A DNA stretch of 64,000 nucleotides from a virus: IMG/VR virus record IMGVR_UViG_3300024518_001342, positions 1-64,000 of that record; one strand, written 5' to 3'. Both the position numbers and the translations under genes were made by a program. Below, one piece after another: positions 1-64,000 of the stretch (positions are counted from its first letter, which is position 1; every line of letters begins with the position of its first letter). The notes under the pieces are model-generated. The model was not told the origin of the DNA, did no database searches, and worked only from the letters and a program-made list of their open reading frames with translations.

Positions 1-33
1 CTTATCAGCATTTTTAATTTCTACTAGATTCAT
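1..33 (-). CDS. 5' end of a gene cut by the left edge
   Basis: Only the first 11 codons are present, reading MNLVEIKNADK from an ATG at 33. An AAGGAA ribosome binding site sits about 7 bases before the ATG. The gene lies just beyond the terminator of the MoxR-type gene, so it would need read-through or a promoter inside the terminator region. MoxR-type ATPases are often followed by a VWA-domain gene, but too little is visible here to claim that. Confidence 0.6.
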   Translation of the reverse strand, partial: MNLVEIKNADK

Positions 34-55
34 TTGCGTTCCTTTATTAGCCTTG

Positions 56-100
56 AAAAACAAGCGAACCCCCAAGCGGCTAAAACTTGGGGGTTCGCTT
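56..100 (-). terminator. Intrinsic terminator after the MoxR-type gene
   Basis: A perfect 15-base-pair stem (62-76 with 86-100) with a 9-base loop is followed, in the minus direction, by TTTTT at 57-61. It begins 7 bases after the stop codon of the gene at 107-1261. There is no T run on the plus-strand side, so it works only for minus-strand transcripts. Confidence 0.9.
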
Positions 101-106
101 ACTTGG

Positions 107-1261
107 TTAGGAGTCGTCGGCAGTATCTCCGACAATTTGGGCAATATAGCCACCAAAGTTTAAGTTTTCGGTGACATCCGTTGACCAAAGTTGTTTGACC
201 ACTTCAGGACTAACGTTAGTTAGTTTCTCCCATGCCTTCATAGCAAGTTCAGCCTGAATGGAATAAATAAATTTGGCAAGGTGAGTAATTTGTTCAGTCG
301 AAAGACCGTTTTTTAATTCCTCACTTGCAGCGAGTTTGTCAATCATAGCGTTAGAATCATTGACTTGAAATTTCTTAATCAAGTTTTGTTTCTTACCCGC
401 CAAAACATCCTTGACGCTAACTTGAGTCTCATACTTTTCAACATAATCCTTGAAAGCAATTGACGCTTCTTGGCCAATGAAACCCTCACCAATGAAATAA
501 AGAGTCATCGGAAGTTTTCCATCTTCACACTCAAGCAAATTCACACCCGCTTGATCAGAATCTTGAATACACTTATCAAAGTGATGCCAAGAACGACGAG
601 AAGGATAAACTTTATTAGGGTCAATTTCGCCCTTATGTTCTAGGTGATCTTTATTATCGTTAATGAAATTCCAGACCATATCAGTCAAGCGACCTTGACC
701 CCAATCTAGCCAATCACTAACCGTAGGCTCAAGATTGACATGCCACCAACGATCATGTTCAGCCGGATCAAGCTCAGAGACTTGATAGGCATTGTTTTCA
801 TCGTGACTACCACCGTTGACCATCGCAACAATGACGGTATCAGGGTGAAGCGTATGACCGGCGATTTTACGACTGTCGGTCAATTCCATTAGAGATTGAC
901 GCACATCATTATTAGCGCGATCAACTTCATCAAAAAACATAATGCAAGGTTCGTTGCAAGCACGAGCGAACCAACCCATTGGCGCAAAAGTAGTTATGCG
1001 ACCATAGTCAGAGTCTTGAGGCTCTGGAACACCGATAACATCACCGGTATCCGCCATTTGACTGGCTCGACGTTCGATGACTGGATAAACATATTTCGGA
1101 TCTTCAAGACCGAGAATGCTAGCGAGTTTGTCCGCTAATTGATAAACAATAGCGGACTTGCCGATACCATGGGCTCCATGTCCCATAATTGGTTTGCGTG
1201 TCCGCAAGATATGTGGCGCAACCTGCGCGAATTGTGAAAAACTGATTCCTTGTGTAGCCAT
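107..1261 (-). CDS. MoxR-type AAA+ ATPase
   Basis: This 384-residue protein is an AAA+ ATPase of the MoxR/dynein-related type. Walker A GAHGIGKS lies at about residues 29-36, Walker B FFDEVDRA at about 109-116 and a sensor-1 Asn in VAMVNGG at about 149. Such ATPases act as remodelling chaperones, often with a VWA-domain partner, and homologues occur in T4-like phages of aquatic bacteria. The ATG at 1261 has a good AAGGAG site. The gene has its own upstream promoter block (a near copy of the one at 2064-2155) and its own terminator, so it looks like a single-gene early unit. Its role in the phage is not known. Confidence 0.85.
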   Translation of the reverse strand: MATQGISFSQFAQVAPHILRTRKPIMGHGAHGIGKSAIVYQLADKLASILGLEDPKYVYPVIERRASQMADTGDVIGVPEPQDSDYGRITTFAPMGWFARACNEPCIMFFDEVDRANNDVRQSLMELTDSRKIAGHTLHPDTVIVAMVNGGSHDENNAYQVSELDPAEHDRWWHVNLEPTVSDWLDWGQGRLTDMVWNFINDNKDHLEHKGEIDPNKVYPSRRSWHHFDKCIQDSDQAGVNLLECEDGKLPMTLYFIGEGFIGQEASIAFKDYVEKYETQVSVKDVLAGKKQNLIKKFQVNDSNAMIDKLAASEELKNGLSTEQITHLAKFIYSIQAELAMKAWEKLTNVSPEVVKQLWSTDVTENLNFGGYIAQIVGDTADDS

Positions 1262-1269
1262 GTGTATTG

Positions 1270-1359
1270 TCTCCTTAACCTTACAACCTATCTTCTCATG
1301 GTTGTGTGTGACTTGTCAATTAAATAATTCATCTTGATGTCGATTTTCGTGTAAACCCT
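1270..1359 (-). repeat. Repeated early leader block, copy A
   Basis: This block and the one at 2064-2155 share the promoter-proximal end (GTAAACCCT-side, about 23 bases), the -35 region with AATTGACA, and the ribosome binding site stretch of 16 bases. The middle differs. The copy drives the MoxR-type gene and overlaps the stop codon of the gene before it. The pattern suggests duplication of a whole promoter-leader unit. Confidence 0.75.
1290..1319 (-). promoter_or_regulatory. Sigma-70-like promoter of the MoxR-type gene
   Basis: The -35 box TTGACA is perfect (1314-1319). An 18-base spacer leads to GAAGAT (1290-1295), a poor -10. The strong similarity of the surrounding sequence to the promoter at 2085-2114 supports the call more than the -10 does. 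Confidence 0.5.
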
Positions 1360-2054
1360 TAGCCCTCTAGCCCTAATTGACGATTGACCGACAAATCGCC
1401 AGATTTCCATTCAGCCGAAAAGACACTTTCGATCTTTGACGCATCCACCGGACACCCCATTTTCCAAAATCCGTTTTTACACTCGTCAGAGTTAGGGGCA
1501 ACATGCTGAAACTCACGCGGAAGACTCAAATGGGTTTTTTTGCCATTTGGAAAGCGTACCCGCAAACAAGCTTGGTTTCGCCCCAAGTATTTATCGGAAT
1601 TAGCCAAGTTACTATTAAGGTTCCGCTCGGCAAAACCAATGACCATCGCAAGGTTGCCAAAAGCCTGTCTTTGCCGTTCTAGCTGGCTTTGGCGATAGTC
1701 TAGCCCCCGATCTCCATAAATTTCTTCAGGAAGGATAAGCTCAAGCAACGCGCCCGGATAAAGCCCGAATTCTTTGCAACCCTCAATAAATGCCTTAGCA
1801 AATTTCTTGTTTTTGACTCGGTACTCTACACGATCAAATTTAAGGGTCGTACAAGTTTTCTTGTTGTGACCTGTTTCCTTACAATAAGAACATCGGCGGA
1901 CTGTGGGTCCGCGTCGGGCCTTTTCTTTGGCTTTTCTTTCAGCCACTTGAGCTTGATATCCGTTAGGATTCTTCTGAATCTCCCTTCGAATCTCGGGGCA
2001 AGTGGGTCGCGTATGTCCGCGACCGTAGCAATATGAACAGTGTTTTCTTCCCAT
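1359..2054 (-). CDS. Protein with two CCHC zinc knuckles
   Basis: The 231-residue protein starts with two C-x2-C-x4-H-x4-C zinc knuckles (C6, C9, H14, C19 and C55, C58, H63, C68), separated by a basic stretch. Knuckles of this type usually bind single-stranded RNA or DNA. The remaining 160 residues match nothing I recognise. The ATG at 2054 follows an AAGGAGA site in the repeated early leader block, so early expression is likely. A role in RNA or DNA handling during takeover is a reasonable guess, not shown. Confidence 0.7.
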   Translation of the reverse strand: MGRKHCSYCYGRGHTRPTCPEIRREIQKNPNGYQAQVAERKAKEKARRGPTVRRCSYCKETGHNKKTCTTLKFDRVEYRVKNKKFAKAFIEGCKEFGLYPGALLELILPEEIYGDRGLDYRQSQLERQRQAFGNLAMVIGFAERNLNSNLANSDKYLGRNQACLRVRFPNGKKTHLSLPREFQHVAPNSDECKNGFWKMGCPVDASKIESVFSAEWKSGDLSVNRQLGLEG

Positions 2055-2063
2055 TGTTTAGTT

Positions 2064-2155
2064 TCTCCTTAACCTTACATAACAAGTTTACACCCGTTGT
2101 ATGTAACCTGTCAATTAAATAAATGCAGTCTAATGTCGATTTTCGTGTAAACCCT
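2064..2155 (-). repeat. Repeated early leader block, copy B
   Basis: Second copy of the block described at 1270-1359, here in front of the zinc-knuckle gene. The shared segments keep the same order and nearly the same spacing, including the -35 box and the ribosome binding site. Confidence 0.75.
2085..2114 (-). promoter_or_regulatory. Sigma-70-like promoter of the zinc-knuckle gene
   Basis: TTGACA (2109-2114), an 18-base spacer and TAAACT (2085-2090, four of six). The same -35/-10 pair occurs upstream of the helicase gene at 43205-43233. Confidence 0.65.
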
Positions 2156-2253
2156 ACAAAAATTGGGGTTTGCGCTCTAGGTTGTGTGGTATTGTTAATC
2201 ACTCTCGCCTTACATATATAATATAAGCACCAGAAAGAGGGTGACTATTATCG

Positions 2254-2388
2254 TTAACCCTTGGTAAAGTTCTTTTTTTTATTTTTCTGTGTTAACCCTA
2301 GGTGTTTGGGTAGGTCGCGAAAAATGATGATAAATTCTATTATAAGGATCACCACGGTGATCCCTAAAGCAATATAGATCTTTGTCAT
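2254..2388 (-). CDS. Small single-span membrane protein (44 aa)
   Basis: An ORF of 44 codons starts MTKIYIALGITVVILI, contains one hydrophobic span at about residues 4-25, and ends with a basic, lysine-rich tail (QKNKKKNFTKG). Its ATG shares a base with the TAA stop of the AT-hook gene (TAATG), the same coupling seen at many other junctions here. It lies a few hundred bases downstream of the lytic transglycosylase gene, so a helper role in lysis or membrane change is possible, but nothing shows it. The region also contains a perfect 8-base palindrome, GGATCACC/GGTGATCC. Confidence 0.55.
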   Translation of the reverse strand: MTKIYIALGITVVILIIEFIIIFRDLPKHLGLTQKNKKKNFTKG

Positions 2389-2624
2389 TATTTATTAAGT
2401 GCGTTTTCCGCTTCTTTTGATGTTTTATAATAACCAACCACTTGATTATTTTTATACGCCACCCATCGGTGTGTTAGGGCTTGCGAATGATTTCTATTGC
2501 GAGCAACAAACCGAACGCCTTCAGGAAGATTCCAAATTATTTTAGATGGTCGTGGTTTTCGGGGTCGTCCTCGACCTCGTTTTACTTCTGGATTATTCTT
2601 CTTCGCCAAAATCGCTCTCCTCAT
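2388..2624 (-). CDS. Small AT-hook protein
   Basis: The 78-residue basic protein has an AT-hook core (RGRGRPRKPRPSK, about residues 16-28), which in other proteins binds the minor groove of AT-rich DNA. A short C-terminal part containing HRWVAYKNNQVVGYY is unfamiliar. The start at 2624 overlaps the end of the previous gene by 32 bases; a later start would lose the hook, so this start is preferred. It could be a DNA-compacting or host-directed regulator. Confidence 0.6.
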   Translation of the reverse strand: MRRAILAKKNNPEVKRGRGRPRKPRPSKIIWNLPEGVRFVARNRNHSQALTHRWVAYKNNQVVGYYKTSKEAENALNK

Positions 2625-2787
2625 TATTCAATGCTAAAATCTCAATCAATCTCTTGAATCTTTCAAAACCAATCTGTTCTTCTTCATCATAACTTAGATA
2701 GACTTGATCCTCCATTTGTTCCAATTCTGATAGCTTGTCTCTCAGCTTTTTGCGCTGACGATATTCTTCTAGATCATAGACTTTCAT
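2593..2787 (-). CDS. Small charged helical protein, function unknown
   Basis: This 64-residue protein (MKVYDLEEYRQRKKLRDKL...) is strongly charged and predicted helical, with an acidic C-terminus. I do not recognise it. The ATG overlaps the stop of the transglycosylase gene by ATGA, and its own end overlaps the AT-hook gene, so it belongs to the same operon. Confidence 0.55.
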   Translation of the reverse strand: MKVYDLEEYRQRKKLRDKLSELEQMEDQVYLSYDEEEQIGFERFKRLIEILALNNEESDFGEEE

Positions 2788-3311
2788 AATAATAACATAG
2801 TGAAGTTCACCAGCCCACTATAATGTTTTTCGAGAATGTTTTTGCGCCACCTTACTTTTCCTGAATAATAAATAATCTTATCAATGTTTTTAGAATTGCG
2901 CCAACGTTGACCACCGTTATAACATCGATAAACCTTATCACCCTTACATTGTTTGAAGTTCTTCTTAAAGTATCTCAAGATATGGACACCAGCATGGATA
3001 TTTGCGCGGCTGTCCATCATGGTTGCACGACACTTCTTGATGTTTTTAAACTTGAGGTTCTTCCACCACCAACGGCAATTCACCTGCATCAAACCAGAAT
3101 CCTTAGTCCGCGAGAAGGCTTTTTCATTTAATCCTGATTCAGTAATAGCAATTGCTAAAAGCTGATATGGATCTTCCCCGTTTTCCACCGCATACTTGAT
3201 GATCTCTTTGGCATTTTTCATTCGTGCCAAACTCCTTCTAAACCGGAGTGGATCTGATGGCTGTGGATTAGTCATCATTATTGCGCCCATAAGCGCGACA
3301 GTGGAAATCAT
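2784..3311 (-). CDS. Lytic transglycosylase (SLT-like)
   Basis: The 175-residue protein carries the goose-lysozyme/SLT fold signatures: the catalytic Glu in AITESGLN (about E58), DSGLMQVN (about 71-78) and the later CYNGG motif. Enzymes of this type cut the glycan strand of peptidoglycan between MurNAc and GlcNAc. The first 13 residues are hydrophobic and may be a signal or anchor, so it may act in the periplasm, either at lysis or from the virion. The ATG directly abuts the stop codon of the previous gene. A separate amidase is encoded at 24084-24857. Confidence 0.8.
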   Translation of the reverse strand: MISTVALMGAIMMTNPQPSDPLRFRRSLARMKNAKEIIKYAVENGEDPYQLLAIAITESGLNEKAFSRTKDSGLMQVNCRWWWKNLKFKNIKKCRATMMDSRANIHAGVHILRYFKKNFKQCKGDKVYRCYNGGQRWRNSKNIDKIIYYSGKVRWRKNILEKHYSGLVNFTMLLL

Positions 3312-3629
3312 TTAATCCTCGAATCCGGGGATATACCACGGGTTATCTGTATCATAAGTGTCGCGTTCCTCAGAATCTTCGCCTAGCCTTAAATCCCATT
3401 CAAAAACAATTTGCCCCTCCTGATCCATTCTATTCAACAATCCCTCTAAGTCTTCTCCATCGTCATCGGATAAGAGTTCATCTAGCTCGGCTTCATAGCC
3501 TTCAACAAGCATTGATACAACTTCGTCATAATGCTCGTCAGTCATTCCCTCTTTCATTTCTCGCAAGTTCCGCCAACCCTCGGTCACGGTTAAAGTCTCT
3601 TTTTTAAATTCGACACATATTAAACACAT
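3312..3629 (-). CDS. Small acidic CxxC protein, function unknown
   Basis: I place the start at the ATG giving MCLICVEFKK, 11 bases after an AAAGGAG site; a GTG four codons upstream would sit on top of that site. The 105-residue protein begins with a CxxC pair and is then very acidic, including DELLSDDDGEDLEGLL. Short proteins beginning M-C-L-I-C-x-E-F occur in bacteria and phages, with no function I can name. It is first in an operon with the transglycosylase. Confidence 0.55.
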   Translation of the reverse strand: MCLICVEFKKETLTVTEGWRNLREMKEGMTDEHYDEVVSMLVEGYEAELDELLSDDDGEDLEGLLNRMDQEGQIVFEWDLRLGEDSEERDTYDTDNPWYIPGFED

Positions 3630-3661
3630 TTTCTCTATCACTCCTTTAAGTGTTGTTTATT

Positions 3662-3691
3662 ATATTACAGGTATATTACTTATCCTGTCAA
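3662..3691 (-). promoter_or_regulatory. Sigma-70-like promoter before the 3312-3629 operon
   Basis: TTGACA (3686-3691), an 18-base spacer and TAATAT (3662-3667). It starts the group of overlapping genes 3629 to 2254. Confidence 0.6.
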
Positions 3692-3694
3692 CAA

Positions 3695-5614
3695 CTAAAT
3701 ACAAATGTTTTGGAAGATATTCCTTAATAATTCAGTATATCGCACTGGATCAGGCGGATAAATGTTAATTAATCTATCAACTTCATTATTAACAATGTCA
3801 TTCCACATTTGAAAATAATTATTATTTGTTATTATATAGGTTTCGTACATGTCACCAGGAGAACACTCACCAACACTACAATTTAATGCTTGGGCTTGAA
3901 CGTGAGCTTCTGTTGTGGACCCCCATGTTTGTGCGGGTTCGTCGGTGATCATAATAATATAAGGATAGGCATCAGTGCGCCAGCTAATTCCAACAGGATC
4001 GCTAGGGTCTGTTAAAGAATCCATTACATCCCAACTTGGCTCATTACCTCCACCATTACATGACATATTCAATAGTGCTGCTCGAAAGGATGCAACATCC
4101 ACCAGTGAAGGTTGCGAGCGCAATTCATAACGTGCTGATGAATTGGTTTGGTACTGGCCGGGAAATGAAACAAGAGCAAATCTGTGCTCAGTGTTTTGAA
4201 ACTGTGAAATGTATTGTGTTATTCCTTGTGTTAGTGCTGCGATAAACGGGCACATTGAACCAGAAATGTCTATCACAAAAACCATATCAACTTTGGCGTG
4301 AGGATTTAAATCTTCGTCGATTGCCCCATCGCAATCATTATCCAAATGATCACAAATTTCGAGTTGTGGAGATACAGCGCCAATACAATCAGACCACACG
4401 CCTAGTGTGCAAGAACTAGTTCCAACGCGACATTCGCCAATTCCAGCAGTCGCAGTATTTCCACAGGTCATTCCCATTCCGTCTATAGTACCATCACAAT
4501 CATCATCCCAGTTGTTGCATGTTTCTGGTGTTATGTTATAGAAATAGCATGGACCCCATGCACCATACTCATCGCACAACTCAACTCCAACACCACAATT
4601 AACAGGCGTATTTGTAACAGGATCAAGTATATTTTGATTACATGTGCGAGCTTGACCAAGCACACAACTGCACCCCTCGTCAACTACACCATCGCAATCA
4701 TTATCAATCATATCACAAAGTTCTGCCGTGGGCTGGACTGCATCGCAATTTACCCACGCACCACTTGAACATTCCTCAACGCCGGAGCCACAGGCACTAG
4801 CACATCTGCGTATCAACCCTTCATCCACTGCGCCATCACAGTCGTTGTCCGCACCATCGCAGGTTTCGGCTTCGGGATAGATCGCATCAATACATTTTGA
4901 TTCTCCGCTATCACACAGCACTCTTCCAAATGCACAAATTCCTACTGCTTGAGATGGTCCGCAAGTTGTTCGCCTTATATCATCAACTGTCCCGTTACAG
5001 TCATCGTCAATTTCGTTACATGTTTCCGCAGTGGGAAGTGTTTGATTATTGCACGGGCCCCAACTACCATCAATACAAAATTGCTGCCCTTGTTGGCATA
5101 TTGAATCTCCACCGAATACAGCCAGCGTCGGACCTCGCCAACAACTTAAAGGCGCGAGGGCTTCGTCGATCTCATCGTTACAATCATTGTCACGCCCATC
5201 GCAAACTTCTGTTGCTGTTGGATTTACTGATTTTCGTAAATCGTCACAATCGCCACCGCAGGAAGTATAGCCATCGTTGTCAAAATCAAATCCTTCATCA
5301 ACCTCTCCATCACAATCATTATCTAAATCGTCGCAGATTTCTTCAGCGGGAGAAACAAAGCCCGCACAAGTTTCCACGCCTTCGTCGTCACACTCAATTG
5401 TTCCAAATTGGCAAACGCCTGTTTTATAAATATCATGATCTTTGAGGTTGTCGGCTAAAATGACTGTGCCGTTGTTGGTGATACCGCAGGGTCGGTTGAG
5501 ATGGCAAACTTTGGCTATACCACTGCCGTCATCGCAAGACGAGCACCCTTGAAGAATGGTCGCTACCGCGATGGAAAATAGAAAAACTTTGTAATAGGAA
5601 AACTTAATCCCCAC
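3695..5614 (-). CDS. Secreted lipoprotein with MopE-type repeats and a VWA domain
   Basis: This 639-residue protein has a lipoprotein signal peptide: a basic start, a hydrophobic core and a lipobox ILQGC with C24 as the lipidation site, followed by Ser, which in Gram-negative bacteria favours outer-membrane sorting. Seven copies of E-x-C-x3-D-[ND]-D-C-[DN]-x2-[VI]-D follow, the putative metal-binding motif of MopE-like surface proteins. The C-terminal third is a von Willebrand A domain with a MIDAS site (DISGSMC and a later ITDEP). The start codon is GTG with a poor ribosome binding site. Such proteins are common in deltaproteobacteria-like genomes and unusual for a phage. Blocking of receptors against superinfection is one possible role (inference). 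Confidence 0.8.
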   Translation of the reverse strand: MGIKFSYYKVFLFSIAVATILQGCSSCDDGSGIAKVCHLNRPCGITNNGTVILADNLKDHDIYKTGVCQFGTIECDDEGVETCAGFVSPAEEICDDLDNDCDGEVDEGFDFDNDGYTSCGGDCDDLRKSVNPTATEVCDGRDNDCNDEIDEALAPLSCWRGPTLAVFGGDSICQQGQQFCIDGSWGPCNNQTLPTAETCNEIDDDCNGTVDDIRRTTCGPSQAVGICAFGRVLCDSGESKCIDAIYPEAETCDGADNDCDGAVDEGLIRRCASACGSGVEECSSGAWVNCDAVQPTAELCDMIDNDCDGVVDEGCSCVLGQARTCNQNILDPVTNTPVNCGVGVELCDEYGAWGPCYFYNITPETCNNWDDDCDGTIDGMGMTCGNTATAGIGECRVGTSSCTLGVWSDCIGAVSPQLEICDHLDNDCDGAIDEDLNPHAKVDMVFVIDISGSMCPFIAALTQGITQYISQFQNTEHRFALVSFPGQYQTNSSARYELRSQPSLVDVASFRAALLNMSCNGGGNEPSWDVMDSLTDPSDPVGISWRTDAYPYIIMITDEPAQTWGSTTEAHVQAQALNCSVGECSPGDMYETYIITNNNYFQMWNDIVNNEVDRLINIYPPDPVRYTELLRNIFQNICI

Positions 5615-5663
5615 ACTATACTTATATCATATAAAAGGAAAAGGATAAAGTATTTTTATCTGC

Positions 5664-6035
5664 TTACCCGAAACTTGAACCGCATCCACAGGTTTTAGTA
5701 GCATTAGGATTGATAAACTTAAAGCCCATTCCCATCAAACTGGTTACATAATCTATGGTAGTTCCCTCAAGGTGCATCGCAGACATGGGGTCTAGATAGA
5801 CAACAAGTCCATCAAAATTCATAATAAAATCATTTTCTTTTGATCCAGTAAAGTCTAGAACGTAAGAAAGTCCAGCGCATCCCCCGCCGCGCACCATAAC
5901 ACGCAAGTTTTCTCCTGGCTCTAAGGGCTCAGACACAATAGCCTCTTTAGCCGCCTGAATCGCTTCATTAGTAAAAGATAGCGGCAACTCCTCATCATCG
6001 TCAAATTCTGTAAATTCTATTTCTTGGGTTTGCAT
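5664..6035 (-). CDS. iscA: A-type iron-sulfur carrier (IscA/ErpA family)
   Basis: The 123-residue protein has the HesB/IscA domain with all three conserved cysteines: C53 in GGGCAGLSY and C116/C118 in CGCGSSF at the C-terminus. A-type carriers receive Fe-S clusters from a scaffold and pass them to target enzymes. An extra acidic N-terminal stretch of about 20 residues precedes the domain. Its start overlaps the end of iscU by 19 bases, so the two are made together. ErpA would be an equally good name. Confidence 0.88.
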   Translation of the reverse strand: MQTQEIEFTEFDDDEELPLSFTNEAIQAAKEAIVSEPLEPGENLRVMVRGGGCAGLSYVLDFTGSKENDFIMNFDGLVVYLDPMSAMHLEGTTIDYVTSLMGMGFKFINPNATKTCGCGSSFG

Positions 6036-6406
6036 TTATATCTCCAATCTGCAATAGCCGCTTTGATCGCATCTTCGGCGAGAACAGAGCAGTGGACTTT
6101 TACTGGGGGGAGCGATAGTTCTTCGACGATTTCTTTATTCGTGATCTTTTCTGCTTCTTCGACCGTTTTGGATTTGACCCACATAGTAATAAGAGAGGAA
6201 CTAGCAATAGCAGAGCCACACCCAAAAGTTTTAAACTTAGCATCTTCGATTATCCCTTGGTCATTTACTTTAATTTGAAGGCGCATTACATCGCCACACG
6301 AGGGGGCACCAACCAAGCCGGTTCCAACATCAGGGGCATCTTTATCTAAGGTGCCCACATTTTGTGGGTTCTCAAAATGTTCTATTACTTCTTTTGTATA
6401 AGCCAT
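6017..6406 (-). CDS. iscU: Iron-sulfur cluster scaffold IscU
   Basis: Full-length IscU (129 residues) with the three cluster-binding cysteines C37 (APSCGD), C63 (FGCGSAIASSS) and C106 (VHCSVLAED), the conserved D39, and the LPPVK motif (99-103) through which HscA binds IscU. The desulfurase IscS and the HscA/B chaperones are not in this window, so it would have to use those of the host. It forms a two-gene operon with iscA behind a strong promoter. All key residues are kept, so it should be active. Confidence 0.93.
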   Translation of the reverse strand: MAYTKEVIEHFENPQNVGTLDKDAPDVGTGLVGAPSCGDVMRLQIKVNDQGIIEDAKFKTFGCGSAIASSSLITMWVKSKTVEEAEKITNKEIVEELSLPPVKVHCSVLAEDAIKAAIADWRYKCKPKK

Positions 6407-6413
6407 CTTTATA

Positions 6414-6443
6414 ATTATAGCCTATCTCATAAAAAGAAGTCAA
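6414..6443 (-). promoter_or_regulatory. Strong promoter of iscU-iscA, probably leaderless
   Basis: TTGACT (6438-6443), an 18-base spacer and a perfect TATAAT (6414-6419). Only 7 bases separate the -10 box from the iscU ATG, so transcription should begin at or next to the start codon. Confidence 0.75.
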
Positions 6444-6499
6444 GTGTTTTATTTTTTAGATTTTATTCTAACCCGCACGGGGTTACTATCGAAAGCCAC

Positions 6500-6793
6500 T
6501 CATTCTTCAAGTTGAGATTCGCTAAAATATCTTTTATCATCAAGCTGTTTGATCAATTCGATTTCTTGAATCAATGCGCCCAACTCTGTCTGGTATTGTT
6601 CCCCTTCAGGTGTTTGTGGTTGCCAAGCTTCAAATAAATCCTGAAACTTATCAAGGATAAAAGCTTTCACTGTACCGACTGCTTGTCGTGAACCACTTCC
6701 CGATGGCTCGCCATACTGTGTTTGAGGAGTCCGAGAGATTTCCTCAAGTTCCTCTTTAATAATTTGTTTTAGTTTTTGTTTTGTAATTTTCAT
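6500..6793 (-). CDS. Small protein with a basic amphipathic N-terminal helix
   Basis: This 97-residue protein starts MKITKQKLKQIIKEELEE, an amphipathic helix containing two (I/L)-x-E sites, and differs from the tag of the neighbouring cassette. Similar MKITK...IIKEELE starts recur in phage proteins, in my recollection. The rest is helical and unfamiliar. Its ATG overlaps the stop of the tagged gene upstream (ATGA), so it is the last member of the tagged operon. It may be another head-targeted internal protein with a different tag (inference). Confidence 0.55.
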   Translation of the reverse strand: MKITKQKLKQIIKEELEEISRTPQTQYGEPSGSGSRQAVGTVKAFILDKFQDLFEAWQPQTPEGEQYQTELGALIQEIELIKQLDDKRYFSESQLEE

Positions 6794-7410
6794 ATGTATA
6801 GTTTTCCTTGTTGTTTTAGTTTATCAGTCATTTCTGAATTGTTCTTGCGGTATAGCATAGAGGTAGGTTTGTGATTCCACTCGCCGCCACCTTTCTCAGC
6901 CCACTTGATAGAAGATAATTGAGTGCAGTTGTCTTCATCCTCGGGTGTTAAACTATTTTCCAAATCGTCAAGCTGAACTTTCTCAACATCATCGCGTTGG
7001 TCCATATATCTTTTCCAAACCGCATAAGCATCTTCGCTTACCCCGTGGCGATCCGATACTAGACCACCCCCATTTTTGGTTGCGTACTCCATCGCTACAT
7101 CATATAACATCGGACCCCAACCAGAACTTGCGCCGGTTGAAGAAACTTCAAATGCACCCATACAATCAAAGCCTTTGTTGTCTTTTCCATAAGGACGAAT
7201 ATACACAAAACCGTAAAACCATCCCCATTTGTCCCGCATCTTGTCCATATCTTTACGAACGTCTTCGCCAGTTTCTTCATCTACAAACATAAAAACAATA
7301 TCACCGCCACCTTTGTCTTCGATTCTTACTTGAACGCCATCAGGTAAATCGGTGGGTTGTTTCATTCCTTCGTTAAGATAGTTGCGCCAGTTTTCAAATA
7401 AGAGTTTCAC
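6790..7410 (-). CDS. Tagged internal protein, possible GNAT-like domain
   Basis: The 206-residue protein starts with a GTG that overlaps the upstream stop (GTGA) and carries the tag MKLLFENWRNYLNE. The body includes GASSGWGPMLYDVAMEYAT followed by VSDRHGVSEDAYAVWKRY, which resembles the CoA-binding loop and last helices of GNAT acetyltransferases. I am not certain of this fold. If the tag is cut after LNE, the mature protein would begin at GMKQPTD. It is the member nearest the end of the tagged run. Confidence 0.6.
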   Translation of the reverse strand: MKLLFENWRNYLNEGMKQPTDLPDGVQVRIEDKGGGDIVFMFVDEETGEDVRKDMDKMRDKWGWFYGFVYIRPYGKDNKGFDCMGAFEVSSTGASSGWGPMLYDVAMEYATKNGGGLVSDRHGVSEDAYAVWKRYMDQRDDVEKVQLDDLENSLTPEDEDNCTQLSSIKWAEKGGGEWNHKPTSMLYRKNNSEMTDKLKQQGKLYI

Positions 7411-8099
7411 CGACCCATCTCCTGTATCATTGTCTTTATTGCCCCGTTCAAGCGGTTTCCTAATGTTTGTAAGTCTTTATTTCTGTAAGCATTTAATTCT
7501 GGTGGGACTTGTTTTGTTTCTTCCCAGTTCTCAACACTTTTTAATAAACTCTCAGATAAAGAAATTAATAATTGATAAGTTAATCTGCCAACTGCCATTA
7601 CTTGTGGTGGAAAATCTGGTTCGGTTGCCTCAACCTTATCTAATCGTGCTAGTTTATCCTGTGCGTTTTCAATAAGTTTTGGTGCTTTCTCTCGTATGTC
7701 GGCAACCATTTTTTCATTTGCTTCTCTAATTCGGTCTTGGAACTGAGGCTTGTATTGTTCGATGTCATTGATTTGCCGTGTATAAACCTCGCGTTGGTAT
7801 TCTTTGAGTGCTTTCATGATGATTCCGATTTCTTCTGTTAGGTGTTCAGTTTCCCCATAAACCATTCCTTCCCATTCGGTCTTGTCCATGTCTCCTGCCA
7901 AGGAGCCAATGCGTTTTCCAAGCGATCCCAAAATACAATGTGCTGCTTCTGCTATGTTTGATGCCGCCACTTCATATTCGGTCGTGGCAAGAAAAGCACC
8001 ACCCGAAGGTATTCCGCCATAAATCCCGCCGCGAATAGGACAGCCCATACCTTCTTCTTCGTTAAGATAGTTGCGCCAGTTTTCAAATAAGAGTTTCAT
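7407..8099 (-). CDS. Tagged internal protein, helical, function unknown
   Basis: The 230-residue protein has tag MKLLFENWRNYLNE, identical in protein to that of the next gene although the rest is unrelated. A glycine-rich patch (GGIYGGIPSGG) follows the tag and the rest is mostly helical, with charged repeats in the middle. I recognise no catalytic motif. The ATG at 8099 follows shortly after the stop of the gene at 8103. Confidence 0.6.
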   Translation of the reverse strand: MKLLFENWRNYLNEEEGMGCPIRGGIYGGIPSGGAFLATTEYEVAASNIAEAAHCILGSLGKRIGSLAGDMDKTEWEGMVYGETEHLTEEIGIIMKALKEYQREVYTRQINDIEQYKPQFQDRIREANEKMVADIREKAPKLIENAQDKLARLDKVEATEPDFPPQVMAVGRLTYQLLISLSESLLKSVENWEETKQVPPELNAYRNKDLQTLGNRLNGAIKTMIQEMGR

Positions 8100-8102
8100 A
8101 AA

Positions 8103-8723
8103 TTATTTTGGTGCGGCGAGCATATCCTTTAGGCTTGGCCAAAATGTGGCAGCTAAATAAGCTTTCACTTCACCAGCCTTCACTGCTGCAAGGAGCGATT
8201 CAAAACCCGCGAAAGCGGTGTCGCCTGACTTTGCGGCTGATGCAGCACCGACTCCTGAATATATCATTAGAAAAGCGATCAAGAGGTGAAACAATAAATC
8301 AGTAGCTTGTTTTGCTTTGGTTTCATCTTTAATTCTCAAAACCTTCTCGACAAAAAACCTAATAGGCTTGTGAAATAGGTGATGAAACTTATCTGCATAA
8401 TGATTAATCTTTTCTGCTACTTTTTCAATGCCTAGATCTTTTCCTGTCCAACCTTTCACGGCGTTCCCAAATACTTTCGCAATACCTGTGAAAAGTTTCA
8501 CAATCGCGGGGGCAGCAAGAGTAACACCAAGCGCAAACAAGACGCCTTCATCAAGCTGTTGTTCTGCTTCTATTTCTTGCGCGATCTCCTCCGTAGTATC
8601 ACCCACATCATCGCCAAAAAGTCCAGCGATCTTTCCAAAAGTCTTTTCTAAAAAGCGATCAAACGCTTCTTCTTCTTCGGCTTCGTTAATATAACCTCGC
8701 CATTGTTCCATTAAAAGTTTCAT
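8103..8723 (-). CDS. Tagged internal protein with membrane segments
   Basis: This 206-residue protein has the variant tag MKLLMEQWRGYINE, then a strongly acidic stretch. Two hydrophobic regions follow, one around residues 60-90 (FALGVTLAAPAIVKLFTGI) and one around 145-170 (LLFHLLIAFLMIYSGVG). A pre-packaged protein with membrane-spanning segments could insert in the host membrane after injection, for example to help DNA entry or block other phages; this is inference. Confidence 0.6.
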   Translation of the reverse strand: MKLLMEQWRGYINEAEEEEAFDRFLEKTFGKIAGLFGDDVGDTTEEIAQEIEAEQQLDEGVLFALGVTLAAPAIVKLFTGIAKVFGNAVKGWTGKDLGIEKVAEKINHYADKFHHLFHKPIRFFVEKVLRIKDETKAKQATDLLFHLLIAFLMIYSGVGAASAAKSGDTAFAGFESLLAAVKAGEVKAYLAATFWPSLKDMLAAPK

Positions 8724-8727
8724 AATA

Positions 8728-9030
8728 TCAACGATAAAATCTCCTCTTTCTCTTATAGTCCCGAATAATGTCTCCTAAAACTTCGTCGTCGATGGCTTGA
8801 AATTTATCCCAAGGGATTTCTTGGTTTGCCCTTACGGTTTCAATAGATAAGTCTTCGGGATTTAAGCTTCCCTGTTTAACTAAATCATCAATCTCATCGG
8901 CAAGCTGTCGTTGGACCTTCGCCTTGTCCATAGCACCTCCGTATCCTGCGGGTGTGTCTGGTTCATCCGGTATACCTCCGTAATAAGCTTCCTTTAAATA
9001 CTTCCGCCAACTTTCAAATAAAATTTTCAC
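8728..9030 (-). CDS. Small tagged internal protein, function unknown
   Basis: The 100-residue protein starts with GTG (GTGA overlap with the gene before) and tag MKILFESWRKYLKE, followed by Ala, which is also the residue after the T4 cut site. The rest is a short linker rich in Gly/Pro and a helical, charged domain ending in a basic tail (DYKRKRRFYR). No family recognised. Confidence 0.55.
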   Translation of the reverse strand: MKILFESWRKYLKEAYYGGIPDEPDTPAGYGGAMDKAKVQRQLADEIDDLVKQGSLNPEDLSIETVRANQEIPWDKFQAIDDEVLGDIIRDYKRKRRFYR

Positions 9031-9629
9031 CTGTCTCTTACCTCCGTGTGACCCACCTTTGTAATTAGTCCCGCTGGTGCTGCGGGTTTCTTTTCGGATG
9101 TGCCATCTGCTTTAATAACTTTGAATGGCGCGACAACATAACCTTCTGGGTTCACCCGCTTCACCATATATGAATTTCGCCTTTTAGTTCCTATCTTGAT
9201 TACGTGTTTGATGAGCGCATTTTTGGCTTTGTTGATCACTCTATAAACTTGCTTGCTCCGTCCAATAATAAATTCATCACCTTGATCTAATGCTGCTAAA
9301 GCATCACCATCGGGATCGCTTTCCTCATCCTCAACATCAAAACCAAATCCTTCCATGCCCGGTGGTAATCCGCTTCCCTGTTCGTCAAGTTTTTCTTTTT
9401 CTGCGTCCAAAGTCTTCTTGCTCTTTTTATTATCTGGTAAGTGTTTTTCTATTCTAAATTTTAGTATAGGTTTTCCGTTGACTGTAGGTTGACCGAGTTC
9501 ATCCTTGCCGATTTCTTTAACAGTCATGCGTTTGTTTTTATACTTGCCGCCAAGAATAACATCGCCGACTTCAACATCCACATCGATGTTTTCGGTAAAC
9601 TTGCGCCAGTTTTCAAATAGGTTCTTCAT
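9027..9629 (-). CDS. Tagged internal protein with a divergent tag end
   Basis: I place the start at the ATG at 9629, which lies 2 bases after the upstream stop (TAATTATG); a longer frame would run back into the neighbouring gene. The 200-residue protein begins MKNLFENWRKFTEN. It is the only member lacking (L/I)-x-E at positions 12-14. The next part (VDVEVGDVILGGKYKNKRM) resembles a small beta-rich SH3-like or KOW-like fold, and a second beta-rich stretch follows. Whether it is cut by the prohead protease is doubtful. Confidence 0.55.
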   Translation of the reverse strand: MKNLFENWRKFTENIDVDVEVGDVILGGKYKNKRMTVKEIGKDELGQPTVNGKPILKFRIEKHLPDNKKSKKTLDAEKEKLDEQGSGLPPGMEGFGFDVEDEESDPDGDALAALDQGDEFIIGRSKQVYRVINKAKNALIKHVIKIGTKRRNSYMVKRVNPEGYVVAPFKVIKADGTSEKKPAAPAGLITKVGHTEVRDR

Positions 9630-9631
9630 AA

Positions 9632-10663
9632 TTATACCGCTGCGTTTTTCATTTCCCTTTTTCTTTTTTGCCATTTGTTTCTGGCAGCATTAAAAGTTCC
9701 CATGTCTGTTATAATTACTTTTTTATATTTCTTTTGGAGATCATATTTTTCAATAGCTGCCATAATCTTATCCATCTTACCGATTTCGTATCTAAGTTCG
9801 CGCTTTTCGGCTGGTGTGAGGTCGCCGTGCTTCATTTTGTTAAATATCTTTTTGGTCTTTACGGCGGGTCCACCAATATAAAGAGCAGACGAATGTGGAA
9901 CGTTCATAACGTTGGTGTCCACGACCCATTCGTTTTCCGCCTTAAACATTTTCGCTGCGTTGACTATCCCTGTATAAAGGATGAGCCGCATAAAACCTTT
10001 GGAGATATATTTACCTAACTCGTCTTGCTTCCACGAATCGGCTTTCTTAAGTTGGTCTTGGAGAGCCGGAAATAACAAATCAACCAGGTCTTGCAGACTA
10101 TTTATGCGATCTAGGTTGGCATACAATTCTTGGGCGATAGGAGTTTTTACATCCCACTCCCTAAGAAAGTTTTGCATCGTGACCATGGCTTGGTTATCCA
10201 CCTTCTCGCGTGTGACTTGCCACATCGTCTCGCCGATGTCAGCAGAATCAAAAATATTTCCGATTACGCGCTCTGCGTGTTGTTCGTCGCCTTGATTCTT
10301 TTCCGTCAAGCGATAAAATGCTTTTAGTCCGTCTTGCGCTAGGAAATCAGGATTATCATATTCTATTTTTACAATAGAATCGTTTATCTCGGCAAAATCT
10401 TTGCCGTCCATTACAATGGTTGCGTCTCTAATGTTGCCGTGCATTTGCATAAAATTGGAGGGATTATCAGCAAAGCCAACGATGTCTGAGCTAGAAGCTC
10501 CGGGTGTCTTGATGACTTTATTATCTCCCAAATCTTTCATAATATCCGGTCGGTAATCGTCATCAAAATAGATGGAGATATAAAACTTCTTCGGCATAGA
10601 TACATCCGAAACATTTTCGAGTTCTTCAAGATACTCGCGCCAGTTTTCCATCAAGAGTTTCAT
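9632..10663 (-). CDS. Large tagged internal protein, function unknown
   Basis: The 343-residue protein is the longest of the tagged set, with tag MKLLMENWREYLEE. Its start overlaps the stop of the ADP-ribosyltransferase-like gene (ATGA). The body starts beta-rich (KKFYISIYFDDDY) and becomes helical. A lysine/arginine-rich C-terminus (KWQKRKREMKN) could bind DNA. No catalytic signature is obvious to me. Confidence 0.55.
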   Translation of the reverse strand: MKLLMENWREYLEELENVSDVSMPKKFYISIYFDDDYRPDIMKDLGDNKVIKTPGASSSDIVGFADNPSNFMQMHGNIRDATIVMDGKDFAEINDSIVKIEYDNPDFLAQDGLKAFYRLTEKNQGDEQHAERVIGNIFDSADIGETMWQVTREKVDNQAMVTMQNFLREWDVKTPIAQELYANLDRINSLQDLVDLLFPALQDQLKKADSWKQDELGKYISKGFMRLILYTGIVNAAKMFKAENEWVVDTNVMNVPHSSALYIGGPAVKTKKIFNKMKHGDLTPAEKRELRYEIGKMDKIMAAIEKYDLQKKYKKVIITDMGTFNAARNKWQKRKREMKNAAV

Positions 10664-11025
10664 TTCTTTTTTATCAACTCTTTTTTAATCACCTTAATGT
10701 TTTCGGGCTCCAAGATAATCCAGTTGTCGTCAAGTCTAACACTATCGAAACCAAGCCCATCTAATTCACCAAGAGAGTATTTATCATATTCATCCCATCC
10801 TGCTACTTTTCCCGGCTTTAGTTCCGCAGTCATCAACCACTTTGTTGATACGGCCCCACTCTCGCCACGCAAGATTTTATCCCTGTCTTCGTTGAACCAA
10901 AAAACTCCTTGAGCTGAAAACTGTTTGTCAAAATCTCTAATGGGCACAGAACTTCCGTGGTAAGCGGTGACAATTTCATCTTCTTCTCGGAGATGCTTGC
11001 GCCAGTTTTCGAATAGGATCTTCAC
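10660..11025 (-). CDS. Tagged ADP-ribosyltransferase-like protein
   Basis: This 121-residue protein begins with GTG and tag MKILFENWRKHLRE. Behind it is a compact domain with features of small ADP-ribosyltransferases: an opening strand TAYHGSS (about residues 20-26) with the NAD-binding His, a middle GVFWFNEDRDKIL, and a closing GELDGLGFDSVRL then ILEPENIKVI. T4 Alt is a head-packaged ADP-ribosyltransferase injected with the DNA to modify host RNA polymerase, so this member is a functional parallel. The family assignment rests on motif order only; the exact catalytic Glu is not certain. Confidence 0.6.
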   Translation of the reverse strand: MKILFENWRKHLREEDEIVTAYHGSSVPIRDFDKQFSAQGVFWFNEDRDKILRGESGAVSTKWLMTAELKPGKVAGWDEYDKYSLGELDGLGFDSVRLDDNWIILEPENIKVIKKELIKKK

Positions 11026-11369
11026 GACTGTACCTCTATGGAATCTAACTGGGCTTGAGTAACTTTGATTTCTCCATCTTCGTTGGGGTTGCCGCTTATC
11101 ACGTCGGATGGATTGTAGGTGTAAACTAAAAGTGCATCCTGCTTATCGGTCATTCCGGCATAATAATCAAGAACAAAGTCTTTTGTTGTACCCAGAAACA
11201 TTCCATTGGCTGGTGACTCTATCGTTCCAATTTCAGCGCGATATTCCAAATCTGGGTTTTGAAGACTGAAAAGTTTATCATCCTCATAAGCAACAATCTT
11301 ATAGCCGCTACGGGTGGGCGTATCATCTTCGGTCAAATAATTGCGCCAGTTTTCAAACAAAAGTCTCAT
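11022..11369 (-). CDS. Small tagged internal protein, possibly ADP-ribosyltransferase-like
   Basis: The 115-residue protein has tag MRLLFENWRNYLTE (Arg instead of Lys at position 2). The pattern GYKIVAYEDDKLFSL, then NGMFLGTTKDFVLDYYAG and VYTYNPSDVISG, resembles the strand and helix order of minimal ADP-ribosyltransferase folds, but no convincing His or Glu can be named. It lies next to the clearer ADP-ribosyltransferase-like gene, with ATGA/GTGA overlaps on both sides. Confidence 0.5.
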   Translation of the reverse strand: MRLLFENWRNYLTEDDTPTRSGYKIVAYEDDKLFSLQNPDLEYRAEIGTIESPANGMFLGTTKDFVLDYYAGMTDKQDALLVYTYNPSDVISGNPNEDGEIKVTQAQLDSIEVQS

Positions 11370-12007
11370 GGCTGAACCACATTCACTCCTTTGGGTCGGC
11401 CTAATAAAATCTTCATATGTTTCGTTTCACATTTACCAAGAGTGCGACAATACCAGCCGGTATGATTCGGATATTTTCCATCGGGGTGTGGTCCGATCCA
11501 TTCTATTTCTTTTCCTAAAACTTTTCGCACGTCTTCTTCGTTATCAACGAATGGAACATTATGATACTTGATCATTACGTGAGCAATCGCATCCGACAAC
11601 TCACCGTAGTTTCCTTCTGTATTTAATAATTCAGCAGTCTTTTCTTTGTATGCTCTTATTCCTTCTGATCCACCATCGGAGGCACCAACAGTCATTTTAA
11701 TTCCTGCTGGTTTTGTTTTTGCACCTCTCACTGCATCGGGCTCGGGGTCTGCATCAACATCAACTGCCGTCCACTTATCATAATCCGAAGGCATATCGCT
11801 CGCAGATCGAATATCAACATTTCCACCAATCTTTGCGTAAGATTTTTCAATCATATCATAGATTTCATCGGTGATATCAATATTGTCTGGATCGTTTTCT
11901 AGTTCGTCGGTGGGGAGATCAACCCACTTATTCTTTTTGCCGTCGCTATAATCAGCAAACACCTTTTCGTCTAAATATTTTCGCCAACCTTCAAATAATA
12001 ACTTCAT
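11366..12007 (-). CDS. Tagged internal protein, function unknown
   Basis: I choose the ATG at 12007, which has a GAGGGA ribosome binding site and gives tag MKLLFEGWRKYLDE. A 24-codon in-frame extension exists, and its ATG at 12079 lies 4 bases after an ACTATTTA box, so a longer form made from a leaderless message cannot be ruled out. The 213-residue body is acidic, with a C-terminal part containing WIGPHPDGKYPNHTGWYCR. I do not recognise it. Confidence 0.55.
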   Translation of the reverse strand: MKLLFEGWRKYLDEKVFADYSDGKKNKWVDLPTDELENDPDNIDITDEIYDMIEKSYAKIGGNVDIRSASDMPSDYDKWTAVDVDADPEPDAVRGAKTKPAGIKMTVGASDGGSEGIRAYKEKTAELLNTEGNYGELSDAIAHVMIKYHNVPFVDNEEDVRKVLGKEIEWIGPHPDGKYPNHTGWYCRTLGKCETKHMKILLGRPKGVNVVQP

Positions 12008-12083
12008 CGTTTTCCCTCGGTCTTTTTCATTTTGAATCTCCGCACTAAGAAGTTGTTCTAATGAAAACTTATCTACCATATAC

Positions 12084-12091
12084 TAAATAGT
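12084..12091 (-). promoter_or_regulatory. ACTATTTA box (candidate late promoter)
   Basis: The box lies between the stop at 12095 and the ATG at 12079, 4 bases before that ATG and 76 bases before the preferred ATG at 12007. The following bases GTATATG resemble those after the box at 17861. Confidence 0.55.
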
Positions 12092-12094
12092 TTC

Positions 12095-12928
12095 TTAAAA
12101 TGTCTCTTGCTCTACCTCTTTGATTACAGCAGCAGGTAAGTTCTTTTTAGCGTAACCAATAATAGATTGACGGTAATCGTTTGTGAAGAAATCTATTACT
12201 TCATCTTTGGTATATTGAATTTCATCCTTGGCGAGTTCTTTGGGATGGGCATAAAAATTAATAAATTCTCCAATAGAATCGTCTAACTTCGCTGAGAAAG
12301 GAACTTTAGACATTTTCGCTCGCTTGTAAGTTCCACGAGCGTATGCTTCAATTTCAGACGGATCAAGGTAATAAAGACCAAGAGCATCAATGGAGGCTAA
12401 TCCACCTTGAAACGCTTTCTTTTGTTGTTTTCCGGCTTTTTTTAATACGTCGATAGATTGTCCACCGTGTGTAAGTTCGTGAACCGTGGTATCTTTCATC
12501 TTTTCTATGAGTTCGGACATGTCACCTATTCTAAACTCATCTGAAAGAGACACCTTGACGGCTACGATACGATCACGCACCATTTCACCATCAGAATCAC
12601 CATCAGAAGTCATCGTCTGCCCACTGACACTAAACTTTTTGCCTTCTCCAAAAGCAGCGGAAGGTTCAACTCGTAATTGAAAAGTTATTTTCTTGATACC
12701 CTCCTCCTCTAGAGATTTTGGAAGGCCACCAAAGTATTTGTTATCATATGCAACGCTCTCAAGTGGATGTTTTATGGACCCAAAACGGGGTTTAATGCGG
12801 GGCTCCCCTTTGTTGGCGCTCAAGTGATCTTTAATCTTATTCACGATATTTCTTACCATCGTTGTTGCTTCGCCTTCAAACTTGGCTTCTTTTAGCACTT
12901 TCCGCCAGTTTTCAAATAAGAGTTTCAT
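12095..12928 (-). CDS. Tagged zinc metalloprotease
   Basis: The 277-residue protein carries tag MKLLFENWRKVLKE followed by Ala. It has a zincin active site HELTHGGQ (H150, E151, H154) and a downstream EIEAYA (about 192-197) that could give the third zinc ligand, as in gluzincins. A protease carried in the head and injected could cut a host or competing-phage protein early; its target is unknown. Autolysis of other internal proteins is an alternative. Its ATG joins the previous stop as TAATG. Confidence 0.72.
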   Translation of the reverse strand: MKLLFENWRKVLKEAKFEGEATTMVRNIVNKIKDHLSANKGEPRIKPRFGSIKHPLESVAYDNKYFGGLPKSLEEEGIKKITFQLRVEPSAAFGEGKKFSVSGQTMTSDGDSDGEMVRDRIVAVKVSLSDEFRIGDMSELIEKMKDTTVHELTHGGQSIDVLKKAGKQQKKAFQGGLASIDALGLYYLDPSEIEAYARGTYKRAKMSKVPFSAKLDDSIGEFINFYAHPKELAKDEIQYTKDEVIDFFTNDYRQSIIGYAKKNLPAAVIKEVEQETF

Positions 12929-13245
12929 TAAAATGTCTCCTGCTCTCCGTCTTCATAAGTTATAATTGTTTTGTTGGAAGGGTGAGGATTAATATGAACC
13001 TTAATAAAATCGTCCATTGAATCAAAGATCGCAATTCCTCCGCGTGGTGGTGGATAGAGCCAATGAATGATAGCTTGTCCACTCGCCAATTTAGCGCCCT
13101 CAATGACAACACCCGCGCCGGAAACACCAGTTTGATCCTCATCACGATAAACTGTGAAAGTTCGAATACCTCTTGGTGCCAATGATGAAGGAGGGCTAGG
13201 CTTTAGTTCTTCTAATGCCTCCGCGTGTTTCTTTTTTGTGGTCAA
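12928..13245 (-). CDS. Untagged small protein inside the tagged cassette
   Basis: This 105-residue protein is the only gene between 6790 and 15260 without the tag. The best start is TTG at 13245 after a GGGGGAAG site. The core reads FTVYRDEDQTGVSGAGVVIEG then IIHWLYPPP and a segment with SMDDFIKVHI, a pattern I associate with small conserved phage proteins of unknown function. It may partner a neighbour rather than enter the head. Confidence 0.55.
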   Translation of the reverse strand: MTTKKKHAEALEELKPSPPSSLAPRGIRTFTVYRDEDQTGVSGAGVVIEGAKLASGQAIIHWLYPPPRGGIAIFDSMDDFIKVHINPHPSNKTIITYEDGEQETF

Positions 13246-13247
13246 AA

Positions 13248-13949
13248 CTAACTTCCCCCTGCACCGGGGGGTGCCGAACCTTTATAGTTAGACTTGAGTT
13301 GCTTCCAGCCTGGGAGTTTTGTTTGTGCGTTTTTCTTTTTGGTTGGAGTGATGACTTGATTTATTTCTTTGTTTGCTCGCTGGGAGGTTATGGGATAATC
13401 GTTTTCGTCTAGTTCTTCTTCTTCCTCGGTTTCTTTCTTGGCACCAAAAAATATTATATTGTCACCCGCGATACGAAACTCAAAATTAGCAGGAAGATTC
13501 TTTTTTAAGAAGCGCAAATACATTTTAGTGCGGGCAGTTTGACCTTTGCTGCCAGTTTCCCCGCCTTTATCAATCCCTTCAAATACAAAACGCAAAATCC
13601 CCCGATTCAATTCAGGATTTGAAATAAAATCATTAACAATAGCAACGATGGTAGACATAATCCGCAAAGGGTGCCCTTCCCCTGTCTGCTTCATAGAACG
13701 ATTAGCTTCAAAGTCCAAGCTCCATATGGGTACTTCTCGTTTAACATATTCGCTATCTTCCCAAGTTGTGCCTGTTTTGAAAAATACTTGATAGTCACTT
13801 CCATCTTCGCCGTTTGGATCATCAGACGACACAAAATTATATTCTACTTCGTCTTCGTCATTAGAGCCAAGTTCCCAGTCAAAAGGTTCTGCGCTTGCGT
13901 CACCAATCTCTTTAAGATAGTTGCGCCAACTTTCAATCAATAGTTTCAT
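13248..13949 (-). CDS. Tagged internal protein, function unknown
   Basis: The 233-residue protein has tag MKLLIESWRNYLKE, then an acidic, aspartate-rich half and a C-terminal basic tail rich in Lys and Pro. The ATG at 13949 overlaps the end of the gene before it by 17 bases. No motif recognised; the split into acidic and basic halves could suit DNA or core binding inside the head. Confidence 0.55.
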   Translation of the reverse strand: MKLLIESWRNYLKEIGDASAEPFDWELGSNDEDEVEYNFVSSDDPNGEDGSDYQVFFKTGTTWEDSEYVKREVPIWSLDFEANRSMKQTGEGHPLRIMSTIVAIVNDFISNPELNRGILRFVFEGIDKGGETGSKGQTARTKMYLRFLKKNLPANFEFRIAGDNIIFFGAKKETEEEEELDENDYPITSQRANKEINQVITPTKKKNAQTKLPGWKQLKSNYKGSAPPGAGGS

Positions 13950-14559
13950 CTTTTACCAACTCCTTGTTTACAATCGTGTATCCTTGGACTTCGCCTATGT
14001 TGATAAAATCAAACTGATCCAGGATAACCATTTTCTGTGGGCAATTCGTTTTGTTATTAAGATAGAAGCAAGAAATCTGTCCTACAATTTCGCTAAACAA
14101 TGCCGGGACAGCCACCGGAGGAACCATTTTGACATGAGCATTGTATGCTTTTATTTCCCCACCATAGGAAAAAGGAACTTTCCTTTGGACGTGTCCGCCA
14201 AAGTCGTGAACAGTTCTAAATTTAGCATTTGTTTCGGCGTCAAAAATTGGATGTTCTGCGTCAGCCGTAGAAATTAACAATACTCCTTCTTCTTGCACTT
14301 GCTTAATCATTTGTTTAGAAGACTTATAGGGATGGTAATCAACAAACTCAACATCAACAACGCCAACCACTCTTTCAAAGAACTTATTGACCCACTCTCC
14401 TAGTGCCTCATAACTGGCCTTGGCTCCTGGTTGTTCCATCGGGGCATCTATATATGCCTGACCAACTAATTGACGATAGAGATCCCATCCGTTCTCACCA
14501 GGCTTGAGCATTAATTTCTCGTTGATATACCCGCGCCAGTTTTCAAATAAGAGTTTCAT
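13933..14559 (-). CDS. Tagged internal protein with an HDxxGH motif
   Basis: The 208-residue protein has tag MKLLFENWRGYINE. A cluster of possible metal ligands follows: VHDFGGH (117-123), GGEIKAYNAH (about 133-142) and FSEIVGQ (about 155-161). The spacing H-D-x2-G-H, then E and H, then E recurs in phage proteins I have seen and suggests a metal-dependent hydrolase, although the reaction is unknown. It starts by ATGA overlap with the previous gene. Confidence 0.58.
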   Translation of the reverse strand: MKLLFENWRGYINEKLMLKPGENGWDLYRQLVGQAYIDAPMEQPGAKASYEALGEWVNKFFERVVGVVDVEFVDYHPYKSSKQMIKQVQEEGVLLISTADAEHPIFDAETNAKFRTVHDFGGHVQRKVPFSYGGEIKAYNAHVKMVPPVAVPALFSEIVGQISCFYLNNKTNCPQKMVILDQFDFINIGEVQGYTIVNKELVKDETID

Positions 14560-15260
14560 AGTTCTCCTATTTGTTCTGGTGAAATAATTTTTACATCAGG
14601 TCTGTTCATTTTTCTATGAACAATTTTCTGAAGGTAGTTGTGGGATATTTCAGGAGCGATGATGGCAGTTATTTTCCAGTTATCCACAAACGCTTCATTC
14701 CAATTGCTCTCCTTCACAATACGAGGCTTCCAATCTTCTTCATCAAAAACAAAAATTCTATCCACATAATCCACGCACCGATAAGAAATTCCTACACCCT
14801 TGTTTGCGCCTGAAGACTTAGTTCTCTCTGGATTAGCTAAAGTATAATCCACCCCTGCACCACTCATAACATCATTCATGTCATTAGCCAACAAAGTGAT
14901 ATGACCATCTACTACAAATCCATAATCTCCCCAGGTCGAGGCTGTTACCTCTCCCGGCAAGTATGCCGCACAACTTAACTCGTCTTTGCTGGAACCCCTT
15001 AGCAGTCTAGCACTCCCCATTCTATCTGTCCAGTGAATTGTTATGAGACTGTCCAAGAAAGCACGATCAGCGTATTTATTATATGTTTTTTTAATTCCGC
15101 GTCCGGTTTTGATAACTTCAGGATAAGGATTGTCTAAGTTGGCTACAGGATTCCGCCTCCGATCAAATCCGCCCATCTTGCACAAGGCTTTCGCAAATTC
15201 TTCACGAGTGTTGTCATCTTCCTTCAGGAATTTACGCCAGTTTTCAATTAAGATCTTCAC
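14556..15260 (-). CDS. First tagged internal protein of the cassette, function unknown
   Basis: The start is a GTG at 15260 with a strong GGAGGA site, giving tag VKILIENWRKFLKE (Met in the protein). The frame is open a further 23 codons to an ATG at 15329 and encodes ELTDEDLEQVIGG, which looks like a double-glycine leader; see findings. The 234-residue body has a central segment GFVVDGHITLLANDMNDVMSG and resembles nothing I can name with confidence. It stands first in the tagged run. Confidence 0.55.
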   Translation of the reverse strand: MKILIENWRKFLKEDDNTREEFAKALCKMGGFDRRRNPVANLDNPYPEVIKTGRGIKKTYNKYADRAFLDSLITIHWTDRMGSARLLRGSSKDELSCAAYLPGEVTASTWGDYGFVVDGHITLLANDMNDVMSGAGVDYTLANPERTKSSGANKGVGISYRCVDYVDRIFVFDEEDWKPRIVKESNWNEAFVDNWKITAIIAPEISHNYLQKIVHRKMNRPDVKIISPEQIGEL

Positions 15261-15315
15261 CTGTTTTGATCCTCCGATTACTTGTTCCAAGTCTTCATCG
15301 GTAAGTTCTCCGTCA

Positions 15316-15540
15316 TCATTTTCCATCACTCTTGAGGTATTGGATTAATTCTTTTTTTTGAGAGGTAGTCAAAGTGTGGCTCAAGATTTCCTTAACACTA
15401 GTAAAAGGAGATTCTATAAAAGTTTTTCTATCAACATCACAGTATGGACAATTCATAAAGATTCCTTTTCTTACCCCACCCAGACACAACGAACACTGCA
15501 CTTTTATATAGAGCGCAAGTTCATCGCTGTCGTCGCTCAC
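15316..15540 (-). CDS. Small zinc-ribbon-like protein
   Basis: The 74-residue protein begins with GTG and has two CxxC pairs (CSLC and CPYC) 15 residues apart, a short zinc ribbon. The C-terminal half is helical (HTLTTSQKKELIQYL). It opens the transcription unit that leads into the tagged cassette; an ACTATTTA box lies 5 bases before the GTG, and there is no ribosome binding site, so the message may be leaderless. Confidence 0.55.
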   Translation of the reverse strand: MSDDSDELALYIKVQCSLCLGGVRKGIFMNCPYCDVDRKTFIESPFTSVKEILSHTLTTSQKKELIQYLKSDGK

Positions 15541-15545
15541 TTATA

Positions 15546-15553
15546 TAAATAGT
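15546..15553 (-). promoter_or_regulatory. ACTATTTA box before the tagged cassette
   Basis: The box sits between the hsp20 terminator and the GTG at 15540, in the direction of the cassette. It is the best candidate for driving the head-targeted genes late, with capsid genes. Confidence 0.6.
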
Positions 15554-15576
15554 ATCAAAACAAACCTTAATGGTAT

Positions 15577-15607
15577 AAAAAAAGGGCATCTTGCAAGCAA
15601 GACACCC
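15577..15607 (-). terminator. Intrinsic terminator of hsp20
   Basis: An 11-base-pair stem (15584-15594 with 15597-15607, two wobble pairs) is followed in the minus direction by TTTTTTT. It lies 35 bases after the hsp20 stop codon and separates hsp20 from the tagged cassette. Confidence 0.85.
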
Positions 15608-15641
15608 TGATTCTACTCTACCTATGATCGTTGAGCGTAGA

Positions 15642-16049
15642 TTACTTAATCTTAATTTGTCGTGGCTTGGTGGCTTCACTCTTTGGGAGTGTTACCACAA
15701 GGACACCACTTTTATAAGACGCGCAAATATTTTCAACATCGCAACCGTTCGGAAGTTCATAACTTTTTGAATATTTAGTTGCGTAAGCGTAGTGATCTTT
15801 TTTGTCACCCACATCGTAACTCACAGTTAATACCGAATTTTCAAGTGCGATGTTAAAATCTTTCTTTTCCAATCCTGGTGCCGCTAGAGATATTTCATAA
15901 TCTTCTTTATTCTCGCGAACGTTCGGAGCGTGTCGATCCCGTGATTGTTTTACCAGCGGGGATTTATAAATCTCGCTCCACCCATTAAACATTTCATCCA
16001 AAATGTTTAGTCCATAATTGTTGTTGTCTCTAAATGTCAATGCAGTCAT
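15642..16049 (-). CDS. hsp20: Small heat shock protein (Hsp20/alpha-crystallin)
   Basis: The ATG at 16049 lies 8 bases after an AAGGAGG site, giving 135 residues; an in-frame ATG at 16070 would overlap that site. The protein has the alpha-crystallin core: YEISLAAPGLEKKDFNI, a variable loop, then YELPNGCDVENICASYKSGVLVVTLPK (read in two parts) with the G-V-L signature. Such proteins hold unfolded proteins. Hsp20 genes are common in T4-like phages of aquatic bacteria. It has its own promoter and terminator, so it is a single-gene unit. Confidence 0.9.
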   Translation of the reverse strand: MTALTFRDNNNYGLNILDEMFNGWSEIYKSPLVKQSRDRHAPNVRENKEDYEISLAAPGLEKKDFNIALENSVLTVSYDVGDKKDHYAYATKYSKSYELPNGCDVENICASYKSGVLVVTLPKSEATKPRQIKIK

Positions 16050-16068
16050 TCTTGCATCCTCCTTGTGC

Positions 16069-16098
16069 ATATTAAAAGCACGGCTTGGTTAGCGTCAA
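16069..16098 (-). promoter_or_regulatory. Promoter of hsp20
   Basis: TTGACG (16093-16098), an 18-base spacer and TAATAT (16069-16074), followed by a leader with a strong ribosome binding site. Confidence 0.6.
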
Positions 16099-16107
16099 GT
16101 AAAAAAA

Positions 16108-16377
16108 TCACCCTAAAAGTAATTTTTTGGCGAATTTGATTTTTTCATTAATAATTTGTGGAGTGCCAACCGCAATCATAGACCCACCATGAGATAAGAA
16201 AATCTCTACAAATTGATGATCGGGGTTCAAGCCCTCGGGCAATTTGTTTTGATGAAGCAACATGATATATTGATCACTGGGGTTTACTGAAACAATGTGA
16301 TTTGGATTTAAGGATGTTTCGCGCAAATAAAATTCATCATTTTGATTTGCTCGGACAACTTGAGTTAATTTAATCAT
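16108..16377 (-). CDS. Small conserved phage-type protein, function unknown
   Basis: The 89-residue protein begins MIKLTQVVRANQNDEFYL and is beta-rich with SLNPNHIVSVNP, then a LPEGLNPDHQFVEIFLS segment. I recall similar short proteins from T4-like phages but no function. The start overlaps the end of the gene at 16370 by 8 bases. Confidence 0.6.
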   Translation of the reverse strand: MIKLTQVVRANQNDEFYLRETSLNPNHIVSVNPSDQYIMLLHQNKLPEGLNPDHQFVEIFLSHGGSMIAVGTPQIINEKIKFAKKLLLG

Positions 16378-16747
16378 TTGTGTTTTCTGCTCCCTCTACT
16401 GCTAAAATGTCTTGGGGTGAAACTTCTTGCGTCCCTTGTGGAATGGCTGAAGTATGAAAATCTTCTTCTGGTTTTATTCCCAATTTAATATTGGTGTCGG
16501 CTTTCACATAGCCACCTAAAATTGAGGCGTAGTCTAATAGCTTTTGATCTATCTTGGCTAATCTAATTCTGGTTTCATCCATCATCACTAATGTTTCTGT
16601 AATGTTCCCATCATTAATGGATAAGATCGCATCGTTCAGGTTTATTTCGAGATGAGGAAGATCATTTTCTTTTATGTTCCCCAGTAATTCATATACCGTT
16701 GTGGGGATGTCTTCGAGTTCGCATTGATATGCTATTGTTACTTTCAT
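16370..16747 (-). CDS. Small protein, function unknown
   Basis: A 125-residue protein with a beta-strand start (MKVTIAYQCELEDIP) and a helical middle with charged residues. The ATG immediately follows the stop of the gene at 16748. Proteins with this start are found in other T4-like phages, to my recollection, without a known role. Confidence 0.55.
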   Translation of the reverse strand: MKVTIAYQCELEDIPTTVYELLGNIKENDLPHLEINLNDAILSINDGNITETLVMMDETRIRLAKIDQKLLDYASILGGYVKADTNIKLGIKPEEDFHTSAIPQGTQEVSPQDILAVEGAENTND

Positions 16748-17467
16748 TTAACAGGAGGCTCCTTTTTTATTTGGTTTCATTAAGTGTCTTTGCTCTACGC
16801 TAATGGGGTTGCTATGTCCCATTGGCAAAATAATATAACCTTTGCCCCCTTTAACAGCGGACAAGGTATTCGCCTCGGTGCTTATCACAAAGCATAAACG
16901 ATTTGCAAATTCGCGCAACCTACAATAAGCGGAGTCACGACCAAAAGTAGATCGCAGTTGGACCATCGAGCCCTTTACAAACTTTGGCAGATCGCGAGCG
17001 TTGCTCATTACATTTTGGGCGTATTTGTTGGTGGACATTTTGATATATTTATGACGCGGTGGAATATATTCTTCGTCATTAATAATGTGTGAAGCCATGT
17101 TCGTCCAATAGCCCGCGTTAAGATAATAGCGAGCAAGCAACTTTGCATCCTCGCGGTAATTCGCGTTGTATTCTTCGGTCCACCCCTTGAGTTTTTCTTT
17201 TTCGCCGGGAGAATATCGACTCTCAACCTTTTCAAATGAGGAAAGTTGGCCCGCAGTTAAGAAGCCATTTTTATCGTGCCATTCTTTAAGAGAGGTCACA
17301 AAAGATTTAGTTGAGGCATTTAGATTCTCTTTTAGAATCTTGTCTAGGCGAGTGCCCAAATTAGGATCGGTCTTTTTTTCCTTGCGAGCATGATGATCGT
17401 GAACCGAATTGGTTCGCGGGTTTGCATAAAATCGTTGTCTAGCGTAAATTTGATTTGTTCCAGTCAT
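16748..17467 (-). CDS. Helical basic protein, function unknown
   Basis: I place the start at the ATG at 17467, 5 bases after TAGGAGG, giving 239 residues. The protein is helical and basic in its first half, with a conserved-looking NASTKSFVTSLKEWHDKNGFLT segment (read in two parts). The C-terminal 60 residues are beta-rich. No family recognised. It heads an operon with the two small genes that follow, behind a clear promoter. Confidence 0.55.
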   Translation of the reverse strand: MTGTNQIYARQRFYANPRTNSVHDHHARKEKKTDPNLGTRLDKILKENLNASTKSFVTSLKEWHDKNGFLTAGQLSSFEKVESRYSPGEKEKLKGWTEEYNANYREDAKLLARYYLNAGYWTNMASHIINDEEYIPPRHKYIKMSTNKYAQNVMSNARDLPKFVKGSMVQLRSTFGRDSAYCRLREFANRLCFVISTEANTLSAVKGGKGYIILPMGHSNPISVEQRHLMKPNKKGASC

Positions 17468-17493
17468 AAAGCCTCCTACCAACTTATGTTTTA

Positions 17494-17522
17494 ATACTAC
17501 CATAGTTAAATATATGAGTCAA
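17494..17522 (-). promoter_or_regulatory. Strong sigma-70-like promoter
   Basis: TTGACT (17517-17522), a 17-base spacer and TAGTAT (17494-17499), followed by a leader with TAGGAGG before the ATG at 17467. Confidence 0.75.
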
Positions 17523-17562
17523 GAACTTTGTTTAATAAGGGTTTTCGTGGTAGGATAAACCA

Positions 17563-17856
17563 CTATTGAAGGAGACTGATTATATAAGCGCCCACGGAAC
17601 CAACCAACACAGAAAGAATGAGCCATGTAATTTTATCGCCTCTTTTCTTTTCTTCCTCAACTACACGCAAGCGAGCATAAAGGCCTTTGTCTGGATTATA
17701 AACGGCTTCTTTAATTTTAGATACATCGGCACTCATCGTTGTTTGACTATTATTAATAATTTCAATAGCAGATAAGAGTTTTTCTTCAAGTGAGGTTATA
17801 CGGGTGCATAATTCATAAACTTTGACTTCGCTGGGGGATGGGCTTTTCTCGGGCAT
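17563..17856 (-). CDS. Coiled-coil protein with a C-terminal membrane anchor
   Basis: The 97-residue protein has a heptad-like helix in the middle, then YNPDKGLYARLRVVEEEKK and one hydrophobic span at the C-terminus (about residues 76-96). That layout, a tail-anchored coiled coil, is common for small phage proteins of unknown role, possibly holin- or spanin-related. An ACTATTTA box lies 4 bases before the ATG with no ribosome binding site between. Confidence 0.55.
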   Translation of the reverse strand: MPEKSPSPSEVKVYELCTRITSLEEKLLSAIEIINNSQTTMSADVSKIKEAVYNPDKGLYARLRVVEEEKKRGDKITWLILSVLVGSVGAYIISLLQ

Positions 17857-17860
17857 ACTC

Positions 17861-17868
17861 TAAATAGT
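17861..17868 (-). promoter_or_regulatory. ACTATTTA box before the 17563-17856 gene
   Basis: The box fits in the 18 bases between the groEL stop and the ATG at 17856. If it is a promoter, the message would start at the ATG. Confidence 0.55.
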
Positions 17869-17874
17869 GGTCAG

Positions 17875-19449
17875 TTATGGCTTTTGCTCCACAATTCCCA
17901 CATCAGTAGTCAATAATGTTGATGCCGCCGATGCTGCGTTTTGGAGAGCGCATCGAGTAACCTTGAATGGATCAATAATACCATAAGTAAACATATTTAC
18001 TATTTCCCCTGTAGAAATATCCAAGCCAGATTCAGGGTTCGTATGATTTTCTACCTTCTCTAAATAAATATCGGGAGACAACCCGGCATTGGAAACCATT
18101 TTCCTGAATGGTTCTTTAATTGCTTGCTTTATAATGTCCACTCCAATTTGTTGTTCGTGTGTTTCAACTTCCACCTCGATCTTATTTGCTACTCGCAACA
18201 AAGGCGCGGAGCCACCAGCCATGATGCCTTCTTGCTGTGCTGAATGGACTGCTTCCAGAGCATCTTCAACTCTGTGTTTCTTTTCCATCATTTCTATTTC
18301 AGTGATACCACCTACCTTAATAACAGCAATAGCTGACGCAAGGCGCGTTATTCTTTCTTGTATCTTTTCACATATATTAAGACTAGATTCTTTTTCAATC
18401 TCCTCCTTTAATAACTCAATTCTTTTCTCAACTTCTTCGTCGTCTTGGTTGCCCCCAACAATAATGGTCGCTCTCTTGTCCGACTCAATACTTTGGGCAG
18501 TGCCAAAGTGTGGTAGTTTGATGTCCTTGAGATGAAGTCCGCTTTCTCGTGATATAAAAGTTGCTCCCGTTGAAATGGCTAAATCAGCTAATATATTTCT
18601 CCTCTCCTCGCCATAGCGCGGTGCTTTGATTCCAGCTACTCGCATAGATCCTTTCATGGAATTCATAATCATAGCAGCAAGAGCCTGACCTGAAATGTCT
18701 TCTGCAATAATAATAAACGCTCGACCATCTCGTGCCGCGATCTCTAGTGACGGCAGGATATCATCAATGGTTGTAATATTTTTATCTGTTACCAAAATTA
18801 AACAATCTTCGTGCTTCATTAGTCCGCGACGTTCATCAGTTATGAATGCGTTAGCCAACAACCCCGAATCAAATTGGAAACCTTCGGTCAACTCTAAAGA
18901 AGTTTCATTGGACTTTGCTTCTTTGATTGTTATTGCTCCACCTTTACCGACTTGATCAACTGCATTAGCAATCAGTTTTCCAATTCCCTTATCACCATTC
19001 GCAGAAATCGTGGCTACTTGTTCAATTTCTTCTTTTGTAGAAACCGGACGAGAGTGCTCTCTTAGTTCAGTCACAATCGCATCCACAGCCAAATCAATTC
19101 CGCGTTTCAATTCTATAGGAGAAGCACCCGTAACCAAATGCGTCTGTGCTTTCTGAAGAATCGCCCTAGCCAAAACTGTTGCCGTGGTGGTTCCATCCCC
19201 TGCGGTGGAGTTAGTTACTTCACTGGCTTGCTTAATAACTTGAGCCCCTAGATCCTCAAAGGGATCTTGGAATTCAACAAACCGCGCAACCGTCACACCA
19301 TCCTTTGTAATAAGGGGTCGTTGATTGTGGTTCTTTAATATTACATTCCTGCCACGAGGACCAAGAGTTGCGCCAACCGCGTCGGCTAACTTATCCACAC
19401 CATTCATTATGGCTTCGTTTAGTTTTCTTCCTGATTTATAGTGTTTCAT
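17875..19449 (-). CDS. groEL: Phage-encoded GroEL chaperonin
   Basis: At 524 residues this is a near full-length chaperonin. It has LGPRGRN (about 29-35), the ATP-binding AGDGTTTAT (about 83-91), and intact apical and C-terminal equatorial domains. The Gly-Gly-Met tail of bacterial GroEL is missing; the protein ends GIVEQKP. The ATG follows an AAGGAGA site. No GroES gene is next to it, but a GroES/gp31-like gene lies at 39298-39663. T4 needs gp31 with host GroEL to fold its major capsid protein, so a dedicated pair for capsid folding is likely (inference). Confidence 0.95.
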   Translation of the reverse strand: MKHYKSGRKLNEAIMNGVDKLADAVGATLGPRGRNVILKNHNQRPLITKDGVTVARFVEFQDPFEDLGAQVIKQASEVTNSTAGDGTTTATVLARAILQKAQTHLVTGASPIELKRGIDLAVDAIVTELREHSRPVSTKEEIEQVATISANGDKGIGKLIANAVDQVGKGGAITIKEAKSNETSLELTEGFQFDSGLLANAFITDERRGLMKHEDCLILVTDKNITTIDDILPSLEIAARDGRAFIIIAEDISGQALAAMIMNSMKGSMRVAGIKAPRYGEERRNILADLAISTGATFISRESGLHLKDIKLPHFGTAQSIESDKRATIIVGGNQDDEEVEKRIELLKEEIEKESSLNICEKIQERITRLASAIAVIKVGGITEIEMMEKKHRVEDALEAVHSAQQEGIMAGGSAPLLRVANKIEVEVETHEQQIGVDIIKQAIKEPFRKMVSNAGLSPDIYLEKVENHTNPESGLDISTGEIVNMFTYGIIDPFKVTRCALQNAASAASTLLTTDVGIVEQKP

Positions 19450-19475
19450 TTGACATGATTCTCCTTAGAAGGACA

Positions 19476-20762
19476 TTATATCTCTAAAAAATTCCCCTGT
19501 GTAATATTTTTTTCTACTAGCTGTTGGTAACTGGCTCCGGTCACTGACAACAAACGTTTGCGAGATTCATGAATGTTATCGTCCATAATATCCACACCAA
19601 ATGTTGTTTGAAGTGCTTCCTCGGGCGTTGAGCCTTTGCTCATTTTGTGCTTCACAATTTCCACCAAAAAATTACCATTTCCGCAACAAGGCTCTAAGAA
19701 CTTCTTTTTCTTTCCCCAATCACTTTCTGGTAGCTTTCCGAGCATTTGTCTAATTTTAGCGGGCGGGGTAAAAACTTCTCCCAAATTCTCCACTCGCTCT
19801 TTTGTCTTGGTTTTAGATTTCTTCTGTTTAGTTTTAGATTTCTTCTGTTTAGTTGTGATGGGCGGTGAAAAATAATTATTAATGTAGTCTACGTGGTGCT
19901 TGCTCAATCCATATTGCCCACACAACTCCTCAAGCGAATAGGATGCGTCACGCAGTATGTTGGGGAGAGACTTGAACACCTTCTCATTTCCAAACCCTGA
20001 CCACCGGCCGGTGGCAAAAATATATTTAAATAAATTAGAAGATAAGTTGTGCAAAAGGTGCCTTCCTTCTTCCTCGTTCTCCACAGTTACATAATAACAC
20101 ATATCGGTCCCACCATGAATACCCAGATCCAGAAAAGGGTGAGTATACCCACTTCGAGTCCACATTACCTTGGGCTGCGCGGCGAATGATTGCCGCCTTG
20201 AGGAATACCACACTTGCCTATTGGTGTGAAAAACTGGATTAATGTGGTCCGGTAACATAAACCGCTTGCTCAAAGAATTTCCCTTCTTCAATATAATGTT
20301 GTGACAAGTAACGTAGTCATACTTGACATCCAACTTTTCACTCGGCTCAAATATTACTTTTTTATGAATCTCATAAGCCTCTTGACATAAGTCATTTGGC
20401 AAGTAAAAAGTATCATCGTCAAAAGATATTCCAAAGGAACTTGAATTTTTTGTAACCGTAGAAGAAAAAGACCGATCTGGTGTATTTTCAATTAGATAAT
20501 CACTAAACGTTGAGCCAATATCGGGAAAAGAAGTGCCGGTGTCAAGATCCACATAATGAACCTTATATTTCTTAAAGTATTTTAGAATCTTGCTACTGGG
20601 ACTGCACCAGCTTTGGGGAGTTATCCACAGTAATTTTCCCCCCTCGTTTAAGGAGCCCATCGCTTTCTTAGTAAAGTCTATCCACACCTTATGTGGGGTG
20701 GTATTTCGTTTTTGCCGATCCTGAAAAGGAGGGTTACTAGCAATAACATCGAAAGTCTTCAT
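19476..20762 (-). CDS. Circularly permuted N6-adenine DNA methyltransferase
   Basis: The 428-residue protein has the catalytic motif IV NPPF at residues 10-13, directly after the start. The cofactor-binding part is at the other end: FTPPAKIRQML (motif X-like) and FLEPCCGNGNF (motif I, from about 355), then GVDIMDDNIHESRKRL. In Eco57I-like enzymes the order is reversed. The C-terminus (QGNFLEI) stops exactly where the N-terminus (KTFDVIASNPPF) would normally continue. A lysine-rich linker made by a 21-base tandem duplication (19811-19852) joins the halves. The neighbouring gene may be a nuclease. Confidence 0.85.
   Translation of the reverse strand: MKTFDVIASNPPFQDRQKRNTTPHKVWIDFTKKAMGSLNEGGKLLWITPQSWCSPSSKILKYFKKYKVHYVDLDTGTSFPDIGSTFSDYLIENTPDRSFSSTVTKNSSSFGISFDDDTFYLPNDLCQEAYEIHKKVIFEPSEKLDVKYDYVTCHNIILKKGNSLSKRFMLPDHINPVFHTNRQVWYSSRRQSFAAQPKVMWTRSGYTHPFLDLGIHGGTDMCYYVTVENEEEGRHLLHNLSSNLFKYIFATGRWSGFGNEKVFKSLPNILRDASYSLEELCGQYGLSKHHVDYINNYFSPPITTKQKKSKTKQKKSKTKTKERVENLGEVFTPPAKIRQMLGKLPESDWGKKKKFLEPCCGNGNFLVEIVKHKMSKGSTPEEALQTTFGVDIMDDNIHESRKRLLSVTGASYQQLVEKNITQGNFLEI
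19811..19852. repeat. 21-base tandem duplication within the methyltransferase gene
   Basis: Two identical, in-frame 21-base units encode the repeated KQKKSKT part of the linker between the two halves of the permuted methyltransferase. The linker length could vary between related phages. Confidence 0.85.
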
Positions 20763-20767
20763 AGGCT

Positions 20768-21901
20768 CTAAAGAATCCCTGCGGCGGCAAAATCAACATA
20801 AGTGTTGGTGGAAGTTGAAATTTCTCTACTTTTCGTAGGACGACGTTGGCGGTACTCTATATACATCTTATCTTTTTTCGAATACCTCCCTTCCTGGTTG
20901 TTGGTTGGCAAGTGGTAGGCACCATTTCGATTAAGAGTAAAGGGAATTAATACACCCAACCTCACGTTCTTCGAGGAATCTACAAGGTCAAACTTCAGGC
21001 TTTTCTTGTGGCGCTCATACTTGACGGTGGTTCCTTTATCCATAATGACTGAGCGAAGTTTTTGGATTGGCGAGCTTGTAAAACTATTGACCATTCGTTT
21101 CTTGTCCATAAACAAAATTTCCTCCCTACCATCAAAACAGCCAATCATCTCTATCATGCGCTTTTTAATTTGAGCGTTAGTGAAGCAATTAAGAATTTTT
21201 ATCGTGTGGTCGATGCCCTCACTACCCCAAACCGCACAATCATTCCGCCATTGTTCAGAGATTTTATCGGTCCACCACGCATACTCGGGATCTCTAGTAT
21301 ACCTTGCCTTTAGCTTCTCTTGAATCTTGTCGAGAGCCCAGAAAAAAGGAAGTAGCTCGGGCATCCCAAGATTTTTAATTTCTTCATCACGAGCTGGTCC
21401 TGGACAGCCCCGAAATACTTCTCCCGATGGAGTAAGAAAGGTTCCCACGCCATGCGCCTGGAAAAGAAAATTCATCGGGAACGAATTAAATGTACCACTG
21501 CACAATTGGGGCTTTCCAATTCCACCCTGACCAGCGTATGCTTTAAGGGAAACAGATCTTTCATCTTCTTGATCTCCCTCAATCTTTACCACAAAGTCCC
21601 CCTTTTTCTTTTCATTTCTATATTGCGCCTCCACATCGATAAAATCAAATTTGCAACGCGGATAAGTCTCTTTAAGATCCTCATAAAACTGAGGCATATG
21701 AAGGTCGTAAATATCCAAATACTTTTTAAACTCGCTGCTCGTGGTTCTCAAGCCCCTATCACTACAATACTTTTTATACTCGCGCAGCTTGTGTTGTGCA
21801 TCTTCGTTAATGGCTAGTTTATCATGTTGTGCAAAGTCCGTAAGTTTCCAAACGGCTAACTTCTCACAAGCATCTTGAATATAATGTTTTTCGGTGTCCA
21901 T
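20768..21901 (-). CDS. Possible PD-(D/E)xK nuclease next to the methyltransferase
   Basis: The 377-residue protein is not from a family I can name. A stretch at about residues 90-120 reads DFIDVEAQYRN, KKGDFVVKI and RSVSLKAYAG, which fits the D...(S/E)-x-K pattern of PD-(D/E)xK nucleases. It ends 5 bases before the methyltransferase start and starts just after the Mom-like gene. A methyltransferase with an adjacent nuclease would make a restriction-modification pair, but this rests on a weak motif. Confidence 0.4.
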   Translation of the reverse strand: MDTEKHYIQDACEKLAVWKLTDFAQHDKLAINEDAQHKLREYKKYCSDRGLRTTSSEFKKYLDIYDLHMPQFYEDLKETYPRCKFDFIDVEAQYRNEKKKGDFVVKIEGDQEDERSVSLKAYAGQGGIGKPQLCSGTFNSFPMNFLFQAHGVGTFLTPSGEVFRGCPGPARDEEIKNLGMPELLPFFWALDKIQEKLKARYTRDPEYAWWTDKISEQWRNDCAVWGSEGIDHTIKILNCFTNAQIKKRMIEMIGCFDGREEILFMDKKRMVNSFTSSPIQKLRSVIMDKGTTVKYERHKKSLKFDLVDSSKNVRLGVLIPFTLNRNGAYHLPTNNQEGRYSKKDKMYIEYRQRRPTKSREISTSTNTYVDFAAAGIL

Positions 21902-21904
21902 GGT

Positions 21905-22840
21905 TTACTCTCCTCTCTCTCTAGGATAGGCTAACTCTAGCACCCCTGGATTGTGTTTGTCAAATAGTTTTTTCAATTTCTTTGTTTCTTTCTTAGTCCG
22001 CCCAAGAATATATATATATTTATGTTTTGTTGGCGACTTCCGTTTGCTGCACCGTTCCTGGTGTGCCTTACGTTCTTGTTTTAATTGTTTAGAAATGTCT
22101 TCTGGGATTGTTTTCCAATTTACTTTGCGATAGTTTTTCTTTTTGCCCACCATTTTATACCACTCGGGTTGCCATTCAATTCCTAATTTTTTTGCATAGC
22201 GCACAATCTGACTTCGGTCAGCAAAGCCACTGCTACCAAACCATCCACGCTTGGGATTGTCCGGGTCAAGGTATTGACTTCCAGCACCAAATTTCTGCCC
22301 TAAATAGATAAAATTACACGCTTGATAGATTGTTCCTAGTTCCTTTGCCTCGGGATCTGAATAGGCTGAAAATGCCCTAAATTCAGTGTTTTTTACCATA
22401 TACTTAATGGACTTGGTTATGAGCCAAGAAGCCAGATTTTTGGGAGCCCACGAGATACAGGCTCCTCGGCTTATTAATTTTTCTTTATTTTTATTTTCTT
22501 CGCCCAAAATGTTAGAAAATGAATTGGGGGTTGCCATGATGATAACCCCGGCTAATGCGTCATTCTTTTTTAGTCGTGCTGTGAAGCGATGCGTTAGCCA
22601 GATTGGAAGTTTGCCAAGCCATTCGTGTCGTTCGATAAATTGTTTAATTTCGTCGCACTGTTCTTTGTTGGTCTTATCAACATAAGAAAACTCGAAGTCT
22701 TCAATTCTTAAATTATTATATTCTTCCTGGGTAAGTTCGGCTTCTTGGAGATCTTTTATTAAGTTTTGTTGCCGGATCTCGTATTGCCAACAATGATTCT
22801 TTTTGTAATCTTTAAATCTATCGTAAACTTCTTGCTTCAT
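21905..22840 (-). CDS. Mom-like/GNAT-family protein, likely DNA modification
   Basis: The 311-residue protein has an acyltransferase-like core with SRGACISWAPKNLASWL, then FRAFSAYSDPEAKELG and TIYQACNFIYLGQ. This order matches the phage Mom-like GNAT proteins; Mu Mom modifies adenine in DNA to resist restriction. The C-terminal 80 residues are strongly basic, suited to DNA binding. Its position beside an adenine methyltransferase supports a role in genome modification. The ATG overlaps the gene at 22837 by ATGA. Confidence 0.6.
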   Translation of the reverse strand: MKQEVYDRFKDYKKNHCWQYEIRQQNLIKDLQEAELTQEEYNNLRIEDFEFSYVDKTNKEQCDEIKQFIERHEWLGKLPIWLTHRFTARLKKNDALAGVIIMATPNSFSNILGEENKNKEKLISRGACISWAPKNLASWLITKSIKYMVKNTEFRAFSAYSDPEAKELGTIYQACNFIYLGQKFGAGSQYLDPDNPKRGWFGSSGFADRSQIVRYAKKLGIEWQPEWYKMVGKKKNYRKVNWKTIPEDISKQLKQERKAHQERCSKRKSPTKHKYIYILGRTKKETKKLKKLFDKHNPGVLELAYPRERGE

Positions 22841-24087
22841 TCTTCGCTCATGAGATTTTCTATCATCTCAGTGAGCATGTTATATGAAAGGGGAGTGGTT
22901 GTCAAGTGTTCTTTTTGTTGCTCGGGTTCTTTTTCCGAAGGTGGAACAAACACCGCAGAACCTAATTCCACCATCATTTTATATTCTTTTCCGGGGCGGA
23001 TTTTTGTACGAAGTTGAAAGACGCGATCTCGATCATAATCCGATTTTTCACCTTCAGGAACGTTCAAAAAATAAAAAATAGGATCACCATTATCTTGTGT
23101 TCCTTCCTCAACTGTTAGCGTACCCTTATCATCCCGAATTTGATCAAGCCTGTCTTTGGTGATTTCAATAACTTTATTAGCTTTTACGTCTATAATATCT
23201 ACCTTGTCTTCCCCGTAAGTGTTGTGATTAATAAACTGATATGCTTTTTTCGTAAACTCTGGGCTATCATCAGTAGCCATTAACTCATCTCCAAAGTCAC
23301 GAAACATTTGACGGACAAGCTTTGGACTTAATCCTTGCTTCTTGACAGCACCTTGATAACCCTTCATCTTGCCCTTAAATCCTGAAAAGTTCCATGCTTC
23401 AGCAATTTCAGACAAAGATTTTAACACTCCACGATTGGAAACAGTTTTGGAATCCGATTTCAAAGACCAATCAATTTCTTCAACGGGATCAAGATCCGCG
23501 TCTTTCAATTCTTCTTCTGTTCCTTCAGAAGCTTTGATTGTAAGTTTAACATCGCCTTTAAGTTTTCCCCCAGAACCTTCCCCGGCCACCCCGTCAGCAA
23601 TCACATGGAACTCAACAACTTCTTTTTTGGTGTTGTTGAGTATCTCATCTCTCATTTTCATAATTTTTTTAACAGCTTCTTTATCAGCAAGTTGAGCAAA
23701 AATCGCATTTGTTTTTTTAGAAATAGACGGTACTTCTTGCATCCATTTACCAAAAGACATTCCGGTAGTTTTAACAGACTTCAAGCGTAAGGTAAGTTTA
23801 ACAATGAAGTGATCGGGGTCGCCCCCCATCTTAATGGCGACTACTTGTTTGCTGAAACGTTGGGAAGGATCAACTGATTTTTGAAGTTGAGTAAACTTTG
23901 CTTTAAATTTATCATCAATTTTGCCATAAGCAATATAAAGTGCTAACGCTATAGCAAACAACCCTTCAGCAATATCTCCCTCGTTTTTATTAAATTCAGG
24001 CATTTCTTCCTTTACCGCTTCCGTTACCGCTTCCGTAAGCATCTTGTAAGATAATGACTTTATTATCTCGTTCTTTTTCTTTTTCAT
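22837..24087 (-). CDS. Protein with the same LSYxMLTE motif at both ends, function unknown
   Basis: The 416-residue protein begins MKKKKNEIIKSLSYKMLTEA and ends with PLSYNMLTEMIENLMSEE, so the motif LSY[KN]MLTE occurs near both termini. Both copies hold a possible (L/I)-x-E cleavage site. A segment NEGDIAEGLFAIALALYIA lies near the N-terminus, and the rest is mixed alpha/beta and charged. It may be a processed internal or virion protein. A copy of the ACTATTTA box lies about 105 bases upstream, inside the amidase gene. Confidence 0.5.
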   Translation of the reverse strand: MKKKKNEIIKSLSYKMLTEAVTEAVKEEMPEFNKNEGDIAEGLFAIALALYIAYGKIDDKFKAKFTQLQKSVDPSQRFSKQVVAIKMGGDPDHFIVKLTLRLKSVKTTGMSFGKWMQEVPSISKKTNAIFAQLADKEAVKKIMKMRDEILNNTKKEVVEFHVIADGVAGEGSGGKLKGDVKLTIKASEGTEEELKDADLDPVEEIDWSLKSDSKTVSNRGVLKSLSEIAEAWNFSGFKGKMKGYQGAVKKQGLSPKLVRQMFRDFGDELMATDDSPEFTKKAYQFINHNTYGEDKVDIIDVKANKVIEITKDRLDQIRDDKGTLTVEEGTQDNGDPIFYFLNVPEGEKSDYDRDRVFQLRTKIRPGKEYKMMVELGSAVFVPPSEKEPEQQKEHLTTTPLSYNMLTEMIENLMSEE

Positions 24088-24857
24088 TGTTTTAATACCT
24101 CATCCAATTTTAGTCCCGCGCAATCAATCTTTCGTTTTGTAATGTGATAATGGCTTACCACACCTTTAAACTTTGCGTTCTTTGCGTCACTATAAATAGT
24201 TTCTACTAATTGATTATTCCCCATCGGCGCAACAAGGGGAATATCATAAATTTTATTGAGTGTTTTCGCCAAAGCTTTGAAGGCTTCAATCTGAACTGGA
24301 TAGAATCCTAAGTGTGGCTCAAGCGTCTTGCCGTGGACCTTGGCATCCTTTACTAATGGGCGCATCCCAAAGCCTCGCGTGATATAAGATTCGCGATATT
24401 TAGGATAATAGGCATTAGAGATTTCAACGCCAATGCTGGTATTATTAACCTTACGACTTCCTGCGTGAAAGGCAATATCGTTGGTGTCCATTATTTGATA
24501 AATGGTTCCGTCATTATCAATCAAAAAATGAACTGATAGTTTTCGTTTCGATAAGACCTTGAAGCAGGACGCAGAGGATAGACACACATCCCAATGAGCC
24601 ACAAACATTGTTGGCTTGCGCTTTGCTGGTGCTGTCCTATAACAATTGCTCGGGAGTTCCATTCCATCTTCTGTGCGGAAGTTCTTTACTTTATCCCATT
24701 CAATATGCCACAACTGACCATTAGCAATAATGCCGGTTAGTTTTTTAGCTTTGGGTGGTTCATAAAATTCTATCTCTGTCGCCTTGCGTCGGTAGACTGA
24801 ATCTAAATCAACTGAGCCGTTCTTAAATAGAGAACAAATTGGCTCATACCACTTCAT
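24084..24857 (-). CDS. N-acetylmuramoyl-L-alanine amidase (amidase_2/T7 lysozyme type)
   Basis: The 257-residue enzyme keeps the zinc ligands of T7-lysozyme-type amidases: H88 (VAHWD), H238 and C246 (HITKRKIDC, spaced 8 residues as in T7 lysozyme), with H131 in FHAGSR and the core SIGVEIS. It should cut the bond between MurNAc and the peptide stem. An N-terminal part of about 80 residues precedes the domain. No signal peptide is seen, so it would need a holin or act from the virion. It overlaps the ClpP-like gene by 14 bases. Confidence 0.85.
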   Translation of the reverse strand: MKWYEPICSLFKNGSVDLDSVYRRKATEIEFYEPPKAKKLTGIIANGQLWHIEWDKVKNFRTEDGMELPSNCYRTAPAKRKPTMFVAHWDVCLSSASCFKVLSKRKLSVHFLIDNDGTIYQIMDTNDIAFHAGSRKVNNTSIGVEISNAYYPKYRESYITRGFGMRPLVKDAKVHGKTLEPHLGFYPVQIEAFKALAKTLNKIYDIPLVAPMGNNQLVETIYSDAKNAKFKGVVSHYHITKRKIDCAGLKLDEVLKQ

Positions 24858-25485
24858 CAGCTATGCCCCACTTTACAGCTTGCTCCGCATTAAAGTATGT
24901 GTCTGTCTTTTTTCTGAATATTGCTTTAAGTTCCTTGAGGCTTAGTTTTGTTTCCTCAAGGAGTGCGCTTGTTAGTTGTTGCTGATACCATCGTACTTCG
25001 CGAATATCTGTTTCTAGTTCTTTGATAGAACCAAAGTGACCACCTTGAACGGAGTGCATCATCAGCCTACAATTCTTTCCAACCTTGCGTTTGCCGGGTG
25101 TTCCCCCTGCTAAAAGTAAAATACCAGCAGACATAATCTTTCCTACGCCAAATGTTTCTATGTCGCAATCCCTTCTAACCAATCGCATACAATCATAGAT
25201 AGCAAACATGTCCTGAACGTGGCCACCCTCGGTGGAAACAAGAAGCTCAATAGGATCGCAAGGTTCATCAGGATTTTCCTTTTTGGATTGCTCATCGCAG
25301 ATTTTATCATGCAAAATTTGAAGGGCTTGAATTGCCTCTCTCCCTTGATCTTCGTTAATCTCTCCATAGATGGCGAACGATCTTAAGTAAGAGTCTCCGC
25401 CCAAATCGGGAAACATTAATACTTGGGGTTCATCCTTGTCTTCAGTGTCTTCGGCTTCGCCAGGTGCTTCTTCATTGGTCGTCAT
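24844..25485 (-). CDS. ClpP-like serine protease
   Basis: The 213-residue protein has the ClpP fold with catalytic residues S119 (GVGKIMSAGI), H144 (LMMHSVQGG) and D195 (TDTYFNAEQA). An acidic N-terminal extension of about 20 residues replaces the usual propeptide. No ClpX/ClpA partner is encoded nearby. In other phages ClpP-like proteases act in capsid maturation; a separate gp21-like protease may exist beyond the window, so this one may do something else, such as host protein turnover. Confidence 0.85.
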   Translation of the reverse strand: MTTNEEAPGEAEDTEDKDEPQVLMFPDLGGDSYLRSFAIYGEINEDQGREAIQALQILHDKICDEQSKKENPDEPCDPIELLVSTEGGHVQDMFAIYDCMRLVRRDCDIETFGVGKIMSAGILLLAGGTPGKRKVGKNCRLMMHSVQGGHFGSIKELETDIREVRWYQQQLTSALLEETKLSLKELKAIFRKKTDTYFNAEQAVKWGIADEVV

Positions 25486-25885
25486 TATTTGCTTCCTTGT
25501 GTCTGTCTTCTTGATAAATATCAGTCAAAACTCTCATGGCGCTTTTCCAATCAAAAACTTCAAGTTGCCACTTGTAGTCTTCGGGATAGTGTTCCTTAAA
25601 AAGTTGTATGGTTTCTTTTTTCCAATCATCAAACTCGTTGTCTAACTCATTACGTTTAAGTTTAGCAAGTTCTGAATCTAATGTCAAGGCAATTGATCGC
25701 TGATATAGTTGATCCATAAAAGAAACTTTATAGACGATGGTGCCCATAAGTTTGAGGCACTGATCACCAACCTTGCGAACTAGGTGTGCGGTTGCGGACC
25801 ATCCAGAACGGAAAGTCAAAAATGATTTGATAATGTAACCAATAAAAAAACCAATAACCAACAAGGCGAAGTTTGCGTCTTCCAT
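25472..25885 (-). CDS. Membrane-anchored protein, function unknown
   Basis: The 137-residue protein starts with a transmembrane helix (FALLVIGFFIGYIIKSFL, about residues 6-23) and continues as a charged helical domain with an acidic end. I do not recognise the family. The ATG at 25885 has no ribosome binding site and lies 8 bases after a TATAAT box. Confidence 0.55.
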   Translation of the reverse strand: MEDANFALLVIGFFIGYIIKSFLTFRSGWSATAHLVRKVGDQCLKLMGTIVYKVSFMDQLYQRSIALTLDSELAKLKRNELDNEFDDWKKETIQLFKEHYPEDYKWQLEVFDWKSAMRVLTDIYQEDRHKEANNDDQ

Positions 25886-25893
25886 TAGTTATT

Positions 25894-25922
25894 ATTATAC
25901 ACAATCACTCAGTAAAAGTAAA
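25894..25922 (-). promoter_or_regulatory. Promoter of the 25472-25885 gene, probably leaderless
   Basis: TTTACT (25917-25922, four of six), a 17-base spacer and a perfect TATAAT (25894-25899), 8 bases before the ATG. Confidence 0.5.
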
Positions 25923-25990
25923 ATTATTGTGAGAGATAAAAGTATCCCAATGTGAAAGCCCGCAGAAAATATGGCTATTTTTTCAGGCAT
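25895..25990 (-). CDS. Possible 31-residue hydrophobic peptide
   Basis: An ATG-started ORF of 31 codons fills most of the gap after the prohead-core-like gene. It reads MPEKIAIFSAGFHIGILLSL and continues as a hydrophobic helix ending LLLLSDCV. One membrane span is clear. The ribosome binding site is weak, and the ORF overlaps a promoter, so it may be chance. Confidence 0.3.
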   Translation of the reverse strand: MPEKIAIFSAGFHIGILLSLTIILLLLSDCV

Positions 25991-26011
25991 AAGCCGTTCG
26001 GATTGTAAGCT

Positions 26012-26785
26012 CTACTTCTTTTGTAATCGGGCAAAAATACGGTCGGCAATTTTATTAATTTTCGCCTCTTGCAGTCGCGCTCGTTTTTCTTTGCGGAGTC
26101 GTGCGATAACTCGTTTGCGAACTGCTTCGTTGAGCTTCTTATCGTCAATAACTTCAATGCCAAGTTTGGCGAGTGCTTCTTCTAGCTCCTCAATTTCTTC
26201 TTCGCCTTCGATTTCAACTTCTTCTTCGCCACCAACATCACTCATTTCAACTTCAGCTTCGGCGTCAACAACTTCTTCACCACCTTCGAGTGCGCCACTT
26301 GCTTCTAGTTGTGCTGCGAGATCGACAATTGCTTGTGCAGCTTCGGGAGTAATTTCGGCATCGCCTCCTGATGCTTCCGCATCAAGTTCTGCGCCTTCTT
26401 CGTCTGCGATGTCATCTTCTGCGCCAAGCTCATCTCCCATAGCATCAATTTCTTCTTCTTCGTGTTCGTCTTCCGCAAAAAGATTTTCGTTTGTACTTGA
26501 TTCTTGTCCGTCTGCCTTTGGTCTGTAACCAGGAGATTTTGCTTTTGGACCTTTTTCTGGCTTGTCTTCTTCACCCTTGCCTGGTGTGCCGTATGCGTCT
26601 TTCTTGTAGCCGTCTTCACCTGGCTCGTCTTTTTGACCCTTCTTGGTTGTCCTTCCCTTTGCATCACCTGTGCCATAATCTTCTGCAAAGAATGATTCAC
26701 TTAACTCGGGAATATCAGCAAGCCTCATCATCCTGCGGACGGTTGCCTCATTCAATAGAGATTTTGATTTCTTGTTTTTTGCCAT
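26012..26785 (-). CDS. Acidic prohead-core/scaffold-like protein
   Basis: The 257-residue protein is extremely rich in Glu, Asp and Ala, with a basic N-terminus (MAKNKKSKSLLNEATVRRMM) and a basic helical C-terminus (KRVIARLRKEKRARL). Several (L/I)-x-E sites occur (LLNE, LSE), as expected for head-core proteins degraded by the prohead protease, for example T4 gp67/gp68-type. SLLNEATVRRMM-like starts recur, as I recall, in virion proteins of aquatic phages. An ACTATTTA box lies 40 bases upstream and the start has AAGGAGA. Confidence 0.6.
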   Translation of the reverse strand: MAKNKKSKSLLNEATVRRMMRLADIPELSESFFAEDYGTGDAKGRTTKKGQKDEPGEDGYKKDAYGTPGKGEEDKPEKGPKAKSPGYRPKADGQESSTNENLFAEDEHEEEEIDAMGDELGAEDDIADEEGAELDAEASGGDAEITPEAAQAIVDLAAQLEASGALEGGEEVVDAEAEVEMSDVGGEEEVEIEGEEEIEELEEALAKLGIEVIDDKKLNEAVRKRVIARLRKEKRARLQEAKINKIADRIFARLQKK

Positions 26786-26824
26786 TTTGCGATTGTCTCC
26801 TTAAAACTTAATCGGTTTATACAA

Positions 26825-26832
26825 TAAATAGT
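26825..26832 (-). promoter_or_regulatory. ACTATTTA box before the prohead-core-like gene
   Basis: The box lies 40 bases upstream of the ATG at 26785 with a normal leader and ribosome binding site. Next to it is an inverted repeat (26835-26844 with 26861-26870). Confidence 0.6.
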
Positions 26833-26834
26833 GC

Positions 26835-26870
26835 CTAAAGACACAAAAAACCATATTATAGTATCTTTAG
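26835..26870. repeat. Inverted repeat in the 26786-26910 gap
   Basis: Ten-base arms (26835-26844 and 26861-26870, one wobble) enclose a 16-base loop with the T run inside the loop rather than after the stem. It is therefore not a normal terminator. It may protect the end of the sigma-like transcript or affect the adjacent ACTATTTA box. Nothing else is seen in this 125-base gap. Confidence 0.4.
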
Positions 26871-26910
26871 TTTGGTGAGTGGTGAGGGGGTCTTAATTTA
26901 CACTTTGTTT

Positions 26911-27165
26911 TTATTCCTCGTCGCTCAACTCCTCACGAAATTGGGGGTGAGTTTTTGACACCCTGGCTAACGCCTTGTTCTCAATCTGCTTGACCCTGGA
27001 AGCAGTTAGTTTTAGTCTATCTCCAATTTTTGTTAAAGTCAGGCTGCCTTCTTTCTGAACTGTTATTTCTACACAGTTAAGATCCTGGGGATAATCCATC
27101 CACAAGCGACATTCTTTTACCTGGCAACACTTCTTTTCCTTTTGGCACTTGGTATAACATTTCAT
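26911..27165 (-). CDS. Sigma-region-4-like protein with a cysteine cluster
   Basis: The 84-residue protein has, in its second half, a helix-turn-helix of sigma-70 region 4 type: SLTLTKIGDRLKLTASRVKQ and IENKALARV (about residues 41-70). The first half has six cysteines (CYTKCQKEKKCCQVKEC then NCV), which could bind a metal. There is no region 2, so it cannot open promoters alone; it may be an appropriator that redirects host polymerase, as T4 gp33/gp55 do. It is the best candidate for late promoter choice in the window. Confidence 0.65.
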   Translation of the reverse strand: MKCYTKCQKEKKCCQVKECRLWMDYPQDLNCVEITVQKEGSLTLTKIGDRLKLTASRVKQIENKALARVSKTHPQFREELSDEE

Positions 27166-27482
27166 AAATCCGGGTGCTCCTGTTCTAGCATATCAAAAAT
27201 ATTTTCTACTTCATCATCTTCCAGGGCAAAAGTGTTTTTAGTTTGTTTCATCTCTACTAGATTCTTTTCTACCTTCTTTAATTGCGCCTTGCTTTGAACT
27301 TTAGTATCCCCTTTCATCTTCGCTATAAAGTTCATAAAGTCCTCATCCCTATTGATGTATCCGTCTATCATTCCACGCAAAAATTTGGCTTGGGTAAGAC
27401 TATCATACTGAAGCTGAACCTTGAACTTGGCTTTGTCGTTTGCTGGAATGGTAAAGATTATCTTTTTAGTCTTCTCGATCAT
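27162..27482 (-). CDS. Small protein, possible ribbon-helix-helix fold
   Basis: The ATG at 27482 shares a base with the stop of the Dam-like gene (TAATG), giving 106 residues. The start KKIIFTIPANDKAKFKVQL, then LTQAKFLRGMIDGYI, fits a strand followed by two helices as in ribbon-helix-helix DNA-binding proteins. The C-terminal half is helical and acidic. Function not known; a regulator is plausible. Confidence 0.45.
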   Translation of the reverse strand: MIEKTKKIIFTIPANDKAKFKVQLQYDSLTQAKFLRGMIDGYINRDEDFMNFIAKMKGDTKVQSKAQLKKVEKNLVEMKQTKNTFALEDDEVENIFDMLEQEHPDL

Positions 27483-27970
27483 TATCTTTCCATTGTTTTG
27501 ATGGTAGGACCGCTGACCCAACGGAATTTTCCCATATCGAACACAACCAACGCAGAAGGGAATGGGGCTGAATTTTGTTTATCGTTTCCGTTTGTGAACT
27601 TCAGCCGACCCTTAATAAAGTAAATAGCGTTTGCTTCCATCACATAATCGTGCCAATACTTAGTGTCGGTACGGGAAGGGATCAGCATAACCACAGTCGC
27701 ATTGTTCTGAGTTGATTCCTCATAAGATTTCTTTACCCACTTACTTATGTCTCCATAAGGAGGGTTGACAAAGACAACCTCGTTTTCCCAACTCTGCGAA
27801 AGGCCATCGTCTTCCCTGGTATAATACTTCTCACACTTAGCAGTGGTAGGAGTGCTACACGGGTCAAGGGTAAACTTAAATTTTTTGTTTAACTTAGCAA
27901 AGAATTCAGGCGGGGTTCCCCACTCATTAGTCTTTGAGCTAAACATCGTCTTTTGTGTTTGTATATCCAT
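27482..27970 (-). CDS. Dam-like DNA N6-adenine methyltransferase (phage type)
   Basis: The 162-residue protein matches the small phage DNA adenine methyltransferase family: a start with EWGTPPEFFAKL, LDPCS, the catalytic VFVNPPYG (NPPY at 69-72), and a later region with KGRLKF and SALVVF. It transfers a methyl group from S-adenosylmethionine to adenine in DNA. It is the second adenine methyltransferase of the window, after the permuted one at 19476-20762. Protection against host restriction is the likely role. Confidence 0.88.
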   Translation of the reverse strand: MDIQTQKTMFSSKTNEWGTPPEFFAKLNKKFKFTLDPCSTPTTAKCEKYYTREDDGLSQSWENEVVFVNPPYGDISKWVKKSYEESTQNNATVVMLIPSRTDTKYWHDYVMEANAIYFIKGRLKFTNGNDKQNSAPFPSALVVFDMGKFRWVSGPTIKTMER

Positions 27971-28211
27971 CTTTTATTTCCTTTATCAAATTGTTTGCAC
28001 GGTCCCAACATTCGGGACAGTAAAGCCGAACTGTATCTTCTTTAACAATAACGCTCCAACTCATTACCATCTCTTTATTCTTTTTATCGAAGTCCTTCTG
28101 GCACACCAAGCATTCTTCACCTAACTTGTTAAAGAGCCCCACTTTTTCTTGGAGATCTTTCTTGGCTTCTTTTTCTTGTTTCCGTTTTAGTTTCTTCTTT
28201 AGACTAGACAC
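27939..28211 (-). CDS. Small zinc-binding protein, function unknown
   Basis: I prefer the GTG at 28211, which overlaps the dUTPase stop by a few bases and follows a purine-rich site, giving 90 residues. The first 25 residues are very basic; two Cys pairs follow (CLVC and CPECW). The centre reads MVMSWSVIVKEDTVRLYC. The layout recurs in T4-like phages of aquatic hosts, as I recall, with no known role. Confidence 0.55.
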   Translation of the reverse strand: MSSLKKKLKRKQEKEAKKDLQEKVGLFNKLGEECLVCQKDFDKKNKEMVMSWSVIVKEDTVRLYCPECWDRANNLIKEIKDGYTNTKDDV

Positions 28212-28704
28212 TTTTTTCTTCTTTCTTGTCCGTAGATCCCAATGCGCCGTCTCCTCTCTCAGAAATAGTAATCGGATACCAATCGTAAAGATCTCCACTC
28301 GCAGTTTCAAGCGCACGGAAATGAACCACCGGAGTCATTACCGCTTGGGCAATCTTCGTTTGGGGTTCAATGATTTGTGTCTCCGTTCCAATATTGTGCA
28401 GATTTACAAACACTTCACCATCGTATCCCGAATCAACAACACACGCGCCAACGATCAAAGATCGCTTTGCTGCAATTCCTGAACGGTTTTTGATCTCAAG
28501 CATATACCCATGAGGTACGCCGAAGCGATAGCCTGTGGACAAGACTGCACACTTACCAGGCTCAATCGTTACACTGTCTTGGTTTGGGCTCGGTAACAAT
28601 CCTTGTGGTTCGGGGTTAAAATATAAATCCAACCCCGCATCACTTGGGTTTGCTCTTTCTGGTGGGTGGACATCCTTTCTTAATCTTGTATATTCAATAA
28701 TCAT
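28204..28704 (-). CDS. dut: dUTP diphosphatase (dUTPase)
   Basis: The 166-residue enzyme has all five trimeric dUTPase motifs in order: DAGLDLY, KNRSGIAAK, VVDSGYDGEV, KIAQAVMTPV and SERGDGALGST at the C-terminus. It hydrolyses dUTP to dUMP, keeping uracil out of DNA and feeding dTMP synthesis. It stands with other nucleotide and DNA genes and is cotranscribed with the methyltransferase region. Confidence 0.95.
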   Translation of the reverse strand: MIIEYTRLRKDVHPPERANPSDAGLDLYFNPEPQGLLPSPNQDSVTIEPGKCAVLSTGYRFGVPHGYMLEIKNRSGIAAKRSLIVGACVVDSGYDGEVFVNLHNIGTETQIIEPQTKIAQAVMTPVVHFRALETASGDLYDWYPITISERGDGALGSTDKKEEKSV

Positions 28705-29043
28705 TTATCTTTCCTTTGAGGCACTTGCCTCACTTCTAAAACTCAACCAAGAACGAACCAAGTCTCCTCGGCCCGGACCTTGCGAGTGTGTGTTGTACCA
28801 CATAACTTTCCATCCTATCTCCTCGTAGTCGGTCAAGATGGAGGAGTCTTTATGTAAAATATCTGTCCACTCTGAAGGGACATCAATTTCCAGACCCTTG
28901 GGCTTGCGAGTTTCTGCCAATTTACTTCTCAGTCGTTCATTGATGGTGCGCCTGATTGTTCTTTTCAAGACATGTCTCATCTTGATTGTATTTCCTTCTG
29001 GTGGATTTAGGTCTTCAATCAGCACCTCATATTCATTCTTCAT
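28705..29043 (-). CDS. Small basic protein, function unknown
   Basis: The ATG at 29043 shares a base with the stop of the gene before (TAATG), giving 112 residues (MKNEYEVLIEDLNPPEG...). A basic middle (LKRTIRRTINERLRSKL) may contact nucleic acid. I do not recognise the family. Its stop lies directly beside the dUTPase start. Confidence 0.55.
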   Translation of the reverse strand: MKNEYEVLIEDLNPPEGNTIKMRHVLKRTIRRTINERLRSKLAETRKPKGLEIDVPSEWTDILHKDSSILTDYEEIGWKVMWYNTHSQGPGRGDLVRSWLSFRSEASASKER

Positions 29044-29273
29044 TAAAAATAACACCTCTCGCACATGAAAATTAAGATCCATCCTCCTGACATTGGATCT
29101 TTTACTATATCAAATTCTTTAACCTTTTTGTGCTCCCGACCTAATTTATTAGCGTGAAATACTCCGCGCTCAAGCAAGTATTCGGAGATACTTCCTTCTG
29201 CTTCAGCTTCCGCCTCATCAGATCCAATAATTAATCTATACACCTCTAGTGTGTGTTCTTCTTGTGTAAACAT
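29043..29273 (-). CDS. Small protein, function unknown
   Basis: A 76-residue protein, acidic in the first half (SDEAEAEAEGSISEYL), ending with CERCYF. It starts 3 bases after the dnaE stop codon and is presumably cotranscribed with it. No family recognised. Confidence 0.5.
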   Translation of the reverse strand: MFTQEEHTLEVYRLIIGSDEAEAEAEGSISEYLLERGVFHANKLGREHKKVKEFDIVKDPMSGGWILIFMCERCYF

Positions 29274-29276
29274 TTT

Positions 29277-32200
29277 TTACCCCACTAATATAAAATTATG
29301 CTTAACAGAGCGAGTCGAAAAACCCCACTGGTCATCATAATCTAGTTTTGTTATATATGGTCGGTTCAGATGAACCTTGTCTTCAGATCTCACATTCCAG
29401 CACTTAATGTCCGTGCTTTGACAAGTATCGTCAATCACATTTATAATCCAAAAGTCCCGACCATTCTTTGTTTGCCTGACGGTTACGCTTCTTGGGATAA
29501 GCCAACACAACCCCAGGTCTTTATCAAATTGTGCGATGGGAGGAACGCAGTTGTGTTCTATTCGTTCGCGTACCTTTTTGTCCATAACTAACTCAAACGG
29601 AAAGATTCCCGTAAGAGAAACAACATTCTCAATTCGTTCTTCTTCTGTAAAATCTATCTCACCACAATACTTGGTTATATTATCCTCAAGTCTCTTTTTG
29701 TTCTTTGGTCGATCACTTACGGTTGAAAGCCATAAGTGCTTACAATGTTTAAAGCGATCATCTGCAATAGAATCACAAGCACCGGACCTCACCAGAACAT
29801 CCAAAGCCTTTTTATTTAATTTAGAATAGCTGACGTTCTCGTTGAATAGAAAATCCTCTACATGTTTAAAGGGTCGGTTCTGTAAAATCTGATCCATAGC
29901 CTTTTCGCCAAGGCCTTTGATGGAAGTAAGAGGCTGAACCAGTTGACCATCTGTGGAAATATCCCACGATCTTCCTGAAGTATTTATTTCAACTTCTTGG
30001 ATGTCATAGCCCAAATTCTTTACTACATTGATGGCTCGCTCTTTTCTGCCCTCGGGTTCTTTATTCAAGAACGCCACACACCATTCAGCCGGATAGTAAT
30101 TTAGAAGCCAAGCGCACTGGTAAGATAGTATACTATAACCGACAGCATGGGACTTATTAAAACCATAACCACTAAAATACTCAAAAGTGTTCCAAAGGTC
30201 TTCTGCTTGTTTTTTGCTAATTCCCTTTTCTGAACATCCTGCCACGAACTTAGTATGAATTCTAGTCTTTTCCTCTGCACCTTTTCCTGTTCCTTTCTTT
30301 GTTAATAGTTTGCGTAAAAGATTACCCTCGTCCAAGGAAATGTCTTTTCCCAGTCGGTGGGCAAGCAAAGCAATCTGCTCTTGGAAAATCAAAAACCCAT
30401 AAGTTTCTTCCGTCACTTCTTGTATGATTGGGTGAGGATATTTTATGTATTGTGGACTTTCTTTTGCCTCTACATAATCTCTATCGACCTTTGCGCCTAA
30501 CGGTCCTGGTCTAAAGATGGAAGTGATCGCCGCGATATCGACCAAACTTGTTGGCTTGGCTTTTTTACAAAAGCCCTGTGCTCCTGGTTCTGTGAATTGA
30601 AAGACACCAGCCCATTTACCTTTATGGAAAATGTTTTTATAAATATCCTGATTATCAAAGTCTAGTTTATCAGGATGCAAGTGCTCATCATAGAAATTCT
30701 TAATCTCTACAAACGAGGGATCTGTAATCCCTTTGTGCCTCTCTAGAACTTTGCCAATGGCATCTTCAATCATTCTAAGAGTGCTCAAGCCAAGAATGTC
30801 AAATTTGATAAAGCCCATTGGTTCAAGATGCCTGACGTTTTGTCCTTCGGTCCAAGGTGTTTGTCTTACTCCACCACTATAGATCAAGGGCATATATTTA
30901 TTTAAGTTCTCTCCGACTACAAGACCACCGGCATGGCGCGAACAAGATCTAACCTGTCCAACTAGAGTGCGGACATGTGTTTCTACTTCGGGATAATCTC
31001 TAAGGAATTGTTGCAGCGTCGTGCTATACTTCATCACTTCATCAAAAGTCGGAGCGTAGACACCTGTCTTTATACCATGATCCCTTTTGGCTGGTCCTAT
31101 GGATTCGCCAACCATTTTGCTTGTAACTTTATTGACTTCTTGAAAGGGCACTTTATAAAGTTTAGAAATGTCTTTTATGAGTGACCGTAGTTGTAGCGTG
31201 TTCCAGTTAGAGATCGGAACTACATTATCTTCGCCCCATTCCTTGACTAACATTTCCTTCAACACAAACGGATCTGACACATCATAATCAATGTCTGGAT
31301 AATCTGTTGCGTCTGCTCTCAAGAACCTAGAAAATAATAGCCCATACTTAATAGGATCTACTTGTGTAATGCCCAAAGCATACGCAACCAATGATCCACC
31401 GGCTGAACCTCGCGATGGTCCCGTTAACTGTGTTGCTGTAGCTTTGTCAGCAATCGCTTTCATTGTTAAAAAATATCTGCTAAAGCCGCGATCTTTGATT
31501 ACCTCTAGTTCATGCTTGAGGCGATCAAGATATTCTTGACTGTGTTTGGTTTGCGATTGCAAGCCATTGGATGCAGCAACACTCAATGCGGTATCTTCAT
31601 CTAGTCCATCGGGTATAACAAAAGATGGGAGCCTAACTGTATTGTCTGGATAAAACTTTTCAATTCTGTTGTGAGCTATATCATAAGTTCGCTCAATAGA
31701 TTCCATAATCAGATCGTCATCATATTTCTCACCCAACTCTGACGAATACTTTTTATAGGATTCCCACATTTGATCTCCGTTTTTAGGATATAGTTCGTGA
31801 GGAACCTGCTCTAGTGATTCTGGCATGTCGCCATGAAATGCCGCCAAGCCTGGGTGGAGTCTCTTATATAATTCACGATCTTTCCACACTTCGGGATTGT
31901 AAAAGTGGCTGTCGCAAGTGGAAATGAGTTCCACTCCATATTCTTTTGCAACCTGAATAACAAAATGATTAAGATTGTGTTGGTCTTGATCGCTCCACCA
32001 CTGAAGTTCACCATACCATCTATCTCCCAAAATACCTAACATATTCTCGGTTGTTGTTCGCATAGCCTCTAGTATCTTTTCATCACCGTCATCTTTATTT
32101 TTCCAATAATCTGTAGCATAAACTCCACCTAAACACGCACTAGATGCGATGACGCCCTCGCCATGTTCGCGGAGCATTTCTAAATCAATTCTTGGGAACC

Positions 32201-32672
32201 GATAAAAGTTTCCTGGCTTATAAGATTGAGACACCAACTTGAATATATTATTTAATCCAGTTTGGTTTTGGGCTAGAAGAACCAAGTGAGAGCGACGATT
32301 GATTCCGTCTTTAACTTTCTTTGAAGACACTTCGTTTTCTACAGCAAACCCAGTATTGGCTTTTTCTTTTTTTCTTTTCTTATCCGCTTTTGCTTCTTCG
32401 TTGAGAACTTCCCATTCTTTAATCGAGGGGATGAAATATGCCTCACACCCATAAATCGGTTTAAAGTTCTTGCCTTCTTTTTCCATTGACTTGGCATGAA
32501 GAACCTGATAGGCTAGTCCATTACAATTGCCATGATCCGTAAGGGCAAGCGCATCCATCCCGTTTTCATAGGCAAAGTCCATATGTTGCTGCGGGTAGCC
32601 GATGGCATCGAAAGGCGAACCAGCAGTGGAATGGGCGTGAAGACCGACAAAAGGTATGGAGGACTTATTCAT
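29277..32672 (-). CDS. dnaE: DNA polymerase III alpha subunit (family C)
   Basis: This is a complete bacterial-type replicative polymerase, 1131 residues from the ATG at 32672; an upstream TTG would lie in the promoter. The PHP domain opens it (GLHAHSTAGS, then LTDHGN). The palm has PSRGSAGGS and YPDIDYDVSD with catalytic Asp residues. FRPGPLGAK and the HhH region (IKGLGEKAMDQIL) follow, then an OB fold. Most T4-like phages use a family B polymerase, so this is a marked difference. A second, family A polymerase is at 47925-49127. Confidence 0.93.
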   Translation of the reverse strand: MNKSSIPFVGLHAHSTAGSPFDAIGYPQQHMDFAYENGMDALALTDHGNCNGLAYQVLHAKSMEKEGKNFKPIYGCEAYFIPSIKEWEVLNEEAKADKKRKKEKANTGFAVENEVSSKKVKDGINRRSHLVLLAQNQTGLNNIFKLVSQSYKPGNFYRFPRIDLEMLREHGEGVIASSACLGGVYATDYWKNKDDGDEKILEAMRTTTENMLGILGDRWYGELQWWSDQDQHNLNHFVIQVAKEYGVELISTCDSHFYNPEVWKDRELYKRLHPGLAAFHGDMPESLEQVPHELYPKNGDQMWESYKKYSSELGEKYDDDLIMESIERTYDIAHNRIEKFYPDNTVRLPSFVIPDGLDEDTALSVAASNGLQSQTKHSQEYLDRLKHELEVIKDRGFSRYFLTMKAIADKATATQLTGPSRGSAGGSLVAYALGITQVDPIKYGLLFSRFLRADATDYPDIDYDVSDPFVLKEMLVKEWGEDNVVPISNWNTLQLRSLIKDISKLYKVPFQEVNKVTSKMVGESIGPAKRDHGIKTGVYAPTFDEVMKYSTTLQQFLRDYPEVETHVRTLVGQVRSCSRHAGGLVVGENLNKYMPLIYSGGVRQTPWTEGQNVRHLEPMGFIKFDILGLSTLRMIEDAIGKVLERHKGITDPSFVEIKNFYDEHLHPDKLDFDNQDIYKNIFHKGKWAGVFQFTEPGAQGFCKKAKPTSLVDIAAITSIFRPGPLGAKVDRDYVEAKESPQYIKYPHPIIQEVTEETYGFLIFQEQIALLAHRLGKDISLDEGNLLRKLLTKKGTGKGAEEKTRIHTKFVAGCSEKGISKKQAEDLWNTFEYFSGYGFNKSHAVGYSILSYQCAWLLNYYPAEWCVAFLNKEPEGRKERAINVVKNLGYDIQEVEINTSGRSWDISTDGQLVQPLTSIKGLGEKAMDQILQNRPFKHVEDFLFNENVSYSKLNKKALDVLVRSGACDSIADDRFKHCKHLWLSTVSDRPKNKKRLEDNITKYCGEIDFTEEERIENVVSLTGIFPFELVMDKKVRERIEHNCVPPIAQFDKDLGLCWLIPRSVTVRQTKNGRDFWIINVIDDTCQSTDIKCWNVRSEDKVHLNRPYITKLDYDDQWGFSTRSVKHNFILVG

Positions 32673-32679
32673 ATTTACA

Positions 32680-32708
32680 ATGATATAGGAATAATAAAAG
32701 GTTGTCAA
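32680..32708 (-). promoter_or_regulatory. Promoter of dnaE, probably leaderless
   Basis: TTGACA (32703-32708), a 17-base spacer and TATCAT (32680-32685, five of six), 7 bases before the ATG at 32672. No ribosome binding site is present. It diverges from the ACTATTTA box at 32731. Confidence 0.75.
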
Positions 32709-32730
32709 GGTATTTTTTCCACCACCTCCA

Positions 32731-32738
32731 ACTATTTA
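32731..32738 (+). promoter_or_regulatory. ACTATTTA box before the plus-strand fibre gene
   Basis: This is the only box on the plus strand that I found, and it precedes the only plus-strand gene, 38 bases before its ATG. This orientation match is the best support that the box is directional. Confidence 0.65.
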
Positions 32739-32775
32739 GGGGTGAATATTTATTTAAAGTATGGGAGTATATTAG

Positions 32776-33912
32776 ATGGCAGGATTTAATGAAGGAAGAA
32801 GTGTACCAGGAGGTTTCGGTGTATCAGGATCGTCGGGCTCCGTACAATTCAAACAAGGTGCAACTTTTGGTGGTGATAATGAATTCCATTACAACCCCGA
32901 CACAGATACCTTAACCATTACGGGCACTGTATCTGCCAGTGCGTTTCTCGGTGATGGCTCTGGCTTGACTGGGGTGGGTGGCGGCTCACCTGGAACTCCT
33001 CTAAACTCTATTCAGTTTAATGATGCCTCAAGTTTTGGTGGAGATGCGGATCTTACTTGGACTACAAATAAACTTGCTCTAACTGGTGCGATGAATTTAT
33101 CTGGATCTACCGCAGTTGGCACAAGTCCCTTTACAGTCGTAGGAGCAAGTGGAGTCGATAATGGTGGTCCTGTAATATTTACAAAAAACACCAGTTCTTT
33201 TGGTGATGATTGGGAATCGCCAATCTCTGGTACATTCATCATTTCTGATGATATAGGTGCATCTGGTGTTGGTTATAATGGGGCAGCAGTAATGTATGTT
33301 CACTCGCGAGATAGTTTAGCCGCTATTGGATTTAAAAATGAAGACACATTGGTAGGTGGGGAGCAATCAAACAGGGTTACAAGCACAGCCGTTAAAGGTG
33401 TATGGCTTGGTCTTCAAGGAAACATTCTACAACTTCAAAATAACATTGGAGACACAATTATACGAGCAGGAGATGTTGGTGTCGGTGGAGAAAACGAAAT
33501 CATAGTTAGTCGTTATGGCACCACGATTGGCAATCATGTGGACGATGTTCACCAAGTTTCAGGAACATTGGATGTTTCGGGATCTGTTAAAGCAAATATG
33601 ATGTCCACCACTGTATTGACAGAAACCATCAATACAGATACAGAAGCCGATTGTAGTTCTTATAATGTTTTTAAATATACCATAGATGCCACCCTTGATA
33701 TAACCGGAAGCAATCCAGTTGCAGGTGCCTCTTATTTATTTATTTTGACTCAGGGTGCGGGCGCACCTTATACAGTAAATTGGGATGGTTTTAAATGGCC
33801 TAACGGGGGGACGCTTCCCGTTCTTTCTACTGGCGCTGGCGAGATTGATGTTGTTTCAGGAATTTCAGATGGAACATTTATTTATGCCGACATTACTAAA
33901 AACTTTATCTAG
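32776..33912 (+). CDS. Tail-fibre-like structural protein
   Basis: The 378-residue protein is rich in Gly, Ser, Thr and Asn, with short repeating modules such as GSVQFKQGATFGGDNEF and NSIQFNDASSFGGDADL, and FLGDGSGLTGVGGG. Such sequences form beta-rich fibres or fibre tips in phages. The ATG follows GGGAG. The C-terminus (GAPYTVNWDGFKWPNGG) looks like a small globular tip of the sort found on receptor-binding fibres. It is the only gene on this strand and has its own late-type box. Confidence 0.7.
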   Translation: MAGFNEGRSVPGGFGVSGSSGSVQFKQGATFGGDNEFHYNPDTDTLTITGTVSASAFLGDGSGLTGVGGGSPGTPLNSIQFNDASSFGGDADLTWTTNKLALTGAMNLSGSTAVGTSPFTVVGASGVDNGGPVIFTKNTSSFGDDWESPISGTFIISDDIGASGVGYNGAAVMYVHSRDSLAAIGFKNEDTLVGGEQSNRVTSTAVKGVWLGLQGNILQLQNNIGDTIIRAGDVGVGGENEIIVSRYGTTIGNHVDDVHQVSGTLDVSGSVKANMMSTTVLTETINTDTEADCSSYNVFKYTIDATLDITGSNPVAGASYLFILTQGAGAPYTVNWDGFKWPNGGTLPVLSTGAGEIDVVSGISDGTFIYADITKNFI

Positions 33913-33929
33913 GAGTAATAAGTCTCTGG

Positions 33930-34490
33930 CTAAATCAAATAGCCAACGATGCCAGCCAAGACAATTGTAAAAGAAATCAACACAGGAACCCAAGGATTCT
34001 TTTTTTCTAATTCGTTTGTGAGCAATTGAATATTTGTTTTATGCTGAATTAAGATTGTTTCTATTTTCTTAAACTGTTTGTTGATCGCCGCATAGTCAAC
34101 TTCAACTTGAGCTTCTTTAAGTTCCTCGAATTTTAAATCGAGAAGATTCGTTGCTTCTGTTAAGGCTCGGTGAGCCCCTAATGATAAAAGGGCTTGGTTA
34201 TCCTGAAGGCACTCAATCTTCTCTTTTAGATTTTCTAAAGGTCGGGCAGACAGTTCGAGTGATTCCTCAACACACGTCACGATATCAGTGGTTGTCTCTC
34301 GTGAAGTGACACCAACTCGCTCTTTTAGTTCTTTGAGATCTTCGCTAAATTGATTGTTGTGTTCTTTTAGTTCATCAAAACTTTTCTTTAGTGTGTCGAA
34401 AATTTCCTGACTATCATTATCTTTAGGTTTTTCTACTGAAGGTTTGCGCGTCTGTTTTTTAAAGTCTCGTTCAAATCCACCTAACGGCAT
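33930..34490 (-). CDS. Coiled-coil protein with a C-terminal membrane anchor
   Basis: The 186-residue protein has a basic start, about 120 residues of charged helix with heptad pattern, and a C-terminal hydrophobic span (VPVLISFTIVLAGIVGYLI). It may sit in the inner membrane with a coiled coil in the cytoplasm. Its start shares a base with the stop of the gene at 34490 (TAATG). It has no family I recognise; a role similar to the small anchored protein at 17563-17856 is possible. Confidence 0.55.
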   Translation of the reverse strand: MPLGGFERDFKKQTRKPSVEKPKDNDSQEIFDTLKKSFDELKEHNNQFSEDLKELKERVGVTSRETTTDIVTCVEESLELSARPLENLKEKIECLQDNQALLSLGAHRALTEATNLLDLKFEELKEAQVEVDYAAINKQFKKIETILIQHKTNIQLLTNELEKKNPWVPVLISFTIVLAGIVGYLI

Positions 34491-34897
34491 TATCCAACCC
34501 CAATAGAGCCGGACCAGTTTCCAACAAGTTCACCAGATCCGATACTTGTTTCACCAGCAATTACTGAAGCCGTGGCGTTCAAAACGCTTGCAACGTCGTC
34601 CACTCTCAAAAAAACAGCATTCACTCTCCAATCCGCAGAAAAAGATTCATCTTGCTCAAGAATAAAATAATTAGAAGCAGCAATTCCCAGTTCAGAAAAC
34701 CCAACGCGCATCTTTACATTGGTTGCCGTAGGATCAATTGTATTTTTAACCGTTATAAATTTAGTAACAGATGGGAAAGAGATTTGAACTACAGCCCCAC
34801 CAGCCGGTACATTGATTGAAGAAGATAAATACGGCCGACTGCTTGCTTGATAAGCCCCCACACTTCCTAATCCGTCACGATATTTATAATTTGCCAT
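34490..34897 (-). CDS. Virion structural protein, probably capsid-associated
   Basis: The 135-residue protein starts MANYKYRDGLGSVGAYQASS and is beta-rich, ending SGSIGVG. Proteins with this start and this end are found in virions of T4-like aquatic phages, as I recall, and are thought to be head or neck decorations. An ACTATTTA box lies 21 bases upstream and the ribosome binding site is GAGGAG. The late-type promoter fits a structural role. Confidence 0.6.
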   Translation of the reverse strand: MANYKYRDGLGSVGAYQASSRPYLSSSINVPAGGAVVQISFPSVTKFITVKNTIDPTATNVKMRVGFSELGIAASNYFILEQDESFSADWRVNAVFLRVDDVASVLNATASVIAGETSIGSGELVGNWSGSIGVG

Positions 34898-34918
34898 ATT
34901 TGTTACTCCTCACCCCTA

Positions 34919-34926
34919 TAAATAGT
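34919..34926 (-). promoter_or_regulatory. ACTATTTA box before the 34490-34897 gene
   Basis: The box lies right after the stop codon of the 34927 gene and 21 bases before the ATG at 34897, with a ribosome binding site between. Confidence 0.6.
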
Positions 34927-35862
34927 TTATTCTTCACCATCTAGTCCAATTTTCTTCCACGTTCGGTACTTCAGCATATCTGATTTAGGTCGTTTCATTT
35001 TTTTTCTTTCCTCCGAGGCTAAATATTTACAATAACCTTCCCATGTGCTTATGTCATAATACCATTCCATCTCAATCCAAGTGGTTGGTTTTTGAGTATC
35101 AATGGCTTCAAAAATATCTTTGAGATCAAAATATCTTCCTGAGTGTCTTTCTGCAAACGGTAGTTTGTTGATGGGATATTTTCCATCTCTCAGTGGAGAG
35201 TTAGGATCAAATTCTCCTGTAGCTTTTTTCCAGAACAATTGTGAAAATCTTGTCACTTCACTTGCATCAAATGCAAAACCAATATATTCGTTATCGATCA
35301 CTGAATTACCTTCTGGTGTGGTTAGCAAAAAGTTTCCTGGTCTGGATATTGTTTCTCTCCATTTGCGTATGTGTTGTGATGGAAACACTCCATAAGAAAA
35401 CGCTACATAATATTTATCTGGTGTTACCCATTTAGATAATTGATAGCAAGTTTTGTGAGCCACTTTTGCGCCGTAGATAATGCTCCACACCAATGATTCT
35501 TTTTTCCTCTGATCTTTGGGGTGTATCTCAACATAATAAATAGGAATTGCTTTTTTACTTTCACTTGGGAAGGTGTCAAACTTTCTTCCAATCCAAGCAG
35601 GATCTTCAACCATCTCTCCTAGTCTGTGTTTTATTAGTGGTTGCATTTTAGAATCGCATACAATCCAAATAGTTTCGCACCCTGCGGTGGCGCATTCCAA
35701 CACGGCTCGCTCGACTGCTAAAAAGTTTTGTGCTATGGGTTGAAGGCAATCGTGCCAAGGTAAATTATAATCCAAACGCTGCCCGGACACAGGAACAATG
35801 CCAGCAAGATGAAACGAATTAATGTTAACGATGTTTTCTTCACTGGAATATTCTTGCGACAT
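34927..35862 (-). CDS. Nucleotidyltransferase-like protein
   Basis: The 311-residue protein opens like a sugar-nucleotidyltransferase: HLAGIVPVSGQRLDYNLPW, then AVERAVLECATAGCETIWIV. That resembles the NTP-binding loop and second strand of a GT-A fold. The typical R-x-x-P-K signature is not visible, so the fold is uncertain. The end is basic and charged. Similar proteins are found in cyanophage-like genomes. It overlaps the gene upstream by 23 bases. Confidence 0.5.
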   Translation of the reverse strand: MSQEYSSEENIVNINSFHLAGIVPVSGQRLDYNLPWHDCLQPIAQNFLAVERAVLECATAGCETIWIVCDSKMQPLIKHRLGEMVEDPAWIGRKFDTFPSESKKAIPIYYVEIHPKDQRKKESLVWSIIYGAKVAHKTCYQLSKWVTPDKYYVAFSYGVFPSQHIRKWRETISRPGNFLLTTPEGNSVIDNEYIGFAFDASEVTRFSQLFWKKATGEFDPNSPLRDGKYPINKLPFAERHSGRYFDLKDIFEAIDTQKPTTWIEMEWYYDISTWEGYCKYLASEERKKMKRPKSDMLKYRTWKKIGLDGEE

Positions 35863-36742
35863 AAGATTCTACTAATGGATTTTTATTTATTATATCATCA
35901 AACGAATCAACATTAAATTTTAATGTATCTGTTGAATCGTAAAGTGTTTTACCGAGGGGCTGGATCTCTCGAATAGAGTTCTCTATCCTTACCGCATAAT
36001 ATTTATAACGACTTTTGTTTAGCATGTCGCGGCCATTCCTTGCCCCGCGAATGCCAGCACCCTTCATCATCTTGAGTGTTTTGAAGCGAGCATTGATATC
36101 AGAATAATCAAAAGAGTTGAGTTGCTTCTCTGTAAGACAAGAAATAGATACAGCATCTTTATACACTTGGTTGCCGTCAACTCTATCGGTGGGATAGAAA
36201 AGTATTTCACTAACGAATTCTGTGTTATCTTGTATATAATCGTATTCATGTTTCATTCCGCTTCGTACATCAAACCAATCATAAACTTTATATTTCTTTT
36301 CTGGAAGTTGTGCGGGGGTTGGCAAACCAGAAACTCCGTCGTCGGTAAAGATAATCAACTCCTCAAAGTTTATCTTTGCCATGCGAGCTTTGTGAGTAAA
36401 GACTTTAAGTTCTTTATCCCCTACCTTAATTGAAGATGCTTTATCCGCTACAGGGTTTAGTCCAGATAGAGTTAAGTAAAAATATAGTTTTTCCCATAAT
36501 ATATCTTTGTAGCTTCCAATAACTTTATGTGAAGTTGGGCTCACCAGAGTGTGGGAATTATTTTCTAAGCCAAAGAAAGATAAATCTTGCTCGGCACTAA
36601 AATGATCAAAGCGGTGGGGAGGATCTATATTTACATAAACAAAAGGAACATTGTTTAAAAAAGAATAAAGAAGGGCATTGAGAGAGGAGCCAATTACAAT
36701 CTTTTCATACTTGAAGCTGATGTCCCGAATGGTAGAGTGCAT
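35840..36742 (-). CDS. Protein with a dinucleotide-fold-like start, function unknown
   Basis: The 300-residue protein starts with KIVIGSSLNALLYSFLNNVP, which resembles a nucleotide-binding loop, although the Gly pattern is not the classical GxGxxG. The rest is mixed alpha/beta. I recall similar proteins beside nucleotidyltransferase-like genes in T4-like aquatic phages. The overlap with that gene (23 bases) suggests they function together, perhaps on a sugar or lipid. Confidence 0.45.
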   Translation of the reverse strand: MHSTIRDISFKYEKIVIGSSLNALLYSFLNNVPFVYVNIDPPHRFDHFSAEQDLSFFGLENNSHTLVSPTSHKVIGSYKDILWEKLYFYLTLSGLNPVADKASSIKVGDKELKVFTHKARMAKINFEELIIFTDDGVSGLPTPAQLPEKKYKVYDWFDVRSGMKHEYDYIQDNTEFVSEILFYPTDRVDGNQVYKDAVSISCLTEKQLNSFDYSDINARFKTLKMMKGAGIRGARNGRDMLNKSRYKYYAVRIENSIREIQPLGKTLYDSTDTLKFNVDSFDDIINKNPLVESYVARIFQ

Positions 36743-36752
36743 GTAGGTTGTA

Positions 36753-37562
36753 TTATTCTGACAACGGCAACTGCACTTGATGAGGGAAATGAGGCGCGTT
36801 AGATTTGGAACCCTTGGCTCTGTTATCCTCCTTCTTCATCAGTTCTCCATTGGCTAAAGTGGTAGGGCCGCCGTCGTCAACTGATATCATATGATCACCT
36901 TCATATTTGCCCATATATAAATCCAACACAGGAATGTTGGCACCAGTGCGATCCCTCGCATCTTGAAGGGTGTAGAGCTTTTTCTTGTCTTCAAAAGTAT
37001 AAGTATCTTGATGAGTGCGACGGCGCTTTACGATACCAGCCTTCTCAAGATCAGGAAGCTCTAGCTTTAGTGCCTCCCCAAACACATACCTAATTTTATT
37101 ATAAAAAACGGCGTTCTGGGCTCTCGACATCCAATTCGTGTAAGCCTTCTCCTGTTCTTCTCCTGTTGCTACGGTGTCTGATACAGTGGTGAAATAGGCA
37201 TCTTGCTCTAAAAACCAAGTATAAAAACCCTGGGCGTCAGATATCGCATAGCCACATTCTTCCTCAAGATAACCGATTACATCACCCAAAGCCAAAAATT
37301 GACTTGGGGTGAGCATTTTCTTTTGCTTTCCTACTGCGGCCGCTATAGCGGTCATCTCACGAAGGATGTTTTTTACTTTCGCTTTTACAGAAGCATCGAG
37401 ATCGGTTTCTTCTTCATACATTTTGTCAAGCCCTTGCCACTTGAGGGTACTCGAAAAGTTACTCTTTATTTTCAAGCACATCCTGGCTACCAGTTCTTCG
37501 TGATGCCGCTGATCAAGTTTGGCGTTACTAGCAAATAGATTTTCAAATAATCGATAACTCAT
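36753..37562 (-). CDS. HNH-containing protein, partner of the DUF262-like gene
   Basis: The 269-residue protein is helical for about 200 residues and ends with an HNH-like segment: EGDHMISVDDGGPTTLANG, then EDNRAKG. The His in GDHM, the Asn in LANG and the Asn in DNRAKG fit the H-N-N/H plan of a beta-beta-alpha-metal nuclease. Its start overlaps the DUF262-like gene by 20 bases. In GmrSD type IV restriction enzymes, DUF262 and HNH (DUF1524) parts cooperate to cut modified DNA. Confidence 0.55.
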   Translation of the reverse strand: MSYRLFENLFASNAKLDQRHHEELVARMCLKIKSNFSSTLKWQGLDKMYEEETDLDASVKAKVKNILREMTAIAAAVGKQKKMLTPSQFLALGDVIGYLEEECGYAISDAQGFYTWFLEQDAYFTTVSDTVATGEEQEKAYTNWMSRAQNAVFYNKIRYVFGEALKLELPDLEKAGIVKRRRTHQDTYTFEDKKKLYTLQDARDRTGANIPVLDLYMGKYEGDHMISVDDGGPTTLANGELMKKEDNRAKGSKSNAPHFPHQVQLPLSE

Positions 37563-38163
37563 TTTCTTCCTTTCCTACGTTAGCTATATCGCGAATAAAT
37601 GCCGACAACAATGTTGGCATCGCTTGACGATGTTCTTGTTTGTTTAGTTTTTCCGACATATTGAGGTGTCGAAAAAGATGACACATATCCCTATATGAAA
37701 TCCGTCGCAAAGTAACCACTGTGATCTTCTCTTTATAGAGAATGTCTTTTTGCTGGTGGCGATCAAAATCATCTAATGTTTTAGTGACTCTGGTGCCGGG
37801 TTCGCATAGTTTCATCTTCTTTCGTAGGAAGTTATAAATCGAACTTGAGGTGTTGTGCCCGTCAATATTGATGAATTTTTTCCCCGCCTTTTGTGCTTTT
37901 AAAAAATATGCTTCCGAGTCTTTATCTCCTATTTCGCGAGCAAACCTTAAACACTCATTGACATCGGCACGAACAATTATATTGCAAGTGCGCCCTGCTA
38001 AAAAACTCCCCATATAGAATTCTGACTGTTCAAGTGACCAGCCAGATCCTTGTTCTATCCCCCCTCGTCTTTGAAACGAAGGATCTAAAAGGGTATCTAA
38101 GTATTCTTCAGCCAAAGAATCAAGCGCATATTTTTCTGGCTTGGGATCATAGGCTTCTAGCAT
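37543..38163 (-). CDS. DUF262-like (ParB/sulfiredoxin-type) protein
   Basis: The 206-residue protein has the DUF262 plan: DPSFQRRGGIEQGSGW, then an SEFYMGSFLAGR helix, a strand NIIVRAD, and FINIDGHNTSSSIYNFLRK, which corresponds to the D-G-Q-Q-R-L-T-T-I motif of GmrS-type proteins. The usual Arg of that motif is changed (DGHNTSSSI). Together with the HNH gene it looks like a split GmrSD-like system. A ParB-like regulatory role is the main alternative. Confidence 0.55.
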   Translation of the reverse strand: MLEAYDPKPEKYALDSLAEEYLDTLLDPSFQRRGGIEQGSGWSLEQSEFYMGSFLAGRTCNIIVRADVNECLRFAREIGDKDSEAYFLKAQKAGKKFINIDGHNTSSSIYNFLRKKMKLCEPGTRVTKTLDDFDRHQQKDILYKEKITVVTLRRISYRDMCHLFRHLNMSEKLNKQEHRQAMPTLLSAFIRDIANVGKEENELSII

Positions 38164-38219
38164 TGTTGTAATTTCTTAATCATGTCTCTAGAGTATCATC
38201 TTTAATATCGCATTTCAAG

Positions 38220-38540
38220 CTAAATCGACAGAGAACCCAATTTTTTTTGGATCTGTTCAGCCATCTTTAAATTAAGAAGTGTGACCTCTTTCATTTCCAC
38301 CATAATGAATTCACGGTTTTCATCATAAGCACCTTCAGTCATTATACGAATACCTTCTGAGCGAGCACACATTTTTACAAAATCATCGTGAATAAAAGAA
38401 ATCATTTCTTGCTTTATTGGATCATCTCCGCACAACGCGGTGGCTTCAGCCAACTTTGCGCTTGCATCTAAATAATCTGTAGTTATCTGTATGAAACTAT
38501 TCTCAAACATTTCCATCATTTCTTGTTCTTTATCTTCCAC
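38220..38540 (-). CDS. Small helical acidic protein, function unknown
   Basis: The 106-residue protein is entirely helical in appearance, rich in Glu and Met. The start at 38540 lies right after the stop of the gene at 38542. No family recognised. Confidence 0.5.
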   Translation of the reverse strand: MEDKEQEMMEMFENSFIQITTDYLDASAKLAEATALCGDDPIKQEMISFIHDDFVKMCARSEGIRIMTEGAYDENREFIMVEMKEVTLLNLKMAEQIQKKLGSLSI

Positions 38541-38541
38541 A

Positions 38542-39288
38542 TTAACCTCGAATTTTACTTTCAGCCAATTTAAGATAGTATTGTTTTTTCATCGCTTCTG
38601 TTTTTGATTTAGGTCGGAAGGCACTCCACTTATCATACATTTCTTTAAATTGAGTTTTCTTATTATCAATCATAGACCAATATTCGGCTTCGGCATCTTC
38701 AACGACACCGAGTTCTGTATATCCCTTGTCACCACCAGCCCAAACGTCTTTGATAGGTTCTCCGGTATTAGTGTAGAGGCGAATAGAATATTCTTCTGGA
38801 TTGTCTAGATCTGGACCTCCATAAAGAAATGAATCTTGTTCATAATCCGCCGCTAGAGTCCGCGCTGTGTCAAAAAGACTTTTTCCGCTTGGGGGTACAT
38901 CACCTCTCGGTTCTTCATAAGCTAAAACAGAATATTCTTCTACCACCTCACCTTCTGCTCCACCTTCTTTGTACCCGCTTCGGCGCATATCTACCCAAGG
39001 GAACCCAGACGCTTTAAGACGTGCTTTGAGCATATCTTGGTTGTCATTATTTTGGGCGCGTTGGGCATCTTGTTCTGCTGGTGATAAATCTTTATCTACG
39101 CCGCGAAATGCGGTCAGCATGGCAAACGGAACATTTTTATTCTCAATTTTATCCTTTACTCGTGATAAAGCAGTTTCGTTAAGTTGCTGTTTTGTTGGCT
39201 TCTCTAGCACTAGAGAGCCGTGGTCCGATAACGCATCGGTAGCCTCCGCAATCATTTTTTTTAAATCTGTTAAAGTTATTTTTTTCAT
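38542..39288 (-). CDS. DUF3293-like protein with a T4-like targeting start
   Basis: The 248-residue protein begins MKKITLTDLKKMIAEATDAL; the K-K-M-I-A-E-A part closely resembles the T4 targeting sequence (MKTYQEFIAEA). The body has FAMLTAFRGVDKDLS, then an EYSVLAYEEPRG segment and DSFLYGGPD, a pattern that recalls DUF3293 proteins, whose function is unknown. I judge it a likely internal head protein with a third tag type. The C-terminus is basic and helical. Confidence 0.45.
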   Translation of the reverse strand: MKKITLTDLKKMIAEATDALSDHGSLVLEKPTKQQLNETALSRVKDKIENKNVPFAMLTAFRGVDKDLSPAEQDAQRAQNNDNQDMLKARLKASGFPWVDMRRSGYKEGGAEGEVVEEYSVLAYEEPRGDVPPSGKSLFDTARTLAADYEQDSFLYGGPDLDNPEEYSIRLYTNTGEPIKDVWAGGDKGYTELGVVEDAEAEYWSMIDNKKTQFKEMYDKWSAFRPKSKTEAMKKQYYLKLAESKIRG

Positions 39289-39297
39289 ATTTATTCC

Positions 39298-39663
39298 TTA
39301 TTCATCAATCACGCCGACAACATAATTTTGATGAATGATGTTAAACGTGTTATCCTCAATTTTTATTTCTTCGATCATGGACTTATCTACAACCAGCGAA
39401 GCATTTCCGCTATTCTTTGCAGAGGTGGTAAATACGTCGTCCATCGTTCCTCTTTGTGTTGCCCAAGTGGGCTGATCGGGATTAAGATCTCTTAAGAACA
39501 AATCGCAATCTTTCGCCGCGCAGACAAACTTAACTAAACCGTATCTTTCCTGTTCGCCGAGGCTAGCGCCATCAGGAATCAGAACAGGGCTCAAATCTGG
39601 TTTTTTTACCTGCGGTATTTTTTGGACAAGTAAATGTTTGTTAAACGGCTTGAACTTACACAC
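39298..39663 (-). CDS. GroES/gp31-like co-chaperonin
   Basis: The 121-residue protein fits the GroES plan: FKPFNKHLLVQKIPQ (as in GroES PLHDRVVVK), PVLIPDGASLGEQERYGLV, a mobile-loop-like middle with an insertion, VVDKSMIEEIKIEDNTF and a closing NYVVGVID. T4 gp31 is a co-chaperonin of similar size with an enlarged mobile loop, needed to fold the major capsid protein. It probably pairs with the phage GroEL, though the genes are 20 kb apart. The call rests on motif order. Confidence 0.55.
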   Translation of the reverse strand: MCKFKPFNKHLLVQKIPQVKKPDLSPVLIPDGASLGEQERYGLVKFVCAAKDCDLFLRDLNPDQPTWATQRGTMDDVFTTSAKNSGNASLVVDKSMIEEIKIEDNTFNIIHQNYVVGVIDE

Positions 39664-39916
39664 CGGGCATTTCCTTCTTTACGATTTCCATAAAAGTGCC
39701 TAGGTCGTCTAAATCTACCTTTGTCTTCACAGCGTTATAGGCTTTTTTGACTAATGAAATCTCATTATTAGTAAGCCATTGGTTTTCAATATATTCCGTG
39801 CGCAAGTCCTTACGCTGATCTTGAAAGGGCTGGATTGCTCCGTCGATGGCGCGATAAGATTTGATGAGATCTGTTACGCGCTTTTTCTTTTCTTCTGTAA
39901 TCGTTATTGTTGCCAT
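39656..39916 (-). CDS. Small helical protein, function unknown
   Basis: The 86-residue protein (MATITITEEKKKRVTDLIKS...) is helical and basic with a short acidic end. The ribosome binding site AAGGAAAT is weak but present. It overlaps the co-chaperonin gene by 8 bases and follows the reductase gene by 17. Confidence 0.5.
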   Translation of the reverse strand: MATITITEEKKKRVTDLIKSYRAIDGAIQPFQDQRKDLRTEYIENQWLTNNEISLVKKAYNAVKTKVDLDDLGTFMEIVKKEMPGV

Positions 39917-39933
39917 TTTATTTCCTTTTGTGT

Positions 39934-41796
39934 TTAGATAAATTTAACTTCACATGCGCCACCGGCACATGCTACTTCACCAGACAAATTAGTATTGTCA
40001 TCCACTTCTATAATCTTGGTTAAGTCAATCTCCTTTAATGAATCGATCATACTATTATATGTAGCCTCATCACAGTCTTCAAATGGTGCCTGGACATAGT
40101 TCCCGCCGCTAAACGGAAGAACAGATAGTCCATTATAAAATTCACGATTCTTCCACATCCATTCGCCCACCTCATCCCATTCATGATCTTTGATAGAAAC
40201 TGTAGCACTAATGTTATGGGTATTGTTTCCTGAATTGTGACCCGGACGAATCCATTTCTCTGAAAATCCTTTCACTCGTTGCAAGAGTTGTAGGGCCGTT
40301 TCATCACGTAAGATTGCACCTTCGGGGGCTTTTTGAGGGACCGAAATCACGGCTGTGTCGTGTGGTCTGAAATATTCATCCTCTACTAACTCTGGATGAT
40401 TGGCTGACAGGTAATGATAAATATCTTCGTTCTTTCCTACACGCAAGCGACGAATATAATAATCACTATGCCATGCGTGTATCCCACTAGAACAGCCAAG
40501 CACAATAGAAGAAGTTCCGGCTGGCTTGATGGTGGTTACTCTTGCGGCGGATCGAATACCAATCAACTCGGCAACTTTTTTGTTTTCCTCTACTGCAATT
40601 TGTGCAGCTTCTTCAAGATCAAATTCCTGTACTTTGCCAGAGCCGACGCCGGTCATACTCACTCCAACTAATGCTTCGCGCTCGGTGGTGCGTTGCCAAA
40701 CAGATCTCAAATAATGAAACTGTGTATATCCAGCCTGAAGTGTTCCCAAGAAAGATGCGGCTCGCACTCGCTCATTTAGATCTTCTTGACTGGTTACATC
40801 GGAAACATTTACTTCACATAAGTTACAGAACTGAAAAGGTCGTAAGGCGATTTCACAGCACGGGTTAGTTCCCCAATCCTTATCATTAGTAAAATAAATT
40901 CCTGGTTCTCCTGAGTTAGAAAGCTGAATGCGTTGCCATAGTTCTTTAAAAAATTTCTTTCGTATGCGATGTCTTACGAGAGAGGCACTGTTGTTCGCTC
41001 TCGCCCGTTGGGGATTTGTTTCCCACCAACTACCAGACTTACAAGAAATCATTTCTTTATCGTCCGCTGAAAACAAACTAATAAGAGCAGCCCTTCGGAT
41101 ACCACCAGCAAGAACTGCATCAGCGATGTGGCAAACAATATCATGGACTTCAATCGGCTCCAATTGATCACCGTCGTTCTTTTCGTTTAAGATGCCCTTG
41201 AGTTGACGAATACAAGTCTTTAACGGTTCGGGACCAGGAGCTTTGCCACCAGAAGTTACAAGCTTTGCACCCTTGGATCTAATATCGCTAAAGTCAAAAT
41301 CTATTGTGGAGGTTCCCTCAAAATAAGAGCGCATCAATACTTTAACAGCATCAGCCCATCCCTCGATAGAGTCACCAACTAAAAAACGGCGCTTACGATC
41401 TTCTCGGGGCTTGCGGATCTCTGGTAGCTTTTCTACATGATGTTTTTGTACTGAAAAGCCAACACCAGTTCCGCCTAAAAGCAAAAAAAGAATTTCACTA
41501 AAAGCTCGCCAATCATCGACAGGCAAATAGCCACAGTTATAAATACGGTTAGGGCTAATTTCAATTGACTTCCCCGCGAACTGCATTGAACGCATAGAGG
41601 GAAGAACCTTCCTGTCTTCCACATATTTGTATGCCGCATCTATTTCTCCATTAAGCATCGTATATTTTTTCCGATGCATTTCTTTATTTCTTCCAACAAG
41701 TTCCTTCCAGTTTTCTCTACGATTTTTTTCCTCCATATGTTTCGCATATTTCATAAAGACAGTTATGTCTGATAAGATCTTGCTTGAAATGTCCAT
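39934..41796 (-). CDS. nrdJ: Class II (B12-dependent) ribonucleotide reductase
   Basis: The 620-residue enzyme is of the monomeric adenosylcobalamin type: SMRSMQFAG, GYLPVDDW with the redox Cys just before it (YNCG), LLGGTGVGFSVQ, NPCCEIAL (active-site Cys and Glu), KPAGTSS and the C-terminal Cys pair (ACAGGACEVKFI). It reduces ribonucleotides to deoxyribonucleotides and works with or without oxygen but needs vitamin B12 from the host. No separate small subunit is needed. Its stop and start fit tightly between neighbours. Confidence 0.9.
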   Translation of the reverse strand: MDISSKILSDITVFMKYAKHMEEKNRRENWKELVGRNKEMHRKKYTMLNGEIDAAYKYVEDRKVLPSMRSMQFAGKSIEISPNRIYNCGYLPVDDWRAFSEILFLLLGGTGVGFSVQKHHVEKLPEIRKPREDRKRRFLVGDSIEGWADAVKVLMRSYFEGTSTIDFDFSDIRSKGAKLVTSGGKAPGPEPLKTCIRQLKGILNEKNDGDQLEPIEVHDIVCHIADAVLAGGIRRAALISLFSADDKEMISCKSGSWWETNPQRARANNSASLVRHRIRKKFFKELWQRIQLSNSGEPGIYFTNDKDWGTNPCCEIALRPFQFCNLCEVNVSDVTSQEDLNERVRAASFLGTLQAGYTQFHYLRSVWQRTTEREALVGVSMTGVGSGKVQEFDLEEAAQIAVEENKKVAELIGIRSAARVTTIKPAGTSSIVLGCSSGIHAWHSDYYIRRLRVGKNEDIYHYLSANHPELVEDEYFRPHDTAVISVPQKAPEGAILRDETALQLLQRVKGFSEKWIRPGHNSGNNTHNISATVSIKDHEWDEVGEWMWKNREFYNGLSVLPFSGGNYVQAPFEDCDEATYNSMIDSLKEIDLTKIIEVDDNTNLSGEVACAGGACEVKFI

Positions 41797-41798
41797 TT

Positions 41799-43175
41799 TT
41801 AATTCGTCCCCTTTATTAGTTTTTTGTATTTGTCTAGCATAAATTTAACTTGTTCTTCATTTGAAAGTGCCGGTGATGATGCCGCATCATTTTCATATTT
41901 ACCCAACACCTTAATATCGACATTTGCGGGGTCCATAAAGATAGAGAACACCAAGCCGTCAGCACCATTTCTATTCTTGGCAATATAAATTCTTCCACCA
42001 TTTGTTTGCTTATCCTCTGATGTTCTTGAAACAGAAAAGATAAAGTCCGCGATGAAGCATTTATTGAAAGCCTCAGATATTGCTTGCATGGTGATAATTT
42101 CTTGGTTGAGCCCTGTTCGGTTAGTTTGAGAAGCTGTCCACCCAACACAATTATTTTCTTGCATAAGTGCGCGGAGGTCTTCATAGATCGTTTCTAGTTC
42201 TTCTCTCTTTTCTTTACGCGCAGACAATGTGCGTAACAGATCCGCATAATCAACAATAATCATGTCTGGAATAGTGCCTTGTTGTTTAAGTTTTTCCAGA
42301 TGAGCGCGAATTGTATTGGTGGTAGCTGTTTTCGTGGGATACTCTTTTATAATCAAGCTTCCATCTAAACCATCTAAAGTTTTCTTGATGTCCACTTTAC
42401 GATCCTTGACTTCGTTCAAGCGAATTCCTGTGATACATGAATCATAACGACCAGCGATGACAGTATCACCCAACTCAAGCGTGTAATGCACCACGGTCAT
42501 TCCGGCTTTCACGGCAGTCGCGCCAAGATGAACTAAGACCATTGACTTTCCCACACCAGTAGGAGCGATTACGACACCCAATTCTTTGCGACCACCACCA
42601 CCCCCGGTGATCTGATCTACTTTTTCCCATCCCGTCGTGATTGTTTCGCGGGTACTAAGTTCAAATCTTTTTTCAAAATCTTTGATATAATCGTAACCAA
42701 AATCTGCATTTGCACCAGCCTTCAACGCATCATTTATGAGTACAGAAATCTCATCAAAAGAGCATTTTTGGAGGAGTGTAGATGATTTTATCATCGCCTC
42801 TCGTAACTTCTGCTTGCGGCAGAATTCCAAAGCAGTGTCTTTGACAAATTCCGCCTCACGCAAGATCGTAATATCTGATAAGACGTGTGCAAAATATTCT
42901 CTTATTTGCTTCTGAAGCGTTTCGTTCTCATCTTCTATTTGAGATCTAATAATGGTCTTCATTATTTCAGTGGATGGCTGTGATCCATATTTTGTTTTGT
43001 AGTTAAATATTTTTTGAACAAAAACTTGCAGATGTTTGAATTCTAAAAACTCAACATCCAATACTTCTACCATCCGATCAGCAAAGACGCGATCATCTAA
43101 TATAAGAAAGGCTAGTTTTTCCTGAAAGGATTTACCATATTTTGAGAAAGAAGGCGTGTCGGTTTTTAAATTCAT
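41799..43175 (-). CDS. dnaB: DnaB/gp41-type replicative helicase
   Basis: The 458-residue protein has the RecA-like helicase core: Walker A APTGVGKS, the H1a-like Glu in VVHYTLELGD, Walker B MIIVDYADLL and the H3 motif GWTASQTNRTG with the arginine-finger region near the end (KNRNGADG). The N-terminal 170 residues form the helical DnaG-binding part. It unwinds DNA ahead of the fork. No primase gene was recognised in the window. It has its own promoter. Confidence 0.88.
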   Translation of the reverse strand: MNLKTDTPSFSKYGKSFQEKLAFLILDDRVFADRMVEVLDVEFLEFKHLQVFVQKIFNYKTKYGSQPSTEIMKTIIRSQIEDENETLQKQIREYFAHVLSDITILREAEFVKDTALEFCRKQKLREAMIKSSTLLQKCSFDEISVLINDALKAGANADFGYDYIKDFEKRFELSTRETITTGWEKVDQITGGGGGRKELGVVIAPTGVGKSMVLVHLGATAVKAGMTVVHYTLELGDTVIAGRYDSCITGIRLNEVKDRKVDIKKTLDGLDGSLIIKEYPTKTATTNTIRAHLEKLKQQGTIPDMIIVDYADLLRTLSARKEKREELETIYEDLRALMQENNCVGWTASQTNRTGLNQEIITMQAISEAFNKCFIADFIFSVSRTSEDKQTNGGRIYIAKNRNGADGLVFSIFMDPANVDIKVLGKYENDAASSPALSNEEQVKFMLDKYKKLIKGTN

Positions 43176-43204
43176 TATAAGTCTCGATTCCTGAATATTC
43201 TGTA

Positions 43205-43233
43205 AGTTTATAAGAGTGGTTCAAAAGTGTCAA
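43205..43233 (-). promoter_or_regulatory. Promoter of the helicase gene
   Basis: TTGACA (43228-43233), a 17-base spacer and TAAACT (43205-43210); an overlapping TATAAA (43207-43212) gives a 15-base spacer. Confidence 0.6.
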
Positions 43234-43239
43234 GTCTTA

Positions 43240-44223
43240 TTAAGTGCCACGGAGTAAATAGTCTCGGTGGTCCGCAAGAAACGATCTAAATTTCTGAAAT
43301 AATGGATTCCAGTTGTATTCATGTATGCCATCAGTCGCCATCATTTTTAACACTTCGGTTCTATTGAGGGTAGGGACAAACTGTTCCACTGTGTCTTTTA
43401 TATGTAGTGAATTTTTAACAGAAATGGAGGGAGAATAAAGTTGCATTAATTTATAATTTAGTTCCACCTTTTTCTTCTCCTTTAAAATATCTTTATATAA
43501 TTTGAGCCCAGTCTCGTCACTTCTGCAATACTTGAACACCTCGTCGGGAGTATAAGATTTTTCTTCCCGCAAGAAACTTAATTTTTTAGATATTGTCTTC
43601 ATGCCCGCTCCCTTTATGCCCGGTAAGTTATCAGACTTGTCACCATCAATGGCTCGGGCAAGCGCGAAATTGTTAGGATGAATATCAAACTCCTCAAGGA
43701 TTCGATTCTTGTTTAAGAAGATGTCCTTGATCGGTTTATACACCAGCGTCTTGTCGTCACACAGTTGATAAAAATCTTTGTCCATAGACACAATAATCTT
43801 TATTTCTTCTTTGAGTGAAGGCATATGACAAATGTATCCTATCACATCATCAGCCTCAATGTCTTCTACCATCAATTGTGCGACGGGCATCTTGTTAAGG
43901 TACTCAATGGTGCGCTTCATTTGATCATAACGATTTTGTGTTTCTTCTAGAGCGTCCATACCGCTATAAGCTCGGTTTAGATTGAGCGGCTTGCGTCCTT
44001 CTTTGTATTGCTTCGCCAAGGTTCTGCGCTTTGCGCTGCCACCTCCACCATCCCAAACAACAATTATCTTATCTGGATTTATCTCTCGTGCTGTCTTTTG
44101 TAAGGACATCAAGAAACCTTTCGTTCCACCAATGGGTGATCCCGTCGCACTAATGCTAGGGTTCATAACATAGTTGCGAATGAATGTATTCATCGCGTCA
44201 ATGATTAAGATTTTATTCGCCAT
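43240..44223 (-). CDS. rnh: 5'-3' exonuclease / flap RNase H (PIN-like)
   Basis: The 327-residue protein is a FEN-type nuclease as in T4 RNase H: LIIDAMNTFIRN, VVWDGGGGSAKR, VEDIEADDVIGY, IIVSMDKDFYQL and the H3TH region DNLPGIKGAGMKT, with the metal-binding Asp residues kept. It removes RNA primers and flaps on the lagging strand. It overlaps the gene upstream by 19 bases. An ACTATTTA box near its end (43255-43262) lies 80 bases before the helicase start. Confidence 0.85.
   Translation of the reverse strand: MANKILIIDAMNTFIRNYVMNPSISATGSPIGGTKGFLMSLQKTAREINPDKIIVVWDGGGGSAKRRTLAKQYKEGRKPLNLNRAYSGMDALEETQNRYDQMKRTIEYLNKMPVAQLMVEDIEADDVIGYICHMPSLKEEIKIIVSMDKDFYQLCDDKTLVYKPIKDIFLNKNRILEEFDIHPNNFALARAIDGDKSDNLPGIKGAGMKTISKKLSFLREEKSYTPDEVFKYCRSDETGLKLYKDILKEKKKVELNYKLMQLYSPSISVKNSLHIKDTVEQFVPTLNRTEVLKMMATDGIHEYNWNPLFQKFRSFLADHRDYLLRGT
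43255..43262 (-). promoter_or_regulatory. ACTATTTA box near the helicase promoter
   Basis: The box lies inside the end of the exonuclease gene, upstream of the sigma-70-like promoter. It may be chance, because the gene behind it is not structural. Confidence 0.3.
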
Positions 44224-44606
44224 CGCGCTTCGACCTTGTTGAAATTATCGGGGAAATGCTTCTTTAGAAACCTAAGCATCTGACCCGTGTTACGACTCAC
44301 TGCTTGTACGTTAAGAGCAGAGTTCTCTGTATTATAAGAAAAAACCATCTGTTTGTTGAGAGTGAGGAAGGAGCCATCCATAAAATATAGCCTGATCATA
44401 CTATGCTTGTCCCATAAATTTGGCGCAAATGGGCCGGGACACAATTCTTTCACCTTATTTAGTAGATCTTTCTTCTCCTTCATTTCACGCCAAACTTCTT
44501 GCTCTACTCTGCGCGTGTTATGTTCAAGGAGAGCATCCGTTTTCTCTATCCGTCGTTGCTTGGTTCTGTCATCGAGAACAAATTTTGCCCAACTAGGAAT
44601 GGTCAT
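44205..44606 (-). CDS. Small basic protein in the replication cluster
   Basis: The 133-residue protein is basic and helical in the first half, then beta-rich (SMIRLYFMDGSFLTLNKQMV). It overlaps recA by 14 bases at its start and the exonuclease gene by 19 at its end, so it lies deep in the replication operon. I do not recognise it; a recombination or replication accessory role is suggested by position only. Confidence 0.5.
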   Translation of the reverse strand: MTIPSWAKFVLDDRTKQRRIEKTDALLEHNTRRVEQEVWREMKEKKDLLNKVKELCPGPFAPNLWDKHSMIRLYFMDGSFLTLNKQMVFSYNTENSALNVQAVSRNTGQMLRFLKKHFPDNFNKVEARWRIKS

Positions 44607-45729
44607 TTTGCTTTACCCCCTCAACATCATCACCATAAAAGTCTTCTGACTTGCCGGTCTTGGTTTCAAATTTACGAATGACTTCTTCATCCATAATCTT
44701 ATAAACAAGTTTGGCAAACTTTTCGTCGGTCTGCATTAGCTTAGGGAAGGTTGCGCCTTGGAATTTCTTATCGTATCCATCAAGCGTAAACCACGCTCCA
44801 CTATTCTTTAACTTGTCCGATGTTTTGATCGCAGTCAACAAGGATTCATCATTGAGGATACCAACATCCTCGCCTCCCCATAGAATTTTAAAGTTACAGA
44901 TGCGACCCTGTGTTCCAAACTTGGATTTCTCTAGCTTGGCTTTCACTTCGCTGCCGATTCTGAACCCTGCTTCATCTTCTACAAAGGTCTTCTTTCCTTT
45001 TAGACCCGTGAGCCATATTCTTAATGAATAGGCATAAATCATAGCCTTGCCACCAGGAGTAAACCAAGGTTGTGAAAGCATCATCATTGGGTTAGTGACA
45101 TTGATATTTGTTTTAAGTTGGTTCAACACCAACAAGGTTGATTGTGTTCTAGACAAGGACACCACCAATTTCTTCATACCCAAAGATAGGACACGAGGCA
45201 TTTGTGCCATAGAAGATTGGGGATTGAAATCCTTTTCCAGATCCGCACGACATGGAGTCATCGCGAGTGAGTCAATAATAAATAAGAAACGAGTGTCGGG
45301 ATCACCAGCCATAACGGTTTCCATTGATTCCAATACCTGCTCAATATCATCAGGCTGGATTATGATAACACTATCCTCGCCATCTACAGTGCAACCAAGT
45401 TTCTCTAAAAACTCTTTGCTCATTGTAGATTCAGAATCAAAGTAGAGAACTTTAATATTCTTCTTCTGTGCTTCCCTCGCTACTTGTCCTGCCATATAAG
45501 ACTTGCCTGAACTTTCTAAGCCAGCGATCTCGGTGCAGCGACCAACTGGGATACCTGCGAGTTGACCACGACAGGTAATGGAGTCGAGCCATCGTGAGCC
45601 TGTGGAGATCCAATCCTTTACATCAGCCGGATTCTCTTGATCGCCAGTAAACGCAATTGTTCTTCCCGCTTTTTTATTTATTAGTTTTAAAATATCTTTC
45701 GATGATAAGTTTCCGTTGCTCATAATCAT
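44593..45729 (-). CDS. recA: RecA/UvsX-type recombinase
   Basis: The start is placed at the ATG at 45729 behind an AGGAG site (378 residues); longer frames run into the terminator upstream. The recombinase core has Walker A GLESSGKS, then VLYFDSESTMSKEFL, Walker B FLFIIDSLAM and an L2-like region with STLLVLNQLKTNI. It pairs homologous DNA for repair and recombination-driven replication. Its Walker A is of the bacterial RecA kind rather than T4 UvsX. A terminator directly upstream may limit expression from the ssb promoter. Confidence 0.88.
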   Translation of the reverse strand: MIMSNGNLSSKDILKLINKKAGRTIAFTGDQENPADVKDWISTGSRWLDSITCRGQLAGIPVGRCTEIAGLESSGKSYMAGQVAREAQKKNIKVLYFDSESTMSKEFLEKLGCTVDGEDSVIIIQPDDIEQVLESMETVMAGDPDTRFLFIIDSLAMTPCRADLEKDFNPQSSMAQMPRVLSLGMKKLVVSLSRTQSTLLVLNQLKTNINVTNPMMMLSQPWFTPGGKAMIYAYSLRIWLTGLKGKKTFVEDEAGFRIGSEVKAKLEKSKFGTQGRICNFKILWGGEDVGILNDESLLTAIKTSDKLKNSGAWFTLDGYDKKFQGATFPKLMQTDEKFAKLVYKIMDEEVIRKFETKTGKSEDFYGDDVEGVKQNDHS

Positions 45730-45741
45730 GCCCTCTCCTAC

Positions 45742-45802
45742 AAAAAAGAAAGCCCCGTGGCTCGATGAACAAACCAATAAACAAAAAAGTCACGGGGCTT
45801 TC
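45742..45802 (-). terminator. Long-loop terminator between ssb and recA
   Basis: Twelve-base-pair GC-rich arms (45748-45759 with 45791-45802) enclose a 31-base loop and are followed in the minus direction by TTTTTT. The T run ends 3-4 bases before the recA ribosome binding site, so ending or passing this hairpin may set the ssb:recA ratio. Confidence 0.8.
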
Positions 45803-45824
45803 AAAACCACTTAGGTTTTTTTAA

Positions 45825-46556
45825 CTACGCTGATAATTCCCGAATGGCATCATCAACGCCGGAGGGTGCGGTGGCGCTAACAGCTTCCATCGTCCCGCCC
45901 GAAGGATCAAGATACGATTCCAAAATCGCCTGAACTTCAGCAGTGCTTTTCTTAGCAAACAAAGCATCAATATCAGGAATTGAATCCAAAAGAGATTTGA
46001 TCTCTCCTTTAGGAGCAAGCGCAGATGACTTGCGTTTTGGAACCAAATTGGTCTGCGGAAATGCACCCTTAGTTTTCGGCAAAGTGTAAGTCAATGTAAA
46101 ATCAACTCCCGTCTGTACCTCAGTGATATCACCGTAATCAGGATTCAAGACATAACCAAGCAACGCTTCGTAAATTGTCTTTCCGTAACCCCAGATGCGA
46201 ACACCCGCTTCTTCTTCACCACGCACAATTACGGGTGAGAAAAATCTCTGACGAACAAAAAGGCTCTTTGCCATTTTTTTGCTCTCATCAGTTCCCTCTT
46301 GCCATAGTTGTGAAGCGAATTCACAAACCGGACAACCGTCACCAAACTGCCGCTTGGGACACAACACACCACCACGAACATTATCACCTAAGTTATAATG
46401 AAAGTGGAAAACCTTGAACGGATCTCCATCCTCAGTTGGTACAAGTCGAATCTCTTGATCCCCCTCGGTTGGTCGCCAAAAAGCATTATCGCTTTTCTTT
46501 CCACCCGATTCGGATTCCTGTAGTTTCGCTCGCATCTTTGCTAAATCTAATGCCAT
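45825..46556 (-). CDS. Single-stranded DNA-binding protein (gp32-like)
   Basis: The 243-residue protein resembles T4 gp32. It has a basic N-terminal part, the core with a zinc site (HFHY, then CPKRQFGDGCPVCEF, with C66, C75 and C78), and a flexible C-terminus, although the acidic tail is short. It covers single-stranded DNA at the fork and organises replication and recombination proteins. The start follows AAGGAGA. The position next to recA is as expected. Confidence 0.8.
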   Translation of the reverse strand: MALDLAKMRAKLQESESGGKKSDNAFWRPTEGDQEIRLVPTEDGDPFKVFHFHYNLGDNVRGGVLCPKRQFGDGCPVCEFASQLWQEGTDESKKMAKSLFVRQRFFSPVIVRGEEEAGVRIWGYGKTIYEALLGYVLNPDYGDITEVQTGVDFTLTYTLPKTKGAFPQTNLVPKRKSSALAPKGEIKSLLDSIPDIDALFAKKSTAEVQAILESYLDPSGGTMEAVSATAPSGVDDAIRELSA

Positions 46557-46570
46557 TTTATTTTATCTCC

Positions 46571-47446
46571 TTAAGGTGAGGTCGGCAAATCTTCCGACCC
46601 CCCAATTGTTTTTGTTTGCCCTTGAATGGCTGAAGTATGCGCGACACAATAAATGTAATCTTCATCATAATCAGTTTCAAAGATTCCGTATGAAACCCGC
46701 ACATCGGCTTCCATTTTTCTCTTAAGAGAATTCTTTATCTCTCCGAACAAATTGTTTTCTGTTTCCAGTTTCATCTTGTTACAAGCATAATAGTATACCC
46801 GATCACTCACGTTGTCAAGAGAAAAAAACATCTTATCTACATTTTTTTTTGGTTCCACAAATCCAATAGTAGAAATGCGGGTTCCAATAGGTAAAGAAGA
46901 AAAGGTGTCGGTTACTGAAGGGATATGATTGAATACATTAATCATATGTAATGAAGACACAATCGCTTCATTAAGATTAATATAGTGATTCTTGAGCGAC
47001 GTAGGAGGTATTGCTTTTTCTACTAAAACATTGTCCACAAGATAGAGGCGATCAAAAATACCAGACCTAGCATACTCTTGCAAAACATTGAAGACCAAGT
47101 TATTAATTAACTTTCCCTCGGCTGCTAAAAAATCTTCTTCGGGCTTTATATATAGCACACTAATGTTGCAGTGCCGAAGGGATTCTAAAAGCGATAGTGA
47201 TGCAAGTGAAGATTTCCCACCACCACCAACAACGAATAGAATATCGCCACTCACTCCTTCAAAAAATTTAGACGCATCGGGGCAGTTCTTTTCATAATCT
47301 TCAATGTTTTGACCCTCTTTTAAACTAAACGTATTCGCACTAGGCGACAAGCCTATGTCTATTTTATATGCCTTATATTGAGAATATTCACCAAAGCTAT
47401 CTGCGATGGCGCAACCTGCTTTGCCTAGTCCGATTACTGTATCCAT
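46571..47446 (-). CDS. FtsZ/tubulin-like protein
   Basis: The 291-residue protein has an FtsZ-like start, VIGLGKAGCAIADSF, and a second glycine-rich loop, FVVGGGGKSSLAS, in the place of the tubulin signature GGGTG. The order strand-loop-helix fits the GTPase domain of the tubulin superfamily. The classical GGGTGTG and NxD motifs are altered, so GTP binding is not certain. Similar proteins are present in T4-like aquatic phages, as I recall. Phage tubulins elsewhere centre the replicating DNA in the cell. Confidence 0.5.
   Translation of the reverse strand: MDTVIGLGKAGCAIADSFGEYSQYKAYKIDIGLSPSANTFSLKEGQNIEDYEKNCPDASKFFEGVSGDILFVVGGGGKSSLASLSLLESLRHCNISVLYIKPEEDFLAAEGKLINNLVFNVLQEYARSGIFDRLYLVDNVLVEKAIPPTSLKNHYINLNEAIVSSLHMINVFNHIPSVTDTFSSLPIGTRISTIGFVEPKKNVDKMFFSLDNVSDRVYYYACNKMKLETENNLFGEIKNSLKRKMEADVRVSYGIFETDYDEDYIYCVAHTSAIQGQTKTIGGSEDLPTSP
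46790..46818 (-). promoter_or_regulatory. Internal promoter before ssb
   Basis: TTGACA (46813-46818), a 17-base spacer and TACTAT (46790-46795); TATACT overlaps with a 15-base spacer. It lies inside the tubulin-like gene, about 230 bases before the ssb start. Confidence 0.4.
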
Positions 47447-47623
47447 TTACTTCTCTTTGGTTTCGCCGTATGATACCAGTTCAAACGCGGGGCTATTGCG
47501 ATATCGCCCAACATGATTGGAAACCTTCTCGTTGAGCACAATCATTATTGCTTCTGGATCAGTGCTCACTAATGTAACTTCTTCGCCGTTTTCTATATAA
47601 ACTAATTTATATTTCTTGCTCAT
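47447..47623 (-). CDS. Small protein, function unknown
   Basis: The ATG at 47623 overlaps the stop of the MazG-like gene (ATGA) and has a weak AGAGG site, giving 58 residues (MSKKYKLVYIENGEEVTL...). Beta-rich with an acidic-basic mix. No family recognised; a start further upstream is possible but would overlap much more. Confidence 0.5.
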   Translation of the reverse strand: MSKKYKLVYIENGEEVTLVSTDPEAIMIVLNEKVSNHVGRYRNSPAFELVSYGETKEK

Positions 47624-47928
47624 TCCGAAACCTCTTGTAAAACATAACGCCTCCAAAATCCTCCGCGTTTGCGGTTTTTGATAATCCGTGCCCCTTCAAG
47701 ATCCCATTTATTTATTTCAGCAATTGATAAAAGAACTTCCTGAATGTCCGCCAGTTCTTCTACGCATGGCTCCTCAAGAAACTCTTGAACTTCTTCTGTG
47801 AGTTTGTCCTTGAGTCGTTGTTGGTAGTCGTCATTCACGGCTACATAGATTTTACATTTCTTTCCCTGATCATTAATAATCTGTGGGATCTTATCTCTCA
47901 CAAGTTTGTTATATTTTTTAGTTGTCAT
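47620..47928 (-). CDS. MazG-like nucleotide pyrophosphohydrolase
   Basis: The 102-residue protein matches the short MazG/PRA-PH-like group that begins YNKLVRDKIPQII. It has the metal-binding EExxE-type helix (KLTEEVQEFLEE) and EELADIQEVLL. These enzymes hydrolyse nucleoside triphosphates to monophosphates. In cyanophages MazG has been linked with lowering host (p)ppGpp or with nucleotide recycling; here it lies beside the family A polymerase, which fits nucleotide housekeeping. Confidence 0.75.
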   Translation of the reverse strand: MTTKKYNKLVRDKIPQIINDQGKKCKIYVAVNDDYQQRLKDKLTEEVQEFLEEPCVEELADIQEVLLSIAEINKWDLEGARIIKNRKRGGFWRRYVLQEVSE

Positions 47929-49127
47929 CTAAACCTCTTTAAATTTCCAAAGTGTGTTCCAAGGCTGGTGTTCACTTTAAACTTTCCTAAATCCGTATCA
48001 CCGAATTCTTTAATTATATCATCGATAAGATCTTTGTCTTCCCGATGAAAGTCAATTACCATGCTATCGTGAATGAGCCCCATTGTAAAGGACTTTTTAT
48101 TTTCTAATAATTTATTTACTGCGATTGCTCTCCTTAAGAATGTATCCGAAGTGGTGCTTTGTATAACTGCATTGAGAGCATGGAACTCATCGGCTATAAT
48201 CTTTCGACCAAACGGATTGGTGACGACGCTTCCGTCCCAATATTTATTTAATACTTTTCTTTTGTCATAGTGTTTTTCTACTTGGGGAATGCCCAAAGAA
48301 GCACCCAAAGGACCATAGAGCCATCCAAAGATTTTGCGCTTAATATCATCACGGCTCAACTTGTGATCCGATAACCTATTAAAAATTGATCCATGCCAAT
48401 CATGTATGTCTTGCTGTGGTTGCTCTTGATCGTTCAGCGCAAGAAGACAGCGCAACTCCGCCGCATTAAAATCCAATTCGATAAACCAAGTATTCGTTGG
48501 CTTAACCACTCGCCGGTAATCTTTACTCATTGTAAGTAAAGGAAAAGAATTTTTGTGTGTGGTTAAGCGGCCAGTAATCGTACCGAACATATTGTAGTCA
48601 ATAAATGGTCTTACCGCATTTAGCTTGGAATAAAAACTTCTAGTTTTAGTTTCGTGAAGTTTGTCAACAATTTCCTTGGGCTCAATTAATAATTTATGAT
48701 CTCGGATATCAGTTAATAATTCCGACAACTCAACTAAAAAATTATAGTCTTCTGGTTCCGGGGTAGTAGACAATACATGCTTTGTTATTTGACTCTTGAG
48801 GTTAAAATATTCAATTACAAAACTGTGTGGAACTAAATCATAAAAACATTCCTCATCCAGTTCGCAAAAACCAGTCTGGAAAGATTTAATATAAGCCGAG
48901 TATTTTTTCTTAATGGTGGACCATTCTTTTTTTAATTCATCGGGGCAACACTCGTCAAGGGTTTTTGATTGAGCGTACAGGGATGCATATTTAATATCAT
49001 AGCCCTTTAGGGTTGAATGATATGCCCAAGTCTTTCTTAATTTATCATAATCAGGTTGAGTAATGATTTCGTTTTCCGAATATATGTTTTGGCATTTTTG
49101 TTTCTGATCAATTATTTCGAAAAGCAC
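47925..49127 (-). CDS. Short family A DNA polymerase (polymerase domain only)
   Basis: The 400-residue protein has the three polymerase motifs of DNA polymerase I: A (ELDFNAAELRCLLAL), B (DDIKRKIFGWLYGPLG) and C (LIHDSMVIDF). The 5'-3' and 3'-5' exonuclease domains of bacterial PolA are absent, so the enzyme is unlikely to proofread. With DnaE in the same genome, it may act in gap filling, repair or recombination restart. The ATG at 49127 follows a weak GGAG. Confidence 0.82.
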   Translation of the reverse strand: MLFEIIDQKQKCQNIYSENEIITQPDYDKLRKTWAYHSTLKGYDIKYASLYAQSKTLDECCPDELKKEWSTIKKKYSAYIKSFQTGFCELDEECFYDLVPHSFVIEYFNLKSQITKHVLSTTPEPEDYNFLVELSELLTDIRDHKLLIEPKEIVDKLHETKTRSFYSKLNAVRPFIDYNMFGTITGRLTTHKNSFPLLTMSKDYRRVVKPTNTWFIELDFNAAELRCLLALNDQEQPQQDIHDWHGSIFNRLSDHKLSRDDIKRKIFGWLYGPLGASLGIPQVEKHYDKRKVLNKYWDGSVVTNPFGRKIIADEFHALNAVIQSTTSDTFLRRAIAVNKLLENKKSFTMGLIHDSMVIDFHREDKDLIDDIIKEFGDTDLGKFKVNTSLGTHFGNLKRFR

Positions 49128-49137
49128 TCCAACCTCT

Positions 49138-50388
49138 TTAGAATAATCTAAACAACTGTGTCGTTACAGTATTTAAAAAATCGAAGTTAATCTTACCAGC
49201 ACTTTCTGGGTTAGTCAAGGGTAAAAATTTAAATTCTTTATTCCTCACTCTGCGATTAATATAGGCTAGTGCTTTGCTATAATTTTGAAATTTATAAAGC
49301 TGGCTTGCCGTTCGAAAAAGTCGGTCAAAGGTTACTTGCCTCCAAGGTCGGTTCATTTCTTTTCCGCGAATAAATAAATAATACTTGAGCCAATAAAGAT
49401 CATTAAACTCAATGGGCGATACCACATCCACTAAAATTCTTTTGTGGATCATTGTGGATAGGGCGTTCTGTCTATTGGACGAATCTTTTACTACCCTCAC
49501 TTCTGGACGATTAGAAGCATAGGAATTATAAAATTCAACCAAGTATCCTTTTAGTGTCTCGATGTCTGTTTTGTAGGTTGGGGCATAAGCCACACGGAAA
49601 ACATTGTTAAGGGTCAAGCCGTAATTCCGCATATAGTTTTGCATAGCCACAGATCCTAAATCCGCAACGATTCGCCATGGCGCGTTCTTGTCAATAAGAA
49701 ATCCAAATTGTTGGGCAGCTTTAGTAAAGAATGTGAAATTTTTATCTTGAATAAATTTATCATACTTGACAGCATCATCATCGTTTTGTTCAACCGCAAG
49801 ATCAAGCATCAGCCCGCAAGCCAGTGGAGTTCCATAGCGTGAAGAAATAAACGCAGTTTTTGTAAATACAAACTTGGGAGTGATGCGCGAAATGAATCCC
49901 GAAAAAACTCTAAGGAATGAGGCAAAGTTCGTCACCTTGTTGTCAATGGCTTTGTCTGCCATAAAGCCTTCAAAAAAAGCATCGTAAGCAATTTGCATAT
50001 AATTATCAAATTCTATGTCCAGTGAAGTCCAGCCACGATGGGGTTGAAGATCATAATATTCAGTATCTTCTGTTTCGATCCTATTCTGGAATCCTGCTTG
50101 GCCCATGTAGTTTCTTAAATCCGCGAAAGCATCAGCCACAAAGTTCATCACAAAAAGTTCTTCGTTATTGGTCGATGGAACTTGCGACAAGAAGGATGGA
50201 TTAACCGCGATGGGATTTCCAAGAGAATCTACCTTGCCATAATCTTGGCTCACATACCATAGATCAATGGGCTGAACATCATAAACCTGTCCGGGATATG
50301 TTTGGGTTTTATAGAGTTCTCTATTATAAAATAAGCCGTAAGAAGCAAACTTATTACTAGCAACTGATTTATTCCAAGGTATAGCCAT
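49138..50388 (-). CDS. Large structural-looking protein, function unknown
   Basis: The 416-residue protein (MAIPWNKSVASNKFASYGLF...) is rich in aromatic residues and Asn and follows the baseplate genes. A segment AYDAFFEGFMADKAIDNKV and a later KYYLFIRGKEMNRPWRQV stand out. By position it may be a baseplate or tail-completion protein. I do not recognise the family. Confidence 0.5.
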   Translation of the reverse strand: MAIPWNKSVASNKFASYGLFYNRELYKTQTYPGQVYDVQPIDLWYVSQDYGKVDSLGNPIAVNPSFLSQVPSTNNEELFVMNFVADAFADLRNYMGQAGFQNRIETEDTEYYDLQPHRGWTSLDIEFDNYMQIAYDAFFEGFMADKAIDNKVTNFASFLRVFSGFISRITPKFVFTKTAFISSRYGTPLACGLMLDLAVEQNDDDAVKYDKFIQDKNFTFFTKAAQQFGFLIDKNAPWRIVADLGSVAMQNYMRNYGLTLNNVFRVAYAPTYKTDIETLKGYLVEFYNSYASNRPEVRVVKDSSNRQNALSTMIHKRILVDVVSPIEFNDLYWLKYYLFIRGKEMNRPWRQVTFDRLFRTASQLYKFQNYSKALAYINRRVRNKEFKFLPLTNPESAGKINFDFLNTVTTQLFRLF

Positions 50389-50411
50389 TGTTTATTTCTT
50401 CCATTTTTATG

Positions 50412-52979
50412 TTAGCGATACTTCGATATTCCCGTGTTGGGTGGGGTTTTGGGTTTTGGCTTTACTGTAGGATCACTTATTTTTTTATCTCCGTTATCTA
50501 TTCCGGGAGCGGCTTTGTCTCTTGGTGATTGATCTTCTGTTATTGTATCCGCTTTTTTATTTTTCTCGTTACCTAAGCCTTGCAAAATAGTGGTGAGTGA
50601 TGTCTCAAATTTTCCAGACTCAATTGAGCTTTGAACCTTGACGACATTGTAATAGCCACCCACGCCTAGTCTCTGTGCCATTGAATTAGGTTGATTAAGT
50701 CCGCCAATACCAAGACCCTTTGGATCAAGGTAGAGCGTCGTTCCATTAGTAAATAAAGTGTTCCCATATAAAGTGAGATCAGCATTATATTTATTGCTGA
50801 ATAATAAATTCCCTACGGCTCCCCCTGAGTCTACTGTCTTTTGAATATTGGCTTCTCGTTGACCAGGCATATCCTGTCGCTTAAAGGATACACTTTTTAA
50901 TATGCCGCGATCAGCGCCGAGCTGTAAGTGCAAAATGCTATTTTTTTGGTCGGCTTTATAATCTCCTTTCCATTTATAATTTGTTCCTCCCACTGGGTAG
51001 ACAAATAAGTAATTTCTAGATTGGGCACTGTTGCCGGTCCACTTAACTTTCCCACCCACACCATTAAAGATACCACTTCGAACTTTATTCACTCCCCCGG
51101 CCGGGAATGGTTGATCAGGATCACCATACGAGGGAAGCGTCAGCACTTGGGTATTAACTTTTGTGCGGGCTTCGGGAGCCATTTTTCCAAAACAAAGTGG
51201 TGATAAAGAACCTACTAGAAGTTCGGCAATTATGTCCTTCACAAATTGACGAATATTATAGGTTTTCTTTTCGGGCTTGATAACTTTATCTAAAAAGAAA
51301 GATTGGAAATATTCCCACGATATGGGAAAGTCAGCCACATTAACGTTTTGATATTTTTTAGATTCGAAATCATATATTTTTAATTGCCCCACCATGAATC
51401 GCCATATCATGTCGGCTCTATCCCCCTCATCAACTTGATTTTTCCTTACGATCCCAAAGGCGGCTTCTAAAAGATCCCCCATATAAATATAATTGAAAAC
51501 ACGATCAGAAGGATCTTTAGCCTCGGTAATGGTGTCCTGTATATTTTCCGCTGCATCGGCAAGCTGTTCTTTGCGATTATCAATGGTCACAATTGTCTTA
51601 TACCATGGTTGCTCGACTGGGCGGGATGCTGCGTCAGCCAACTCTGCTTGCATACTTGTGGCACTACTAGGTGGGCTAGTTGTTTGGTTGGGGCTAAAGT
51701 CAGGATTAAATAATCGCAGCTCTTTAATAATTTCTCGACGTTGAGTTTGTAACTGCTCAGAAGTAAGACTTCTGTTTTGATATAATTTATTAAGTTTCCC
51801 ATATGCTTCCATTTCTTTGGGGGTGAGCTTGATTGAAAAAAATCTTTTTTGTTTGACGATAGCCGTAAGAAGGCTTTGATATTTTTTGAGGCGAGCAGAC
51901 TGCTCTAAATCAGCAAGCAGAGCTTTTTGCTCTGTAAGTTTCTCTTGGGTATTCTCTATAATGGTCTGGGCACCACTCAAGTCCGCGCTCGCATTGAACG
52001 CGGATTCTAATTTGAAATCATCACTGAAAGGATTCCAAGTGGTATTCTTCGATTTTGTTTCCGCTTCGCTCTCTACTTTTTTAGCTTCGTTTAGGTTCGC
52101 TTCTAAACTTTTAATCTTTGCTTCAATTTTTTTATTTTCATTGTTCTGTGATCGTCCCAAATAAAATAAATCAGATTTAGGAGAAAACATTCCAGCTTCC
52201 AGCGATGCCATAAACTCAATAGAAAGCTCTATGGTTCCGTCCTCGTTGATAGACAATTCGTGGCTCGTTAAATTAAGATATAAACTTATTTGTGACGCCT
52301 CGATTGCTGACTTTAATTCTTTGATCTTAGAGCCCCATATTTCTGGTGTTGTATGGAATGATGAAGGCACAACCCAGCCCACATCGGCACGAATACGATT
52401 GTGCTTATTATCATATTCGGGATTTTCCTTGGTCTTCTTGCGACCAGCAGGACAAATCAATTCATCAAACGATAAACCGTTTCTACTTTTAACGAATAGT
52501 GATTGCATCGAGGGACAACTCAAGACCAGGCTGGCTTTAAAAGACAAACCTTGGTTGGCTGGATTTGTCCCTAGATCTTCCCAGGTAAAACTCTTGAGCC
52601 CCACCGCTATCGGCTTAGTAGATGGATTGATATTGAAATCTTGATACTTGCTATAAGTGGTTTTCGTGCCTGATGCCCCAAGGTTTTCTATAGAGGTGTA
52701 ATCATCAAAATAAAATTCTTTATCAGTGCCGTTGGCATATGACTTATATAGACGGATCTTGGGAACCAAATTAGACATTTGGGCAGTTGTAAGTTCATTT
52801 AAAGCAAATCCATCTTTCTTATTTAGGAGCTTGTTGATAACCTCAGAGGGTTCTTCATTGATTTTTACAAAATTTTCGTAGCCCTGGTCTTTATTGTGGG
52901 CTGTAAAGTTCTTATAGAAATCTAATAAAAAACACTGCGGTGAAAACCGCTTTGGATTTTCTTCTTCGTCATCAGCCAT
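50412..52979 (-). CDS. Large baseplate/tail protein
   Basis: The 855-residue protein lies between the gp53-like wedge gene and other tail genes. It has a beta-rich N-terminal third, a charged coiled-coil part at about residues 275-370 (KIEAKIKSLEANLNEAKK) and a mixed C-terminal part ending in a Pro-rich tail. It is probably part of the baseplate or tail hub, but no domain is recognisable by eye. The ATG at 52979 is 3 bases after the stop of the gene before. Confidence 0.5.
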   Translation of the reverse strand: MADDEEENPKRFSPQCFLLDFYKNFTAHNKDQGYENFVKINEEPSEVINKLLNKKDGFALNELTTAQMSNLVPKIRLYKSYANGTDKEFYFDDYTSIENLGASGTKTTYSKYQDFNINPSTKPIAVGLKSFTWEDLGTNPANQGLSFKASLVLSCPSMQSLFVKSRNGLSFDELICPAGRKKTKENPEYDNKHNRIRADVGWVVPSSFHTTPEIWGSKIKELKSAIEASQISLYLNLTSHELSINEDGTIELSIEFMASLEAGMFSPKSDLFYLGRSQNNENKKIEAKIKSLEANLNEAKKVESEAETKSKNTTWNPFSDDFKLESAFNASADLSGAQTIIENTQEKLTEQKALLADLEQSARLKKYQSLLTAIVKQKRFFSIKLTPKEMEAYGKLNKLYQNRSLTSEQLQTQRREIIKELRLFNPDFSPNQTTSPPSSATSMQAELADAASRPVEQPWYKTIVTIDNRKEQLADAAENIQDTITEAKDPSDRVFNYIYMGDLLEAAFGIVRKNQVDEGDRADMIWRFMVGQLKIYDFESKKYQNVNVADFPISWEYFQSFFLDKVIKPEKKTYNIRQFVKDIIAELLVGSLSPLCFGKMAPEARTKVNTQVLTLPSYGDPDQPFPAGGVNKVRSGIFNGVGGKVKWTGNSAQSRNYLFVYPVGGTNYKWKGDYKADQKNSILHLQLGADRGILKSVSFKRQDMPGQREANIQKTVDSGGAVGNLLFSNKYNADLTLYGNTLFTNGTTLYLDPKGLGIGGLNQPNSMAQRLGVGGYYNVVKVQSSIESGKFETSLTTILQGLGNEKNKKADTITEDQSPRDKAAPGIDNGDKKISDPTVKPKPKTPPNTGISKYR

Positions 52980-52981
52980 GA

Positions 52982-53320
52982 CTACACTCCTAACATTCTA
53001 AGTATTTTATCTAAGGGCAGTGGGATCTGAAGTGTGTCTCCGATTTGAACTTGGGCTTCTGTTGGTGTCTGATTATACCACGCGATGACCCACCACAAAG
53101 TAGAGTCACCATAATATTTATAAGCCAACTTGTAAAATCGATCTCCCAAGGACCAAGTGTGTCCCACTAGCTCTAACTCGCTCACCTCTTGTGCGGTAGG
53201 ATGAATAAGATTGGGTGAAAAGTATTGTCTTATAAATCGAACACCCTTTTCTTTTAGGATCAATTCATATTGTTCAAGATCGTTTATACCGATTGAGGTT
53301 CCAGCATATCGTGAAGTCAT
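52982..53320 (-). CDS. gp53/LysM-like baseplate wedge protein
   Basis: The 112-residue protein contains a LysM-like region: HTWSLGDRFYKLAYKYYGD, STLWWVIAWYN and VQIGDTLQIPLP. T4 gp53, a baseplate wedge part, has the same LysM-related plan, and small proteins of this kind stand next to tail genes in many contractile-tail phages. It starts on the stop of the gene before (shared base, TAATG). Confidence 0.7.
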   Translation of the reverse strand: MTSRYAGTSIGINDLEQYELILKEKGVRFIRQYFSPNLIHPTAQEVSELELVGHTWSLGDRFYKLAYKYYGDSTLWWVIAWYNQTPTEAQVQIGDTLQIPLPLDKILRMLGV

Positions 53321-54168
53321 TACGAATTATCTCCCATTTTTTTGGATGCCGCGATATCATTTCGCATAACATAAGATTGGTCGTTAGGGGCGTTAGCCAA
53401 GTCAGTTGCAAAGACATTAACAGAGCCATTAGCATTATTGATTGTAGTGGGAGGATTTCCAGGCGCAACGTTTACGGGAGGTTTTGCCCCAGATTTCACG
53501 CCATATGGAAACGCATCAAATGGAGGTGGTGTTTTGGCTCCTTTGTTGGAGTTTTTCCACCCTAGTTTATGTTGATGAAGAACAGTGAAGTCAGCACTAA
53601 ACTTTAAAGTCTTTGGAAACAGCTTGTGGTTATCAACGCCGGTCATCCCCCCGCCAAGAGAAGTAGGCTGGAAGAATCCTATATCCAAATCTGGTTCAAA
53701 AGTAAATCCTGCGATTGTTCCGAGCAACCCCGCAGATTGAGCATTCCCGCTGTTTGCTTCGGGAGCACTAGAGTCTTGGATAAGATTTAAAAATTTGATC
53801 TTAAACATAGGTGGAGATTTCATTAGTGTAGCTCCGCCGTCGCCATCCTCGTATTCTGGATATAACATTTTGAGAAGCAACGAGGCTTTACGCATGTTAT
53901 CTTTTGCTTCCTCAAAGGAAGACGCCGGTACATCCCAACCTAATGAAATTTTTCTGCTAGTGCTTTTAAAGGTCTGGATAGGGTCCATTCGACCAAACAC
54001 TGTTTCTGAATTCCAATCGGAGGTATACTGATCGCTGAAGGCTGTGACATATGCTTTGAACTTAACACTGTTTTTAGTGGGTACATGATAAATATCAATA
54101 TATTGATCCAGCCGATTGGCGAGTCCATTGGTTTGTGGATCTCCGTTTTTAAATAATTCTTTTGTCAT
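53320..54168 (-). CDS. Tail/baseplate structural protein
   Basis: The 282-residue protein reads VKFKAYVTAFSDQYTSDWN, VFGRMDPIQTFKSTSR and ISLGWDVPASSFEEAKDNM near the start, a pattern I associate with tail-tube-related baseplate proteins of T4-like aquatic phages. The C-terminal third is Pro/Asn-rich. By position between the tape measure and gp53-like genes it should sit at the baseplate or tube start. No closer assignment. Confidence 0.5.
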   Translation of the reverse strand: MTKELFKNGDPQTNGLANRLDQYIDIYHVPTKNSVKFKAYVTAFSDQYTSDWNSETVFGRMDPIQTFKSTSRKISLGWDVPASSFEEAKDNMRKASLLLKMLYPEYEDGDGGATLMKSPPMFKIKFLNLIQDSSAPEANSGNAQSAGLLGTIAGFTFEPDLDIGFFQPTSLGGGMTGVDNHKLFPKTLKFSADFTVLHQHKLGWKNSNKGAKTPPPFDAFPYGVKSGAKPPVNVAPGNPPTTINNANGSVNVFATDLANAPNDQSYVMRNDIAASKKMGDNS

Positions 54169-54194
54169 AATCTATTATAAACCTTCTTGGATAA

Positions 54195-56945
54195 TTATCC
54201 CAACTTATTTAAATCTTGCTCCTTTTCAAATATGTTAACAACTGCTCTCGCAAAAACATCCTTATTTAATTTCAATACGATTTCTCTATTACCGCTGTCA
54301 CCACCGGCACTAGCGGCCGTGCCTGTAATATTGTTGGTGGTCGTTGTGGTTCCGCCACCGCCAGCAGGGGATGGCGCGAAAGCTTGTGCCATGGTAGTAA
54401 GAGCTTGCGCGGCGTCGGGCTCTCTAGCAATCGCAACTATAGTCTCTCTAGTTTCTAACATCGCTTTACCAAATGCAACCGCACTGTCTAAGGTGATCGA
54501 GCCTAATCCTTGTGCCATGTCTGCGACAGCCCGCAATTCATCGGTCTTGATAAAGGACAGTGCTATCGCCAAAGCAAGGATTCCCAAAGTTAATATCGCC
54601 AGCACATCAATAATAGGCAACATAACAAAAGATAATAATCCCAAACTACCAAAGGCAATTGTCAACATTCCCACGGCGAGGGCTGCGGTTATAAGACTTG
54701 CGCCTATCCCCGCTAGAATAACAAACTGAGGAACCATAATAGAAAGACCATATGCTGCGAGCGCGATGCCTATACCCATCATCAAGAAAGCCGCGCCGAA
54801 AGCAAGCATACCTGCGACGGCAGTTGGTCCACCACCACTCAACATAAAAAAGGCGATGGCTACCATCGCGCCAAGAAATAGTAAAAGACCAAGAGTTGCA
54901 GCGATCAATTGTTCGCCAGTCAATGCCGCGAAAGATTTAACAAATTCCGCAAGACCAAGAGCGGCGATGGCAATACCTCCGCCGACCATCAACATCGCAG
55001 CACCAAAAGCCAAAAAGCCTTTTGCGTTTCTCTTGAGAATTGCCCCCAGCTTTGCAAGAAACTTTAAAAAACCCCCACCAGTGTTTTGAGTTTTCTTATT
55101 TTGGTCTGCTGCTTTCTTTTCTGCTTCAGTTAGTTCTTCAGTTGATTTCTTCAGCAACTTATTCATTATGAGTTCTTTTTTACTATCAGCAGTCTTGAGT
55201 GCAGCCCAAAAGGATTTTATTTTATCAAGCGTAATGGCGATACCTGACAGCACGTTAAAGGCGGCTTGGGCTTTAGAAGCAATAAACATGATTGATACTA
55301 GAGCGAGCATAGTGGGGATAAAAGCTCCTTGAAAAAATTGATCCGTTGCCATAATAACATCCAATAACCAATGCACTGTATTAATAACAGGAGTCATCGC
55401 CACCGCGAATCTCTCCATAATTATCTTAACCTTTTCTGATGCGGTCGATGCGCTGGCAGCTTGCTTCGCCAATTCTTTATCCGCCAAAGCCATTTTCTCC
55501 GCAGCACCAGCAGCGTTTTCCATTTGTTGTGCTGTGGTTCCAAAAAGTTTTCCAGCTTCATTGACATCACTGATGCCCGCAGCGGCAGCTACCGTTTGTT
55601 TCTCAAATTTGTTCATGGACTCCCACGACTTTCCAGATGCCGCGACAGATTGTTGAAGTATTTTAATACGCTCGTCTTCACTCGCAGTTAAGAGTTCGAT
55701 GCTATTGAGTTGAGTTCCTAAAACCGCATTAAGTTTTCCGGCTGCTTCAGCCGCACCCTCAAAAGTATCAAATTGATTAGCAATTCCAAGTAAGGCTCCC
55801 ATCTCAATTCCAGTTGCTTTGGATTGGGCTGCAAGTTTTCTAAATATTTGAACACCGGCTTCGCCGTGAGCAGATAGAACAGGGGCAGCGGAAGCAAAGT
55901 CAGCAGCCATCTTTTGTTGTGAAACACCCAAGGCTTGCGCCGTGGCTGCAATTTCTTTTGTTGCTTTGTCCGCTTCTTTCGCATTCATACCCATTGACTT
56001 TGTGAGGATATCTAAATTACCTGCGCTGGTTTGGGCGTCAACGCCTAACTTATTCATTATAGCTGTAGTATTTGTTAGGACTTGCTGATCAGCTTTGTTC
56101 ATTGTATTGAACGAAGACATACCAGAGTGCAACGCCAAGATTGATTGTTGAGCGTCTTTCATCGAAACACCGGCAGCGACAGTTTGATCGGTGGTGTTCG
56201 CCATAAGACCACCATATTGTTCTAGGGATGCACCAGCTTTAGCAAGGTCTGCGCGGAAGTTGTCCATACTAAGGAATGCCGCCATAGAGGATTCTTTGAC
56301 TTTCGCAAATAATCCTGCCATTACATTTGCGGGTTTGAGGGCAGTCGCCAAGCCTTTGCCAATGTTGGATATGACCCCTTCCATTCCCCCGGTATGTTCG
56401 GAGGCTAGAAGTAATTGACCGACGAAGCCTTTGGAAGCGTCCACAGAACCAAGAAGACCAGAAACGGTATCTGCCACTTTTCCTTCTACTGCGTCATATG
56501 CCTCCGCTTGATCTTGATGAAGTTTTAGTTTTTCGCGCTCTAACTTAAGTTCGTCTTGGAGTTCCTTCTTGCGATTTATTATTTGATCTTCTGTTTGCTT
56601 GCCCAGTTTAACTGATTCCACAAGAGCTATAAGTTCAGCTTCTTTGAGTTTTACTATTGATTCTTGTTGGGCTATAAGGGTGTCTTGTAAACCTTCGCGA
56701 TCACCATCCAGTTGGGCGATCTTTTCCATAATCGCGTGGTTTTGTGTAGCGTTCTCAAGTTCTTTTTCGGCTAGTTCAAGTCGATCTGTGGCTGACTTAT
56801 TGATCTCGTCTGATAGAGATAAAATCTTTTCTTTGAGGGCTTTGGTGCCTTCGTCTTTCTCTAAGCCCTTCTTTTTGAGTTTTTCATACTCTAGGGTGAG
56901 CCTATTTAGTTCTTTTTGTTGTGTGACTTTGTTGTCGTTAGCCAT
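54195..56945 (-). CDS. Tail tape measure protein
   Basis: The 916-residue protein has the expected layout: a long coiled coil at the N-terminus (residues 1-150), an Ala/Met/Gly-rich helical middle with many TMP-like repeats, then several hydrophobic segments at about residues 550-590 and 650-800 (such as GFLAFGAAMLMVGGGIAIA). The length sets tail length in such phages, and the hydrophobic part may insert in the host membrane during DNA entry. No lytic domain is seen. It is in a unit that begins at the box at 57352. Confidence 0.8.
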   Translation of the reverse strand: MANDNKVTQQKELNRLTLEYEKLKKKGLEKDEGTKALKEKILSLSDEINKSATDRLELAEKELENATQNHAIMEKIAQLDGDREGLQDTLIAQQESIVKLKEAELIALVESVKLGKQTEDQIINRKKELQDELKLEREKLKLHQDQAEAYDAVEGKVADTVSGLLGSVDASKGFVGQLLLASEHTGGMEGVISNIGKGLATALKPANVMAGLFAKVKESSMAAFLSMDNFRADLAKAGASLEQYGGLMANTTDQTVAAGVSMKDAQQSILALHSGMSSFNTMNKADQQVLTNTTAIMNKLGVDAQTSAGNLDILTKSMGMNAKEADKATKEIAATAQALGVSQQKMAADFASAAPVLSAHGEAGVQIFRKLAAQSKATGIEMGALLGIANQFDTFEGAAEAAGKLNAVLGTQLNSIELLTASEDERIKILQQSVAASGKSWESMNKFEKQTVAAAAGISDVNEAGKLFGTTAQQMENAAGAAEKMALADKELAKQAASASTASEKVKIIMERFAVAMTPVINTVHWLLDVIMATDQFFQGAFIPTMLALVSIMFIASKAQAAFNVLSGIAITLDKIKSFWAALKTADSKKELIMNKLLKKSTEELTEAEKKAADQNKKTQNTGGGFLKFLAKLGAILKRNAKGFLAFGAAMLMVGGGIAIAALGLAEFVKSFAALTGEQLIAATLGLLLFLGAMVAIAFFMLSGGGPTAVAGMLAFGAAFLMMGIGIALAAYGLSIMVPQFVILAGIGASLITAALAVGMLTIAFGSLGLLSFVMLPIIDVLAILTLGILALAIALSFIKTDELRAVADMAQGLGSITLDSAVAFGKAMLETRETIVAIAREPDAAQALTTMAQAFAPSPAGGGGTTTTTNNITGTAASAGGDSGNREIVLKLNKDVFARAVVNIFEKEQDLNKLG

Positions 56946-56988
56946 AACTCAATACCCCCTTTGATGAAATTAAAAATACAAATACACT

Positions 56989-57321
56989 TTATTTAAACGG
57001 CCAAGGTATTCCAGTTTGTCGTGTAAAGTTTGTTGCCGCTTTATTGAGTTGCGACTTGCTGCGATAGGTGTGAGGATTATCCAAGCCAAATTTCATAGCT
57101 TGCTCCATATATTTCTTTTCTTTACCAATTGTGTCGGTGAAGTGTTTTATTTGACTTCGGCTTCCTCTAACGCTTACGGGCATTGAACCCCCGCCAAACA
57201 TACTTTTGAGAATAGACTTTATTCCAAATCCCATCATCTTGAGCCAACTCTCATCAAGCTCATTTCCTTTTGATAAATCTATAACAATTTCTGATATTTC
57301 TTCTTCGTTTAGCTCGCCCAT
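56989..57321 (-). CDS. Small tail-region protein, function unknown
   Basis: The ATG at 57321 has a strong GGAGGGG site, giving 110 residues. The first part is acidic (LNEEEISEIVIDL) and the C-terminal part basic. It stands first in the unit with the tape measure gene, a position often held by tail assembly chaperones, but the sequence itself does not show this. A longer frame up to 57387 would read through the promoter box. Confidence 0.55.
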   Translation of the reverse strand: MGELNEEEISEIVIDLSKGNELDESWLKMMGFGIKSILKSMFGGGSMPVSVRGSRSQIKHFTDTIGKEKKYMEQAMKFGLDNPHTYRSKSQLNKAATNFTRQTGIPWPFK

Positions 57322-57351
57322 AATAAACCCCTCCGTAACCTTATGTAGTAA

Positions 57352-57359
57352 TAAATAGT
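57352..57359 (-). promoter_or_regulatory. ACTATTTA box of the tape-measure unit
   Basis: The box is placed between the terminator at 57368-57407 and the ATG at 57321, 30 bases before it, with a full leader and ribosome binding site. This terminator-box-ribosome site order is the clearest case of the box acting as a promoter. Confidence 0.7.
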
Positions 57360-57367
57360 GTAAAAAA

Positions 57368-57407
57368 CAAATAAAAAGCCCCCGCATAACAACTATGCAG
57401 AGGCTTT
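57368..57407 (-). terminator. Intrinsic terminator after the hub genes
   Basis: Fourteen-base-pair stem (57375-57388 with 57394-57407, two wobble pairs), a 5-base loop, and a T-rich tail (TTATTTG) in the minus direction. It ends the sheath-tube-hub unit. Confidence 0.8.
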
Positions 57408-57416
57408 ATCAATCTC

Positions 57417-57602
57417 TTATCTTCGAGAGCCGGATTTCGCTTTGCGTTCGGCTGCATCGTATTGCTTTTTCTCGTCCTCAAATTGCTTCTGAAGTCTTTT
57501 TATAAACCACAAACGCAATCCAATCGGCAAACTATATGCTTCAATGAATGACCAACCTCCATGATATTTAAGCATGAAGAATTGCTCATAAACATTTTCC
57601 AT
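57417..57602 (-). CDS. Small protein after the gp26-like hub gene
   Basis: The ATG at 57602 comes 4 bases after the stop of the gp26-like gene and gives 61 residues: MENVYEQFFMLKYHGGWSF, then SLPIGLRLWFIKRLQKQ. Proteins with the YEQFF..KYHG.WS..EAY pattern stand at the same place in other T4-like phages, as I recall, and are likely part of or chaperones for baseplate assembly. The end is basic. Confidence 0.6.
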   Translation of the reverse strand: MENVYEQFFMLKYHGGWSFIEAYSLPIGLRLWFIKRLQKQFEDEKKQYDAAERKAKSGSRR

Positions 57603-57606
57603 ATAG

Positions 57607-58461
57607 TTATTCGTTAGGCCAAAAAAAGCTGACCGAAAAGGGCATGTCAAGAGATGTGTCAACGCCGCACGATTCGCATCCATATACATGTTTCATATCA
57701 ACATTGGGAACAACTCTATTATAAGCCGCTCTTAGGAACTTGGAATCTAGTGCGGGCATTTGATCAATAAATCTCTCAACCACCGCCCGGTCTGCTTCTC
57801 CGTTAAGAGAAACAATTAAAGTCTTGACTAATTCAGTCAGTGTATTTTCTGGAAGGTTATGTTTCTTCCGTTTGGCTGAAGTTGCTTCAAGCCTCTTTTC
57901 GTCTTTGCCTGTCACCAATCTACATTGGGCGATGACCTTTGTTTTAGGCAAAGTAATATTAAATGTTCCATCTGGTGAAATCTTTATATCTTCATAGGGC
58001 TCTGCTAAACCTTTTTCAAGAATTGCATTTAGATCAAACTCATTCTCTGCTGTGTTTCCACAGGATGGACACGTTACATTTGTTTTATATTCAGGACCAT
58101 AGCCGCTAATGCGAGACGCAATAATAATAGCGTTTTTATCTCCTACAAATAAATCCTCAACTTTAATATTTTTATCTACCAAAATGTTTGCTAACATTCG
58201 GTCTACTGCAATACCTTTCTTGAGTAATGTTTTAGAAGTTAGAATATCTTCGTCCTTTGCCGTCATGTAACGAATTTCTACAGTGTCTTGATTAAATAGT
58301 GGATGCCCTTCAGGATAAAACTTACCCTGTGTTGGGAGATCCACAAATTCTGTGGGAGTTACAAATTGTAAAGGGGAATTATTTCCACTGGTTGTTGCCG
58401 AAATTGGCGGAGCTTGTCCTTCATCTATAATACCGAGTCGTTCCTCGTTATTTCGTGACAT
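57607..58461 (-). CDS. gp26-like baseplate hub assembly protein
   Basis: The 284-residue protein has a pattern shared with T4-like gp26-type hub proteins: VDLPTQGKFYPEGHPL, VEIRYMTAKDEDIL, and a zinc ribbon (CPSCGN and CESCG, about 110 residues apart). The middle (KDEKRLEATSAKRKK) is basic. It acts in assembly of the baseplate hub; the T4 protein is not always kept in the mature particle. The place between the tube and tape-measure genes fits. Confidence 0.6.
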   Translation of the reverse strand: MSRNNEERLGIIDEGQAPPISATTSGNNSPLQFVTPTEFVDLPTQGKFYPEGHPLFNQDTVEIRYMTAKDEDILTSKTLLKKGIAVDRMLANILVDKNIKVEDLFVGDKNAIIIASRISGYGPEYKTNVTCPSCGNTAENEFDLNAILEKGLAEPYEDIKISPDGTFNITLPKTKVIAQCRLVTGKDEKRLEATSAKRKKHNLPENTLTELVKTLIVSLNGEADRAVVERFIDQMPALDSKFLRAAYNRVVPNVDMKHVYGCESCGVDTSLDMPFSVSFFWPNE

Positions 58462-58490
58462 ATATACCTCTCATATGTTATGTTAAAATT

Positions 58491-59084
58491 CTAGAATCCT
58501 AGAATATCTTTAAGTCCTTTGCTATTGGTTCCACCGGAGCTACGAAGCGATGCATTATCATATCGAAGTGATACCTCAACGTTTAGCATGTCTTCGCTAT
58601 CATAATCCAGTTCGCCAAACTTCACATCCTTGAACCAAGCATTGTTCAATGTCCAAACTTCGCGTTCGTCTCCATCAGAATCAAGTTGAACAATCTCAAC
58701 CTGTCCCATCGCAGCAGTTGCACTCTTTTTTGAAATCGTGCCCAAATTAGGGCCAGGACCGTCCGGGTTCGCAGGGAGCGTATATCCCATTTGCTTAAAG
58801 AGTTCGACCATGGCTACTGTACCATCAGCCATCCCTAGGGTGTCCACAATGGTGAAAGCAACTTCGTTCCACTGAACCTTGCCAGGAAAATAAAATGAAT
58901 GGTTCAAATATTTGTGTTCGCTTTCAGTTACGGTGAAAGCTGGCTTAGTTACCTTTTTTACAAGAAACTGTTTGATGCCAAACGTTTCGGTTCCCGCTAC
59001 CCGTAAAACAAACTTAAATCCTCGTTTCGGTTCTAGAGCTGGATTTTGCCAAAAATCTGTTCCGCCTCCTATTGTTCCTGCCAT
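58491..59084 (-). CDS. Tail tube protein (gp19-like)
   Basis: The 197-residue protein has the size and pattern of T4 gp19: an N-terminal part reading NPALEPKRGFKFVLRVAG, VTKPAFTVTESEHKYLNHSF, FYFPGKVQWNEVAFTIVD and a C-terminal SLRYDNASL. It forms the inner tube through which DNA passes. It follows the sheath gene, the usual order, with 45 bases between. Confidence 0.85.
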   Translation of the reverse strand: MAGTIGGGTDFWQNPALEPKRGFKFVLRVAGTETFGIKQFLVKKVTKPAFTVTESEHKYLNHSFYFPGKVQWNEVAFTIVDTLGMADGTVAMVELFKQMGYTLPANPDGPGPNLGTISKKSATAAMGQVEIVQLDSDGDEREVWTLNNAWFKDVKFGELDYDSEDMLNVEVSLRYDNASLRSSGGTNSKGLKDILGF

Positions 59085-59129
59085 TTATCTAATTCTCCTT
59101 ACTTTTCTAATTAGTATCATTATTTAGTT

Positions 59130-62027
59130 TTAGTCCTCAAATGAGGCTCCTGCGTTAGTAATCACAAAGTCAATTGCGATAAACTCGATTGCCCTTGCTG
59201 GTTTCAAGAAAATCTTCGCATACATGATATTTCTATCAATGAGATCCGGGGTTGTAGTGGTTGTATCTAATACTACCTTATACGCTTCCAGTCCCAATCG
59301 TTGCTTGATGCTTTCCAAAAATGGATTTGCTTGACCTGTAAATCTTGCCCACGTTTGTGAAACATTTTGGTCAAACAATAACCTTGCAGCCATCTTAGAA
59401 ATTTCTTTCTTGACGTGAATCATCAGGCGACGTACATTTACTCTATCCAAAGCGGACGGAGTTACTTGAAGCGTCTTCTGTCCAAAAATTACAATTCCTT
59501 CCGCTGGGAAAGTCGCAATAGGATTGATGTTTGCTTCATACAAAGTATCTCGGTCACTAGAGTTTAGACGCTCTGTCAGACCCACCACTGGAAGCCCAGC
59601 ATCACCATCAGTCAGCCCACCTCTTGTGAAGCCCGCTGGTGCAAACCAAATTTCAGAGGTTTGCTGTGCGCTAGAATATGTTCCAATTGCCGCAATCGAA
59701 GGCGGAGCATAAAATAGTTGGGAAGATTGTTCATCTCTCAACTGTACCCAAGGATAATAGGTTGCCCCATAACTTGAGTTTATTCCTCGCGCTTTTAGTG
59801 CCTTGATTGTCGCTGTGATTGAGCCACGATTTTGTGGAACACCATTCGTGATTGTTGGTAGGTCACATTCCTCTGGAACATAACCGCCCTCTAACTCGAA
59901 TACCGCCAAGCTATCAGCACGACCTTCGCAGGTGCTCAACAAGTGTGAAGTCAATCCAGGGCAATAATTGCCAGGGACAGCCATCAAGTTGGAGTCAACC
60001 AACTCTGGGTCTGCGGCTGAATCAATAGCCATTTTCACAGAGTTGTAAGCATAATTTGTTTCTGCATCTGCGTTATCAATACACACTTGCGAATTGAAAG
60101 GATTTGACTCCACAATATTTTCGCCATCAAACCCACCGAAGAACGGTAGAGTGAAGCGATCAAAGCCTTCAGTCAAAACAGTTTGCCAGGACTTGTCGGG
60201 AAGTGTAGAAATTGCTGTTCCAGCCACATGACATCCTGGTTCCCACTTTGCGTTAGTCTCCGTTGCGTCAAGCCACTCTAGCTCATCCAAAGTAAATACG
60301 TTTGGAACAAAGTTGCCATCGTACAGCAAACTAGCTGTTTGATATGTGGTTGTATCTCCATATGCGTCAATATCACTTGGGAAAGGGCGCACTACATCAA
60401 TGTTCGATTCATCATAAGTATTATAAGAACCAGAGCGACCCGTGGTATATCCAAAGTAAGCGTCACCAGGACTTGCCGGTGAACCTTGCTTGCTTGTGGA
60501 ACGGAATTGAATCTGCGGATAATGTATTGATCCAGTGAAGCCATCTAAACCGTCCGTCCAAATTGCGCCACCGCCCAAACTTCCGAGTCTTTTAGAAATC
60601 GTAGGGCCGCCGACCGCATAAGCGTTTTGGCTAGTGATTGCACCCTGTAAGGTGCCTGAGTTGAATGTCCACCGATCCCAAGTGGGTGGAGCATCAAAAC
60701 CAAATGGAATCAATGCTTCGTTTATCATCGCGTTGGTCACATTCTCAGCCATCTCCACATAGACATAACTTGAGTTATTGGTATAGGTTCCATATTCTCT
60801 GTAGCGAGAATTTGTAGAATCCCAAATCGTATATCTATCACCAATCTTCCGCGCAACATAGTTGGGCGAAGTGGGATTTAGATTACAAGGAGCAAACCGT
60901 TCCACAAATTGTGGCGCGTTATCGTTGTCGTCTGCTTTACGCACCTCAACTGTAAATGTTCCATAAGGGTCGGCTAGTGATGTCGGCGCAGCAACATCAG
61001 AAATCGAAATTTTAAAGTTTTGACTTTCCCAAGCACCAGCGTTCAGGCTTTTTATCTTAAAGAGCCGCTGTACCTTGTTGGTATTCTGTGGTTCGAAAGA
61101 GGCGTTATCGCCCAAATATTGTGAAAGAATCCAACCAGTCTCGGCAGGATTTGCGCCTCTCAATTGAGTATTTTGGCTAGGGGCATCTGCGTCTAGGTTT
61201 GCCAAGCGGACAATCATCGCGCATTGGGAAATTCCATCACCCATTGGGTTGAGTCTAGAAACCATCCCATCGTATGTCTCGCCCAAGAAATATGTGGCTT
61301 CACTTCCCTTGACAGCAGAAATTCTAGAATTTGTAGTCGTAGGATTTGTGTTGAAGACATTTCGAATATATTTCTGCGAGTTAGGATCAAAGTTAAAGTT
61401 GATAGTATCAAGAACACCATCGGCTCCTGCACTATCTACAATTTGGGCTTGGAGTTCAAAGCTTGTTCCACGGGTTCTAATAAGACCGCATGTTCCGCTT
61501 GTATTTGTCCCGCCGATGCCGTCGCCGCGAAGAATAACAGTAGAGCCAGTACAATAAAAAACAGCCGCCAGGGTTCCGGTTGTAGGGGAGGCGGAAGATG
61601 TCTCAAAAAGAAACAATCCATAATTACCACCGGCAGTTATATCGGTGGAATCGTCACCGATTTTCCATCCAGCCGCGCCTAGTGCTTGAGTTGCGCCAGC
61701 ACCAGCATTTTCTTCACCCAATAAGCGAACAAAAGTCAAAGGAGAGCTACTTCGCAAATAGGCTTGAGCCGCATACACACCATATGAAGGAGCCATCTGA
61801 TTTCCGTTTCTCCAAATATCATTGGTATCTTTTCCGGGCCAAGGCATCCCGAAGGTGCTTACAAAGTCAGAAAAAGAATTGACCAGGACGGGTCGCATCG
61901 CTGGACCTCGTTGTGCGCGTCCGATGATAACTGGACCGCTTCCTACACCTTCATTTGGGAGTTGAGAATTATCTATCTCTGCTACTTGAACTCCTGGTGA
62001 TACGAATTTAAATTTATTGATGGGCAT
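59130..62027 (-). CDS. Tail sheath protein (gp18-like)
   Basis: The 965-residue protein begins FVSPGVQVAEIDNSQ and has GPVIIGRAQRGPAMRPV, then SFSDFVSTFG, typical sheath N-terminal elements. The C-terminal domain reads EGIVIFGQKTL, NVRRLMIHVKKEISKMAARLLFDQN and ends with FVITNAGASFED. It is far longer than T4 gp18 (659 residues); the extra part lies in the middle and probably decorates the outside of the tail. Its contraction drives the tube into the host. An ACTATTTA box lies 45 bases upstream and the ribosome binding site is AAGGAG. Confidence 0.93.
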   Translation of the reverse strand: MPINKFKFVSPGVQVAEIDNSQLPNEGVGSGPVIIGRAQRGPAMRPVLVNSFSDFVSTFGMPWPGKDTNDIWRNGNQMAPSYGVYAAQAYLRSSSPLTFVRLLGEENAGAGATQALGAAGWKIGDDSTDITAGGNYGLFLFETSSASPTTGTLAAVFYCTGSTVILRGDGIGGTNTSGTCGLIRTRGTSFELQAQIVDSAGADGVLDTINFNFDPNSQKYIRNVFNTNPTTTNSRISAVKGSEATYFLGETYDGMVSRLNPMGDGISQCAMIVRLANLDADAPSQNTQLRGANPAETGWILSQYLGDNASFEPQNTNKVQRLFKIKSLNAGAWESQNFKISISDVAAPTSLADPYGTFTVEVRKADDNDNAPQFVERFAPCNLNPTSPNYVARKIGDRYTIWDSTNSRYREYGTYTNNSSYVYVEMAENVTNAMINEALIPFGFDAPPTWDRWTFNSGTLQGAITSQNAYAVGGPTISKRLGSLGGGAIWTDGLDGFTGSIHYPQIQFRSTSKQGSPASPGDAYFGYTTGRSGSYNTYDESNIDVVRPFPSDIDAYGDTTTYQTASLLYDGNFVPNVFTLDELEWLDATETNAKWEPGCHVAGTAISTLPDKSWQTVLTEGFDRFTLPFFGGFDGENIVESNPFNSQVCIDNADAETNYAYNSVKMAIDSAADPELVDSNLMAVPGNYCPGLTSHLLSTCEGRADSLAVFELEGGYVPEECDLPTITNGVPQNRGSITATIKALKARGINSSYGATYYPWVQLRDEQSSQLFYAPPSIAAIGTYSSAQQTSEIWFAPAGFTRGGLTDGDAGLPVVGLTERLNSSDRDTLYEANINPIATFPAEGIVIFGQKTLQVTPSALDRVNVRRLMIHVKKEISKMAARLLFDQNVSQTWARFTGQANPFLESIKQRLGLEAYKVVLDTTTTTPDLIDRNIMYAKIFLKPARAIEFIAIDFVITNAGASFED

Positions 62028-62071
62028 TTATGGTTTTCTCCTTGTATGAATAAATACTTTTTAATCTCTAA

Positions 62072-62079
62072 TAAATAGT
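62072..62079 (-). promoter_or_regulatory. ACTATTTA box before the tail sheath gene
   Basis: The box lies in the 81-base gap upstream of the sheath gene, with a normal leader and an AAGGAG site. Highly expressed tail genes follow. Confidence 0.65.
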
Positions 62080-62108
62080 AAGTAGGGCAACGAATCGCAC
62101 AGGAAATG

Positions 62109-62972
62109 TTATTGTCTATACTTTCCATTGAGCCACGGTGGGACATCACCGAAAATAACTCTCTCTCTTGGGGTCTGAAGATCTACGGCATTTTCGCGAA
62201 TGGCGATCTTGGGTGTTTCTTGATTTTTTCCCGAACCAATAATATATCCTAAAGTTTTTATATTGACTGCCGAAATATATTGTCGTCGATCTTCGGCAAG
62301 ATTTGAAACATTGTTCTGTGTTCCAAAGTCTGCATCAATAAAGCACTCATAATTATAGCCATCTTTTTTAGCAATAAAATAATTTATTCCACCTGGATTT
62401 GAGGCAAATGGTTCCAGTATCTCATTCATTTGTTGTTGATACTCTGCTTGGATTGTTACCGTATACATCATTGTGAGATAAACTGGCATAGGAATAGTCA
62501 ACGTCTCATAGACAACCTTTTTATTCTTAGCATCACTAGGAAAATTTTGCTGTCCACCAGTTGGCTTCACCACTCCATTGACACCAAACTGCTTTGCTGA
62601 AGATGCGTTGAGAAAGTTTTGTGTTTTGTCGCCTTTAATGCGACGGGCAATTGTAATGGAGCCGCCTTTAGGATTTCCGATGGGATCAATGTTCCCATAG
62701 TAGACCCCCTTAAAACCAGGGTCTTTAGCCACTGATTTTCTTTCAATGGTTATAAGTGGAAACGAAACCAAACCAGATTTTGTTCTTATTCTCTCTGATC
62801 GCTGTCCCGATCTTTCACCGAGAACCCAAATCACAGGAACTTTTTTCCAACCCTCATTAGTCGTACAGTGAACATCCATCACTTCGTTGAGCCATTCAAA
62901 AAGAGCAAAATCTATTGTCTCCAATGATGAAGGCTTGAAGGGGAGTTCTGGTTTTATGTCATAGGTATCCAT
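62109..62972 (-). CDS. gp15-like tail completion / sheath stabiliser protein
   Basis: The 287-residue protein matches T4 gp15 in size and layout: an early KVPVIWVLGERS, as in gp15 VPITYASKEH, PMPVYLTMMYTVTIQAEYQQQM in the middle (read in parts), and a closing strand NIKTLGYII. gp15 caps the tail and connects it to the head. The place just before the sheath gene fits. Confidence 0.6.
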   Translation of the reverse strand: MDTYDIKPELPFKPSSLETIDFALFEWLNEVMDVHCTTNEGWKKVPVIWVLGERSGQRSERIRTKSGLVSFPLITIERKSVAKDPGFKGVYYGNIDPIGNPKGGSITIARRIKGDKTQNFLNASSAKQFGVNGVVKPTGGQQNFPSDAKNKKVVYETLTIPMPVYLTMMYTVTIQAEYQQQMNEILEPFASNPGGINYFIAKKDGYNYECFIDADFGTQNNVSNLAEDRRQYISAVNIKTLGYIIGSGKNQETPKIAIRENAVDLQTPRERVIFGDVPPWLNGKYRQ

Positions 62973-62974
62973 TT

Positions 62975-63469
62975 TTATTTTGCGTTAAACACTCCTGATC
63001 TTGCTTGGATGCACATGGCTGAAATCTCAACCTTATAAGGTATTTGTCCAAAAAGGGCGCGTGGTTGACCAAGTGTTACTATTTCATATAGAATTCCACC
63101 ATATAATACAAAATCCCCCTCTTGCACATAAAGATTTTGATCCTCGGTCAATCTTCTTTTGTGAAAATGAATTTGAATAGTAGACTGTCGATCAACGCCA
63201 TAGTCCACTGAAGTTGTTTCTGATCCATTCCAATCAATAAGTGCCATTACTCGAATTGGGGGCAAGAAAGTTTTTTCTATAGCTTCATTATAAAGAGGAT
63301 GAAAATTTGTGTACTCCATGCTAATGGGATAATACACGATAGTTTGACCAATGACCCGTTCAATGAGTTCATCATTGACTTGTTTGACTAAATCTCTTTC
63401 TGGTCGCCCAAGGAACAGCGGTGGTGGTGGTGCATCCGGCCGTGACCATTTATCTTTTTCATCAGCCAT
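62975..63469 (-). CDS. gp14-like neck protein
   Basis: The 164-residue protein has TIVYYPISMEYT, an IQIHFHKRRLTEDQNLYV segment and a following EGDFVLYGGILYEIVTL; T4 gp14 has a similar order with VTLSINPNLF, then EGDLIYFPMDNSLFEI. It joins the head to the tail with gp13 and gp15. The call is by pattern and place. Confidence 0.55.
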   Translation of the reverse strand: MADEKDKWSRPDAPPPPLFLGRPERDLVKQVNDELIERVIGQTIVYYPISMEYTNFHPLYNEAIEKTFLPPIRVMALIDWNGSETTSVDYGVDRQSTIQIHFHKRRLTEDQNLYVQEGDFVLYGGILYEIVTLGQPRALFGQIPYKVEISAMCIQARSGVFNAK

Positions 63470-63473
63470 TTAT

Positions 63474-64000
63474 TTACCCTGTATAAATCCCCATTGGGAC
63501 ATGAGTCATTACTGCTTCTGCGTCCGCTGCCATTTCAGCATCACCCTTAATGAGCGCACCATAAGTTAGTTTCTCTAATTGAGCCTTTAGTTCTTCTTTG
63601 AGTGCTTGTTGTTCTTCTTTCGCTTGGGACAAAAGCTCCGAAGCATTTAAGGTTATATCGTTGCCTGGAATTGGAATGGTTGCAAACTTGCCTCTTATTT
63701 GACCAAGCATTTCTTTCGCTATAGCAAGGGCATATTTTCTAATCCATTGTTTACCTATGCTATTGATACTGTTATAGGGCAAGTTGGAAAACGGAAGGGT
63801 GTTCATATTGTTGATACCGTCCACACCAACTTTAGCGTTGGGATCTTCCGTCCATGTGTCTTGCGGGATGCTAAAGTTAAACCACATTCTGCGAGGAGTG
63901 GAGCCACAATTGGGTTTGCCGGGTGGTGGGTATATTTTTAAATAATTGTCTCGTAGCTCATAAGAATAATGACTTGCGCGTGTATAAAGATTTGTTTCAA
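63474..64000 (-). CDS. gp13-like neck protein, 5' end off the right edge
   Basis: The frame is open to the right edge of the window (37 codons beyond the ATG at 63887), so this is the C-terminal 174 residues of a longer protein. The visible part reads LPYNSINSIGKQWIRKY, AKEMLGQIRGKFATIPI, GNDITLNASELLSQAKEEQ and ends in MGIYTG. This fits gp13-like neck proteins of T4-like phages of aquatic hosts, as I recall. The portal, prohead protease and capsid genes are expected beyond the edge. Confidence 0.55.
   Translation of the reverse strand, partial: ETNLYTRASHYSYELRDNYLKIYPPPGKPNCGSTPRRMWFNFSIPQDTWTEDPNAKVGVDGINNMNTLPFSNLPYNSINSIGKQWIRKYALAIAKEMLGQIRGKFATIPIPGNDITLNASELLSQAKEEQQALKEELKAQLEKLTYGALIKGDAEMAADAEAVMTHVPMGIYTG

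What the first reader, a model, noticed from the sequence alone, without database searches (positions are those of the whole stretch)
36753..38163. Overlapping DUF262-like and HNH genes: a split GmrSD-like system in a phage
GmrSD enzymes join a DUF262 part with an HNH part and attack modified phage DNA. Here the two parts are separate, overlapping genes, with an altered DGQxR-like motif (DGHNTSSS). The phage might use it against competing phages while its own modification protects it.
Basis: inference. Interest (0 to 1): 0.6.

Follow-up and report, generated by a model that had tools for sequence, protein, structure and literature searches.

The report
Split phage ParB-fold/HNH nuclease pair
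A marine-type phage carries a two-gene version of a DNA-cutting enzyme family that is usually one protein, and in related phages this family often sits between a PvuII-like DNA cutter and a DNA methylase, so it is probably part of the weapons phages use against other DNA.

Summary
ORF A (206 aa) is a divergent DUF262-like (ParB/Srx-type) domain and ORF B (269 aa) ends in an HNH nuclease domain; B starts inside the end of A. The filing as GmrSD holds only in part. Fourteen related viral contigs (nine lineages) define a phage subfamily. Most members are one protein of about 470 aa. In the window and two other phages it is split at the same domain boundary, with a ribosome site for B. All members replace the arginine of DGQQR, which SspE needs for GTP hydrolysis, by Ser/Thr; the HNH is PF01844/Cas9-like, not DUF1524. 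So it is not a canonical GmrSD, but may work like one without the usual NTP switch. New here: in relatives the gene often lies between a PvuII-like nuclease and an N4/N6 DNA methyltransferase. Other phages of the group have a ParB-like gene in that middle position. The window pair stands alone, in a gene slot that is empty in most relatives and holds a ParB-like gene in a sister phage about 96% identical. Best reading: a swappable DNA-restriction effector carried by phages. The target is untested.

The parts
37543..38163 (-). ORF A: DUF262-like (ParB/Srx-type) domain protein, 206 aa, motif IDGHNTSSS in place of (I/V)DGQQR
   Evidence: PADLOC NsnA profile 5.2e-06
36753..37562 (-). ORF B: helical region plus C-terminal HNH nuclease domain, 269 aa, D223 H224 N238 N247
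37543..37562 (-). 20-nt overlap: start of B (ATG 37560-37562) lies inside the end of A (TGA 37543-37545); B is in the +1 frame relative to A
37568..37571 (-). AGGA, putative ribosome-binding site for B, 5 nt before its ATG; an in-frame TAG at 37575-37577 rules out a longer B
   Evidence: read from the sequence
36743..38219 (.). accessory slot between the conserved 300-aa gene (35840-36742) and the 106-aa gene (38220-38540): about empty in L051, L056, L010, L053, L063, L039; a 361-aa ParB-like gene in L047; small unrelated ORFs in L008 and L064

Best explanation
A and B are the two subunits of a phage-borne DNA endonuclease from a phage subfamily of DUF262-HNH proteins. A forms the ParB/Srx-type sensing domain and B supplies the helical linker and the HNH nuclease that cuts DNA. 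The subfamily is usually one chain; here it is split at the domain boundary and probably co-translated, so the two chains are expected to associate. The subfamily lost the DGQQR arginine, so cutting is probably not gated by the GTP/UTP hydrolysis known from SspE and GmrSD. Its role is most likely restriction of non-self DNA (host chromosome or rival phage), because relatives are placed in a cassette with a PvuII-like nuclease and a DNA methyltransferase that could mark the phage's own DNA. Shown: domains, conserved residues, the split, the cassette in relatives and the slot. Inferred: association of A and B, cutting, target, protection.
For: Domains and conserved catalytic residues. Purifying selection in relatives. 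Split at the same junction in the window, L136 and L140, each B with a Shine-Dalgarno-like sequence and ATG. PvuII-like gene (G-x-D...E-x-K-S kept; PvuII is the best PDB match at E 0.0055) directly upstream in L128, L138, L140, L141-L145, and an N4/N6 methyltransferase directly downstream in L128, L136, L138, L141-L145. In L039, L093, L117 and L118 a ParB-like gene takes the position after the PvuII-like gene.
Against: The window pair has no adjacent nuclease or methyltransferase, and no PvuII-like gene or PF01555 methyltransferase was found in the whole 68-kb record, which may be a fragment. L097, L137, L139 and L146 also lack the full cassette around the gene. No biochemical data. L140 has GH in place of DH at the HNH site, so that copy may be inactive. 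Foldseek support for A is weak (best E 0.13).
Confidence: 0.58

Rival explanations
1. A free-standing HNH gene that spreads by homing: the HNH cuts phages that lack the gene at this slot and the repair copies the pair in; the DUF262-like part helps to bind the target.
For: The site is empty in close relatives and filled here; HNH homing genes are common in phages (general knowledge); homologues sit at various places in different phages.
Against: The same slot holds a ParB-like gene without HNH in the sister phage L047 and small unrelated ORFs elsewhere, so it is a general accessory slot; the fused form stays in one cassette with a PvuII-like nuclease and a methyltransferase in several lineages.
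Confidence: 0.17
2. An active Type IV, modification-dependent enzyme of GmrSD kind that cuts modified DNA of rival phages.
For: DUF262 + HNH is the layout of GmrSD, BrxU and SspE; the phage has a Mom-like gene, consistent with a setting of modified phage DNA.
Against: DGQQR arginine absent from every member, and its loss abolishes GTP hydrolysis and defence in SspE (PMC13251355); HNH not DUF1524; an adjacent methyltransferase in relatives fits a nuclease that spares modified DNA better than one that attacks it.
Confidence: 0.15
3. A decaying remnant: the split is a frameshift in a once fused gene and the pair is no longer functional in this phage.
For: Most relatives are fused; split and fused members are not separated on an unresolved tree; the end branch of the window sequence is long.
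Against: Both ORFs are otherwise intact, the subfamily motif and HNH residues are kept, B has its own ribosome site, and the same split with ribosome sites exists in two other phages.
Confidence: 0.1

Closest known systems
GmrSD / BrxU (DUF262 + DUF1524 Type IV restriction enzymes)
   Same: DUF262-like domain plus a His-Me nuclease domain; mostly fused; QR near the N-terminus (FQR) and an FxxxN-like LFRxxN are kept.
   Different: No DGQQR arginine; HNH of PF01844/Cas9 type, not DUF1524 with NxxFxxKK; a GGxxxGSGW stretch after FQR that the DUF262-HNH proteins L127, L130 and L131 lack; found here only in viruses.
SspE (phosphorothioate-sensing DUF262-HNH effector)
   Same: ParB-type N-domain plus C-terminal HNH.
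   Different: SspE needs R100/R133 of DGQQR for GTP hydrolysis (PMC13251355); here that position is Ser/Thr. No ssp genes noticed nearby.
DUF262-HNH proteins of cyanophages S-SSM7 (SSSM7_035), Sf-FS3 (SfFS3_32) and contig L127
   Same: Fused DUF262-HNH phage proteins of about 466-505 aa; nearest annotated relatives in cultured phages.
   Different: About 20-27% identity; keep the arginine (DGNNR, DGGNR); lie next to 2OG-Fe(II) oxygenase genes.
PvuII restriction-modification system
   Same: Relatives' upstream gene keeps the PvuII-type GxD...ExK site and the downstream gene is an N4/N6 methyltransferase.
   Different: The middle gene is a ParB/Srx-type protein, with or without HNH; the window pair has neither partner.

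Membership tests
GmrSD (Type IV, DUF262+DUF1524) | DUF262/ParB-Srx-type N-terminal domain | tested here: met
   hhalign 98.4% to DUF262-HNH phage proteins; L127 bridge to PF03235 at 1.4e-4, below the curated cut-off; ParB structures are the top five Foldseek hits but weak. Window A alone has no Pfam hit.
GmrSD (Type IV, DUF262+DUF1524) | (I/V)DGQQR NTP-binding motif | tested here: not met
   IDGHNTSSS in the window; [IV]DGNN[ST][SAT]S in the relatives; definition from PMC4619093.
GmrSD (Type IV, DUF262+DUF1524) | DUF1524 nuclease with E/D-H, NLxLL, NxxFxxKK | tested here: not met
   B hits PF01844 HNH and Cas9 HNH, no DUF1524 hit.
GmrSD (Type IV, DUF262+DUF1524) | NTP-dependent cleavage of modified cytosine DNA | not testable with these tools
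   biochemistry needed
HNH (His-Me finger) nuclease | D/E-H, N, N catalytic residues in a beta-beta-alpha-metal fold | tested here: met
   D223 H224 N238 N247; model superposes on GeoCas9 HNH, 1.5 A over 64 columns.
PvuII-type R-M cassette | PvuII-like nuclease and methyltransferase adjacent | tested here: not met
   Absent around the window pair and not found in the record; met for relatives L128, L138, L141-L145.
Homing endonuclease gene | cuts the empty site of gene-less relatives | not testable with these tools
   An empty site exists (L051); cutting not testable.

The most novel reading that the evidence does not exclude
A group of uncultured phages carries a so far undescribed three-part restriction cassette: a PvuII-like nuclease, an exchangeable ParB/Srx-type effector (either ParB-like or an arginine-less DUF262-HNH) and a DNA methyltransferase. 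The effector can also travel alone, as in the window, and there as two separate subunits.
Probability: 0.35. Interest if true: 0.68.

Novelty: new variant of a known kind. Interest (0 to 1): 0.5.

Why it matters
DUF262-HNH enzymes are known mainly as bacterial weapons against phages. A phage subfamily that lost the NTPase arginine and sits with a nuclease and a methyltransferase would show phages fielding their own restriction units. It would also give a natural test of whether the NTP switch is needed for this enzyme class.

Tried and rejected
tblastn of A and B in the phage collection, of A in plasmids, and single-protein scans of viral contigs found no full-length relatives; alignments A1, A2 and A6 did. 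Programmed frameshift: considered because B is in the +1 frame of A in all three split loci; rejected because each B has an ATG and ribosome site, and in L136 and L140 B starts after the stop of A. Single origin of the split: neither shown nor rejected (3 changes on the tree, one-clade test p 0.34). One scan of 84,980 bacterial and archaeal genomes with alignment A10 found no member; the scan uses two short peptide patterns, so absence is not proven. Literature searches found no description of the cassette; the library is incomplete. NsnA (PADLOC hit) could not be traced in the papers held.

Full report
Setting. The window is part of a 68,042-base virus record of an uncultured myovirus: tail sheath, DnaE-type polymerase, DnaB, UvsX-like recombinase, GroEL. 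Close relatives come from other viral contigs, for example L003/L047, 91-97% identical over most of the shared region. That the group is marine is an inference from the cyanophage-like company of some relatives, not a tested fact.

The observation. ORF A (37543-38163, minus, 206 aa) and ORF B (36753-37562, minus, 269 aa) overlap by 20 nt. A has only weak hits to phage families of unknown function and to PADLOC NsnA (5.2e-06). B has a sub-threshold PF01844 HNH hit. Direct searches found no relative in phages or viral contigs, apart from HNH-only matches for B.

Relatives. Neighbouring conserved genes gave 123 related loci, and one of them, L097, encodes A and B as one 468-aa protein. Alignments then gave L127, L128 and L136-L147. 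Leaving out L127, that is 14 contigs in about nine lineages, several being near-copies. In all but L136, L140 and the window the protein is one chain. L127 is more distant and bridges to Pfam GmrSD_N and to cyanophage proteins of S-SSM7 and Sf-FS3. The profile comparison of the A subfamily with these is strong (98.4%, E 7.5e-15).

Motifs. Every subfamily member has FQR-x-GG-x3-GSGW, [IV]DG[NH]N[ST][SAT]S, LFR (QFR in L140) followed by xxN, and LNxQExRQA; L127, L130 and L131 keep an arginine at the fifth motif position and lack the GGxxxGSGW stretch. In GmrSD the DGQQR motif is nearly invariant (PMC4619093), and in SspE its arginine is essential for GTP hydrolysis and defence (PMC13251355). The motif change is thus a subfamily trait, not decay of one copy. 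The HNH keeps D-H, N and N (L140 has GH for DH) and resembles Cas9 HNH.

Structure. AlphaFold models: A pLDDT 76.8, B pLDDT 86.6. The best five PDB matches of A are ParB-family proteins, weak singly (E 0.13-0.79), and BrxU and SspE also appear lower in the list. B's best matches are Cas9 HNH domains.

The split. The window, L136 and L140 are split at the same place, after the last helix of the DUF262-like part. B begins with ATG behind AGGA-like sequences, inside A in the window and after A's stop in L136 and L140. The tree leaves one to three origins open.

Context in relatives. A gene with the PvuII-type site (G-x-D ... E-x-K-S) lies directly upstream in L128, L138, L140 and L141-L145; L141 and L143 are cut by the contig end. 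Its profile's best PDB match is PvuII at E 0.0055, with the same catalytic residues aligned; Pfam gives PvuII at 4e-4 for the L128 copy, below its cut-off. A PF01555 methyltransferase follows directly in L128, L136, L138 and L141-L145, and a Dam-family gene after that in most. L140 has a PF01555 gene about 4 kb upstream. Several of these contigs are near-copies, so this is about five lineages out of ten including the window. L147 has genes with DPPY motifs upstream that read like D12 methyltransferases (sequence reading). In L039, L093, L117 and L118 the gene after the PvuII-like gene is ParB-like instead, and in L104 the methyltransferase follows directly; that these are ParB-like rests on their (E/D)GxxR motifs and on weak matches between them, not on a significant Pfam hit. 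Of 13 loci with the PvuII-like gene beside a readable neighbour, 12 have a ParB/Srx-type gene next to it.

The slot in the window's lineage. Between the 106-aa and 300-aa genes, close relatives have 11 bases (L051), 48-91 bases (several), small unrelated ORFs (L008, L064), or a 361-aa ParB-like gene (L047). The pair is accessory cargo. That the sister phage has a ParB-like gene there may be chance, since the slot takes other genes too; the exchange in the cassette is the stronger evidence.

Function. Inference: the pair is a nuclease used on non-self DNA. Published ideas for ParB-like phage DNases include degrading host DNA or rival elements (PMC5512222). The window record has no PvuII-like gene and no PF01555 methyltransferase but has a Dam-family gene at 27539-27970, another methyltransferase at 19476-20762 and a Mom-like gene at 21905-22840. 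Whether any of these protects the phage from the pair is unknown.

Verdict. Observation confirmed, interpretation partly supported. Not a GmrSD by two tested features. A phage, arginine-less DUF262-HNH variant, split in this phage, from a family with a repeated cassette context.

Noticed in passing
L128:783-3852, L138:5487-8733, L144:712-3962, L145:5486-8736: Phage gene cassettes of PvuII-like nuclease, DUF262-HNH, N4/N6 methyltransferase and Dam-family gene.
   Followed up: partly
L039:13395-15833, L117:2131-4749, L093:13292-15033: Same kind of cassette with a ParB-like protein in place of DUF262-HNH; the ParB-like proteins differ strongly from each other.
   Followed up: partly
window 19476-20762 (-): Methyltransferase whose catalytic part matches at the N-terminus and SAM-binding part at the C-terminus, that is, in permuted order relative to the Pfam families it hits.
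   Followed up: no
window 21905-22840 (-): Mom-like DNA modification protein (PF25680, 1.1e-14).
   Followed up: no
window 17875-19449 (-) and 39298-39663 (-): Phage GroEL (phrog_5725, 4.6e-143) and a possible GroES-like protein (Cpn10, weak, 0.029).
   Followed up: no
window 32776-33912 (+): 378-aa ORF on the opposite strand to its neighbours, no family hit and no homologue in the related loci; the region 32658-34929 is missing from close relatives L003/L047.
   Followed up: partly
L147:3707-5038 (+): 443-aa unknown protein between two genes with DPPY motifs, perhaps a restriction enzyme; no Pfam hit.
   Followed up: no
G002 (record of L097), bases 3-167: A PvuII-like fragment at the contig end, far from the DUF262-HNH gene of the same record.
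   Followed up: no
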